A stretch of DNA of 40,322 bases from a virus (IMGVR_UViG_3300023184_000260:1-40322), one strand, 5' to 3'; numbered from the stretch's first letter, positions 1 through 40,322 are shown. Translations and numbers: made by a program. The notes: a model not told the origin generated them from the sequence alone.

Positions 1-992
1 CCACAGTCTAACTCAAGGAGGTCTCCGTCTTCAAAGATAGCCCCGAGAAGGTCTCCGTCTGCCTCTCTGTAAGACTTCTTAACCTCGCCTCCTCCAGCCA
101 TTTTTAGAAATTTATTAACCCGAGCGATAGCCCAAGCATTACGAGAATTAGGTGCACCTCCGCTTATGGTCGGTCTGTAGCTAGTAGAAAAAGCTCCCGC
201 ACCCCTACGAAAGACTTTTTTCAAAGTTCCGAGAGAGGGAGCGTTGCGGTTGGGATGCCTTTTCTTGAAGTCGGCAATCTTGTTTCTTAGGGTTTCCTCT
301 ACTTGCTCCGATACTTCTATGCCTCCAGATTCGCTTCTAGTGGAAGCGGTTCCTTCGGGATTCTTGTCGGAGCCTTTGATTCTATCCTTCTTTGGAGCGG
401 GTGTTTGAGAAATAGTTCGGGCAAGTTCCTTTGAGTCGTCAGTTAGCGGCCCCCCAACAATCCACGCAGAACAAGTTCTTTTGCTTGCACACTTAAAATC
501 AAAAATTTCGCAGTATCCAAGATGTCCAGCTTCTACAACTTCTCCAGCGTCTTCACCTATACCCTTCTTAATACAATCGATAATCTTTTTCTTAACATTG
601 AAAGCGGAGCAATTACCACAGAGCATTTTCTTGGCTGAGGCTACATCCCCACCAAACTCTTTGGCTTTAGCCTTCCAATAGTCCTCGTTCGGCTCATTTG
701 GGTTCTGCGGCCCATATTGAGCAACGTCGATTGCTTTTTTTCTATTGGCTAAGTTGGTTTTAACGTCTTGGGTCGCTAGGGGGCAGGAATCTTTTTCTGT
801 TGGTTCCTCGAGTTGTTTAATGCTTTGTGGTATTTTTGTGCCAGTCATCTTCTCGTATTCGTCTACCCCGAACATCGCTATAGCGTCTTTAATCCGCTCC
901 TCCTCCGTCTTGTTGAGTTGCTCGATAAGCCCATCAATGTAGTCGTCATCCTGCTTTTTGTAAGCTTTATCGATTTCAGAAAGCTGTTGCAT
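1..992 (-). CDS. Cys-rich phage head-module protein (partial, runs off the window)
   Basis: Open from an ATG at 992 to the window edge with no stop, at least 330 residues. It begins MQQLSEIDKAYKKQ and has an acidic helical N-terminus. A Cys-rich segment follows at about residues 125-175, with CGNC, a later IDC, GYC, FKC and RTCSAW. Six cysteines in this layout suggest a metal- or iron-sulfur-binding site, but I cannot assign the metal. A later segment (FRRGAGAF...RP...NAWAIARVNKFL) resembles a module that recurs in phage head proteins of unknown function. The visible end carries a short DGDLL tandem repeat. The start overlaps the end of the ART/zeta gene by 17 bases, so the two are probably translated together. 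Its place after the portal suggests a structural or head-assembly role. That role is inference from position. Confidence 0.8.
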   Translation of the reverse strand, partial: MQQLSEIDKAYKKQDDDYIDGLIEQLNKTEEERIKDAIAMFGVDEYEKMTGTKIPQSIKQLEEPTEKDSCPLATQDVKTNLANRKKAIDVAQYGPQNPNEPNEDYWKAKAKEFGGDVASAKKMLCGNCSAFNVKKKIIDCIKKGIGEDAGEVVEAGHLGYCEIFDFKCASKRTCSAWIVGGPLTDDSKELARTISQTPAPKKDRIKGSDKNPEGTASTRSESGGIEVSEQVEETLRNKIADFKKRHPNRNAPSLGTLKKVFRRGAGAFSTSYRPTISGGAPNSRNAWAIARVNKFLKMAGGGEVKKSYREADGDLLGAIFEDGDLLELDC

Positions 993-3270
993 AAGTCTCC
1001 TTTACTCTTGGTGTTTGGCCTTTTCCCTTATCTGCGTTGCCGTCTATTTGATAGCCAATATCTGCAATCCCACCGTCCGTTAGCCTTCTCCAAGTGGCTG
1101 AGGCTTGTACTGCTGAACCCTTGATATAGCCATAAGGAACGTAGCGTCCGTTCGGTTTTGCAAATCTTTTACCCGCCCGAGTAAGTGCGTTCTTATCATT
1201 TACGTCAACGTGCACAATTCCAATTTTATAACCCCACGACTTAAGAAGGTTCGCCATTCCTTCAACCTTACCAGTATTTTTACCAGTAATATCGATAATC
1301 ATATTGTGACGAGCACCCATAGCCATAGGAAAGATTTGCTTCTCTGAGATGAATGAACTCTCTTCGTGAAAAGCTCCAGCGTTCCATCCTTCATATCCCT
1401 TAAGCTGTGCCTTGACTGCGTCGGGGTCAATGATTGTTACTTGCTTGCCTCCTAGAATCTTGTCTGCATAGGGTCTGCCCACGGTTGTTTTGCCCGAGGC
1501 TGGAGAACCCATAAGAATAACCGCAATAGGATTTTCGGATACCGCTTTTGGGTTTAGCTGAGATTCAATAATCTTCTTATTGTATTCTTTTGTTTCTTTC
1601 GTTGGATTTTGAAAGGTCTGCACGATGTCTGCTGATTGTTTGTACTTGCTTGGGTCTCTTAGACTCCAATGCGTTACAGAGGCTAATTTATTATTTTCAT
1701 CCTTAGCAACCTTTGCCTGCAATACTGCCATCTTCTTTAGGGTTTCAACTACTTTTGGGTCTCGATTTAATTTGTCTATAAGTCTTTGGGCTTGTCTTTC
1801 GTTTCTGGCTTCTTGTGCTTTTGTAGCCCTTCCTACCCCTCCGCCACCCGAACCGCTCCATCTGCCCCTCTCGTCCCTCTGCTGAGAGGGGTCGTAAAAC
1901 TCTATCGGAGTGTAGCCCCTGTAATAATGTAGCCTGCCCCTTTGGAGGGAGTGGTGAATACGAGTCGGGAATTTTGTTTCGTAGCTTCGGATATTTTCTT
2001 GGTAAGCTCGTTCTCCGTCTTCTCTGGTATCTCCACCGATAAACTCGCCAATACCTCTGACTGAAATTGCTGTTGCATTTAATGCTCCTAGTATATTGGA
2101 AACTTTAGTCAACAAGGACGCTCCTTGGTCAAGGATAGTTACGTTTGTCTTCTTTTCGTTTCCCACCAAAGTTCTAAATTTGATTCCATTTTCTGTCAAT
2201 ACCTTTCTAACTTCTCCCATTCCAAGCTGAGATGTAATTTTATGAAGAATGTCGTTTCCATTTTCTTTTTCTTCAAACGCTATGACTGCTTTTTGTTGTA
2301 GCTTTGAGCCTAGCTTAGATGCCGTATATTTAATCTGGTCGAAGTCCTCTCCCTTAACCTTCATAATAATGGAGTCTTCCGCACCATCTTCCCAATCTCC
2401 AACTCCACTCTCTATCTCTGCCGTCATCTTCTGCTTTTCGATTATGCTCTTAGCCATCTTCACAGCCTCAGCGTGTTTTGGACTATCTTTTTCCGCAACT
2501 GCCTGCGGAAAGGTCATATCTTCCCTAGTATTTGGAGATACCATAATCTCACCACTTCCAGTCCATCTACCGCTCGAATCCCTATCCTGCGATGGGTCGT
2601 AGAATGCAATCCTACTTTTTATAGGCTCCTGAATTAGAATAGGCACATAGATTAAACCCTCTTCACTCGCTAGGTTTTTTACTGCGAGGGGTTTTGGTTT
2701 GCTTCCGTTCTCGTAGATATATTTTCTAACACTATCAATATCAAATATCGACATAGTCTTTATGTTCCGAGGATGTACCGAGCCGTCTTTTACAAATATC
2801 TTAGAAACTGCGGCCATACCAGTCTTGCCCATCATTTGTGATTTCTTGCTTGGTATATTATCTGCCACGCTTTTGAACCCTTCGGCCAATATGCCGATGA
2901 TTCCTATAAGTTGTTTCCCCCCGATTTTGCTAGTTTTTCCACCACGCAACGCTCCGTATTCCATCGCCAAATCCATTGAGTCCGTAGAATATACTTTCCC
3001 GCCACCCCATACCCCTTCCTTGCTTGGTTTAATTCCCTGCTCTCGAATCGACTTTAATGCCTGAGCAGAGGTTCCGTGATAAAGCATCGTTGTCTTCTCA
3101 CCAGTTTCCTTGCTAGCCCTCTCTGGATTATCTTGTGCCCACTTGGGAGTAGTAGTCTGAGCATTCGAACCCGAACCTCCACCCGAACCAGTCCACCTCC
3201 CGCTAGAGTCACGATCTTGCGATGGGTCGTAGAAATTGATCTGCCTTGAATTATAGCAAAGCGAGATCAT
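976..3270 (-). CDS. Three-module protein: ADP-ribosyltransferase-like, unknown, and zeta/P-loop kinase modules, each after a shared tag
   Basis: 764 residues directly after the portal (5-base gap; AGAAGGA upstream of the ATG). The tag FYDPSQxRDxxGRWxGSG occurs at residues 13-30, 223-240 and 458-475. Module 1 (about 62-180) has LYHGTS followed by an I...G segment and VYST, like ADP-ribosyltransferase folds whose first motif is YHGT. Module 2 (about 245-440) is unrecognised; it contains a GDWEDGAEDS segment. Module 3 (about 480-764) has Walker A GSPASGKT at 588-595, IDPD near 614-617, HEESS and a later NMIIDITGKN, typical of zeta-toxin-type kinases, which phosphorylate UDP-N-acetyl sugars or related substrates. 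No toxin-antitoxin partner is visible. The position after the portal suggests a virion-associated or ejected cargo protein. That role and the possible processing at the tags are inference; the kinase assignment is firmer than the ART one. Confidence 0.88.
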   Translation of the reverse strand: MISLCYNSRQINFYDPSQDRDSSGRWTGSGGGSGSNAQTTTPKWAQDNPERASKETGEKTTMLYHGTSAQALKSIREQGIKPSKEGVWGGGKVYSTDSMDLAMEYGALRGGKTSKIGGKQLIGIIGILAEGFKSVADNIPSKKSQMMGKTGMAAVSKIFVKDGSVHPRNIKTMSIFDIDSVRKYIYENGSKPKPLAVKNLASEEGLIYVPILIQEPIKSRIAFYDPSQDRDSSGRWTGSGEIMVSPNTREDMTFPQAVAEKDSPKHAEAVKMAKSIIEKQKMTAEIESGVGDWEDGAEDSIIMKVKGEDFDQIKYTASKLGSKLQQKAVIAFEEKENGNDILHKITSQLGMGEVRKVLTENGIKFRTLVGNEKKTNVTILDQGASLLTKVSNILGALNATAISVRGIGEFIGGDTREDGERAYQENIRSYETKFPTRIHHSLQRGRLHYYRGYTPIEFYDPSQQRDERGRWSGSGGGGVGRATKAQEARNERQAQRLIDKLNRDPKVVETLKKMAVLQAKVAKDENNKLASVTHWSLRDPSKYKQSADIVQTFQNPTKETKEYNKKIIESQLNPKAVSENPIAVILMGSPASGKTTVGRPYADKILGGKQVTIIDPDAVKAQLKGYEGWNAGAFHEESSFISEKQIFPMAMGARHNMIIDITGKNTGKVEGMANLLKSWGYKIGIVHVDVNDKNALTRAGKRFAKPNGRYVPYGYIKGSAVQASATWRRLTDGGIADIGYQIDGNADKGKGQTPRVKETYATAF
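1846..1899 (-). repeat. Tag repeat 3 (FYDPSQQRDERGRWSGSG)
   Basis: Third, diverged copy, just before the zeta-kinase-like module. It keeps FYDPSQ, RD, GRW and the GSG end, and changes D to Q, SS to ER and T to S. Confidence 0.93.
2551..2604 (-). repeat. Tag repeat 2 (same 18-residue peptide)
   Basis: Second copy, between the ART-like module and the unknown middle module. The peptide matches copy 1 at all 18 positions. Only the stretch encoding FYDPS is also identical at DNA level. Confidence 0.95.
3181..3234 (-). repeat. Tag repeat 1 (encodes FYDPSQDRDSSGRWTGSG)
   Basis: First copy of an 18-codon repeat, at the N-terminus of the multi-module protein just before the ART-like module. The peptide is identical to copy 2, but 8 of the 18 codons differ synonymously between the two. 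Confidence 0.95.
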
Positions 3271-3275
3271 CTAAG

Positions 3276-5279
3276 TTATTTTCCTTCTCTGGCTTTGTTT
3301 AGTTGATCTACGACAACCTTTGATCTGGCGAACCCTGCGTCTCCACCCCATCCGTTCCAAGCTTGCCACCCCTTACCCTTCTCATCCCAACTGCTTCCCT
3401 GCTTATCGACTTCGTGACGAGTAAAGAAATTCTTCATACGCCTCCAGCTTCTAGGGGATAATCTCTTGGCATTGATTATGTCTCTTGCCCTAGCAACGCC
3501 AACTTGTGTCATTCCCCGCTGGCTAGCTGGTTTCGTCGCACGCACTCGTAGTGCTGACTTTGCGGCTTCAATCATTCCAGCGTTGGGAGATAAATCTATA
3601 TCACCAAGTGCCTGCATCTCGATAGCGTCCAAGATCATCTCAGCTTCTCTAGTCGTGATAGCCTTCGGTGTTCGCCTTGCTCTGGTTGGAACTTCCTCTT
3701 CGGTGTCTTCTTCTTTGTCGTCTACTTCCGATTCATCATTTGTGTTAGGCACGTCTGGCAATTTGGCCTCCGCCACGGAGGGCAATGGGGCTTGGGGCGG
3801 AGCTGTCGGCTCAGAGGGCTTAAAAGAGTCTGAAATACTTTCGATAGGGATTTCCATTTCTTGAGCAAGGTCGGTTGCAATGCGAACTTCCTTGGCTCTT
3901 TGTCTGATAGATTCCTCATAGTCTTCTCCTTTGCTTCCGTAAATTTCAGTCATTGTTCGGAGTCCAGCTTTGAACTCAGCGATGGCACTCTGTGAGTCAC
4001 GCCCTACGTCTATGGTTGGGTCGGCGGGATATATCCATTTGCCATTTCTATAGTTAGCACTTGGAGGGATTTCCCCTTTGCTCATTCCGTCTGCGAGCAC
4101 CAAGTTCTTAACCCTGTCAAAAAATCTATCTTCCATAATTGACTGCCAACGTTTGAAGGTTCGGGAAGCGAGGGACATTTCCAGCCTCACGGTTGGGCCG
4201 CCGAGCTTAGAAAGGTCGTAGCAAAAACCGAATGGGAGGTTGAATGCTAAGGCAATCAAGTGAACCATTAAGTCCACATAACCTTGGAAAGCCGATGAGG
4301 GGCGATTACTTTCGAACATTTTCATTTCGCTACCCGAGGGCAAGTAGTTGATCTGCGACTTCTGCATCGTCTCGAGATTCGTTAGGTTGCCGTATGCGTC
4401 TGTGTTGGCTTGGTTAAAATATGAGGATGGGTCGTCTGCTTGTCCGCTGGAGTTGGCGATGGTCATAATCCGCATCGCCGCGTTCTTGACTGCCATTTGC
4501 TCTGCGTCGAGCGTCTCCTGCAAGTCCTTACATTGATTAATGATTGATGCTAGATGGCTACGTCCACGCACTTCGTCGAGCCTCAAAGGGTCATAGATTA
4601 GAAGGAAAGACTGAGCGGGAACTATCTGCGGGTCGGTATAAGAGTTACCTTGTGTTCGACGATAAACTTTGTATCCAGTTGTCTTTCCGTTTGGGTCAAA
4701 GCAAACTCCCCCGATATATTCTTGGTTAGCTGTCGGCACATCTATGTTCCCACCAATACGATCTGCCTCTACGCTTTGTAGTGCTAAAGGGCTATTTGGG
4801 TCTGCGATTCCATTCGAGGTCTCTTGTCTGGTAATTACGAACCCAACATCTCCATCTCTAAGCACAGAGCGGAGGGCAAGGTGTGACAAGGCGTGGAAAT
4901 TGTGTCGTCCTAAGTAGTCAGCTTTCTTGCACCAGTTCTCCCAATACTTTTCGTAAGCGTCATCTATCTGGTTATTTCCAGTCCTACTAGAGTAGCGAAA
5001 CTGCCCGAGGGCATACTGACTGAACTTCAAAAGGATGCTACGAATGATTGAATTGTTGTCCTCTAGGTCACGTGCCGCACGTATCAACTGAATGCGTTCG
5101 AACGTTGAAGAGAATCCCTCTCCGCCACTTAGTATTCTGGATGGTGCACGATCTGTAAGGGTATACGCACCAGCAAATCTGTTGAACTCCACTAACTTAC
5201 ATTTGTCTGCTAAACGTTTGATTCCAAAGGCGGGATTTACCGAGGATACAATTTTCTCTATGAAGTTCAGGTTGGGCAT
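3276..5279 (-). CDS. Phage portal protein, lambda gpB family, with C-terminal extension
   Basis: About 667 residues. It forms the dodecameric portal ring at the capsid vertex through which DNA is packaged and ejected. The N-terminal two thirds match lambda-type portals: RILSGGEGF...RIQLIRAARDLEDNN, ALRSVLRDGDVGFV, VEADRIGG, and a late LPFGFCYDLSKLGGPTVRLEMSLASRTFKRWQ segment near residue 380. After an acidic, Pro-rich linker (about 500-540) comes a C-terminal domain ending RRMKNFFTRHEVDKQG...AWNGWGGDAG. This module occurs in phage head proteins but is not part of the basic portal. The ATG at 5279 is chosen; an in-frame TTG at 5285 is the alternative. Neither has a clear Shine-Dalgarno site. 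It sits between the gpW-like gene and the ART/zeta gene, matching the lambda order A-W-B. Confidence 0.92.
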   Translation of the reverse strand: MPNLNFIEKIVSSVNPAFGIKRLADKCKLVEFNRFAGAYTLTDRAPSRILSGGEGFSSTFERIQLIRAARDLEDNNSIIRSILLKFSQYALGQFRYSSRTGNNQIDDAYEKYWENWCKKADYLGRHNFHALSHLALRSVLRDGDVGFVITRQETSNGIADPNSPLALQSVEADRIGGNIDVPTANQEYIGGVCFDPNGKTTGYKVYRRTQGNSYTDPQIVPAQSFLLIYDPLRLDEVRGRSHLASIINQCKDLQETLDAEQMAVKNAAMRIMTIANSSGQADDPSSYFNQANTDAYGNLTNLETMQKSQINYLPSGSEMKMFESNRPSSAFQGYVDLMVHLIALAFNLPFGFCYDLSKLGGPTVRLEMSLASRTFKRWQSIMEDRFFDRVKNLVLADGMSKGEIPPSANYRNGKWIYPADPTIDVGRDSQSAIAEFKAGLRTMTEIYGSKGEDYEESIRQRAKEVRIATDLAQEMEIPIESISDSFKPSEPTAPPQAPLPSVAEAKLPDVPNTNDESEVDDKEEDTEEEVPTRARRTPKAITTREAEMILDAIEMQALGDIDLSPNAGMIEAAKSALRVRATKPASQRGMTQVGVARARDIINAKRLSPRSWRRMKNFFTRHEVDKQGSSWDEKGKGWQAWNGWGGDAGFARSKVVVDQLNKAREGK

Positions 5280-5313
5280 ATGCAAGGATTATACGTATAG
5301 TATTTTATATCAA

Positions 5314-5574
5314 CTAGAATCTTCCGCCCCGAGAATAATCAGCATAGACTCTAGTTATCCTAGTCCCTGCCCCTGCAAGTCGATTTAAGGCTGAGGTCGC
5401 CTCAAGAATGGTCATCTCAAGCTCGTTTAGGTTCGCCCTTGTAAGTTGCCTTCCTCCAATAGAATACGAAGAACCAGTTGTCAAAATTGCATTGACTGCG
5501 GACAACGCATTGTCCCGAATCGTGGTGATTTGGCCTGCGGTTAGCCCGAAAAATACGCCTTGAACGCTAGCCAT
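5314..5574 (-). CDS. gpW-like head-tail joining protein
   Basis: 86 residues, the usual size for lambda gpW-type proteins, which sit at the portal after packaging and help close the head for tail attachment. The sequence contains SYSIGGRQLTRANLNELEMTILEATSAL, the pattern of an N-terminal helix, a short hairpin around GGR and a second helix. It lies exactly where gpW is expected, between the large terminase (5-base gap) and the portal. Assignment rests on size, position and weak sequence similarity. Confidence 0.75.
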   Translation of the reverse strand: MASVQGVFFGLTAGQITTIRDNALSAVNAILTTGSSYSIGGRQLTRANLNELEMTILEATSALNRLAGAGTRITRVYADYSRGGRF

Positions 5575-5579
5575 ACCGA

Positions 5580-7403
5580 TTACGCTTCTGTCAACTCTTG
5601 CGATTTATATTCATCGCCAACTTGTTTCATTTCGGAAGAATCTTCATTTGGTACTGGCATACAACCAAGTAGCATAGCCCCTACTAGATTCATACACTCA
5701 CAGTCTCTTAAGTGATTGTCCTTGTGTATTCTATGCCAAACTAGTTTAGTACGCCCCGAGATGGGGTTGTACTTAGGCTTCTTGATTTCGCTATTGATAT
5801 GTTTGTGCCATTCTTCGGGAGTGTCTAAAGGGATAAGCCAAGAACCCATCCTCTTGTTCTTTAACGCTGTAAGGATGTCTTTGATGGTCGGGTTTGACCA
5901 ACGAATAACTGGACATCTCTTTTTGGATAGCCCTTCGGCTTGAGCTACCCTACCAGTTCCGCTTAAGGGGTCGCCCCATTGAAGGGCGGAATAGGGGCGA
6001 TTGATGCGGGAGGTCGGAGTTACGTGTGCGAAAAGGTGAGAGTCGGAGCCGAGCAAGCAAGTCCACCCAAACTTACAAGCTTGATAGTAAACGTCTCTGG
6101 TCTGATCTCCGCTGTCCACAAAAACCATTTTATCATCCACTTTCCAATCCAACTGCATAACCCTTAGTGCGTCCCACGTCTCCAGCCTTCCACACCACTC
6201 CAGCCTAGAGGTTCCGTCCAACTTCCAAGCCCGCACCACCACCCACATATGAAAGCCCTTGGCTTCTTGGATGTCCGCCGAGATTATTCGCCTGTCGGCT
6301 TCTGCCCATACCTCACCCATCCTATACCCGCTACCCTCAACTTTGTCTGTGCTTTCTTCGGGATTCTCTACCCAAGGTTGGGCGAGTACTGAATTGACGA
6401 AGTCCTGCAAGCCAACCAAGGATTTCTTGTCGTTCAGAAACTTCACAGCCAGTTTCCCGAAAGTCTCCCAAGGGGAATAGATTCCTGATAGGGAGTAGGA
6501 TTTTACATTTGGCTCAGGGTTTGGGTTTGCTGGTTTCCATTTGCCCAACCTAAGCATCTTTGTCTTCTGACCATCAGTTATCCTTCCCTTGCACTTAGGG
6601 CACTCGTAGTAAGCCGTAGCTCGCACTCTCTCGTTATCCCACGTGCCATCCTCCCCTTTAGCCTCTTTGTCCCATTTCACGTTCGGCCAAGTCAGAACTT
6701 GGAACTCGTTGCAATGAGGGCAAGGAACGTGATAGTACCTCTGGTCGCCTCTAAGGAATGCCTGCCATATGTACCCAAACTCTGTCGTTGGCGTGGAGGT
6801 TTGAATAGTTAGACTTAAGGGATACGTCCTTGTTCTGGCTTCGGCTAGCTGAATCGCCCCAGCTTCTCTAGATGATGCTTCGGCAAACTTATCAGTTTCA
6901 TCACAAATCAAAAGTCCTACACTACGTGATGCAAGATTTGCTGGTGAGTTACTGCCAAAAAACCAAAGTGACATACGATCAAAATGTTGTTCCATTATCT
7001 TGAACTTATCTGCGTTAGCTGGCTTGTGTTTTGCTAGAGCAGGGCAATCGCTTACCATAGGTTGCCAACGATATTCGGAAAAGCTTCTGGCGAGATTCTC
7101 GTTCGGCATAACCCACATTGCGGGAACTGGATTAACGTCGAGCCTATAGGCTAGTCCCGCTAGAATGGTTGTCGTCTTTGCGGTCTGTGCTCCCCAGCAA
7201 AGAACCATCGTGCGTGTATGGTCATCCTTGAAGTTTTCGAGAGGCTCCCGAACATATGGGGTAAGAAGAGTTGAGTACGCACCAGCAGAAGAGGATACCC
7301 TTTCCGAAAGATATAGATTAGCCTCTGCCCATTGCTGAACTGATAGTGCTTGGCGTGGACTCCAGATATTGTCCACAAACTGCTCTAGGTCTAATTCATT
7401 CAA
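5580..7403 (-). CDS. Terminase large subunit, GpA family
   Basis: 607 residues, normal for lambda gpA-type terminases. It is the ATPase motor and nuclease that packages DNA into the prohead. Walker A-like WGAQTAKTT is at about 70-78. Walker B LLICDET is at 164-170. A Cys pair in PCPHCNE and another in YECPKCKGR (about 225-275) suggest a zinc site. The C-terminal nuclease half begins near ADIQEAKGFHMWVV and contains VFVDSGDQTRDV. It overlaps the preceding gene by 8 bases. The small subunit is 2 kb upstream, separated by three genes, an unusual split of the terminase pair. Confidence 0.95.
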   Translation of the reverse strand: MNELDLEQFVDNIWSPRQALSVQQWAEANLYLSERVSSSAGAYSTLLTPYVREPLENFKDDHTRTMVLCWGAQTAKTTTILAGLAYRLDVNPVPAMWVMPNENLARSFSEYRWQPMVSDCPALAKHKPANADKFKIMEQHFDRMSLWFFGSNSPANLASRSVGLLICDETDKFAEASSREAGAIQLAEARTRTYPLSLTIQTSTPTTEFGYIWQAFLRGDQRYYHVPCPHCNEFQVLTWPNVKWDKEAKGEDGTWDNERVRATAYYECPKCKGRITDGQKTKMLRLGKWKPANPNPEPNVKSYSLSGIYSPWETFGKLAVKFLNDKKSLVGLQDFVNSVLAQPWVENPEESTDKVEGSGYRMGEVWAEADRRIISADIQEAKGFHMWVVVRAWKLDGTSRLEWCGRLETWDALRVMQLDWKVDDKMVFVDSGDQTRDVYYQACKFGWTCLLGSDSHLFAHVTPTSRINRPYSALQWGDPLSGTGRVAQAEGLSKKRCPVIRWSNPTIKDILTALKNKRMGSWLIPLDTPEEWHKHINSEIKKPKYNPISGRTKLVWHRIHKDNHLRDCECMNLVGAMLLGCMPVPNEDSSEMKQVGDEYKSQELTEA

Positions 7404-7956
7404 TATATTGTCCCTTGAGTGCCTCGCCCTCTGATATAACAGGAACTCCTTTCGGGTAAAGTATTTTCTCCTCGCTCGTCTTGCAAACTACTAACTTAGC
7501 AAACTTCAAATAGTCAAAAGCCCAATTTACTAAGGCATCTTCCATTGGCATATTATTGTAAACGATGTCCCTTGCTGGCTTTTGTTTCCAAAGATAAAGA
7601 ACTCCCTCCCGAGTTACCGAGTAAGACTCTGGAATAGGCGGAGCAATGCCCATCCACGCCCTCGAGCCGTAACTGCCAAGAAGTTGCACTAACTCAAAAT
7701 TTGCTTGCGGAGTGCTACCTCCTACAAGAACTGGAAAACCCTGCTTAGTGATAAACTTCTTATTAAGTAGCAAGGGGCAAGTATTTGGGGAAAAGAAAAA
7801 TATATGAGGATACAATCCATTCAAATAGCAATTTTTAGCTAAGATGTAGGTTGCGTCTGAATGTTTGCCGTTATGTTCTCCGCAACATACTACTGCAACC
7901 TTATCACGATCAGATATAGAGAGGAGTTCCGTCTCTAGTATTTCTTCTTTTAACAT
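7396..7956 (-). CDS. Unknown protein between TET/JBP dioxygenase and large terminase
   Basis: 186 residues, not recognised. It has a DKVAVVCCGEHNGKHSDATYILAKNCYLNGLYPHIFFFSP segment that reads like an alpha/beta fold with an early beta strand, and a second half with VLVGGSTPQANFELVQLLGSYGSRAWMGIAPP. It starts 47 bases inside the dioxygenase gene, and AAGAAAGAG lies about 10 bases upstream of the ATG, similar to the A-rich leaders of other genes here. Tight coupling to both neighbours suggests it works with the dioxygenase or terminase. A base-modifying enzyme acting after oxidation is possible but only guessed from context. Confidence 0.75.
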   Translation of the reverse strand: MLKEEILETELLSISDRDKVAVVCCGEHNGKHSDATYILAKNCYLNGLYPHIFFFSPNTCPLLLNKKFITKQGFPVLVGGSTPQANFELVQLLGSYGSRAWMGIAPPIPESYSVTREGVLYLWKQKPARDIVYNNMPMEDALVNWAFDYLKFAKLVVCKTSEEKILYPKGVPVISEGEALKGQYIE

Positions 7957-8842
7957 CGTCTAACTCTTTCTTTAGGGTTCCGCACTTGTACATATTCTCT
8001 CTATAATAGAATACGCAACTTATTCTTTCGTGGGGAACTCCGATTTTAGGAACAAGAGGGGTATTTCCGTGCCATTCGTGGACATCGCATAAAATTAAAT
8101 CTCCAGTCCGCATATTTACCGCAGTCCTATATTTCGGGAATACTAGATTGCAACCTTTGTAGCCTCCAGCGGAGAACGCAGTCATACACCCAAACCCTTC
8201 GGCAAGGTCTCCAGCGTCCTTATGTACCGCAGTCTGCCAGTTTTTGTTTACTGTTATGGTCGTGAATACACTATTTGGAATTACCCAATCTTTAATTGTT
8301 TTGTCGCATCTTGCTTTTTGAGCTTTATATCGTTCTGGAACTAGCTCTTTGAAGGATTTGCTGATAAATTGAATAAGGGGCAGGGCTAACGCAAACTTTT
8401 CTGGATTTTCGTTAGTCCACCTAGTTGTACGGCAATACGGCATTCTCGAAGTTTTATCGGTAAAACCTATCAAACCACTTAGAATTGGCTTAGGTCTCTC
8501 CCAAACATTGCTTAGTGTTCCATCTTTCTTAACTCGATATCCACCCTTTGTTTGATTCCCTGCTACGACAAAATTACTTTTCACATCTTTCTTAATGTTT
8601 CCGCCCGCAGTTCCACGATTATAGGTTTTTGTCGCTCCAGTTCTAAGAGATGGGTAGGCTTGCTTGCAAATTGACAGAGGAATGATTCCCTTTCGGAACT
8701 TAAGCAGAAGCTCTCCATTGGGTTTATAGACATCAGTATCCTCGTCTATGATATGATCGTAGCAGTTTTCGTGAAGGTGAGTCCCTGCTAGGCAGTCCAC
8801 CTCCTCATCTGCTAGGCATTGCGTAATATGCACGATATCCAT
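7910..8842 (-). CDS. TET/JBP-family Fe(II)/2-oxoglutarate DNA dioxygenase
   Basis: 310 residues. The family hydroxylates thymine or 5-methylcytosine in DNA using Fe(II) and 2-oxoglutarate. Iron ligands are visible as HKD (H207, D209) in TVNKNWQTAVHKDAGD and H258 in DVHEWHGNTP. The 2-oxoglutarate-binding Arg is probably R273 in HERISCVFYYREN. The order and spacing, and the GFGCMTAFSAGGYKGCNLVFPKYR and MRTGDLILCDVH segments, resemble kinetoplastid JBP thymidine hydroxylases more than general dioxygenases, so 5-hydroxymethyluracil is the likeliest product. Substrate is inference. The gene is placed among terminase genes, next to a ParB-like gene, which hints that oxidation is tied to DNA being packaged. 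Confidence 0.88.
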   Translation of the reverse strand: MDIVHITQCLADEEVDCLAGTHLHENCYDHIIDEDTDVYKPNGELLLKFRKGIIPLSICKQAYPSLRTGATKTYNRGTAGGNIKKDVKSNFVVAGNQTKGGYRVKKDGTLSNVWERPKPILSGLIGFTDKTSRMPYCRTTRWTNENPEKFALALPLIQFISKSFKELVPERYKAQKARCDKTIKDWVIPNSVFTTITVNKNWQTAVHKDAGDLAEGFGCMTAFSAGGYKGCNLVFPKYRTAVNMRTGDLILCDVHEWHGNTPLVPKIGVPHERISCVFYYRENMYKCGTLKKELDDVKRRNTRDGTPLYI

Positions 8843-8865
8843 ACTACCAAGTAAAATGTCAAAGA

Positions 8866-9513
8866 CTAAAGCTCAGAGTAGCATTTCTCGACACAAGACT
8901 TAATTGTGTCAGTTGAAGTTTCAGTTCCAATCGTTTCCCCTAGTTTCTTAACTTTTGCAATAAAAGAGTCGTGCTCCTCATTTGTCAGATATATGGGAAC
9001 GAGTCTGATTGCTGATGGCGGAGGTGTAAAATCTCCCTCTAGGTCTGGAACCTCTCCTTTCCCTGCTTGTTCTATGTCCAGTTCGAGTGCCCCCTTCGGG
9101 ATGGTCTGTGACATAAGGCGAGAAAGCTCCGCATTTGAGAATCCAGTTACTTCGATGTCCAAGTCGGAATTGTCGATTTGATCGAGCAAGTCCTTAAGGG
9201 CTGGAATGTCGAACTCACCCGAGAGATGGTTAAGGGCGAGGTTCGCTGCTCTTTCCTTTTCCAAGGGCAAGTCCACCACCCACGCTTCGATGGAGTCCCT
9301 TCCCATAGCTTGATATATTTTAAGCCTTTGATGTCCTCCAATAATTGTATTTCCAGTCCTTGCGTTGATCGTGATTGGTTGTAGGTCTCCAAGCTCTGAT
9401 ATCGACTTCGTAAGTCTCCCAAGTTGCTCGTTAGTAATCTTACGAGGATTGTAAGTAGCCCCCTTGATTTCACTTATCTTAATTTTCTTTAGAAGTGGGT
9501 ATTCCGTTTTCAT
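8866..9513 (-). CDS. ParB/Srx-fold nuclease-domain protein
   Basis: 215 residues. It has the N-terminal ParB-like domain: VKISEIK-type start (KIKISEIKGATYNPRKITNEQLGRLTKSISELGDLQPITIN) followed by the GGHQR motif at 59-63, the signature nucleotide-binding/catalytic loop of the family. The helix-turn-helix and dimerisation parts of chromosomal ParB are absent; the C-terminal half is acidic and unassigned. In phages this domain often accompanies DNA-modification or packaging genes rather than partition genes. It overlaps the small terminase gene by 35 bases and precedes the dioxygenase by 23, so the three are probably one operon. Role in marking or nicking DNA at packaging is inference. Confidence 0.88.
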   Translation of the reverse strand: MKTEYPLLKKIKISEIKGATYNPRKITNEQLGRLTKSISELGDLQPITINARTGNTIIGGHQRLKIYQAMGRDSIEAWVVDLPLEKERAANLALNHLSGEFDIPALKDLLDQIDNSDLDIEVTGFSNAELSRLMSQTIPKGALELDIEQAGKGEVPDLEGDFTPPPSAIRLVPIYLTNEEHDSFIAKVKKLGETIGTETSTDTIKSCVEKCYSEL

Positions 9514-10195
9514 CTATAGTAGGCTTGATTGTTTTGTCGATTTCGTCAAGCGAAGACTCATTAACCCTTTCGCCGAACGCTCCCTTAGTTTTATGGATGA
9601 TCGCAATAATCCTATCGACTCCTTCCTGCATCGCTTCCTTAGCAAGTTCGGGGTCAGAGGGATTTGCCCTTCGGCACACAGAAGATGGCAACCCTTCCAT
9701 CAAAGCTCTGATGGTGCTCATATAGCGGGACATTATGTTTTTGGCTAAGTCAGTCCCAATCGTCTGACCAGTACTCCTCTGCAACTGCTCGACTCGAGTT
9801 TCCGCAGTTAGCCTTCCCATTACGCTTTCCTTGTGGGCTTTCACTAGGTTCGGAAGTCTGGCGTGGTCTCGATTTACTTGGGCTTGGTGAAGGATGGCAT
9901 AAGCGACTTTCTCGCTTTGCTTTGATCTAGCTAGGCAACCATAGATATCGTCTCTCATTAGGTCGCTCGCCTCAGCCTGCGTATCTTCGGGAAGACTTTT
10001 CTCAACGTCGTCGTTGTACCCTTCCAATCCAATTTTGATTGGGGGCTTTATCCTGTGAGCCTCCATCCACTCAGTAGCTATTTCGATTGAGTCAGTAGGC
10101 ATCCCCTTCATCCTCAACTTGTTTACGTACTGGCGAGTGCAACCCCAAGCCTCAGCAATCTTGATTATGCTGACTTTACCATCTGGATTAGACAT
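9479..10195 (-). CDS. Terminase small subunit (Nu1-like), putative
   Basis: 238 residues. It starts with a winged-helix or MerR-like recognition helix (KVSIIKIAEAWGCTRQYVNKLRMKGMPTDSIEIATEWMEAHR), like Nu1/phage small terminases that bind cos or pac and recruit the large subunit. The middle (about 75-150) is helical and probably oligomerises. It is the first gene after a 140-base noncoding gap, as expected if the gap contains the packaging site. The identification rests on the N-terminal HTH and context; the C-terminal half has no recognised motif. Confidence 0.72.
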   Translation of the reverse strand: MSNPDGKVSIIKIAEAWGCTRQYVNKLRMKGMPTDSIEIATEWMEAHRIKPPIKIGLEGYNDDVEKSLPEDTQAEASDLMRDDIYGCLARSKQSEKVAYAILHQAQVNRDHARLPNLVKAHKESVMGRLTAETRVEQLQRSTGQTIGTDLAKNIMSRYMSTIRALMEGLPSSVCRRANPSDPELAKEAMQEGVDRIIAIIHKTKGAFGERVNESSLDEIDKTIKPTIDENGIPTSKEN

Positions 10196-10335
10196 AAGTG
10201 TAAACCCTTATCTATAAAACACTACACGTTAAGACTCTTATCGCGGCTTCGCCACCCTGCTGTCCCTTATGTTTGTAAAAGTTATCTACCCCTTTTTTAT
10301 TTTGAAATGCTATGCTCATATCCTTATCTTGATCT
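10196..10335 (-). other. Noncoding gap with ATAAGR iterons; candidate packaging site
   Basis: One of the longest gene-free stretches in this dense genome, immediately before the small terminase gene. On the minus strand it has four copies of [G/C]ATAAG[A/G][A/G/T]-like octamers (plus-strand 10207-10214, 10237-10244, 10264-10271, 10321-10328) spaced about 30, 27 and 57 bases, the last being about twice the first spacing. A GTTATC lies in the middle of the long interval. There is also a short GTGGC-GAA-GCCGC hairpin and an A-rich run. In lambda-like phages cos lies here. Function as cos, pac, origin or promoter is inferred. Confidence 0.5.
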
Positions 10336-10812
10336 CTACACTATAACTGCTTGTCGCCTCTTGGCTATCTTCTTATCTAGTGCATCACGTCTTAATACAA
10401 ACTGCTTAGTCTTTGCCTTCCTTAAGGGACAAGACATTGCTAAGTTATAATCTATTGTCTTGTAACACTTATTGAGTAGGCGTGCTATAGCGTTCTTGTT
10501 TATCCCTTGGGAATATAATGATCTTATAACTTTTCTTCTAAGCTCTACTAGGGGTGCGTCCCTTTGGGTTGATCTTAATTGCTCCAACTGAATAGGGTTG
10601 AAGTTTGTTTCTAGGTATACCCCCCCTTGCTTTTCTAGGCTATCAAATAAAGTGCCCCTTATCTCTGTGGTCTTAAGTGGGTTAGCTAGGGTAAGTAGAT
10701 AGAGCTTAGTAGTTAGTTCTTGGGTCTTTTGCTCTAGTGCATTGATGCGTTCTAGTGCTAGGGCTAGGGCGTGCCTTAGTGGGGTGTCAGAGGGGCTACG
10801 TATATTGTCCAT
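10336..10812 (-). CDS. Coiled-coil plus helix-turn-helix DNA-binding protein
   Basis: 158 residues. Residues about 12-45 form a predicted coiled coil (ALALALERINALEQKTQELTTKLYLL). Residues about 100-130 read as a helix-turn-helix (VIRSLYSQGINKNAIARLLNKCYKTIDYNLA), and the C-terminus is very basic. It shares one base with the preceding gene and lies just upstream of the iteron-bearing gap, so it is a candidate regulator of late genes or a binder of those iterons. That link is inference. Confidence 0.75.
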   Translation of the reverse strand: MDNIRSPSDTPLRHALALALERINALEQKTQELTTKLYLLTLANPLKTTEIRGTLFDSLEKQGGVYLETNFNPIQLEQLRSTQRDAPLVELRRKVIRSLYSQGINKNAIARLLNKCYKTIDYNLAMSCPLRKAKTKQFVLRRDALDKKIAKRRQAVIV

Positions 10813-11363
10813 TACTTGTCTCCTAGGGTGAATCGTGGGGCATCGTCGAGCATTTCTAGGGTATCTAGGAATGTTTTCTTGAAGAGTGTCTGAACGCTTA
10901 GGGGTGCAGGGAGTGCTAGTACTAGGCTCCCATATAGGTAGGTTGGTGAGTTAAAGTGGGGTGGGAACTGAGTGCTTTGGTCTATCTCTGATATAATTAC
11001 TTCCTTAAGGTCGCCAAGGGCTGTGATCTTATCAGAATATGATGCGTATAGCATACCAGCATTGTAAAGCTTCCTCTCCTGCTCGATAGTTCCTTCTCTC
11101 GCATCGTTAGAGTCCCACAGTTCAAAAGGTGTTAAGAGAGGCTCAAAACGCAAGAATAAAGGCCAATTCTTGCCTTTGTCTTCAACGTAGTAGTAGTTCG
11201 TCCCACCCTCACTAGTCTCGTCTTCGAAACTCGCAATCATATCTCTTTTTACTTTTGTTACAGTTCCCCACACTCCAGCGAAGTTGAAATAGCCTCCTTG
11301 TCTTAGTGTCGCACCCAACATCATCCACTCATCACCCATCGTTCTGAATATGGTCGTGTTCAT
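10812..11363 (-). CDS. Unknown phage protein
   Basis: 183 residues, unrecognised. Aromatic-rich N-terminal half (GYFNFAGVWGTVTKVKRDMIASFED) and a C-terminal helical tail (FLDTLEMLDDAPRF). No signal peptide, membrane segment or metal motif is visible. It is followed directly by the HTH gene with a one-base overlap. Confidence 0.7.
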   Translation of the reverse strand: MNTTIFRTMGDEWMMLGATLRQGGYFNFAGVWGTVTKVKRDMIASFEDETSEGGTNYYYVEDKGKNWPLFLRFEPLLTPFELWDSNDAREGTIEQERKLYNAGMLYASYSDKITALGDLKEVIISEIDQSTQFPPHFNSPTYLYGSLVLALPAPLSVQTLFKKTFLDTLEMLDDAPRFTLGDK

Positions 11364-11388
11364 TTGGTATAACGCATTACTTTATAGT

Positions 11389-11583
11389 TCATTTTTTTGA
11401 TTTCGTTAGCATTTCCCACTCAGCAGGGCGAGTATAGCCAAGTGAGAATATAAATCCTAGAACGAACCACCAAGGACTGTTCCCCATCACGAATACTACG
11501 TAGCCAGTACCACCTATGGTCATCGATAGAAAGAATATGATGTAGATTAGATAGGTTACGACTTTAGTTAAATTTAATAGCAT
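11389..11583 (-). CDS. Small two-helix membrane protein
   Basis: 64 residues with two hydrophobic spans, about 9-33 (YLIYIIFFLSMTIGGTGYVV) and about 37-50 (SPWWFVLGFIFSLG). The NSPWWF turn followed by a short polar tail is a layout seen in small phage membrane proteins. It overlaps the end of the acyltransferase-like gene by 20 bases. Function unknown. Confidence 0.65.
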   Translation of the reverse strand: MLLNLTKVVTYLIYIIFFLSMTIGGTGYVVFVMGNSPWWFVLGFIFSLGYTRPAEWEMLTKSKK

Positions 11584-12268
11584 ATATGTATTTAGCTACT
11601 CCTTTTTGGTAGGTTTTCTCCCAAGTTTCTTTGTTGCGTCTCATTCTGATTCCCTCAGTCATCCCGAGAAATTTCCAGTTGTCCGCCTTATAGATTGTGC
11701 CAGTACGAGGAGGTTCGACGAATGTAGCCATCCCAAGTAAAGTCTCCTTGTACTCGTTCGCATAGTCTTTCCTAGCTAGATTGCGGAATATCTTCAAGAC
11801 TTTTGTGGCAAGATTCTTGTCGTTGCGAGTAAGTCTGAATACGTTGTTGACCACATATTGCTTCTCATCTGCTCCATCGAAGAAGTCCTTGAATTTGAGA
11901 TAGTTTTTGGGAGGACTAGAGCAACCTATGATGCCAATAGCCTTCTTGTCTAAGTAAACAAGGTAACAGAGGGCACGTCCTACGATTCCCTTCGACTCTG
12001 GATAGTGACTAAAGAATAGACTACCAAACATTCCATTGCTCTTACTGACTCGTTCCAAGAAAAGCCCATCTACGAAACACATCTCCTCTTGTGGTCTATC
12101 GTACATCCCCGAGTTGCCAGTCATCTTGTTAGGTCTGTCGTTCTTACAAGACGTGCAGATTAGCCTGCCGAAAGCTGAATGGAGCCTGCCTTCTGCCCCA
12201 CATTTGGAACATTGATGAGCTAAGAACTCTTTTTCTACTCCTTGGTATTCGAGCTTGAATACTTCCAT
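11564..12268 (-). CDS. Zinc-ribbon protein with GNAT-like acyltransferase domain (DUF4338/Mom-like)
   Basis: 234 residues. A four-Cys ribbon lies at C20, C23, C38 and C41 (QCSKCG...ICTSCKND). The rest (about 70-225) follows the pattern of DUF4338 and related GNAT-fold proteins: KKAIGIIGCSSPPKN, VVNNVFRLTRND, NLATKVLKIFRNLARKDYANEY, TFVEPPRTGTIYKADNWKFLGMTEGIR. DUF4338 occurs in DruA of Druantia, and a similar fold is used by phage Mom proteins, which modify adenine to protect phage DNA. Whether this one modifies DNA or another substrate is unknown. With ParB and TET/JBP genes in the same genome, a DNA-modification role is worth testing. Confidence 0.7.
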   Translation of the reverse strand: MEVFKLEYQGVEKEFLAHQCSKCGAEGRLHSAFGRLICTSCKNDRPNKMTGNSGMYDRPQEEMCFVDGLFLERVSKSNGMFGSLFFSHYPESKGIVGRALCYLVYLDKKAIGIIGCSSPPKNYLKFKDFFDGADEKQYVVNNVFRLTRNDKNLATKVLKIFRNLARKDYANEYKETLLGMATFVEPPRTGTIYKADNWKFLGMTEGIRMRRNKETWEKTYQKGVAKYIYAIKFN

Positions 12269-12420
12269 ATCCTGCCCTCCTTATCGAACCCTATTGATTT
12301 TTTCATCAGAAACGAATAAAGCTTATAGAATATAGAGAAATTATTTAGGATTGGGCAGTAGCAAACAATATGCCCTGCTAGGTAGAATAGGTACGATAAT
12401 ATGTAGCAGATAGCCCTCAA
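12235..12420 (-). CDS. Small membrane protein (TTG start)
   Basis: 61 residues, starting at a TTG that overlaps the upstream stop (TTGA). Hydrophobic stretch about 4-22 (ICYILSYLFYLAGHIVCYC), then FYKLYSFLMKKSIGFDKEGRIWK. Small phage proteins with a hydrophobic head and a YPIYNKLM-like second segment ending in a D-x-x-G-x-W tail are common; function is unknown. It overlaps the acyltransferase-like gene by 34 bases. Confidence 0.6.
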   Translation of the reverse strand: MRAICYILSYLFYLAGHIVCYCPILNNFSIFYKLYSFLMKKSIGFDKEGRIWKYSSSNTKE

Positions 12421-12554
12421 TCGAATATACCATTACCTTCCCGCTCCTTGCGAATAGATGTCTCGAATCTGAAAAACGAAAAGTCCTTAATCTCGTCGTG
12501 CTCTTGGTCGGTTGGGGCTTCTATTTTTGGGTCTTTGGGTTCGTTTGTATTCAT
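12417..12554 (-). CDS. 45-residue acidic protein, translationally coupled
   Basis: Starts MNTNEPKDPKIEAPTDQE and ends GNGIFD. The ATG shares ATGA with the upstream stop and has a strong AGAGGAGG site, spaced about 7 bases. Its own stop overlaps the next TTG. The ribosome-binding site and both couplings are the main support. No domain recognised. Confidence 0.65.
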   Translation of the reverse strand: MNTNEPKDPKIEAPTDQEHDEIKDFSFFRFETSIRKEREGNGIFD

Positions 12555-12847
12555 ACTAATTCCTCCTCTGGTTGTTCAGCGAAGTTCTCTACATCTTCTG
12601 GTTCTTGTATCTCCTGAAATCTTTCTTGTTTGAATCCCCTTTCCATATATGGGGCAACCTTACTTTTTGGATTTCCAATCTCCTCAAGCGTCACAGCAAT
12701 TTGACCAGATTCTCCGTCTATTCCCACTCCAACCCCGACATCTCGAATAGTGTATATTCTGCCTTTGATTGGTAAATGGGTATAGTAAATCATAATCTCT
12801 ACTGGAAATTTATCATCCACACATACCACTTTTGAGCCAGTTCTCAT
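12551..12847 (-). CDS. Small SH3-like phage protein
   Basis: 98 residues. The pattern GSKVVCVDDKFP...LPIKGRIYTIRDVG...VTLEEIGNP...ERGFKQERFQEI matches a small beta-barrel-like family widespread in phages whose function is unknown. The C-terminus is acidic. Coupled by ATGA overlaps on both sides. Confidence 0.72.
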   Translation of the reverse strand: MRTGSKVVCVDDKFPVEIMIYYTHLPIKGRIYTIRDVGVGVGIDGESGQIAVTLEEIGNPKSKVAPYMERGFKQERFQEIQEPEDVENFAEQPEEELV

Positions 12848-13338
12848 TGCTTGTCGCCTAATTTTTGAATTAGTTTGTAAGAGAATAAAACTCTGTCGAT
12901 GACTATTTTTGCCCTCTTGGACGGCTCCTTGGTTAAGAAGTTTCCAATCTTTCCAATCTTGTATGGAGGGACTCCAGCCTCGAGATTCTTGTCGAGGAAC
13001 TTGTAGCCGTTATATTGCTCCTTAGTTGGGTCTGCAATCTCTAGGGTGTCCTTGTGAACTAGCCACCAATGTGTAGCCCTACCTCCTTCGTCCATATAGA
13101 TGGCGTAGTGGGGTTGCCATAGGCTCTTATCGAGCAAGTGCCACAAAGCCTCGCTAGCTACGTAGCAATGCCCATCCAGCGTTCCCTGCTCCGTCCTCCA
13201 CCTCCCCCTTAGCAACTCTGGAGAGAGTGCTTTCTGTACCATTTGTCTCACTTCTTCGACTGAAAGGAGCGGGAGGGTTGGACTTGCACCACCATTTCCC
13301 TCTTGGAATAGAGGACGTTCTAGGATTGAACTACTCAC
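12844..13338 (-). CDS. Putative papain-like Cys-His-Asp protein
   Basis: 164 residues. It contains GHCYVASEALWHLL (C58), ATHWWLVHK (H90) and IADPTKEQY (D103), an order and spacing fitting the Cys-His-Asp triad of papain-fold or transglutaminase-like enzymes. Similar small proteins are common in phages without known function. It could be a peptidase, deamidase or acyltransferase. It overlaps neighbours by 4 and 8 bases. Confidence 0.65.
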   Translation of the reverse strand: MSSSILERPLFQEGNGGASPTLPLLSVEEVRQMVQKALSPELLRGRWRTEQGTLDGHCYVASEALWHLLDKSLWQPHYAIYMDEGGRATHWWLVHKDTLEIADPTKEQYNGYKFLDKNLEAGVPPYKIGKIGNFLTKEPSKRAKIVIDRVLFSYKLIQKLGDKQ

Positions 13339-13606
13339 GCATCGTTACCTCGAGTATCGAACTAAAGCTTGGGTTGAGAGGTCTTCCAGTTTGTTCACAG
13401 AAATAGTCCAGCCTTGATAGTGCTGATTTCGTATTTTCCTTGTCCTTGGTTGACCACTTGTGCCACGTCTCTCTCAAGCCCACCCTCATAATTACTCGTA
13501 GCATCTGACATTGATCTGCATTTGGAAATATCACCGCTTTTTGCATAGGAGCCTTTGTTCTCCGCTTGCCCGAAACACCACAATGTTTCTGAATTACGTT
13601 TTTCAA
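13331..13606 (-). CDS. Unknown small protein
   Basis: 91 residues from a TTG at 13606. An ATG at 13546 (MQKAVIFPNADQ) with AAAGG six bases upstream is a good alternative start giving 71 residues. Helical, with WHKWSTKDKENTKSALSRLDYF in the middle. No family recognised. Confidence 0.55.
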   Translation of the reverse strand: MKNVIQKHCGVSGKRRTKAPMQKAVIFPNADQCQMLRVIMRVGLRETWHKWSTKDKENTKSALSRLDYFCEQTGRPLNPSFSSILEVTMRE

Positions 13607-13607
13607 T

Positions 13608-13847
13608 TTATAGTATCTCGCTTTCGTGTTCGATGAGAATTGCTAGCTCTCTTGTTTTTCCTTTGCCAGAGAAGTTCATTACCATAGGGAGCAAGTCCCT
13701 AAGAAATTTACCCCTCCGATTTGCAGTTACCCGAGCCAACTCAACTATATCTTTCCTCAACTCGAGGGGAATTTCGCTGAGTCGTCTGATGGGATACTGA
13801 GCAGTCGCACACTCCTCTGCGAACTGCATACGATGAAGTTTTTTCAA
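13608..13847 (-). CDS. Unknown small basic/helical protein
   Basis: 79 residues with a helical core (LRKDIVELARVTANRRGKFLRDLLPMVMNF). Overlaps the preceding gene by 4 bases (ATGA). No recognised motif. Confidence 0.6.
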   Translation of the reverse strand: MKKLHRMQFAEECATAQYPIRRLSEIPLELRKDIVELARVTANRRGKFLRDLLPMVMNFSGKGKTRELAILIEHESEIL

Positions 13848-14212
13848 GGCTCACACTCCAGAGCAACCATAGCCATTTTAGAAACTCTCTCGTCCACCTC
13901 TGCTAGCCTGCGAAGATTCTCCTTGAGCCGTTTGTTAGATGCCTCCAGAGCTATACAACGCAAGAAAAGTTCCTCGTTCTTTTTCCTCATACTTTCCAGT
14001 CCCGCTTGCAACACTTGGTCGCTGGCAGAGGTGAAGACTCCCGAGGAGACTGATGGAGTGATAGTCATAATGTCTAGCAAACTATTGCACCTAGGTAGCT
14101 TGTTGGCAAGCTCCTTCGCAATGCTCGCTTTCAGTTGCGATAGATGGAAATTGTTGCCACTCTTGAAGCTTGTCTCTGAGTATTCGATCTTCGGTACTGC
14201 CTCTACAATCAT
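13844..14212 (-). CDS. Coiled-coil protein of unknown function
   Basis: 122 residues. The C-terminal half (about 70-115) is a predicted coiled coil (SMRKKNEELFLRCIALEASNKRLKENLRRLAEV). The ATG has a strong GAGGAGG about 9 bases upstream, supporting this start even though it lies 122 bases inside the preceding gene. Function unknown. Confidence 0.65.
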   Translation of the reverse strand: MIVEAVPKIEYSETSFKSGNNFHLSQLKASIAKELANKLPRCNSLLDIMTITPSVSSGVFTSASDQVLQAGLESMRKKNEELFLRCIALEASNKRLKENLRRLAEVDERVSKMAMVALECEP

Positions 14213-14447
14213 TTTTCTGTGCCTCCTCGTTTTTGTTTAATTTGGTTTGTGATGATGCAAGCAAGTCAACGATATATTGAGCCAGTTCGTGAGTGTCTTT
14301 TTGCTCTCTTGGGGAAACTCCTCGTAGGTAAACTTTTAGAATGGGCTTACCCTTTGAGTCATAAATATCGTAGTTTTGCGGAGAGGACGAGGGGATGGAT
14401 TTGGCAGTATGCCAAGGGTAATTGAATTTCGATGGTAGGCTATTCAT
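14091..14447 (-). CDS. Unknown protein, long 3' overlap with next gene
   Basis: 118 residues from an ATG that overlaps the upstream stop (ATGA). The N-terminal 75 residues look structured (YDIYDSKGKPILKVYLRGVS, then THELAQYIVDLLASSQ). The last 40 residues lie wholly within the next gene in another frame and look low in structure, so the original end may have been shifted by mutation. Function unknown. Confidence 0.55.
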   Translation of the reverse strand: MNSLPSKFNYPWHTAKSIPSSSPQNYDIYDSKGKPILKVYLRGVSPREQKDTHELAQYIVDLLASSQTKLNKNEEAQKNDCRGSTEDRILRDKLQEWQQFPSIATESEHCEGACQQAT

Positions 14448-14638
14448 ATAGTCTTGTGCCGTCCTAGCAATGTGACTCCCTTGGATGGATGCTGACCTAT
14501 CATAGAAGAGAGGCTTGCCTTGAGCTTCCACTCCAACTCCTCGTAGAAACTTTTCCCCACTCGAGAAAAGCCCTTGGAGCGAGTAGCTTTAGCCATCGAC
14601 AAAGCCTCTCTCCTTACTGCCTTTTTATTGATCAACAT
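14444..14638 (-). CDS. Small basic protein, possible DNA binder
   Basis: 64 residues, strongly basic, with an AAGGGGG site before the ATG. The layout ALSMAKATRSKGFSRVGKSFYEELEWKLKASLSSMIGQHPSKGVTL matches a family of small phage proteins ending in H-P-S-K-G-x-T-L. A histone-like or other DNA-binding role has been suggested by its composition only. Confidence 0.65.
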   Translation of the reverse strand: MLINKKAVRREALSMAKATRSKGFSRVGKSFYEELEWKLKASLSSMIGQHPSKGVTLLGRHKTI

Positions 14639-14648
14639 TTTCTCCCCC

Positions 14649-14831
14649 TTAGTTTGCGATATCTAGTAGATCAAGCGTGGCTCGCAAATCAAGCTGGTCA
14701 ATCTCCAATTTGATTTGCTTCAAAACAATATGGGCACTTTCAAGTGCTCGACTGGCGTGAAACAACTTCTGTCTCGTCTGAGCTAGTTCGGATTGTAGTT
14801 CTTTGATTTCTTGGTCTGAATTTATGTTCAT
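14649..14831 (-). CDS. Short coiled-coil protein
   Basis: 60 residues, almost entirely a predicted coiled coil (IKELQSELAQTRQKLFHASRALESAHIVLKQIKLEI). Preceded by the AACCAAGAAAGAA leader seen before several genes. Function unknown. Confidence 0.6.
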   Translation of the reverse strand: MNINSDQEIKELQSELAQTRQKLFHASRALESAHIVLKQIKLEIDQLDLRATLDLLDIAN

Positions 14832-14857
14832 TTTGGTTTTTCTTTCTTGGTTTGGGT

Positions 14858-15061
14858 TTAGTAATCTATGCGGGGGAAGCAGTCACGCCGAGAAGAGGAT
14901 TCAAGATACCTAGCATCTTCGGGATTCAACTCTGACCACGTTTTAGGGGTGTTAAGCTGGTCGGCAATCTGCTTAATCCCCTTATACACGTCACAAAGCC
15001 TACGCAGTTCTGCATTCCGTTCTTCAAGATTCAACTCTGACCATTTTCTTTTGTCGTTCAT
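14858..15061 (-). CDS. Unknown small protein with WSEL repeats
   Basis: 67 residues from the ATG at 15061, chosen because the TAACCAAGAAAG leader lies just upstream; an in-frame start at 15109 would bury that leader in coding sequence. It has two similar segments, WSELNLEERN and WSELNPEDAR. No family recognised. Confidence 0.6.
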   Translation of the reverse strand: MNDKRKWSELNLEERNAELRRLCDVYKGIKQIADQLNTPKTWSELNPEDARYLESSSRRDCFPRIDY

Positions 15062-15092
15062 TTTATTAGTGCCTTTCTTGGTTAGTTGCTTC

Positions 15093-15296
15093 TTAACCGC
15101 ATCCCGCATATTTACCGATCTCTAACTTTTCCCGAATTGCCAATAACGCTTCCACCTTTTTCTTGTCTTGACCAAAATCGGGTAGGTGAATGCCACTCGT
15201 CTCACCCTCGCCTAGATTAAGCTCAAGCGAGATGGATTTAAGGAGCAGATCGATTTCGTCATATGTGAAACTTATTAGAGGTTCGAAGAATGCCAT
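15093..15296 (-). CDS. Unknown small early protein
   Basis: 67 residues, helical (FTYDEIDLLLKSISLEL, KKKVEALLAIREKLEIG). It is the first gene after promoter copy 1 and has the AACCAAGAAAGAA leader. Similar small acidic phage proteins with a FTxEEI-LL motif exist; function unknown. Confidence 0.65.
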   Translation of the reverse strand: MAFFEPLISFTYDEIDLLLKSISLELNLGEGETSGIHLPDFGQDKKKVEALLAIREKLEIGKYAGCG

Positions 15297-15335
15297 TTGG
15301 TTTGTTTCTTTCTTGGTTGGTTGTTTTGTAGAAGT

Positions 15336-15364
15336 AATCTACCAGTTCCCAAGCTGGTTGGCAA
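15336..15364 (-). promoter_or_regulatory. Promoter copy 1 (TTGCCA-N17-TAGATT)
   Basis: On the minus strand the -35-like TTGCCA (15364-15359) and -10-like TAGATT (15341-15336) are separated by 17 bases. The surrounding AGTTCTTGCCAACCAGCTT is shared with two other loci. Expected start near 15329, giving a leader of about 33 bases before the gene at 15296. Confidence 0.7.
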
Positions 15365-15398
15365 GAACTATTTTGTCCCTCGGTGAATAAGCTTGGAA

Positions 15399-16043
15399 TT
15401 AAGAGGAGGGCAATAAAGGAGAGTCTATATTTTTCCAACAAACCCAAAATCGCCGTAATCCATTTGTCGAGGTTTTCGTATTACTTATATCCCAATCATA
15501 ACAATGAAATTCACTATTAAGAATGGGGTCTTTCACAAGCTTAAATTGAAATCCATTTTTGCTCAAAACATACTCTACATATGATGGTGACGGACGAATA
15601 CCTTTTGTGTTAAATGCCTGATCCCAGCCATTTTCATTAACCGATACACAAAATCCTACATCATCAGAATCAGAAACTTCTGTTTCGAGTAATAGAATAT
15701 CACACTTTTGAGAAACATTTTCAATGTGACTTTCTATTCTTTCTAAGTGATATAATAAACCCCAATGAATAATGATATCGTATTTCTCTTTAATAATATC
15801 ATTATCGCAGTCAAGCAATAGAGTTTTAATGTGCGGGTATTTTTGTCTTACATTCTCCAAATGTTCTTCTCTGGCATCAGCACTTGTAACAATAGAACCT
15901 AACTCATAAAACATATTCCCGATATCGGCATAACCACAACCTAATTCCAAAATTGTTTTTGATTTGAAATACTCGGGTGAGATATATTTTTTCACCCCAT
16001 CCATCCTTGAAATTCTCCAACTTACGTAGTGGCCGTCAAACAT
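15399..16043 (-). CDS. Class I SAM-dependent methyltransferase
   Basis: 214 residues. Motif I is ILELGCGYADIG (about 31-42), followed by VTSADAREEHLENV (binding of the SAM ribose by D) and YDIIIHWGLLYHLE. This is the Rossmann-fold methyltransferase pattern; no DNA-methylase DPPY or NPPY motif is seen, so a small molecule, sugar or protein substrate is likelier than DNA. By eye it is more AT-rich than its neighbours, which suggests recent transfer. It lies after the cupin-like gene; the two may serve a sugar or surface modification, an inference. Confidence 0.82.
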   Translation of the reverse strand: MFDGHYVSWRISRMDGVKKYISPEYFKSKTILELGCGYADIGNMFYELGSIVTSADAREEHLENVRQKYPHIKTLLLDCDNDIIKEKYDIIIHWGLLYHLERIESHIENVSQKCDILLLETEVSDSDDVGFCVSVNENGWDQAFNTKGIRPSPSYVEYVLSKNGFQFKLVKDPILNSEFHCYDWDISNTKTSTNGLRRFWVCWKNIDSPLLPSS

Positions 16044-16065
16044 TATATATACCAGATTTGAGGGC

Positions 16066-16146
16066 TTAGTCGTCTTTGATAATAACCAATAGCGTGAAGA
16101 ATACTATGTAGCCGAATCCGCAAAGAAGCCAGATAGCGTTACTCAT
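16066..16146 (-). CDS. 26-residue single-span membrane peptide
   Basis: Starts MSNAIWLLCGF and ends VIIKDD. The ATG overlaps the cupin gene stop as ATGA, and nearly the whole peptide is one membrane span. Supported by coupling and composition only; function unknown. Confidence 0.5.
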   Translation of the reverse strand: MSNAIWLLCGFGYIVFFTLLVIIKDD

Positions 16147-16568
16147 CCGTGTACTTTTTCGAGCCAGTTGAAACTAGGGAAGGAGTCGTAGGGTCTGCGA
16201 AACTCATCAGTCCCATTAAACTCCTCTGATACGCAGTTGAGAACTTTTGCTGGTTGCCCCCACAAGGCAGTAAATCCGTGCCATAGGTTAGGAGGGATGG
16301 TTAGCACTTGGGGCTTGCTTGCCGTCATAAAGAACTTCCAACTCATATCCCTTTGCTCGTCGTAAATCCCCACCAGCATCGTTCCCTCTATGACGCAGAA
16401 TCGATCAATCTGAGCCTTGTGCAAGTGCCAAGCCTTTACTATGCCCGAAGCACAGCCAGTAATGTAAACTTGCTTTATCTGACCATTATAGGAGTGCCTA
16501 ACGATTTCGTGTAGTATGCCTCTTCCGTCTACGAAAGTGGGTTTGTCCTCTATAAAAGGCTCATTCAC
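16143..16568 (-). CDS. RmlC-like cupin (dTDP-sugar 3,5-epimerase family)
   Basis: 141 residues, a single cupin domain. It contains DGRGILHEIVRHS, KQVYITGCASGIVKAWHLHKAQIDRFCVIEG, VGIYDEQ and IPPNLWHGFTAL, matching dTDP-4-dehydrorhamnose 3,5-epimerases and relatives. Candidate active-site His residues are in WHLHK (about 48 and 50). The rest of the rhamnose pathway (RmlA, B, D) is not visible, so it may act on a host-made nucleotide sugar or have diverged. A neighbouring methyltransferase is downstream. Confidence 0.85.
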   Translation of the reverse strand: MNEPFIEDKPTFVDGRGILHEIVRHSYNGQIKQVYITGCASGIVKAWHLHKAQIDRFCVIEGTMLVGIYDEQRDMSWKFFMTASKPQVLTIPPNLWHGFTALWGQPAKVLNCVSEEFNGTDEFRRPYDSFPSFNWLEKVHG

Positions 16569-16873
16569 TTGCTTTTTGCCATCTCAGTAAGGATGTTTTC
16601 TAATGCCCACACCGCTTTGTCGTAAGCCGTCATATTTTTGTTGGCGTGCTGGATTAGAACTTCCGTTGAGGTCTCGTCGATGTCCACGTCCACTCGTACC
16701 ATTGCTACTTTTTGTGATCTACCAAAATGTACGTAGCCCCCACCTTTCTTAGCAGGGATTTGCTCGCTCCCGCCTCTGGCAGAACGAAGTGTTTTGACTT
16801 TTTGGCCTTTGCCTTTGCAACAATCTTTTGATTTCTCTCCAGTACAGATTTTCTTGTTTTTTTCATTATTCAT
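16565..16873 (-). CDS. Unknown lysine-rich protein
   Basis: 102 residues from the ATG at 16873, which overlaps the upstream stop (ATGA). The N-terminal 45 residues are Lys- and Cys-rich (KKICTGEKSKDCCKGKGQK). The C-terminal half has VAMVRVDVDIDETSTEVLIQH and a final helix. Function unknown. Confidence 0.65.
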   Translation of the reverse strand: MNNEKNKKICTGEKSKDCCKGKGQKVKTLRSARGGSEQIPAKKGGGYVHFGRSQKVAMVRVDVDIDETSTEVLIQHANKNMTAYDKAVWALENILTEMAKSK

Positions 16874-17085
16874 AGTTTTTTCTTTAGGTCGATGAAGACT
16901 GGAGTGCCTTCGCCTACCCAAGCTCCGAGTTGATTAAAGTAGAAGTAATCCATCGCCTCTAATCCAGTCATTCCACTCTTCTTGAGTTTTTCGATGATCT
17001 TCCATTTATCGTAAGCAACAACCTCGTCCATATTCGCCCTCTCGCACCAACCGATAATGCAGTCATTGAACCCATCCATTTTCAT
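16870..17085 (-). CDS. Conserved phage protein of unknown function
   Basis: 71 residues from the ATG at 17085, chosen for the AGAGGA site 8 bases upstream; an upstream start at 17199 would overlap the previous gene fully. The pattern DCIIGWCERANMDEVVAYDKWKII...GMTGLEAMDYFYFNQLGAWVGEGTPVFI is a widespread small phage protein family whose function is not known to me. Confidence 0.75.
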   Translation of the reverse strand: MKMDGFNDCIIGWCERANMDEVVAYDKWKIIEKLKKSGMTGLEAMDYFYFNQLGAWVGEGTPVFIDLKKKL

Positions 17086-17296
17086 CGCTTCCGTCCTCTT
17101 GGGGCTGAGGGTCTGGATATCCGTATCGATTGATTCTTTTTGCTGAGGCGATGGCTTTTTCCTCGATAAAACTGATTTCGATTTCTTTTCCTTCTTCATC
17201 CTTCGCTCTTAGTACTCGTTGCTTTCCGTCTTGGCAAGCGATTTCCGCACAGATTCTTTTGCCGTTGTCGCTGAACCAGACTATCGTTTTCGCCAT
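17063..17296 (-). CDS. Unknown small protein
   Basis: 77 residues, beta-rich start (KTIVWFSDNGKRICAEIACQDGKQRVLRAKD), acidic tail. Overlaps the next gene by 23 bases. No family recognised. Confidence 0.65.
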   Translation of the reverse strand: MAKTIVWFSDNGKRICAEIACQDGKQRVLRAKDEEGKEIEISFIEEKAIASAKRINRYGYPDPQPQEDGSDENGWVQ

Positions 17297-17297
17297 T

Positions 17298-17576
17298 CTA
17301 TTCTAACCCCATCGTTTCGCAGAGTTCTTCCGTGATGAAAGAAAATCCCACCGCTAGGATTATTGACCGCATAGGTTCTGCAATAGTTTCTTGTATGATA
17401 GATTTCTTAACTTCCCAAATTTTCTTGTTCCTCTTTGGATTAGCCTCTGACCCATTCTTAATCCCAAGGAGCCATATCGAGCCATTCTTAACGTGTTCTC
17501 CGCAGTCCTCGCATAGCTCGCTATTCTTGGCAAAGGGTTCTTTCTGACACACCGAGCACAGAAGGTCTTTATTCAC
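17298..17576 (-). CDS. Small zinc-finger-like protein
   Basis: 92 residues from a GTG start overlapping the HNH gene by 8 bases. CSVCQKEP...CEDCGEH (about 7-26) gives a four-Cys zinc site. The C-terminal helix (IILAVGFSFITEELCETM) is unassigned. Confidence 0.6.
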   Translation of the reverse strand: MNKDLLCSVCQKEPFAKNSELCEDCGEHVKNGSIWLLGIKNGSEANPKRNKKIWEVKKSIIQETIAEPMRSIILAVGFSFITEELCETMGLE

Positions 17577-17853
17577 GTCCTAGTTCCTCTGCCAATAACC
17601 ACGCTGGCTTGGGCATCAAACCGCATTCTACTGCCCACCTACGCTCTTTGTGTGCCTTATCGTGACACTTGCGACAAAGTCCTATCCAATTCTTCACGTC
17701 ATTCAATAGTTTGCCAACCCTGCCTAGTTTATGATGTATGTCCGTAGCAGGAAACCCACACCACCAGCATTTAGGGTTTTTGAGTAAGTACTCTTTACGT
17801 AGTTTAGTGTAGGTCTTGTTATCCTTAGCCCTTTTAGCCGTTGCGAACCTCAT
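17569..17853 (-). CDS. HNH endonuclease
   Basis: 94 residues from the ATG at 17853, which overlaps the upstream stop (ATGA); an earlier in-frame ATG at 17892 is less likely. Zinc ligands are C29, C32, C60 and C63 (CWWCG, LCRKCHDKAH), and the HNH core is ATDIHHKLGRVG with H40 and H41, then N-containing LNDVKNWIGLC. Phage HNH proteins cut DNA at nicks or assist terminases, but the terminase pair is 7 kb away, so this could equally serve recombination or be a free-standing nuclease. Confidence 0.85.
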   Translation of the reverse strand: MRFATAKRAKDNKTYTKLRKEYLLKNPKCWWCGFPATDIHHKLGRVGKLLNDVKNWIGLCRKCHDKAHKERRWAVECGLMPKPAWLLAEELGRE

Positions 17854-18083
17854 TTCATCTCTCGCTTTCTCTTCCGCAAGTAGTCTATCCATTCCTCGGA
17901 TGCTTTCTTGGCCTCGTCAAATTTCTTGAACGAATAGACTAATGGTGGAGGAATCCCACCCATTGAATATCGATCTCCTAGTGGCTCGTCTGAGTTGTCG
18001 GTTCGTATGTAAAGCTCCCAATTCCCATCTCCATCTGGACAAGGGTATACATCAATATCGCTTAGGAACTTTAAGCTATTCAT
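17850..18083 (-). CDS. Unknown small protein
   Basis: 77 residues, with CPDGDGNWELYIRTDN early and a basic helical C-terminus (KKFDEAKKASEEWIDYLRKRKREMK). Coupled to the HNH gene (ATGA). Function unknown. Confidence 0.65.
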   Translation of the reverse strand: MNSLKFLSDIDVYPCPDGDGNWELYIRTDNSDEPLGDRYSMGGIPPPLVYSFKKFDEAKKASEEWIDYLRKRKREMK

Positions 18084-18698
18084 TTATAGTGACTTGTAAA
18101 TCTCGACTATTGGCTCGAGGTCTTTCTTTATCAATACCTTCCTTTCGTTACTCCAGTTCTCGATGGGGTTTTTCCTGACCTCCTGTTTGAGCCAACGCAA
18201 GCCTTCCTGTGTCCAACTCACTAGATTGAAGCTTTTACTATACGTATCCTCCTCGGAATACTCAGCGAGACTTTTCCTCATATTTACTCGCAGTTCCGAT
18301 ACAGTCCACTCCTGCTCCAATGCTTTTGTTAGCCATACCTTCTGATCTTCTGGAGACAAGGGGCATACTTCCCGATGGTGACTCCAAGAGAGTCCATACA
18401 CTCGATTAGCCGATGGTATTTTGCCCGATACGAAGTTGCAAGCCTTCAAGTAGTCTTGACGATGATTAGTGATTGTCTCAGCTTGAGAATACTTTTGTCC
18501 GTAGTTATGCTCACCGAACACTAACCAATCGCCAATCCACCAGTTTAGAGAGGACTCCATTCCAGTTAAAAGCTTTCCAGCCTCTAGCCATTGTTCGATG
18601 GTATGCTCTCCTTCGATGATTAGTTCGAGGGGATTGAACTTGAATCCGTTGAGTTGTAGCTGTGTACTCGTAGCACAAACTATATTATTTTTTTTCAT
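18084..18698 (-). CDS. LmbU-like regulatory/DNA-binding protein, putative
   Basis: 204 residues. The core SSLNWWIGDWLVFGEHNYGQKYSQAETIT, then VYGLSWSHHREVCPLSPEDQKVWLTKALEQEWTVSELRVNMRKSL, resembles proteins found in phages and actinobacteria, some called LmbU-type transcription regulators. The WTVSELR segment is a likely recognition helix. Assignment is from pattern memory and moderate. It overlaps the preceding HTH gene by 14 bases. Confidence 0.62.
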   Translation of the reverse strand: MKKNNIVCATSTQLQLNGFKFNPLELIIEGEHTIEQWLEAGKLLTGMESSLNWWIGDWLVFGEHNYGQKYSQAETITNHRQDYLKACNFVSGKIPSANRVYGLSWSHHREVCPLSPEDQKVWLTKALEQEWTVSELRVNMRKSLAEYSEEDTYSKSFNLVSWTQEGLRWLKQEVRKNPIENWSNERKVLIKKDLEPIVEIYKSL

Positions 18699-19224
18699 CT
18701 TTTATTTTCCTATGGTTAGCGAGTCTATATGATTCCCTAGATAACTGACTCTTCATCAATCTAGGGGGTGGCAGATCAAGTTTTTCGCAAAGCTGAACAA
18801 GTTGCTTGTCCAAAGCCTGCTTAGAGATTCCGTACTTTTTAGCTAAGTCTGTTAGAGTAATCCCTTGACGTAGTCGTAAGCCAGTCGCACAAGCGTACAA
18901 ATCTGCCGTTTTCCTAGGATTGGATGAGTCCACAATGTTCCCCAAAACTTGTGATATTGCTTCCCAAACTCGTTCGGATAAGGAACTTTCAACATATTGG
19001 GTAAGGGCTTTTTCCACGGAGGTATGATTAGTGGATTGCGATATTGCTGACAAGTAAATCTTTTCGACAACCATTCTGAATCCCACCAATGTCGTCGGTA
19101 GTTCGTCATTGAAAGCATAAATCCTTTCCCTAATGAGGTCTTCGATTGTGTCGATCTTTTCGCTGGGGTCATCTCTATACGACGCACTTGGCAGTAAACT
19201 AGGGTCAATGCCCTTTTCGTCCAT
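18685..19224 (-). CDS. Helix-turn-helix protein
   Basis: 179 residues. The C-terminal quarter has a clear HTH (GITLTDLAKKYGISKQALDKQLVQLCEKL, about 125-155), like sigma-factor region 4 or resolvase-type HTH. The N-terminal part is helical and unassigned. Likely a replication or transcription accessory, since it follows the initiator-like gene. Confidence 0.72.
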   Translation of the reverse strand: MDEKGIDPSLLPSASYRDDPSEKIDTIEDLIRERIYAFNDELPTTLVGFRMVVEKIYLSAISQSTNHTSVEKALTQYVESSLSERVWEAISQVLGNIVDSSNPRKTADLYACATGLRLRQGITLTDLAKKYGISKQALDKQLVQLCEKLDLPPPRLMKSQLSRESYRLANHRKIKDEKK

Positions 19225-19239
19225 CTGATTAGTCTTAGA

Positions 19240-19962
19240 CTAAGCATTGTTCCTGTCCACATATATCTTAGATACCCTATCCGTTAGCTCTTTGTCTTTA
19301 ATAGCCTCAAGGCACTTCATAATTGTCTCCTTGCTGTATGTTGCCAAGGCTACGGTCAAGACTGCCGTAGACTCCCTCCTAGCGTGATTTAACACCATTG
19401 TAGCGTCACGTACCGAGTCCTCGAACTCTACTGGAGGTGAGTAGCAGGAGTTGATTTCACTTGGCTTTGTCGGTTCTTGTGACTTAGCGAACCATTGCCG
19501 TAGGGTTTCTCTCCAGTCGATTTCCCTTCCAGCTTTATTATGCCAGTCCATTTTATTGTAGTAGTCGTAGAACCTACGGCACAGAGATTGCGGAGCTTTG
19601 ATCTTAGTTCCATAGTCTATAATCTTGTTTAGGGTTGTATTTGTTCCTCGTTTGTCTTCTTTCTCACGTATCATCCGTCTGCAATAGATGGTTCCTTCCT
19701 CAGTCCTTGAGAATATGCTGTGCCATTCTAGTTCCTCGATACACTTCCTAACCTTGCATTCGTCTGAATGTACGAGCTTGGCAAGAGCGGAAATGGATAG
19801 TCTTTCTCCATTCCAGCCTACTAGAACTCCGTACTTATCTACGTTCCGCATAAGGCCGAGCATCTCGAACCAAAGCCCCCGAGCTTCTAGGCTAAGTTGC
19901 TTGATTCCAGAGTCGCCCCGCCAAGCTTGCCAATCCCAATAGAATCCTCCCTCAAGGGACAT
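19240..19962 (-). CDS. Replication initiator-like protein
   Basis: 240 residues. The N-terminal 90 residues (YWDWQAWRGDSGIKQLSLEARGLWFEMLGLM...SISALAKLVHSDECKVRKCIEELE) are a winged-helix pattern like phage replisome organiser/DUF1376-type proteins. The C-terminus is helical and may contact a helicase. It follows the ERF and exonuclease genes, as in many phage replication modules. No helicase or polymerase is visible here, so host enzymes are probably recruited. Confidence 0.7.
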   Translation of the reverse strand: MSLEGGFYWDWQAWRGDSGIKQLSLEARGLWFEMLGLMRNVDKYGVLVGWNGERLSISALAKLVHSDECKVRKCIEELEWHSIFSRTEEGTIYCRRMIREKEDKRGTNTTLNKIIDYGTKIKAPQSLCRRFYDYYNKMDWHNKAGREIDWRETLRQWFAKSQEPTKPSEINSCYSPPVEFEDSVRDATMVLNHARRESTAVLTVALATYSKETIMKCLEAIKDKELTDRVSKIYVDRNNA

Positions 19963-20743
19963 TCGTGTTGCCTTCGGTGTGAGGCCAATACTTATTGCTC
20001 CATTGCCAGTAGGCTACGAGTCCTAGGAAAGCTAGTTTTGCTCTCTTGGTTTCCTCATTACTCCACCGATGAAGCTCGATAGCTAAGTCCTCCGTACTTG
20101 AGAACATAATGTTTGCGGTAGGTATGTCTTCGCCCAAGGCAATTAAATAAGCTGAAAGCTGTACGCAGTAGCTAGGCCAAGGAACCATCTTGCCATCCTT
20201 CGGCACGCACGTCTTAAGGTCTAGGAGAACTCTCTCGCCAGTCTTCGTGCCGTCTTTCATTCTAGCTAGTGTATCGAACCTTCCTGCGAATCCGTACTCC
20301 TTAGATATAACAACGCTTTCTTTCTTCTCTATCGATAGAATGTTTTGTTCTTTCCAATCAAGTAGCATCTTGCATCTCTTTTGGTCTAGTTCGTTTTCCT
20401 CTTCGATCTTGAGTTTAATCTCGTCGAGGTTTTCGAATAGATTATGAATGTGAGTACCTTTTTCCATTGCCTTAGATGAATGTTCGTTAGCACCTTCATC
20501 TGCCCGATCAATAAACTGCTCGTCAGTCTCTCCACGAATCCGAGGAGTCGTTAGTAATGATAGTGCGAATTGCTCCCGCTTGTAACGTTCTAATCCGTAG
20601 TTTTTAGCAATGGATATAATGGTTGTGACGCTAGGAAAAGCCCTACAAGGTCTAGCCATCCGTAACCCACCTTGTACTGCCATACCATACTGGTCATAAT
20701 AATGTCCGAACGATTCTTGTTTTGACGCTGGAATAATACTCAT
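19952..20743 (-). CDS. PD-(D/E)XK exonuclease (RecB/Cas4-like)
   Basis: 263 residues. Nuclease core: H100 in GTHIHNLFE, D157 in GFAGRFDTLARM, D175 and K177 in LLDLKT, then Q195 and Y199 in CVQLSAYLIAL. This matches the RecB-family nuclease fold. It follows the ERF gene, so the pair probably does lambda Red-like recombination: the nuclease resects ends and ERF anneals. GGAAAG precedes the ATG. Confidence 0.88.
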   Translation of the reverse strand: MSIIPASKQESFGHYYDQYGMAVQGGLRMARPCRAFPSVTTIISIAKNYGLERYKREQFALSLLTTPRIRGETDEQFIDRADEGANEHSSKAMEKGTHIHNLFENLDEIKLKIEEENELDQKRCKMLLDWKEQNILSIEKKESVVISKEYGFAGRFDTLARMKDGTKTGERVLLDLKTCVPKDGKMVPWPSYCVQLSAYLIALGEDIPTANIMFSSTEDLAIELHRWSNEETKRAKLAFLGLVAYWQWSNKYWPHTEGNTNVP

Positions 20744-20763
20744 ATTTTTCTTTCCGCAGAGCA

Positions 20764-20780
20764 GGAGGGGTAGAACCTCC
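20764..20780 (-). other. T-arm-like hairpin between ERF and exonuclease genes
   Basis: On the minus strand GGAGG, loop TTCTACC, CCTCC: a 5-bp stem with a 7-base loop in the geometry of a tRNA T-arm. It lies in the 48-base gap. No full cloverleaf surrounds it. A second copy with loop TTCGACC is at 22007-22023. Confidence 0.6.
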
Positions 20781-20791
20781 AGCCCCGCTAA

Positions 20792-21505
20792 TTATGCTAG
20801 TTCTTGTGCCTTATCTTCGGCGAGTCCAAGCTCAATCTGAGCTTTATCTAACTCTGTCCGAAGTGCTATATCAATAGCATTCAGTTTTCCCTTGAAGGGT
20901 TGTGGTTGCCATTCCTTAATCCACCATCTAAGCGAGTTAGAGGTCAAGCTACCGAGCGATTTCCCCTTGGATTTTCCAAAGTGAATTATCGCTTGTTTCC
21001 AGTCTGCGGGAACTGCTCTTGGCTCCTCCGTAGGCAATGTAGAGAAGTAAGCCTCCTTCGGCTCGCTCCTATCCATTTGCTTAATCTGCTGAGTCGACTG
21101 TGCTGTCCTACCCATTGCTGACTCCCCATCATCGTCCTCTGAGACGATTCCGAGCATCGCACTTAGGGCATACCTACGAGCGTACGTCACAGCACTTCCC
21201 ATACTCTGCGGGTCTGCCTTTACTGCCGTGATGGGATAGTAGCCACGAATCCATTGCCCCGAAACGTGGTGAAGGGTTGTGACTAATACCATCTGGTTTA
21301 GCTCGATAGAGGTGCTTTGAGTAACCACTAAGTCGTTACTAATGAGTGCCTCCCTGCTCGCCTCCGTGATAGCCGATAGGTCGGCGTACCTCGAGTGAAA
21401 GAAGGGATTCTCTGAATCCTTCCTAGCCACTTTGATTTGTCCGCTGGCTTTCGTTAGTGCCGTCACTAGCTCTGCCGTTTTTTCAGATTGTAGTTCCATA
21501 TTCAT
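20792..21505 (-). CDS. ERF-family single-strand annealing protein
   Basis: 237 residues. The ERF domain is clear: NPFFHSRYADLSAITEASREAL and DPQSMGSAVTYARRYALSAMLGIVSEDDDG. The protein anneals complementary single strands during phage recombination. AAAGGAG precedes the ATG. The C-terminal part (after about 150) holds a KSLGSLTSNSLRWWIKEWQ segment, a small extra module seen in some ERF/exonuclease-linked proteins. Confidence 0.93.
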   Translation of the reverse strand: MNMELQSEKTAELVTALTKASGQIKVARKDSENPFFHSRYADLSAITEASREALISNDLVVTQSTSIELNQMVLVTTLHHVSGQWIRGYYPITAVKADPQSMGSAVTYARRYALSAMLGIVSEDDDGESAMGRTAQSTQQIKQMDRSEPKEAYFSTLPTEEPRAVPADWKQAIIHFGKSKGKSLGSLTSNSLRWWIKEWQPQPFKGKLNAIDIALRTELDKAQIELGLAEDKAQELA

Positions 21506-21513
21506 TTTCTCCT

Positions 21514-21825
21514 TTAGTTAAATGCAAGTTCTGGATGTTGCTCGCACTTGGTATTACCCGCATCGCTTTTCTCCGTCCTCCAGAAGAACGACACTAACTT
21601 ATAGGGTGCGGTTCCTCTTTTAGAAACGAATGCTTTATTGTTAAGGATGACTCCATCCTCGGGTTTGAATACTTGCGTACCAACTCCCTCGACTTCGAAC
21701 CGAATGTTCAGTCCTAGGTTTTTGCATCGCTCCACCTCATAGTCTCTAGCGTCTGCTAGTTTTCCGTTGAATAGTCTCTTCAACTTTTTGGTGAAGGTTT
21801 TCGTCTTGAACTCAAACTGCTTCAT
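21514..21825 (-). CDS. Unknown protein
   Basis: 103 residues, basic N-terminus (KTKTFTKKLKRLFNGKLADARD) then beta-like GTQVFKPEDGVILNNKAFVS. No family recognised. The AAGAAAGGAAC leader precedes it. Confidence 0.65.
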   Translation of the reverse strand: MKQFEFKTKTFTKKLKRLFNGKLADARDYEVERCKNLGLNIRFEVEGVGTQVFKPEDGVILNNKAFVSKRGTAPYKLVSFFWRTEKSDAGNTKCEQHPELAFN

Positions 21826-21961
21826 ACTTTAGTTCCTTTCTTTTTGCCCATCTAAGTTTTGCGTTGGCTAGGTTAGCGATGGTCTTCTTAGGACTCTTCG
21901 CCTTTCCTCCCTTTCGCCCAATCTCTGATAAGTAAGTTTTGACTGAGTTATTTAGTTTCAT
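21812..21961 (-). CDS. 49-residue basic GRKGGKAKS protein
   Basis: Starts MKLNNSVKTYLSEIGRKGGK and ends with a TGA inside the next gene, overlapping it by 14 bases. The IGRKGGKAKS core is common in very small basic phage and bacterial proteins with possible nucleic-acid binding. The leader is A-rich without a Shine-Dalgarno site. Confidence 0.6.
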   Translation of the reverse strand: MKLNNSVKTYLSEIGRKGGKAKSPKKTIANLANAKLRWAKRKELKYEAV

Positions 21962-22002
21962 ATTTTTATTTATGGATGACGGCTTGGCATAGTAAAGAAG
22001 TT

Positions 22003-22027
22003 TCTGGCAGGGGTCGAACCCGCCAGA
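22003..22027 (-). other. T-arm-like hairpin in 73-base gap
   Basis: Minus strand TCTGGC-GGGTTCGACCCCT-GCCAGA. The inner part, GCGGG, loop TTCGACC, CCTGC (22023-22007), is a perfect tRNA T-arm by geometry and loop sequence; TCTG and CAGA extend the stem. No complete tRNA is present. The TACTAT 18 bases downstream of TTCGAC could also make it part of a promoter. Confidence 0.6.
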
Positions 22028-22034
22028 GAATCCT

Positions 22035-23018
22035 TTAGGAGATAAGCATATCCTCCATTTTTACTCCCGAGAGTTTCGCCCCTAGGACGAAAGCCCTCTG
22101 CTTGACTTGGGAGCCTTGACCGAACCATATGCTACCGAGCCGATTCTCTTGTCCACCCCGAGGGTTGCGATGATGGTCGATATACTCGGTGATTGCGTTG
22201 TAGGTTCCCCAAGCTGTGCCACGCACACCTCGGATATCCGAACCCAAACCAGTTTCCACCAGTTCCTCTACCTTCTCGACGCTAGCCTTTAACTGTTCAC
22301 TCTCGTCTTCGAGGGTTTTGATAACACTTCGGTTCGATAGCGATTTCATTATGTACTGAGACGATTCGCTAGCCGAGAGGCTACGATTTGCGAGTGCCTT
22401 GAAGATGGGCTTAGTCTCGTCGATCATTGCACCAGTCATTCTCAGCATCGCTCCAGCGAGCTTGAGCTTTTCTTGTACGTTGCCAGTATGCTTAACCCGA
22501 ATTTTGTCAGTATTCGAGGCTAAGGCAACCTTCAACGTGTTTTGACATACCACTCGAATAGGCGTGAACATTCCAGTCACAGACGTGAACCCATCGTGTC
22601 CGTGATAAAGGAGTAGATGGGGTTGAACTTGGTCTTCACCAAGAACGGAGAAGTCGCTACCTTCTACCTTGGCAAGCATCCAAACTTTCTCGCCTTTACC
22701 CAATGCTCCCACGGTTTCAAAGATCGCACTCCTGTCCTTGATTGCTTCATCGAAGAAGCTGAATGCGTCTCGGTTTTGGAGTATCTGATACCCCTTGCCT
22801 ACTACACCGAGTACCTCCTTAGTATCCTTGCGAATTACCGCACGATGCGAGGGGATTTCGATTGAGGATGTTGTCTTAATTTCTAACTTCTCAACTTCCC
22901 AATCTAAGCCTCCCTGCTTCAATGCTTCCTCGCTTGTGAACCTATCCTTCATTCGTGTGCCCATTCCGTGCCAAGGCACTTCGTTGGCGTATGCGATACT
23001 ATTTATATTTGCTGGCAT
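22035..23018 (-). CDS. DUF932 (phage/plasmid TIGR03299-like) protein
   Basis: 327 residues. It matches this family throughout: MPWHGMGTRM-like start (NEVPWHGMGTRM), VVGKGYQILQNRDAFSFFDEAI, ETVGALGKGEKVWMLAKV, FTPIRVVCQNTLKVAL and a C-terminal GTAWGTYNAITEYIDHHR. Members are frequent in phages and plasmids; the function is not established, though they often lie near recombination genes, as here. Leader AACCAAAGAAAGGA upstream of the ATG. Confidence 0.85.
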   Translation of the reverse strand: MPANINSIAYANEVPWHGMGTRMKDRFTSEEALKQGGLDWEVEKLEIKTTSSIEIPSHRAVIRKDTKEVLGVVGKGYQILQNRDAFSFFDEAIKDRSAIFETVGALGKGEKVWMLAKVEGSDFSVLGEDQVQPHLLLYHGHDGFTSVTGMFTPIRVVCQNTLKVALASNTDKIRVKHTGNVQEKLKLAGAMLRMTGAMIDETKPIFKALANRSLSASESSQYIMKSLSNRSVIKTLEDESEQLKASVEKVEELVETGLGSDIRGVRGTAWGTYNAITEYIDHHRNPRGGQENRLGSIWFGQGSQVKQRAFVLGAKLSGVKMEDMLIS

Positions 23019-23038
23019 ATACTTATTCCTTTCTTTGG

Positions 23039-23254
23039 TTAGGGGCAGAAGGTCGAGTGAAGCTTTGTTAGGGCTAACTCAACCTTCGTCTTTAATTCGC
23101 TATCTGGTGCATTCATAATTGCGACTGCTATCGATGATTCGAATACTGCGTACGCACCCATCGCAGTTTCCGAGATACTTCGAGGTATAAGACTTTTTAT
23201 AAAGTTATCTGTATGCCTCTCAAGTTTTCCGTCTATTTCAGTTTGTGTAATCAT
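23039..23254 (-). CDS. Unknown 71-residue protein
   Basis: Start at 23254 overlaps the upstream stop (ATGA) and has GGAGGG six bases before it; a longer frame up to 23521 would sit on top of the preceding gene. Helical (HTDNFIKSLIPRSISETAMGAYAVFESSIAVAIM). Function unknown. Confidence 0.65.
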   Translation of the reverse strand: MITQTEIDGKLERHTDNFIKSLIPRSISETAMGAYAVFESSIAVAIMNAPDSELKTKVELALTKLHSTFCP

Positions 23255-23526
23255 ACCGAACCCTCCTTTTCTTTGTATAGTTTCAGGCAAGACTTTAGAA
23301 CTTCGGTCTCCTCGTATAAAGAGTCTAGGAAGCGGAATATGATAAGACTCGCCTCCTCCTTGGGATTCATATTCTCCCAATGCTCCTTTACCGATAGGGA
23401 AAGACACATCGCAGTAAATATCGTTCCCTCTAGTAAGGAGGTAATGGGTATCTTGGTATTTCCCGAGCGGTAATTTTCTGGCTTCATTTCGTGAGGATAA
23501 GCCTTCGAAGCGGTTTGGCAAGACAT
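23251..23526 (-). CDS. Unknown small protein
   Basis: 91 residues with a helical C-terminal half (EEASLIIFRFLDSLYEETEVLKSCLKLYKEKEG). The ATG shares TAATG with the upstream stop. No family recognised. Confidence 0.62.
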   Translation of the reverse strand: MSCQTASKAYPHEMKPENYRSGNTKIPITSLLEGTIFTAMCLSLSVKEHWENMNPKEEASLIIFRFLDSLYEETEVLKSCLKLYKEKEGSV

Positions 23527-23735
23527 TATTTTACTCCCTCGAGAAGTTTCCGATACTGGTAGGAGTCCAGCCCTTTAGTCACGACTGCCTTTGCCCATAT
23601 CAAACCAGCAAGCAGTTCACGATATTCGGACTTTTTTAGCGTTGCGGTTAGAATGGTCTCGAGGGTAAGCAGGGTTTTGATATAGCTTTGCCTCGATGTG
23701 CTCATTACTTTGATGTATCCTTGTTTTGATTTCAT
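23526..23735 (-). CDS. Unknown small helical protein
   Basis: 69 residues, ATG overlapping the preceding stop (ATGA). Helical, with LLTLETILTATLKKSEYRELLAGLIWAKAVV. Function unknown. Confidence 0.6.
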   Translation of the reverse strand: MKSKQGYIKVMSTSRQSYIKTLLTLETILTATLKKSEYRELLAGLIWAKAVVTKGLDSYQYRKLLEGVK

Positions 23736-23974
23736 AGGGTTACGTACCTCCGCCCGATGGGTTGGTTGCTGGTTGTAACGAGGATGGGTAGGAGAAGCTT
23801 GAACGAGTTGAACCCGAACCGCTTGTCCTTCTTTCCGTCCTTATCGTATAACCGCATTTTGTGTTTCTTGCCCTCGCAAGTATAAGTCTCAATGCAAGAC
23901 TTGAAATACCCTCCAGCACTAAGAATGCCTAGAGCATCCTTTGTCTTTTGGGATTGATAGGTTGGTTTAGTCAT
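23732..23974 (-). CDS. Unknown small basic protein
   Basis: 80 residues, preceded by GGAAGGAGGG and coupled on both sides. Contains CEGKKHKMRLYDKDGKKDKRFGFNSFKLLLPIL. Function unknown. Confidence 0.62.
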   Translation of the reverse strand: MTKPTYQSQKTKDALGILSAGGYFKSCIETYTCEGKKHKMRLYDKDGKKDKRFGFNSFKLLLPILVTTSNQPIGRRYVTL

Positions 23975-24330
23975 ACTCCCTCCTTCCAGAATACCTTCCC
24001 GAAAAGCTCAACGTAATTGTTGTTTACTCCTAGGGGAAGGTGATCATCCTCTTTCCGCTTTGCTCCAATATCTAGGCACTCTTGATTGTTGTAGCGTGCG
24101 GTTAATGCTGTGGTCAAAACTAGCTCTCCCTCCTTGAAGGAGTGGCTAATCGTCGAACCCTTTCCTTGGGCTAGGCTAACCCCAACATAGGATTTGCCGT
24201 TAATGTCTTGCCCCTTGTAGTCAACACTCGCCACCTTGGAAAGCCGTCCGTAGGGGTCGAGAGTAAGATTGCCAACGCTGAGGGTCTCAACGTACTTCTT
24301 GGTTGGCTTGAATCGGATTGGATAATTCAC
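23971..24330 (-). CDS. Unknown protein
   Basis: 119 residues from a GTG at 24330 with GGAGGTGG upstream. Beta-rich composition (VETLSVGNLTLDPYGRLSKVASVDYKGQ). No family recognised. Confidence 0.62.
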   Translation of the reverse strand: MNYPIRFKPTKKYVETLSVGNLTLDPYGRLSKVASVDYKGQDINGKSYVGVSLAQGKGSTISHSFKEGELVLTTALTARYNNQECLDIGAKRKEDDHLPLGVNNNYVELFGKVFWKEGV

Positions 24331-24669
24331 TTATGCCACCTCCAGTTGAATAGGGAAAGTTTGCAGGGGAGCACTTGAGCGACGAGGGAAATCATAGCTC
24401 TTGTATGCGTGGGCTTGGTAGGCAAGCTCTCCTAGTTGGTCACAGTAGACTCCCTTGACCTCTCCCTTGATAGTGACTTTCCCGCCCCGCTTGAATACCC
24501 GACGAACGATGTAAAGGTCGTTCTCGAGGTCGATAGTCACCGAATATCCGTAGCTGACTGGAAGAGTGATTCCAGTCTCACGATAAATTACCCGCCCGCC
24601 CGAGATGGCGAAAAGATTGTTTCGTCCGAGTTGGCTTACAATTACTTTAGCTTGTTCTAATGCATTCAC
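24331..24669 (-). CDS. Unknown protein, first gene after promoter copy 2
   Basis: 112 residues from the GTG at 24669, chosen because GGAGGAG lies 5 bases upstream; an ATG at 24702 would start almost at the predicted transcript end. Beta-rich (LFAISGGRVIYRETGITLPVSYGYSVTIDLENDLYIVRRVF). Function unknown. Confidence 0.62.
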   Translation of the reverse strand: MNALEQAKVIVSQLGRNNLFAISGGRVIYRETGITLPVSYGYSVTIDLENDLYIVRRVFKRGGKVTIKGEVKGVYCDQLGELAYQAHAYKSYDFPRRSSAPLQTFPIQLEVA

Positions 24670-24694
24670 TTTTGCTCCTCCGTTGTTGGTTGTT

Positions 24695-24988
24695 TCATTC
24701 ATTACTTGGATACTCTACATCATCCGAAGCTGGTTGGCAAGCATAATCTTTTCTTATTTTATGCTCTCCCTGCCTCCAATGAAATGCTCCTAGGTCGTAC
24801 CCAGCCCAATACGCTAATGAGTCCGCATCCTTTATTTTCCGCTCGTTCTGGCTTAGGGGAATATCAGTCTGCCAATAGGTTCGTCCGATAAAATATCCCA
24901 ATGCGAAAGAGGAACGCTCCGCCTCGCTTTGGCGGAGTCGTCCCTCTCCCTCTCCTACTGGTGATGGCTTGTAGGGGTGGTCTCTCAT
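24695..24988 (-). CDS. Unknown protein containing promoter copy 2 in its 3' end
   Basis: 97 residues with a strong GGAGGGCGGAGG before the ATG, which overlaps the upstream stop (ATGA). Helical segment ALGYFIGRTYWQTD and SLAYWAGYDLGAFHWRQG. The last codons coincide with promoter copy 2. Function unknown. Confidence 0.6.
   Translation of the reverse strand: MRDHPYKPSPVGEGEGRLRQSEAERSSFALGYFIGRTYWQTDIPLSQNERKIKDADSLAYWAGYDLGAFHWRQGEHKIRKDYACQPASDDVEYPSNE
24712..24740 (-). promoter_or_regulatory. Promoter copy 2 (TTGCCA-N17-TAGAGT)
   Basis: Minus strand -35-like TTGCCA at 24740-24735 and -10-like TAGAGT at 24717-24712, 17 bases apart, sharing CTTGCCAACCAGCTT with copy 1. Predicted start near 24705, about 36 bases before the GTG at 24669. 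Confidence 0.7.
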
Positions 24989-25632
24989 CCTCCGCCCTCC
25001 ACAAACGAGTTGGGCGAATTATTAACCCAACTATCTGTATAGCCCGAGGTTATCTCGAGTTTCTCGTTCACTTCTAGCGTGTAATTCGCTATTGTGATTT
25101 CAAGCTTAACCCAAGGCAGTTCCGCAACGTCTCGTAGAATTGGAAGGTAATAGGATGGGTTTGCCAGCCCTTCGTTTAGGTTTGATGATACGCTGTCTTG
25201 CACCAAGCTTTGACCCGAGAACTTCAATTTATGCCCATTATATTCGAAAGAAAGATTTCTTCCGTAAAGGGGTTTTTGAAGTATGCGGATTATCTGGCTA
25301 GTCTTTCCTGCCGATATGTTGCCTTGATTGGTTTTCGAACGAACCCGCACATCTACGGTTGAGTGGCGATCTGAATTATTTAGTGGGCGTATTACTTCCC
25401 GAACAAAATAGGGAATATATTTAGGCACACTCCGCTTAAGGTCTTTTCCTCCTCCGTTGCCATCGTGAAGGAAGTCGAGGATTTTAATTGTTCCCACCGA
25501 TGCCTCTCTGTTTTGCCGATAGAGCTTTTTTAGGATAGGAGCTTTGTGCTTATCATAATAGGCAGTCCATCGCTTATTCCTCAACGCTATTCGTTTTGGG
25601 GTGTTTGGATTATATGTTGTTTTGTTGTTCAT
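24985..25632 (-). CDS. Unknown basic protein
   Basis: 215 residues. Basic N-terminus (RIALRNKRWTAYYDKHKAPILKKLYRQNRE), middle beta-rich part, then LEITIANYTLEVNEKLEIT. No family recognised. AACCAAGAAAGAACC lies just before the ATG. Confidence 0.62.
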   Translation of the reverse strand: MNNKTTYNPNTPKRIALRNKRWTAYYDKHKAPILKKLYRQNREASVGTIKILDFLHDGNGGGKDLKRSVPKYIPYFVREVIRPLNNSDRHSTVDVRVRSKTNQGNISAGKTSQIIRILQKPLYGRNLSFEYNGHKLKFSGQSLVQDSVSSNLNEGLANPSYYLPILRDVAELPWVKLEITIANYTLEVNEKLEITSGYTDSWVNNSPNSFVEGGG

Positions 25633-25657
25633 TTATTTGGTTCTTTCTTGGTTTAAT

Positions 25658-25963
25658 TTATGCTGACCAGTAAGCTTCTGAGGCGGGGTTACAGGCATTT
25701 TGTGCTCTGTTCGAATTGATTTTCTCTTGCAGGGCTTTCTCGGTAGTCACTCCGTACTCCTTGAACTTGACCGATAGGCGGAGGGCACGACTGACTTTTG
25801 CCAATGCCTTCTCGTTAATCCTGCTTCTGTAAGCTGAAAATACGTTTGGTGAATCGGCCAACTCAGCGGGAGGGCGAACATATCCACCAGTCAAGATTGC
25901 ATATTCATCAGAGGTTAAACGGACTTTTATTCCGTACGTCTTTTTGCTGTTTTGATTTTTCAT
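25658..25963 (-). CDS. Unknown early protein, possibly leaderless
   Basis: 101 residues from the ATG at 25963. Basic start, then YAILTGGYVRPPAELADSPNVFSAYRSRINEKALAKVSRALRLSV. Promoter copy 3 puts the predicted transcript start on or next to this ATG, so it may be translated without a leader. The longer frame to 26020 would run through the promoter. Function unknown. Confidence 0.6.
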   Translation of the reverse strand: MKNQNSKKTYGIKVRLTSDEYAILTGGYVRPPAELADSPNVFSAYRSRINEKALAKVSRALRLSVKFKEYGVTTEKALQEKINSNRAQNACNPASEAYWSA

Positions 25964-25969
25964 ACTTGT

Positions 25970-25998
25970 AGAGTAGCATATGCGAACCAGCTTGGCAA
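25970..25998 (-). promoter_or_regulatory. Promoter copy 3 (TTGCCA-N17-TACTCT)
   Basis: Minus strand TTGCCA at 25998-25993 and TACTCT at 25975-25970 with 17 bases between, and the shared AATAGTTCTTGCCA upstream context of copy 1. It lies in the 80-base gap between the divergent minus gene (ATG at 25963) and the plus-strand nuclease gene. Confidence 0.7.
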
Positions 25999-26043
25999 GA
26001 ACTATTTTATAGACTTCCATAACTCCCTATCGTACAAGGGGGA

Positions 26044-26394
26044 ATGTCTTCGAAACTGGAGAACAAGTTTAAGCTATTGTGGCGAGCTAGCGGGGGAGCG
26101 ATTCTCGAGGAGGAGTTTATGTTCTGCCCTCTGCGAAAGTGGAGGTCTGACTTCTTCCATCGTCCGAGCAATACCTTAATTGAGATAGAAGGAGGAATAT
26201 GGAGCGGGGTAGGACGGCATACTAGCGGAAAGGGCTATACCTCCGATGCTCTCAAATATAATGTCGCCTCGTATATGGGCTATCGGCTATTCCGCTTAAC
26301 TTCAAGTCTTCTTACATTGAGTTATGTTCAAGACATTTCCAAGATTTGTTTACGGCAGACACCTTCCGAGCATTTCGTTTTGGCAAAGAAATAG
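26044..26394 (+). CDS. Small nuclease, DUF559/VRR-NUC/resolvase-like (only plus-strand gene)
   Basis: 116 residues. RSDFFHRPSNTLIEIEGGIWSGVGRHTSGKGYTSDALKYNVASYMGYRLFRLTS fits the compact PD-(D/E)XK nuclease pattern: D36, E47/E49 in IEIEGG, K71. Such proteins act as Holliday-junction or repair nucleases in phages. AAGGGGG lies close upstream of the ATG. It is divergent from the early genes and its last 83 bases overlap the convergent HTH gene, so the two cannot both be fully expressed without antisense interference. Transfer from another source is possible. Confidence 0.8.
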   Translation: MSSKLENKFKLLWRASGGAILEEEFMFCPLRKWRSDFFHRPSNTLIEIEGGIWSGVGRHTSGKGYTSDALKYNVASYMGYRLFRLTSSLLTLSYVQDISKICLRQTPSEHFVLAKK

Positions 26395-26656
26395 GCTTCT
26401 TTTTTATCAAACGGTAGTGAACGATGGGACGAACTAGGGAGTATTCTTTGTTTACAAGTATTGCAAACTTTTTGGTTTCTACTCTTCCTTGGCTCATCAT
26501 AAGTGCGAGGAGCCTTTGAGTCTGTGCTCCTCGCAGGCCAAATAGATTTGATATTTGAGTCATAGTTAAATACTCCTCGGGAACAAAATCCTCCCTACTT
26601 AAAAGGGCTTTTGATAATTCGCCTGACCAACTATTCTTTAGGTTCCTATGCATCAT
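26312..26656 (-). CDS. Helix-turn-helix DNA-binding protein
   Basis: 114 residues from the ATG at 26656, which shares TAATG with the upstream stop. HTH at about 30-60 (YLTMTQISNLFGLRGAQTQRLLALMMSQGRVE), winged or MerR-like, with a very basic C-terminus. It is antisense to the last 83 bases of the plus-strand nuclease. A regulator of the divergent region is possible. Confidence 0.68.
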   Translation of the reverse strand: MMHRNLKNSWSGELSKALLSREDFVPEEYLTMTQISNLFGLRGAQTQRLLALMMSQGRVETKKFAILVNKEYSLVRPIVHYRLIKKKPISLPKRNARKVSAVNKSWKCLEHNSM

Positions 26657-27390
26657 TATATTTTTTTGAAGTTTGTCGATACCATCCAATCTCCAGAAGT
26701 CTTTCTCGCTTGATTCACTATGAAGTCTCCATTATCAAAAAGCAATCCATATAAGAATCCGTGCTCGTGGGCTAGGGATGCGAGGTTCCCTCGGTTGTAC
26801 TGATAGTCTATTTTGCATAAACAACCCGATACCCAACCCTTCCTAGGACTTAATCCCTCGATGGTAGTTTGATGGTTGCTGTGAATGTGCCCCATACAAA
26901 TCGACTCTCCGTAGCTAGTGAGAGTCTTCCGAAGGGCATAGATTCCCGAGCAGTATCCGTGTATAAACAAAAGCTTTCCCTCTCTATGGATTCCCCTCCT
27001 CTTGTCATATGGATACATCTTGGTTCCCTGCTTCTTGCATAGGTCTTCGATTTCTTGGACTCCCTTTTGGCAAGCATCCCGCTTTAAGCCGTCACCAATT
27101 TCTCCCTCTGCCATATCCCACAGACGCTCGCAATGATTGCCACGAAGATAGATTTGCGGTTTGAACTTACGAAGAAACTCTTGCCCCATCATCACATCGT
27201 CTGCCAAACTCTCCGCCTGCTCTGCCTTGTCTGCCTTCCTACGAATCGCACGGAAGTCGAATAGGTCTCCTCCAAAGATTTTGATATCTGGCTTGAACTC
27301 TTTTGTGAAGGAAAGGATTTTATTAACCGCATCCGTATCCTGCATATCTCCGTGCAGATCAAAGCCCGCTACAAATTTTCTATAGTTCAT
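26656..27390 (-). CDS. Calcineurin-like metallophosphoesterase
   Basis: 244 residues. All metal motifs are visible: D11/H13 in FDLHGD, D42 in FGGDLFD, N85/H86 in RGNHCE, H144 in FIHGY and H168/H170 in GHIH. These bind two metals in phosphoesterases acting on nucleic acids, nucleotides or phosphoproteins. GGAGAAA precedes the ATG. Phage members occur in replication and repair regions; substrate is unknown. Confidence 0.93.
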   Translation of the reverse strand: MNYRKFVAGFDLHGDMQDTDAVNKILSFTKEFKPDIKIFGGDLFDFRAIRRKADKAEQAESLADDVMMGQEFLRKFKPQIYLRGNHCERLWDMAEGEIGDGLKRDACQKGVQEIEDLCKKQGTKMYPYDKRRGIHREGKLLFIHGYCSGIYALRKTLTSYGESICMGHIHSNHQTTIEGLSPRKGWVSGCLCKIDYQYNRGNLASLAHEHGFLYGLLFDNGDFIVNQARKTSGDWMVSTNFKKI

Positions 27391-28142
27391 TTAGTTTCTC
27401 CAGTAATTACTACGTGCCATAATCTTTCGAGTGCAAATTTAGCATCCTTAAATTCTTTTGCTTTTTCGAGCACGATTTGATACCACTCAATAGGATTCTT
27501 TCGAATTGCGTTGCTAGATGCCATAAATTGCCCTCCTGCTGACCAGCACGATTCCCTAGTCTTTCTTCCTATGACATCAGAAAAGCTGATCGCTAGTTGT
27601 CCGTGATCATCCTTCTCGAGTGTTGATGGCTCGGATTTTGGAATTGTACAAAACTCTGAGCCTAAGTTTAGAAGGACATTCCTTGTAAAATTAGGGGAAT
27701 GATCTAGCGGATAACCCTGCAAAAATATGGTTATGTCGGCAAGATTGTCGTATTCATTTATGATATGCGTTAGAAAATGATTCGCCTCGCACAAGTTTGT
27801 ATTGTTTTCTATCCTTACAATCTTATGAGTTCCTATGTCTGATTCGCTTGTTTTCTCATATTTCTCAAGCAAACTAAACGCAGTACCTATTTGATCTTTA
27901 ATTCTTTTTCCCTCTGAAATTACATCGTGAAGTAACTCGATAAAAGAATCTATATCATTACCTTTTTGGGCGATTGGTGCTCTTTGGGTGAATAATCTAG
28001 AACTAGGTTGTCTTGGACGATGCTTAATATGACTAGTTTTGTTATCTGATGTAGAGTATTCCGTTATAATTGACTCAAGCCCTACTGCCCATCCTAAGTT
28101 AGTTCCGTGATTGGCTATCACTATCTCTATTGGTTTAGCCAT
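27387..28142 (-). CDS. DUF3431-like (putative glycosyltransferase) protein
   Basis: 251 residues. The core NLCEANHFLTHIINEYDNLADITIFLQGYPLDHSP and the later WSAGGQFMASSNAIRKNPIEWYQIVLEKA...LERLWHVVI match DUF3431, a group related to glycosyltransferases. No DxD is evident, so activity is uncertain. TTGACA lies upstream of the ATG. By eye it is AT-richer than the metallophosphoesterase gene next to it. Confidence 0.75.
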   Translation of the reverse strand: MAKPIEIVIANHGTNLGWAVGLESIITEYSTSDNKTSHIKHRPRQPSSRLFTQRAPIAQKGNDIDSFIELLHDVISEGKRIKDQIGTAFSLLEKYEKTSESDIGTHKIVRIENNTNLCEANHFLTHIINEYDNLADITIFLQGYPLDHSPNFTRNVLLNLGSEFCTIPKSEPSTLEKDDHGQLAISFSDVIGRKTRESCWSAGGQFMASSNAIRKNPIEWYQIVLEKAKEFKDAKFALERLWHVVITGETK

Positions 28143-28180
28143 CTATGCAATTCCTATATGTCAACAACTTGTTCGTATTG

Positions 28181-28456
28181 TTACGTCTTTTTGAAAAGGT
28201 CTTCGATCTTCTTTTTTAGTTGGGGTAGGTTTTTGCTTGTCCTCGCAAGCCTCCTAATCTCCTCTATCTGGAACATCAATACAAGGAAGTAATTGCTTAG
28301 GTCGAGTATTTCCTCGAGCACCTCACCCATTAATGGCTTTTCTTCTATCTTGGTTTTGTACTTCAAGTAGCCTTGGATATACTTCTCATACATAAGCCTC
28401 TGCATAGTTTTCGATAGCATTTTTCCGTGCTTCTCTCGGTCTGCTGGTAGCTTCAT
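28181..28456 (-). CDS. Small helical protein, weakly MazG-like
   Basis: 91 residues, all helical: GYLKYKTKIEEKPLMGEVLEEILDLSNYFLVLMFQIEEIRRLA has the E..DL.NY pattern of short phage nucleotide pyrophosphohydrolase-like proteins. The length is below that of most active enzymes; assignment is tentative. GGGGG precedes the ATG. Confidence 0.55.
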   Translation of the reverse strand: MKLPADREKHGKMLSKTMQRLMYEKYIQGYLKYKTKIEEKPLMGEVLEEILDLSNYFLVLMFQIEEIRRLARTSKNLPQLKKKIEDLFKKT

Positions 28457-28941
28457 CTTAACCCCCTTCCGATGGCCTTACGTGGCTTTGTATTGGCAGG
28501 AGCCTTGAGCGTCATAGAAGGGGCTTTCCGCTCGATTGTGGGCATTTTAGCTAGGTCTCTCCAGCTAGCCACCGAGCCGTCCTCTAGGTGCGGTGTTTCC
28601 CAAGAAATAGCCCTAAGCCCTAGCTTGGCTCCGATAGCCTGTGCCCGAGCGTAGGTTTTATCATCATCCCAATCCGCCTTGCCGTCCTTAAGCGGGACGT
28701 AGTCGATTGCCCTGCCGTAGTTGTGAAAGCTTTGCCCACCCCTAGCATTTGTAATAATTCGTCCAGCCTCGGTTCTGCCTTGAGCATATAGATCGTCTTG
28801 TTCCTTGAACGTCCGAAGTCCGCAATAGATTAGTAGCTCGATTCCGTCTGCCTCACACTCCGCCCACCAGTCCTCGACTTTTTTTCTAAAGCTTGGCTCC
28901 AACCCCGAGAGGTTCGACAAGCTTCTTTCCCGAGTTGTCAT
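28453..28941 (-). CDS. Peptidase M15 endolysin (L-alanyl-D-glutamate-type)
   Basis: 162 residues. Zinc ligands: H73 and D80 in SFHNYGRAIDY and H118 in WETPHLE, the M15 (VanY-like) pattern. The N-terminal YCGLRTFKEQDDLYAQGR is also typical. It cuts peptidoglycan cross-bridges during lysis. There is no signal peptide, so export depends on the holin. It overlaps the lipoprotein gene by 4 bases. Confidence 0.92.
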   Translation of the reverse strand: MTTRERSLSNLSGLEPSFRKKVEDWWAECEADGIELLIYCGLRTFKEQDDLYAQGRTEAGRIITNARGGQSFHNYGRAIDYVPLKDGKADWDDDKTYARAQAIGAKLGLRAISWETPHLEDGSVASWRDLAKMPTIERKAPSMTLKAPANTKPRKAIGRGLR

Positions 28942-29177
28942 TTATTCTTTTCAACTTCTAGCTGGTATTGTAGCTCGTTTACAACGTCGAGAGTATCTCT
29001 AGCCCAACCCTTGACGTTATCGTTAGATTTCATAACGTCTTCGAACCTATAATCCCTTGTAAGAAAAGTGACCGAATCGGAGGGAGGTGGAAACTGCTGT
29101 GGACTAACGCAACCACCAACCAACACCATCAGTACCAGAACCAAAAGTTTTGTTGATACGTTCCCTAGTCTGCTCAC
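28938..29177 (-). CDS. Lipoprotein, possible outer spanin
   Basis: 79 residues from a GTG. Signal sequence VSTKLLVLVLMVLVGGC ends in a lipobox (LVGGC, C23) then PQQFPPPSD, proline-rich like outer-membrane spanins. The C-terminal 30 residues form a helix (WARDTLDVVNELQYQLEVEK). It lies between endolysin and an overlapping small membrane ORF, the usual spanin position. Function inferred from the lipobox and position; a Gram-negative host is suggested if correct. Confidence 0.7.
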   Translation of the reverse strand: MSRLGNVSTKLLVLVLMVLVGGCVSPQQFPPPSDSVTFLTRDYRFEDVMKSNDNVKGWARDTLDVVNELQYQLEVEKNK

Positions 29178-29268
29178 GTTTCTGCTTTGCCTCCTTTTCC
29201 TTTACCTCCTTCGGTGTAGGCATAAACCGAAGAACAAGGTCTATCACCGCACCTAAGAGTCGAATCAT
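29104..29268 (-). CDS. 54-residue membrane-anchored basic protein, spanin-like partner
   Basis: Starts MIRLLGAVIDLVLRFM and has a charged coiled segment (TPKEVKEKEAKQKREQTRERINK). The ATG overlaps the holin stop (ATGA) and its last 74 bases overlap the start of the lipoprotein gene in another frame, as Rz/Rz1 genes do. It is shorter than known inner spanins, so the role is uncertain. Confidence 0.6.
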   Translation of the reverse strand: MIRLLGAVIDLVLRFMPTPKEVKEKEAKQKREQTRERINKTFGSGTDGVGWWLR

Positions 29269-29447
29269 TTCTTTTCGTCGATGTGAAGTCCGACTGCCTT
29301 TAGGAACCCCACAACTTTTTCCAAGATAGAGTCGTCGGCGGGAGTAGGAGTAAGCTTCACGATGATTCTAGCCAGAATCACAACCGCTCCAGCAATCGCC
29401 ACAATGGTAGTCATATTATCGGTAATCCAAGGTAGAATGTTATTCAT
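29265..29447 (-). CDS. Holin-like membrane protein
   Basis: 60 residues from the ATG at 29447, preceded by GAGGTG. One membrane span (about 12-31, TTIVAIAGAVVILARIIVKL) and a short helical C-terminus. It is the first gene of the lysis cluster. A holin making pores for the endolysin is the likeliest role. Confidence 0.72.
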   Translation of the reverse strand: MNNILPWITDNMTTIVAIAGAVVILARIIVKLTPTPADDSILEKVVGFLKAVGLHIDEKK

Positions 29448-29491
29448 ATACACCTCTAAGAATGTCAATTCAGAACCTACTTATTGTTATC

Positions 29492-30283
29492 CTAGAATGA
29501 GTTAGATATGTCATAGCCGAAGGTGTTGGAGTAGTTTATAAGCTCTAGGGATATCTCCAGCCGAACTTGGGAAAGCTTGAAGCTTGGTGCACCGACATTG
29601 CCCAACATTCTTGAATTAAAGGGAACATCGACGCTAACGCTTTGACCGCTTTTCCCTAGGAAGTCCAAGAGAGGCTCGATAGGGTCTTCTATTCTGTGAG
29701 TGTAGGATACCTTTCCAGAATCAATAATCTTTTGATTCCAGTCTATCCAATGACAACAAGCAACTTCATAGGGGTTTGGTGTGTGTGCAAGGTTGGTATG
29801 TCGTGATATAAAATCTAAGAATTTGTTTTGCTTTGTGTTTCTTTGGCTCGATCTAAAAAGTCCGCAGAAGTTTACCATAGAGTTTATTACGCTTATTGGA
29901 TTTCTTATAACGTGAATAATCTTTGAATCAGAAAGTAGCGGACTAGTTAGAAATGGAGCACTCATAAAAGATGAGTCAGCAACTATTGTAAGAGGGTCAA
30001 TATATTTATCGATTAGAGTTGCGTTGGCAAACCTTCTTTCGGTAGAGCATTGACTCAATGTAATGTGTTCGCAATAGTGCCTGTTTAAGCTGTTTGGCTC
30101 AAACTCTTTCGTAGTTGCCTTGCCTTCTTCTAAAAGCTTTAGCCTAACTTCCGTCACTTGTTTTCCACCAAGTCCGAAGATGGTTTCGTGACCGCAAGGT
30201 ATTCCAACTTGCGAAAGTAGCCGAGCCATATACGCAGTACCCGATCTTGCCGTTGCGGTAACTACGTAGTCTAACTTCTTCAT
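29492..30283 (-). CDS. Sulfotransferase-like protein
   Basis: 263 residues. The N-terminal TATARSGTAYMARLL (about 9-23) is the phosphosulfate-binding loop of sulfotransferases. KIIHVIRNPISVINSMV (R127, S131) is the 3'-phosphate motif. The family transfers sulfate from PAPS to carbohydrate, lipid or protein. It is coupled (ATGA) to a nucleotidyltransferase and a glycosyltransferase, suggesting a shared substrate. Whether that is host surface, virion or DNA is unknown. Confidence 0.82.
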   Translation of the reverse strand: MKKLDYVVTATARSGTAYMARLLSQVGIPCGHETIFGLGGKQVTEVRLKLLEEGKATTKEFEPNSLNRHYCEHITLSQCSTERRFANATLIDKYIDPLTIVADSSFMSAPFLTSPLLSDSKIIHVIRNPISVINSMVNFCGLFRSSQRNTKQNKFLDFISRHTNLAHTPNPYEVACCHWIDWNQKIIDSGKVSYTHRIEDPIEPLLDFLGKSGQSVSVDVPFNSRMLGNVGAPSFKLSQVRLEISLELINYSNTFGYDISNSF

Positions 30284-30741
30284 ATAAATCTTGGGCTTAC
30301 CCTTTTGGCTTTAAGAAACGTCTGCTCGTCTTTCCAGTAAAATAAAACTCCCTCGAATGATAGCATCGATATATCAAACCCATTGCAAAGCCTAGGGAAG
30401 TACCTTTCAAAGTCTCGCCTGCTTCTCCCGAAGATTTGGAATCCGTATCCAGCCAAAAAATTTAGCGTCTCGTTTACTTTCCCTCCCTTGCCTTGATCGT
30501 CCCATATGCAGAATATGTCATAGTCCGAAGCAGGATTAAAGTCTCCCCTTGCTCTTGAGCCGAACAACCAAAGCTCCTCGATTATCACCTTAGACTTTCT
30601 AAGTCTTTCAATTAGTCCTAATAGGTTCTTATCCAGAGGCGGGATATACTCTGTGTCTAAGAGACGATTCTTGTCTCTAGGGGATTGAATTACCAAAGGT
30701 TGTGATACTCCGATTCTCTTTGTCTTAAGTGACCGATGCAT
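30280..30741 (-). CDS. MNT-type nucleotidyltransferase
   Basis: 153 residues from the ATG at 30741 (GAGGGGG close upstream). ELWLFGSRARGDFNPASDYDIFCIWDD has the GS (61-62) and paired Asp (D73, D75) of minimal nucleotidyltransferases. In bacteria they pair with HEPN toxins or modify small molecules; no HEPN partner is next to it here. It overlaps the glycosyltransferase gene by 52 bases. Confidence 0.85.
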   Translation of the reverse strand: MHRSLKTKRIGVSQPLVIQSPRDKNRLLDTEYIPPLDKNLLGLIERLRKSKVIIEELWLFGSRARGDFNPASDYDIFCIWDDQGKGGKVNETLNFLAGYGFQIFGRSRRDFERYFPRLCNGFDISMLSFEGVLFYWKDEQTFLKAKRVSPRFI

Positions 30742-31724
30742 TCCCCCTCTAGTTCGTGCCTGCCCATTGATACATAGATTTCCTCCGTTCTCATTCCATC
30801 CTTGCTCACCCTTCTTTTTACGTGGTCGCAAGCGATATGAGGAATGACGCACATCTTGATATCGTTAGGATGCCACCTATGCCAGCACAGAAACAAATCT
30901 TGGGTTCCCTTAAGCTCGTATCCGTCGAACGTGGCAAGCGATAATGCCTTCTTGTTCATAAGAGTACATCCAAGGCCAACCCAATCGGTAGGAACTATTG
31001 CACCCCTTCCTATTGCTGGATAGGCAGAGTCCATCCATCCCCTTTTTTTCCACTTCTTAGAGTTAAGCTCGAAGACATTCCCAAGAGGCGGACACTCCTT
31101 AATCTCCTTCTCAATTTGCCGAGCTTCTTCAATCGCCGATTCGGTTGGCTTCTTCCTTGCCTCTTGGAATTTAACAAATTTCTCTTTAATCTTTTTATGT
31201 CTTTCCTCGAGTTCTTTTGGAATTTTTCTTTCACTTTCTTCTGCGTCTTCACATATGTTTTTACTTGGGGTTCCTCTGCCACCTAGAAATTGTCCATTGC
31301 AATACGTAACCATTCCAACCCCATAATAGCCGTCATCGAACTCAAGAGATTGAATAAGAACTTTAAGAGAGTTTGGCGGAACAAGGATATCACTTTCGAT
31401 TGACCAGAAGTAATCTGCACCAATTTCTCTGCCTATAGAAAATGCCTTGTTTTGAATGCGTGCTATGATTCTTTGAGCGGACAAGTCGTAGGCTTTTTGA
31501 TCATCGCTTCCCACGTCTGTTACTACGTGTCTGCAAGTCCATCCAAAATGAATAAGTTTTTCTGATATGTTTTTTGCCTTTTCCTTGCACAACTCGGAGG
31601 TGTCGGTTGAAATTACAAGAACTCCAGAAAATCCGCTTACTGCGGAACAGAAATGCTCAAGCCAAGAATCGATTGAATAACACCATTTTTCTGTAAAGTA
31701 CGTTGCACAACATATTTTTTTCAT
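30690..31724 (-). CDS. GT-A-like glycosyltransferase
   Basis: 344 residues. ADYFWSIESDILVPPNSLKVLI (about 103-123; ESD as the metal-binding D-x-D-like triplet), with a preceding Rossmann-like sheet (GVLVISTDTSELC) and a late TDWVGLGCTLMNKKAL and LKGTQDLFLCWHRW. This is a GT-A fold glycosyltransferase. A Lys/Glu-rich helix interrupts it at about 165-215. It heads the three-gene cassette and has its own promoter 7 bases upstream of the ATG. Confidence 0.8.
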   Translation of the reverse strand: MKKICCATYFTEKWCYSIDSWLEHFCSAVSGFSGVLVISTDTSELCKEKAKNISEKLIHFGWTCRHVVTDVGSDDQKAYDLSAQRIIARIQNKAFSIGREIGADYFWSIESDILVPPNSLKVLIQSLEFDDGYYGVGMVTYCNGQFLGGRGTPSKNICEDAEESERKIPKELEERHKKIKEKFVKFQEARKKPTESAIEEARQIEKEIKECPPLGNVFELNSKKWKKRGWMDSAYPAIGRGAIVPTDWVGLGCTLMNKKALSLATFDGYELKGTQDLFLCWHRWHPNDIKMCVIPHIACDHVKRRVSKDGMRTEEIYVSMGRHELEGECIGHLRQRESEYHNLW

Positions 31725-31730
31725 AAGTCA

Positions 31731-31758
31731 GTTATATGTCGGCATATAAAAGTATCAA
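31731..31758 (-). promoter_or_regulatory. Promoter before glycosyltransferase (TTGATA-N16-TATAAC)
   Basis: Minus strand TTGATA at 31758-31753 and TATAAC at 31736-31731 with 16 bases between. Predicted start falls at or next to the ATG at 31724, so the transcript may be leaderless. The TTGATA belongs to a TTCTAGTTGATA element also present at 5308-5319. Confidence 0.6.
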
Positions 31759-34182
31759 CTAGAAACTTGGGTCTGAAAACTGAGCCGTCACGTCTTGTTG
31801 TGGATAGCCACCTATGATTTCTCCCACACTTCCTCCAGCAAGTCTTCTTGTATTTATATGTCCGTAAAAGCCAAGCCAAGAAGTAGGGTGAGGTCGAGCA
31901 TATGCTAATGGTGTTGCACTTAGTAAGTAATAACCATATTCTCCTCCTACTTGTGGGGCTATGTTTGCGTTCTGTTTATATCCTAGGTAGCGAGTTGCTG
32001 AGTGGGGTATGACTGATTGAGGGGATAGATCACCAGCTAAAAACCCTCTTTGTGTTGCTGTAGTAGAACTTCCATTCGAAGACCAATCAGTTACAATATA
32101 TGCCTTGTTGTCTGGAGTGAGATAAGTGAGTGCATACGTTGATATTTGTGCTGTTTGTTCCCAATAATCAAAGACAACACCCAAGTCTCTATAGCCAGTT
32201 TGTAACGAGCCAGCAGTACTCCAATTTTTCGTAGTTGTACCGCTTGTTATAGTTGCCGTTGGATTGCTTCTTTTATTTGCCGTAGTTATTGAATAAGTAG
32301 GACTGGTTCCAAAACTATATGTGATAAATTGAGATGTTCCAGTAGTGTTTGAGGGAATTGATAACCAGCTAGCCGTTGTATTTTGAGTGGGAGGACAAGA
32401 AGCATTTGTCATTCCATAAGAATCTCCCGCATAAATTGCACTTAAATTTAGTCTATGACAAGCTTGTATAGGATTTAGAACATTTCCGTCTCCTTTTCCT
32501 CCGTTGATTACTGCCATATCTCCAACAAGATTGTCCGTATAATTAAAGAAGTTTGCTGGATTTGGGTATCCTGCTGAAACCAATCCCATAGTACTGAATC
32601 CTCCTATAAGTTCTTTGGCAATCGGATATGCAGTTCCCTTGCTGTATGGGTCTTGCAAAACAAAATCAATTAAGTTGGCCTCGTTAAAGGTAATTTTTAA
32701 TCCGTTTCCGTCTCCGCTAACTCTTTGTGCTCCCATCCCATACCCAAAATAATAATAACCAGAGGAGTAATTAGTATAGTATCCTCTACTTTGGTTATAA
32801 GCAGAAGTACCAGAGTCAGTCCAACCACTACCAGCTACACTTTGAGTTGAAGAGGTGCTAAAGTTAGCAATAAACTCGCTACTTATTGTTGTTTTTACTA
32901 TGAATAGATAAGGATAAGAATGAGTTGAGCTACCATAAAAACTGCTTCCTCCGATTCTAGTTTTGTATGTGTAGATTCCGATAAAAGTTTCTATTGTTAC
33001 GTATCCATAGCCTTGATTGGTTCCATAATTACCAACAGAGGTATCGGGAGCACCATACAATGCCTCGTTTATCTGTTTATCGGTATTTCTGAATGCGGAG
33101 GTTCCAAAAGCACCTGTATAGTTGGCACTAGCAATATGAGCATTCGTAGTACTTGTTGTGCTTAAGAAATAATTATTAGCCAAAGCATCAGAATACTCTG
33201 GAGAAGAGTGGAAAGATACGTCAACGGTGGATGTGTCGTACTCGGCAACAAACTCATACGTATTGTTGGGGTCTGTACTTAGATCGTTTGCGGCGATATA
33301 AGTTGCCCCTCTTGAGGGTACAATGTTTTTATGTTCAGTTGCAAAGGTGTAGTCGTTTGATGTTGTAAATCCAGCAGTCATCGGTGCGATGTCGGAATAA
33401 AGATATAATCCGTTACTATTAAAAGATGGTTGATTAGTGTCCTTAAATAGAAACTCTTGAGTTTCAAAATTAACAAAAACAACACTTTCTTTGTAGAATG
33501 GTGTATATGCCTTAAATACTTTTTTGTGTGATCTTATGCAAGTTTCTGATGTAGTAGCTAAGACGGATATACTGCTAACTTCGACATAACTTGTAACTGG
33601 TCTTTTAGCAGTACTTGTATAAGCCAACTCGGTTCCAAGAGTATTGCTTGGTTCAGTTGTTAAAAACCAAAGTCCATAATAATCCTCAGAATCAGTAGAA
33701 GTATTGGTTGTAATTGCAAAGAAAGTCTGCGAAATTATTGTAGTTTTTTCGAATGTTGCGGGGTCAAGAGTGTATGACCCACTATCGGAACCACTAAATC
33801 CACCAGTTACATTTCCTCCGTCACCTCCGTCTTGATTGTACGTGCTTGAAAAGGTTTGTCCACGGTTTGTATAGCTCGATGAAGTGCTTCCGCTTGTGTC
33901 TGCATCGTTTCTTTTATAAGTACTACTTCCTGAGCCTGAGTATGTAGTTACGCCTCCATTAAAATTTCCGTTTGTATCGACGTTTAGGAATGAGTGACTG
34001 CCAGAAGCGGTTGCAGTAGTAGACGCAGTCTCAGCATTTATGTTTGATGAAGAATAATGTGTATCTCCAGCTTGGTCGTTTCCTCGGGTATCAGTTGTTG
34101 TGCTCCCACCAGTTGCTCCAGAGGTATATTTGTCGTATTCAAAGGGTGTCCCTGCGGAGCTTGAGGCAATTACAAAGCCCAT
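31759..34182 (-). CDS. Long tail fibre-like structural protein
   Basis: 807 residues, rich in Ser, Thr, Gly, Tyr and Asn, with few charged helices, typical of beta-rich tail fibre or tip proteins. N-terminal 130 residues are low-complexity (GSTTTDTRGNDQAGD... SGSGSSTYKRND). No known catalytic or receptor domain is recognised. The position after the collar-like protein and before the enzyme cassette suggests host recognition. Confidence 0.72.
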   Translation of the reverse strand: MGFVIASSSAGTPFEYDKYTSGATGGSTTTDTRGNDQAGDTHYSSSNINAETASTTATASGSHSFLNVDTNGNFNGGVTTYSGSGSSTYKRNDADTSGSTSSSYTNRGQTFSSTYNQDGGDGGNVTGGFSGSDSGSYTLDPATFEKTTIISQTFFAITTNTSTDSEDYYGLWFLTTEPSNTLGTELAYTSTAKRPVTSYVEVSSISVLATTSETCIRSHKKVFKAYTPFYKESVVFVNFETQEFLFKDTNQPSFNSNGLYLYSDIAPMTAGFTTSNDYTFATEHKNIVPSRGATYIAANDLSTDPNNTYEFVAEYDTSTVDVSFHSSPEYSDALANNYFLSTTSTTNAHIASANYTGAFGTSAFRNTDKQINEALYGAPDTSVGNYGTNQGYGYVTIETFIGIYTYKTRIGGSSFYGSSTHSYPYLFIVKTTISSEFIANFSTSSTQSVAGSGWTDSGTSAYNQSRGYYTNYSSGYYYFGYGMGAQRVSGDGNGLKITFNEANLIDFVLQDPYSKGTAYPIAKELIGGFSTMGLVSAGYPNPANFFNYTDNLVGDMAVINGGKGDGNVLNPIQACHRLNLSAIYAGDSYGMTNASCPPTQNTTASWLSIPSNTTGTSQFITYSFGTSPTYSITTANKRSNPTATITSGTTTKNWSTAGSLQTGYRDLGVVFDYWEQTAQISTYALTYLTPDNKAYIVTDWSSNGSSTTATQRGFLAGDLSPQSVIPHSATRYLGYKQNANIAPQVGGEYGYYLLSATPLAYARPHPTSWLGFYGHINTRRLAGGSVGEIIGGYPQQDVTAQFSDPSF

Positions 34183-34191
34183 ATTTTTGCT

Positions 34192-34785
34192 CTAAGATGC
34201 AAAAAGCCATTGATACGTCGAGTCGTAAGGTAATTCCACAGCCGTGCTTGGAACTTTAGGTGTTCTCATAAGCTCTTGAGGCATTGCAAGAATACTGCTC
34301 TTTCCTATCGTTCGGTATGCAACTCCAGTAGCAATAACATATATAAGACAAGAGTAAGTTGTTGGTGCAGAGTTTAGAGCAGTCCCTATAGATGGAGAAG
34401 CCGTTTCGACTGCTATCTCTGCCGTTGTTATATTTTTTCCTGCACTAGTTCCCTTGACTACAATATATCTGACGTATGTGGGGCTAATGGCTGGAAGTGT
34501 TAGCACATTATTATAATTTGAAGGAAGGAGTCCATTGATTGTTCCAGCTTGAAACTGACATCCAGTAGCGGTAGGAAAGCTTATCTTAAAAGGGAAGTCG
34601 TCCTCGGCAATAGTGCTTCCCCCTCCTCGAGACTTGGGAACCGTGATGGTTGTCCCTCCTAATCCCCTAGAGAATTGACCTCCAACTACGGAAGTAACTC
34701 GAAGCTCGTTAAGGGCATCGATAATCGTATTCATTTTCTCCGCAGTTATGACTTGGCCTTTGGCTACTTTAGATATGAGGGGCAT
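34192..34785 (-). CDS. Tail-associated structural protein
   Basis: 197 residues. It has KVAKGQVITAEKMNTIIDALNELRVT at the N-terminus, a helical anchor common in phage tail-tip or baseplate proteins, and then a Gly/Ser-rich beta region. Likely anchors the fibre-like protein. Start has TAAGAAAGAAC upstream. Confidence 0.65.
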   Translation of the reverse strand: MPLISKVAKGQVITAEKMNTIIDALNELRVTSVVGGQFSRGLGGTTITVPKSRGGGSTIAEDDFPFKISFPTATGCQFQAGTINGLLPSNYNNVLTLPAISPTYVRYIVVKGTSAGKNITTAEIAVETASPSIGTALNSAPTTYSCLIYVIATGVAYRTIGKSSILAMPQELMRTPKVPSTAVELPYDSTYQWLFAS

Positions 34786-34799
34786 ATGATTGTTCTTTC

Positions 34800-35531
34800 T
34801 TAGGGGCTTGGAGCGGACGTGGGAGTTCCGTAAATAAATGTATTCCAGCCTTTTGTGTCTGAGGCTCGATAGTCTTGGGTAACATCATAAGTATTGCCCT
34901 TTTTTTGATATGCAATAGCCGTTAGTAACCAAGTTCTAGGAGATTGGATAGAAGGGAAACCCGCTTCTGAATTAATAATCTTCCCAACTTTTGAGAGGTC
35001 TGGTTTTGTATTTGTGGTAAAACTTCTTCGAAAAGTTACTGCTGGGTTAAGATATGAAGTCACTCCGAAAAGATTGCGTTTTGCTCCTTTGTTGAAATGA
35101 CTAAAGGCTCCGTCTGCATCGAATACCGCGGCTCCACCATTGCACGTAGTTCCAGCAGTAATCGCCCCTCCAGCAAAATCAACAATACTAGCTGCGCCAT
35201 CGTTAGAAACTAGGAAGTTAAGGTTTGTTGCAATAGGCTCCTCTCCAGTTGCGTTAGTAACATCATACTGAATACTTGTTGTAGAGCTTTTCCCAAGATA
35301 CGTAGTTACAACCTCCTTAAAGTCTGGATTAGCTATTTCAACACTAACGTCAGTTATTTTTAGAGTTTGACCATCGATGGTTATACTCGCTCCTATTACT
35401 GGAGTTGTTACATTTTGATCGGCTCGAATTAAATTCCTCACGGTATATTCAACAAGTCCGTCCTTGTTTTCCTTGTAGGAAATCTCTCCATTAAGACTTG
35501 ACCCGCTATATCCTATGTATGTTGCTGACAT
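34800..35531 (-). CDS. Tail structural protein, paralogue A
   Basis: 243 residues, beta-rich. Paralogous to the next gene: both have EEPIAT, AVFDADGAF, a GVxSxLxPxVxxxR segment and end in GW[N]..IY.T. The DNA for AVFDADGA is identical over 23 bases in the two. Likely a tail-tip or fibre component in repeated copies. Confidence 0.72.
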   Translation of the reverse strand: MSATYIGYSGSSLNGEISYKENKDGLVEYTVRNLIRADQNVTTPVIGASITIDGQTLKITDVSVEIANPDFKEVVTTYLGKSSTTSIQYDVTNATGEEPIATNLNFLVSNDGAASIVDFAGGAITAGTTCNGGAAVFDADGAFSHFNKGAKRNLFGVTSYLNPAVTFRRSFTTNTKPDLSKVGKIINSEAGFPSIQSPRTWLLTAIAYQKKGNTYDVTQDYRASDTKGWNTFIYGTPTSAPSP

Positions 35532-35534
35532 AAA

Positions 35535-36263
35535 TTAGTCCGTGTAATAAATTACGTTATTCCATCCCGAGTTTCCACTTCCTCTGTATTCCTCGGTAAT
35601 TTCATATTGACCGACACTTCCGTTTCCATTGTTTTTCCAGTTCAATGACGTAAACATCCAGTTTCTTCCAGTAGGTAATGTAGGAGGGTCTCCAGCAACA
35701 GTAGTAATAATATGAGATACTAAGTTAGAATTGCTTGCCGATGGAGCAGTTCCAGCGGAATAGATTCTTTTATAGGATACTTGCGGAGTAAGAAAACTAA
35801 CTACTCCAAAGAAATTGTTTGTTGCCTTTTTGCTAAAATATAAAAATGCTCCGTCTGCATCGAATACCGCACCAGCAGAAGCAGGGGTTCCTTCCGTAGT
35901 TGAGCCACCGCAAGCATCAATGATAGAGGTTCCAAAGCCTGCCGTTGCAATCGTAAATGCAACGTGAGTAGCGATGGGTTCCTCCGCAACTTGAGCAACT
36001 GCTTCATAGTATTCTGGAATTGTGTTATCCCCTCCTACGAAAACACTAGTAACCTCGCTGAGTCCGTTCTTTGTGTTTATATTAATGTCTACTAGAGTTA
36101 GGATTTTGCCCTCCTTCGTAGTAGTTGTACCTATGCTTGGAGTAACTTGATTTCCTTGAAGATAGACTTTCGTTACAGAATACTGAACAAGACCACGATC
36201 ATTTTTTGTTGTGCGTTCAGAGATAGTCGCTGGAAAAGACCCTATTGTTCTTGGGACTGCCAT
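35535..36263 (-). CDS. Tail structural protein, paralogue B
   Basis: 242 residues, tandem paralogue of the gene 3 bases downstream. It follows the tape measure. Little SD sequence precedes its ATG (TAATTTTATG). Same beta-rich layout; different N-terminal 30 residues. Confidence 0.72.
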   Translation of the reverse strand: MAVPRTIGSFPATISERTTKNDRGLVQYSVTKVYLQGNQVTPSIGTTTTKEGKILTLVDININTKNGLSEVTSVFVGGDNTIPEYYEAVAQVAEEPIATHVAFTIATAGFGTSIIDACGGSTTEGTPASAGAVFDADGAFLYFSKKATNNFFGVVSFLTPQVSYKRIYSAGTAPSASNSNLVSHIITTVAGDPPTLPTGRNWMFTSLNWKNNGNGSVGQYEITEEYRGSGNSGWNNVIYYTD

Positions 36264-36267
36264 AAAA

Positions 36268-38412
36268 TTATCCGAAGTTTGCTGTTCCAGCCATTAAGAA
36301 ATTACTAATCATATTAGAGGGTTGTGGTTGAAACATAGTTTGTCTATCTTTGATTGCTTTAGTGTTTTCCTCTGTAGCTTTGGTCTGCTTTGTCATAGCG
36401 TTTGCCAAGGGGTCGCCCGCAAACGCTCCGCCACCTCCTCCGATGCGTTGTAGAGAGGATACCGCCGCTCCCGACATAGCACTTTTTGCAGAACCCTCTT
36501 TGGCTCCTAATTGTGCCGTCCCGCTTGCCTCAGCTATTGCCTTTCCAGATGTTTCCGCCATCTCTGCTTGAAATTTTAAATGATTTGTTAGTTCTTGTAT
36601 CTTCTTTGAATCCTCCTCAGACATATCTCCAAACGAACCTAAGCTTTTTGTAATAATATCGATTGTTTGCGTGATTGCTGGAGCTAATGCTTTGAACGCA
36701 TTACCAGCTTGATCTAGTCCCTCCATTGCCAGAGGAGCACCCATCTTTGATATATTTTGTGTATTCTTTTCGTGGATATTTTCTGGTGACAAAATTAAGC
36801 CAGTTTTTTCTAGTTTTCCACGCACGTTCAGCATTTCTCCAAAGTCTACTCCAAATTTGCTTAGAATATTTCCGAATGGAATTATAGCATTCACCAGTCC
36901 CTCGGCTAGCCGAACAACAATCTCTTGAACTATATTATCGAATACATCTTTGAAATATATAAGCGGTTCCTCAAAGCCTTTAATTAAAAGACCAGTCAAT
37001 GCTTTTGCCGTGCCTATCAATCCGTCTAGCAAGCTACTCATTATAGTCGGAATAATGTTAGAGTTCATTAGTGCCCCAAATAAGTTTGACCCATATTGGA
37101 ATGCCCTGCCAAGAAGAGACTGCAAAGTGATAGAGGCAATCTCAAAGACTGAGTTCATTGTGCTTAGGATTGACCCGCTTTTGAATGCACCGATAAATAT
37201 ATCGATTGCGAACTTAAGCTGTGCCCCAACTTTTGTACCAAAGTCTGATAAGAAGTCTCCGCCCTTTGAAAACATATCAAATAGTTCAAGTATTGAAGGA
37301 GCTACAGAACCAGCTAGCGTTACAAAGAAGTCTCTAAAGAATGCACCAGAATCTCTTAATTGAGCCGATATTTTGGCAAAGTTTTCTGCATTTTTGGCTA
37401 GATTTTCTCCAGTTTTGCTAAAATTTACTCCTAACTTTGAGAAGGCTTCATCCTTCATAACTGCCTTAAGGTTCATTCCAGCCCGCCCAAACATTTCGAA
37501 TAGTGCTCTAGTCTGCTCAGTTTCGGAGCCTAGCTTTTTGATTGCCCCAACAACCATAATAAGTTGTTGCTCTGGACTAAGCTTTTGTAGGTCGGCAAAG
37601 TTAAGCCCTAGCCGTTTAATCATTTCGTTAGTCGGTTGCCCAAGCTCGTTCACTCCGCCCAAAGACCGCTGTAGACTTAGTATTGCTGTGCCTGCGGTGC
37701 TGGCATCCATCCCATTATTTTTAAGGATTTTCCCAAAGTCGTATAAGAAAGGAATAGATGCTCCAGTCCTTTTTGATAGCACATCATATTGATCACCAAG
37801 CTCAATCGCACTCATAATCCCAATCTTAAAGAAGTGATCTAAAGCTCCCAACGCCACGCCCAAGCCTCCGATTGCTTTCGCACCAAGCCCAACAATTCCT
37901 CCTAACGCTCCAACCGCACCTCCGAATACTCCCTTGATAGACCCCGCAACTCCTCCCGCAACAGAACCAACGTTCTTTATTGCACTAGAAATAGAGCTAA
38001 AAACCCCTCCGCCAACGCCCTTTAATGCACCTACTGCCTTCACGACTCCGAAGATTGCTACTCCAGCAACGCCAGCCACCACTCCGATTTTAGCTAGTGC
38101 TGGAGATATTGATTTAATCTTATCGTACGCCCCTTGAGCCGTTGTTTTTATTTTTTCGAATAATGACGGCATATTTTGGATTATAGATTGTACTGACTTA
38201 ACTCCATCGGCTACGTTTCTAAAAGCACCAGCAATAGTATTTATCTTTTCCGAGAACCCAACCATTTTGTTAAACACTCCACTAGCTACTTGAGCATAGG
38301 AGCTTACTTGTTTTATCGTCGCACCGAATGAAACTAGCTTAGTTTTTGCACGCTCGATTGGCGTTTCGAACTTAGACGTATCGGCAATTAGGGCACAATT
38401 AGCGGTTTTCAT
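36268..38412 (-). CDS. Tape measure protein
   Basis: 714 residues. Helical N-terminus (TANCALIADTSKFETPIERAKTKL), then Gly/Ala-rich hydrophobic segments about 100-190 (GVVAGVAGVAIFGVVKAVGAL, GGVAGSIKGVFGGAVGALGGIVGLGAK) and helical repeats, as in siphovirus tape measures that set tail length and help DNA enter the cell. A length of 714 residues suggests a tail of roughly 100 nm using the usual 1.5 A per residue rule. It follows the chaperone pair as expected. Confidence 0.9.
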   Translation of the reverse strand: MKTANCALIADTSKFETPIERAKTKLVSFGATIKQVSSYAQVASGVFNKMVGFSEKINTIAGAFRNVADGVKSVQSIIQNMPSLFEKIKTTAQGAYDKIKSISPALAKIGVVAGVAGVAIFGVVKAVGALKGVGGGVFSSISSAIKNVGSVAGGVAGSIKGVFGGAVGALGGIVGLGAKAIGGLGVALGALDHFFKIGIMSAIELGDQYDVLSKRTGASIPFLYDFGKILKNNGMDASTAGTAILSLQRSLGGVNELGQPTNEMIKRLGLNFADLQKLSPEQQLIMVVGAIKKLGSETEQTRALFEMFGRAGMNLKAVMKDEAFSKLGVNFSKTGENLAKNAENFAKISAQLRDSGAFFRDFFVTLAGSVAPSILELFDMFSKGGDFLSDFGTKVGAQLKFAIDIFIGAFKSGSILSTMNSVFEIASITLQSLLGRAFQYGSNLFGALMNSNIIPTIMSSLLDGLIGTAKALTGLLIKGFEEPLIYFKDVFDNIVQEIVVRLAEGLVNAIIPFGNILSKFGVDFGEMLNVRGKLEKTGLILSPENIHEKNTQNISKMGAPLAMEGLDQAGNAFKALAPAITQTIDIITKSLGSFGDMSEEDSKKIQELTNHLKFQAEMAETSGKAIAEASGTAQLGAKEGSAKSAMSGAAVSSLQRIGGGGGAFAGDPLANAMTKQTKATEENTKAIKDRQTMFQPQPSNMISNFLMAGTANFG

Positions 38413-38789
38413 TTTGTTTCAAAAGTAGCAATAGCTTTCTCTAGGGCATTATCAAGTTCTTCTTGTTTTCTCTTAGACATAAGCCTGCCAATTAAGCCGT
38501 CTGCCTGCTTCCTCTTGTCTAGTATATAATTTCTTCCAGCCCATACAACGTCTGGAACACGCCACCGATTAGTTATATACCACTTCTTGCTATCGAAGGA
38601 GAACCACTCCCTGCCCTTTCGCTTTCCGTTGGATAGCTTGGCTTTTGTTCCCATCGTATTCCTCCAAGCCTTTTTAGCGTCTTCGTCGAGACGGCAAGCG
38701 GACTTATCTAGTTGTTTATTAACGTCTCTTGTGAGAGAGCTAAGGCCAAATTGAAGACGTTTATCGTCCCATTGAAGTTCCATATTCAT
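38409..38789 (-). CDS. Small tail-region protein
   Basis: 126 residues between the frameshift ORF and the tape measure, coupled to both (4-base overlaps). Basic, with REWFSFDSKKWYITNRWRVPDVVWAGRNYILDKRKQ. Might be a minor tail or joining protein; unassigned. Confidence 0.65.
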   Translation of the reverse strand: MNMELQWDDKRLQFGLSSLTRDVNKQLDKSACRLDEDAKKAWRNTMGTKAKLSNGKRKGREWFSFDSKKWYITNRWRVPDVVWAGRNYILDKRKQADGLIGRLMSKRKQEELDNALEKAIATFETK

Positions 38790-38992
38790 ATACCTATCAA
38801 CCTCATAATGTCATCTTTTCTTTTGCTCACTCGATTACCCCATTCTGTGTTAATTCCGTGCATCCTCCAAATGGAATGTTGATACTGGAATCCCCTAGAT
38901 AGAGGTAGTTCGAAAAGTATGAACTCTTCGCTCCATCCAGTTTGACTTGCCAGAGTGATGACGTACACCGATATCCACTCTGGCTCGGCTAG
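38786..38992 (-). CDS. Tail assembly chaperone, T extension (made by -1 frameshift)
   Basis: The -1 frame stays open from the slippery site through LAEPEWISVYVITLASQTGW and ends MRLIGI: 68 codons fused after the 138-residue G protein, for a 206-residue G-T product. EWISVYVITLASQTGW and LPLSRGFQY resemble T-region residues that hold the tape measure. Upstream of 38998 the frame is closed by TAA near 39020, so it cannot be read independently from there; a GTG at 38968 is a possible minor start. Confidence 0.82.
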   Translation of the reverse strand, partial: LAEPEWISVYVITLASQTGWSEEFILFELPLSRGFQYQHSIWRMHGINTEWGNRVSKRKDDIMRLIGI

Positions 38993-39405
38993 TTTGGGCT
39001 TGCGTCTCCTCCACCCTTACCCTCGATTGGGCTAGCAATGGCTAGACCCGAAGAAACAATAATCTCTTCAATAATTTTACCAGCTTGTTCTAATTCTTGA
39101 ACCTTAACCTTGTCCGCCCATTCAAGAACTGCTTCCCAAAATCTCTGCTTATCAAAAGACTTATACCGAACCTCGGCCAAAGGTGCGGTGTGGATATAGA
39201 TAAAACTCAGAATGTCGAACTCTGCGTTGTCAGTTTGTCCGCCCATTATAAGGTGATTTCCCACCTTCTTTAGAATCAAAAGACTTCCTGCCGTAAATGG
39301 TCTGAGCTTGAGTTCTCCGATCTTAAAGTCACTCTTGATAAAAGAGTCCGTGCGTTTTGTGCTAGATTGAATTGCCTCGTCGTCAGTCATTAAGTCTGTA
39401 TTCAT
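38989..39405 (-). CDS. Tail assembly chaperone, G protein
   Basis: 138 residues with helical KLRPFTAGSLLILKKVGNHLIMGG and ILSFIYIHTAPLAEV. It is in the position of lambda G, before the tape measure, and ends at CCCAAAC-TAG, the site of -1 frameshifting. It would chaperone the tape measure during tail assembly. The assignment rests on position, size and the slippery site. Confidence 0.82.
   Translation of the reverse strand: MNTDLMTDDEAIQSSTKRTDSFIKSDFKIGELKLRPFTAGSLLILKKVGNHLIMGGQTDNAEFDILSFIYIHTAPLAEVRYKSFDKQRFWEAVLEWADKVKVQELEQAGKIIEEIIVSSGLAIASPIEGKGGGDASPN
38992..38998 (-). promoter_or_regulatory. Programmed -1 frameshift heptamer CCCAAAC
   Basis: Minus strand AG-C CCA AAC TAG: the X-XXY-YYZ slippery heptamer in the G frame, immediately before its stop. 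After slipping, codons CCC and AAA are paired and CTA GCC GAG continues into the T frame. Same logic as lambda GGGAAAG. Confidence 0.85.
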
Positions 39406-39779
39406 AGTTTTGTCATTATCTTTCTTTTTTGTTCAGCCGTTGCGTTTTTTGGGTAGAGCAATACTTTATCTCCACTAACTACTCGAACCATAGGAGTTGC
39501 TTGTTTGATCTCATCTAGTAGACGATCTCGATTGTGAGCATAAGCCCATAGGTATGCAAGGGGTTCCTCTGCTTCCATTGCCTCTAGCCCTCCAGCCCAC
39601 TTCCTAGCGTCAGCACTAACTAAACTACCAGCATCGTTGAATGCAAAATAGATTTGCTTATTATTGTTGGACTCAATGATGCTGGATTCTCCCTCTAGGA
39701 ATTTATGCCCCAACGTGAATAAGGCACAAGCCAGCTTTAGATTATTGGTTGTAAAGATTAGGTCGCCAGCTTGTAACAT
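39402..39779 (-). CDS. Unknown tail-region protein
   Basis: 125 residues. LACALFTLGHKFLEGESSIIE and KQIYFAFNDAGSLVSADARKWAG. Position between the tube-like and chaperone genes suggests a tail terminator or tail completion role. It overlaps the G gene (ATGA). Confidence 0.62.
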   Translation of the reverse strand: MLQAGDLIFTTNNLKLACALFTLGHKFLEGESSIIESNNNKQIYFAFNDAGSLVSADARKWAGGLEAMEAEEPLAYLWAYAHNRDRLLDEIKQATPMVRVVSGDKVLLYPKNATAEQKRKIMTKL

Positions 39780-39805
39780 TTTAGGAATCTCATTTTAGGT
39801 ATCTC

Positions 39806-40159
39806 TTAGGCTATGCCGTCTCGGGCAACAATTTTATATTTAAGCTTAGTAAAGTCTTCGCTTGATTTTGTCAAAGTAACTTCCTCTAGGTAATATGCTC
39901 CGAGTCCGTTAAATCCAGCAAGATTAGTGGGGGCAAGAGAACCTCCGATTGTAACGGAGTTCGTTGCGGTCATAAAACCCTCAACATTGTATTCGGCTTT
40001 CTTGCCAAAGTATACCACCGTCGAGGTTCCTCCATTAATGTTTTTCGCTTCCGCCTTATTCGAGGTTCCAGAGGCTTGTGTACTTGTAACTTCCATCGTC
40101 CCTTGTGCTGCGACAAGTCCGAAGCAAGTCGATGTTCCGATAATTCTAGGGGCTGCCAT
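39806..40159 (-). CDS. Tail tube-like major structural protein
   Basis: 117 residues, Gly/Ser/Thr-rich beta protein (STVVYFGKKAEYNVEGFMTATNSVTIGGSLAP). It precedes the chaperone genes, the usual place of the major tail (tube) protein. The size is small for a tube protein. AAGAAAGAAC leads the ATG. Confidence 0.62.
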   Translation of the reverse strand: MAAPRIIGTSTCFGLVAAQGTMEVTSTQASGTSNKAEAKNINGGTSTVVYFGKKAEYNVEGFMTATNSVTIGGSLAPTNLAGFNGLGAYYLEEVTLTKSSEDFTKLKYKIVARDGIA

Positions 40160-40175
40160 TTAAGTAGTTCTTTCT

Positions 40176-40322
40176 TTAGCTTGTGCTTCCAAGGTTTTGC
40201 CATCCCATAGCCGTGATGGTCGTTTCAGTAAATCCATCGTTAGTCGCATTACGTGAGATATTTTCAATATAAAAAGTCGAAATTCCAGTCATTGTTAAAA
40301 ATGTATTGCCAGTAGTTAGTAG
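40176..40322 (-). CDS. Partial structural protein (C-terminal 48 residues)
   Basis: Runs in from the window edge and ends ITAMGWQNLGSTS before TAA at 40178. Beta-like (FYIENISRNATNDGFTETTI). Too short to identify; by position a head-tail or tail protein. Confidence 0.6.
   Translation of the reverse strand, partial: LLTTGNTFLTMTGISTFYIENISRNATNDGFTETTITAMGWQNLGSTS

Follow-up and report, generated by a model that had tools for sequence, protein, structure and literature searches.

A gene of three dissimilar modules, each standing behind a copy of the same short peptide, raises the question of what such a peptide is for. The gene lies near one end of a 40,322-nucleotide stretch of viral DNA (IMGVR_UViG_3300023184_000260:1-40322; hereafter the window, meaning the whole stretch that was analysed). 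In agreement with the initial annotation, it directly follows a gene for a portal, from which it is separated by a gap of 5 bases (Table 1). Terminase and head-tail adaptor genes lie close by as well, so that its protein is encoded among virion genes. To our knowledge, a small number of model phages account for what is understood of how proteins are chosen to travel in the head. With a tag common to many phages, the choice of head cargo would become a matter of sequence search.

Table 1. Features of the three-module gene and of its neighbours in the window
Feature	Position	Strand	Basis or remark
Three-module gene, tag-ART1-tag-M2-tag-zeta	976..3270	(-)	ORF, 764 aa
Tag 1 copy 1, FYDPSQDRDSSGRWTGSG, residues 13-30	3181..3234	(-)	Sequence
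Module 1 (ART1), probable ADP-ribosyltransferase, residues 33-222	2605..3174	(-)	PARP 6.8e-4, Tpt1 0.03
Tag 1 copy 2, residues 223-240, peptide as copy 1	2551..2604	(-)	Sequence
Module 2 (M2), predicted double ferredoxin-like domain, residues 243-457	1900..2544	(-)	AF2 model, fold matches
Tag 1 copy 3, FYDPSQQRDERGRWSGSG, residues 458-475	1846..1899	(-)	Sequence
Module 3, zeta-type kinase, residues 478-764	979..1839	(-)	Zeta_toxin 1.6e-17; Foldseek 1gvn
Portal protein, lambda-type	3276..5285	(-)	Phage_portal_2 8e-49; phrog_21
Neighbour gene: Cys-rich part, DUF5824-like part, then tag 2 (LDCGTGSGGFKAGNTCSKGG) beginning at the window edge	3..992	(-)	Runs off window end

The protein combines at least two distinct effector-type domains in one chain (a zeta kinase, a probable ADP-ribosyltransferase and M2). 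Module 3 is a zeta-family kinase by Pfam and by fold, and the corresponding enzyme action would be expected of it. It carries a Walker A motif (GSPASGKT, residues 588-595), and Foldseek matched it to epsilon/zeta and PezAT structures (1gvn at 4.2e-9, TM ~0.55 over 200 residues). The kinase assignment first made from the sequence is thereby upheld. An antitoxin of the epsilon/PezA type, which had likewise been reported as missing beside the zeta module, was not recognised in the flanking genes, namely those for the portal and the DUF5824-containing protein. Module 1 is probably an ADP-ribosyltransferase. Its Pfam matches to PARP and Tpt1/KptA are weak, both falling below curated cut-offs, and the full-length model, in which this module is poorly folded, does not confirm the assignment. 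Its motifs YHGT (64-67) and VYST (93-96) are part of a signature, YHGT...VY[SA]T, that is invariant across 8 aligned relatives. The ART-like character proposed earlier is kept as probable.

Module 2 had been described as of unknown kind, and Pfam indeed gives no match, yet a fold can now be assigned. The AF2 prediction is confident (pLDDT 88, pTM 0.83) and describes M2 as a double ferredoxin-like domain common to large phage polyvalent proteins, with fold matches to these down to 3.6e-10. Its matches in the PDB are weak, ferredoxin-like only, and point to no function. When the protein was modelled at full length, M2 and the zeta module were well folded and the tags with their flanks had pLDDT values mostly below 50. 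With disordered tags between folded M2 and zeta, the protein resembles a string of individual domains held together by flexible stretches, and not one structural fold.

The tag itself, which we call tag 1, opens with FYDPSQ at residues 13, 223 and 458, exactly where it was first noted. The 18 residues of copy 1 recur unchanged in copy 2 although 8 of the 18 codons differ, all synonymously; in copy 3, four residues are changed relative to these two. The pattern RD..GR[FWY], sought in six frames of the whole window, gave nothing outside the tags of this gene.

Beyond the window, tag 1 proved to be widespread. Its core, DPxQxRDxxGRW, was back-translated and searched as DNA against the viral contigs of IMG/VR, where it was found in at least 120 stretches. 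The same codons in reversed residue order gave only 8, and the spread of tag 1 is thus not a matter of chance. With an HMM built from the matches, we counted at least 228 tags in at least 175 ORFs (120 loci listed; individual loci are given L numbers below), with the consensus [FY]DP[SDN]QPRDExGRW[TS]xGGG. A YN[SG] element before the tag is conserved in the family of the window gene and rare more widely (7/177). A cellular set in which each of 84,980 species of bacteria and archaea is represented by one genome contained 67 stretches with the pattern, and the HMM matched in 45 of these loci, about 42 of them with clear scores; they lie mostly in alphaproteobacteria and actinobacteria, with other phyla contributing single matches. 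Candidate prophages of Methylobacterium, Bradyrhizobium and Caulobacter are among them. The plasmids searched for tag 1 yielded no match, nor did cultured phages when the window's tag peptide was used in tblastn. With the consensus, weak tag-like matches appeared among cultured phages, namely in Konstantine/Predator-type phages of Mycobacterium and in Nocardia P3.1. These weakly matching proteins carry the annotation maturation protease, which we set aside since the two that were inspected had no obvious protease.

What follows tag 1 is diverse. As judged by clustering, the modules behind it are non-homologous: among the listed tag 1 loci, a 1e-5 threshold sorts the 223 modules behind a tag into 98 clusters, and 68 of these have a single member. 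Named families among 187 non-redundant modules are mostly effector or toxin types, with Pfam matches to ADPrib_exo_Tox (11), Zeta_toxin (8) and ART-PolyVal (5), and further to PBECR1/3, ParB_N, Acb1, CDI_toxin_EC869, CdiA_C, Tox-REase-5, DRAT and GNAT; DUF7178 (8) and MuF (5) occur as well. The untagged neighbours (130 ORFs) have a different profile, their named families being mostly terminase, portal, head and protease; a single effector-type family, CDI_toxin with 1 member, is among those listed. The 61 ORFs of control loci contained none of these effector families.

What precedes the tag is less varied in kind. The parts before the first tag 1 (n=101, non-redundant) include about 26 portals, spread over four Pfam families of which one protein can match two, and 6 MuF domains. 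Single ORFs thus join a portal (90-404), tag 1 at 769 and PBECR3 (822-879, below cut-off) in L012; a portal (111-440), tag 1 at 475 and DUF6883 in L055; and MuF, PBECR2, tag 1 at 445 and a further module in L106. In other proteins the tag comes early: in 49 of 144 5'-complete ORFs the first tag falls among the initial 60 residues, and L158 contains three small tandem genes with MAGFDPNQPRDEIGRW at the start of each. In related systems the portal is either the carrier or the immediate neighbour of tagged modules. One portal family was tested for its distances to tag loci and matched 15 of 40 records, many of which are fragments. On the question raised with the initial annotation, the tag is thus not the property of one gene: it marks enzyme-like modules of many kinds, close to the portal and capsid genes of phages unrelated to one another.

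The same borders can be occupied by a second tag. Tag 2, with the consensus [ND]CGTGAGGF[KQ]PGN[TD]CAKGGG, is unrelated to tag 1 in sequence, and its pattern was found in at least 120 stretches of viral contigs; its peptide gave no match in cultured phages. In three close relatives of the window gene (L211-L213), LDCGTGAGGFKxGNTCAxGG takes the place of tag 1 before M2 and before ART1, behind the leader. At the leader, MISLCYNSRQIN stands directly before FYDPSQ in the window and MTSLCYNSKRVE directly before LDCGTG in L213. Two further loci (L024, L047) each encode one chain with a single tag 2 beside four or five copies of tag 1. Judged by these placements, tags 1 and 2 are interchangeable at the same module boundaries. 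Tag 2 also keeps similar company: the parts before it (n=62) include about 33 portals, drawn from three Pfam families, as well as 4 S78 prohead proteases, and the modules behind it include ART-PolyVal, ADPrib_exo_Tox, zeta and GNAT. A single ORF of L289 runs from an S78 protease through tag 2 at 247 to a zeta kinase. The neighbour gene at 3-992, which has tag 2 at the window edge, belongs to the same tagged system, an extension beyond what the initial annotation covered. Its homologue in L122 goes on to a part labelled U2, tag 1 and an ADPrib_exo_Tox module.

Comparing gene orders shows that the tags are the points at which modules are shuffled, split and fused. Whereas the window gene has the order ART1-M2-zeta, L014 and L024 have U2-M2-ART1-zeta, L047 has this order with an extra tagged module, and L042, L072 and L103 have ART1-U2-ART2. 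The zeta module is a separate tagged gene in L203, and L237 has an additional separate tagged gene resembling ART2. Wherever the available DNA includes the portal, all relatives of the window gene adjoin it. Almost without exception, the modules of this family have kept tag 1 or tag 2. The listed exceptions are regex cut-offs, two genes (L205, L238) that are broken or restarted near a module, and a pair of giant polyvalent proteins; in these last (L217, L218), M2 occurs without a tag, which counts against the reading favoured below. Pairs of tags within one ORF gave pS 0.80 and pN 0.16 for tag 1 and pS 0.72 and pN 0.05 for tag 2, the pN values being biased low because tags were located by their fixed residues. 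With synonymous sites near saturation, the tag copies are shown to be old and kept as peptides. Selection on the peptide, first proposed from the copies in the window gene, is thus borne out by the wider set.

Portal, MuF and prohead protease are components of the phage head. As read from their ORFs, tagged modules are encoded as genes of their own next to the portal or are fused to one of these three. Such carriers, together with effectors presumed to be injected and with proteins targeted to the capsids of T4 and P1, lead us to read the tagged modules as head cargo. On balance, and with some reserve, we favour the view that the window protein is a polyvalent effector carried in the head, that its tags belong to an interchangeable pair and that each tag is a junction at which modules are separated during head maturation. 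Either its carrier or its own tag would bring a tagged module into the procapsid. As the head matures, the tag would then serve as the junction that separates the module from the carrier and from neighbouring modules, and each freed enzyme would go out with the DNA to act on the host at an early stage of infection. We infer the location inside the head, the cleavage at or next to the tag, the ejection and the enzyme action from the arrangement described above. A known prohead-protease consensus was not identified at the tags, which counts against the cleavage reading.

The strongest competitor is that the tags act as loading signals comparable to the capsid targeting sequences of T4 and P1, binding a procapsid component and bringing proteins inside without being cut. 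There are good precedents: the internal proteins of T4 are diverse defence proteins that share only a common capsid targeting sequence (PMC3012670), and the first 30 residues of P1 DarB suffice as a capsid targeting signal (PMC9024508). Free proteins with a tag near the N-terminus, such as those of the three tandem genes beginning with MAGFDPNQPRDEIGRW, favour loading over cleavage, as a cut at that point would release little. However, other tags stand behind portals and prohead proteases, which are themselves head components, in fusions that could be remnants of gene fusion, and one tag is kept per module within a chain where a single signal would do. Tags that follow head components, with one to each module, are better explained as junctions for release or processing, or as junctions left by gene fusion, than by pure loading, which we regard as unlikely on its own. 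Release and loading may both be true. The initial annotation had offered targeting or loading signals and release sites side by side; the position near head-cargo genes is upheld, but pure loading leaves internal, per-module tags unexplained.

Less probable still, in our estimate, is that the tags are flexible, Gly-rich inter-domain linkers that are inherited with the modules and have no role in recognition. Their disorder in the model, the Gly-rich stretches directly after them and the exchange of one tag for an unrelated one are all what a linker would lead one to expect. A passive linker would have no need of a fixed core (FDPxQPRDExGRW or CGTGAGGFxxGNxC) across unrelated phages and modules, nor would its peptide be expected to hold while synonymous sites approach saturation, and the tag also begins free proteins in which there is little to link. 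A homologous-recombination site acting at the DNA level, suggested by the change of module order and gene borders exactly at the tags, is rejected as highly improbable, because a given border can carry either of two tags with unrelated sequences and copies within one gene differ at most synonymous sites (8/18 codons; pS 0.72-0.80), so that DNA identity is not what is kept.

The distribution of the tags suggests that they are a label, not named before, for proteins that travel in the phage head. A more general form of this idea, which we put forward tentatively and with less confidence than the reading of the window protein itself, is a cargo code of at least two interchangeable tags, used by tailed phages of several bacterial phyla to mark any module as head cargo and working with unrelated portals and capsids. 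Under such a code, effectors could swap between phages and carriers without re-evolving their targeting. A search for the tags would also reveal injected effectors in metagenomes, including the anti-CBASS protein Acb1, ADP-ribosyltransferases, PBECR nucleases and many unnamed modules.

The overall composition of the window protein is reminiscent of known phage effectors, and it is an effector protein of a known kind, polyvalent and MuF-like. Polyvalent proteins are multi-domain proteins with ADP-ribosyltransferase, zeta-like kinase, PBECR and further effector domains that are encoded with virion genes, and effector fusions to MuF and portal have been described for them (Iyer et al. 2017, PMC5512222). 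Injection is presumed for polyvalent effectors and for MuF effectors alike (PMC5512222, PMC5576092). The window protein shares with polyvalent proteins a chain of several effectors among virion genes, and M2 matches their domains by fold. It differs in its conserved tags, one per module, and in the use of a tag pair, and these are what is new. A term search of PMC5512222 and PMC5576092 brought no such tag to light. Neither tag string was found in the literature searched, which comprised papers outside subscription, so that absence there is not proof.

When comparing the window protein with MuF polymorphic toxins (Jamet et al. 2017, PMC5576092), the position of the gene directly after the portal and the toxin-like enzyme modules are shared. 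Whereas those toxins have MuF at the N-terminus, Phage_Mu_F had no Pfam match in the 764-residue window protein, which has several effector modules and no recognisable immunity gene. MuF is present in some tagged proteins other than the window protein. Module 3 likewise resembles the toxins of epsilon/zeta and PezAT (PDB 1gvn, 3q8x, 2p5t) in its kinase fold and Walker A motif; it differs from them in closing a chain of three tagged modules encoded next to a portal, with no epsilon-like gene recognised adjacent to it.

The closest parallel to the tags themselves lies in the capsid targeting sequences of T4 and P1, short peptides that carry anti-host proteins of diverse kinds into the head. No consensus exists among the Dar proteins of P1 (PMC9024508). 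The T4 and P1 sequences are N-terminal and known from single phages, whereas tags 1 and 2 are met in phages unrelated to one another, frequently inside the chain and with a copy for each module. Mutually unrelated modules beside or on head proteins bear them, and as a cross-phage marker the tag pair looks new.

Tag 2, the sequence-unrelated counterpart of tag 1, occurs at the window edge within the gene neighbouring the tagged gene 976-3270. Together with the continuation of its counterpart at locus L122, whose ADPrib_exo_Tox module was matched at 1e-11, this indicates that the window phage carries a second tagged gene. At the tag-search loci L002, L037, L072 and L104, an extra small tagged gene with a U9 or U93 module (both unnamed types) adjoins the portal on the opposite side, so that the portal is flanked on both sides by tagged genes. 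Separately, the 19-kb contig of the L034 record (G033) contains four consecutive Phage_portal matches at positions 2496-8717, two of them above the cut-off.

In the phage family that includes L211-L213, L042 and L203, tag 1 or tag 2 is often immediately preceded by a short element resembling YN[SG]x[KR]x[IV]E. Tag-like peptides also begin two proteins, each from a different cultured phage; neither protein shows an obvious protease despite its annotation.

Coordinates of tagged and tag-like genes
Feature	Location	Strand	Remarks
Gene neighbouring 976-3270	window 3-992	-	runs on to end of contig G000:C158
Counterpart of 3-992	L122:9266-11521		extends into U2 part, tag 1, ADPrib_exo_Tox module
Mycobacterium phage Konstantine protein	L133:4001-4774		annotated maturation protease; MSFNPRQPRDRFGRW at start
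Nocardia phage P3.1 protein	L134:3989-4699		annotated maturation protease; KFNPRQPRDLRGRW at start

The anti-CBASS protein Acb1 adjoins tag 1 as one module and two pre-tag parts, a placement that would fit a virion-carried counter-defence.
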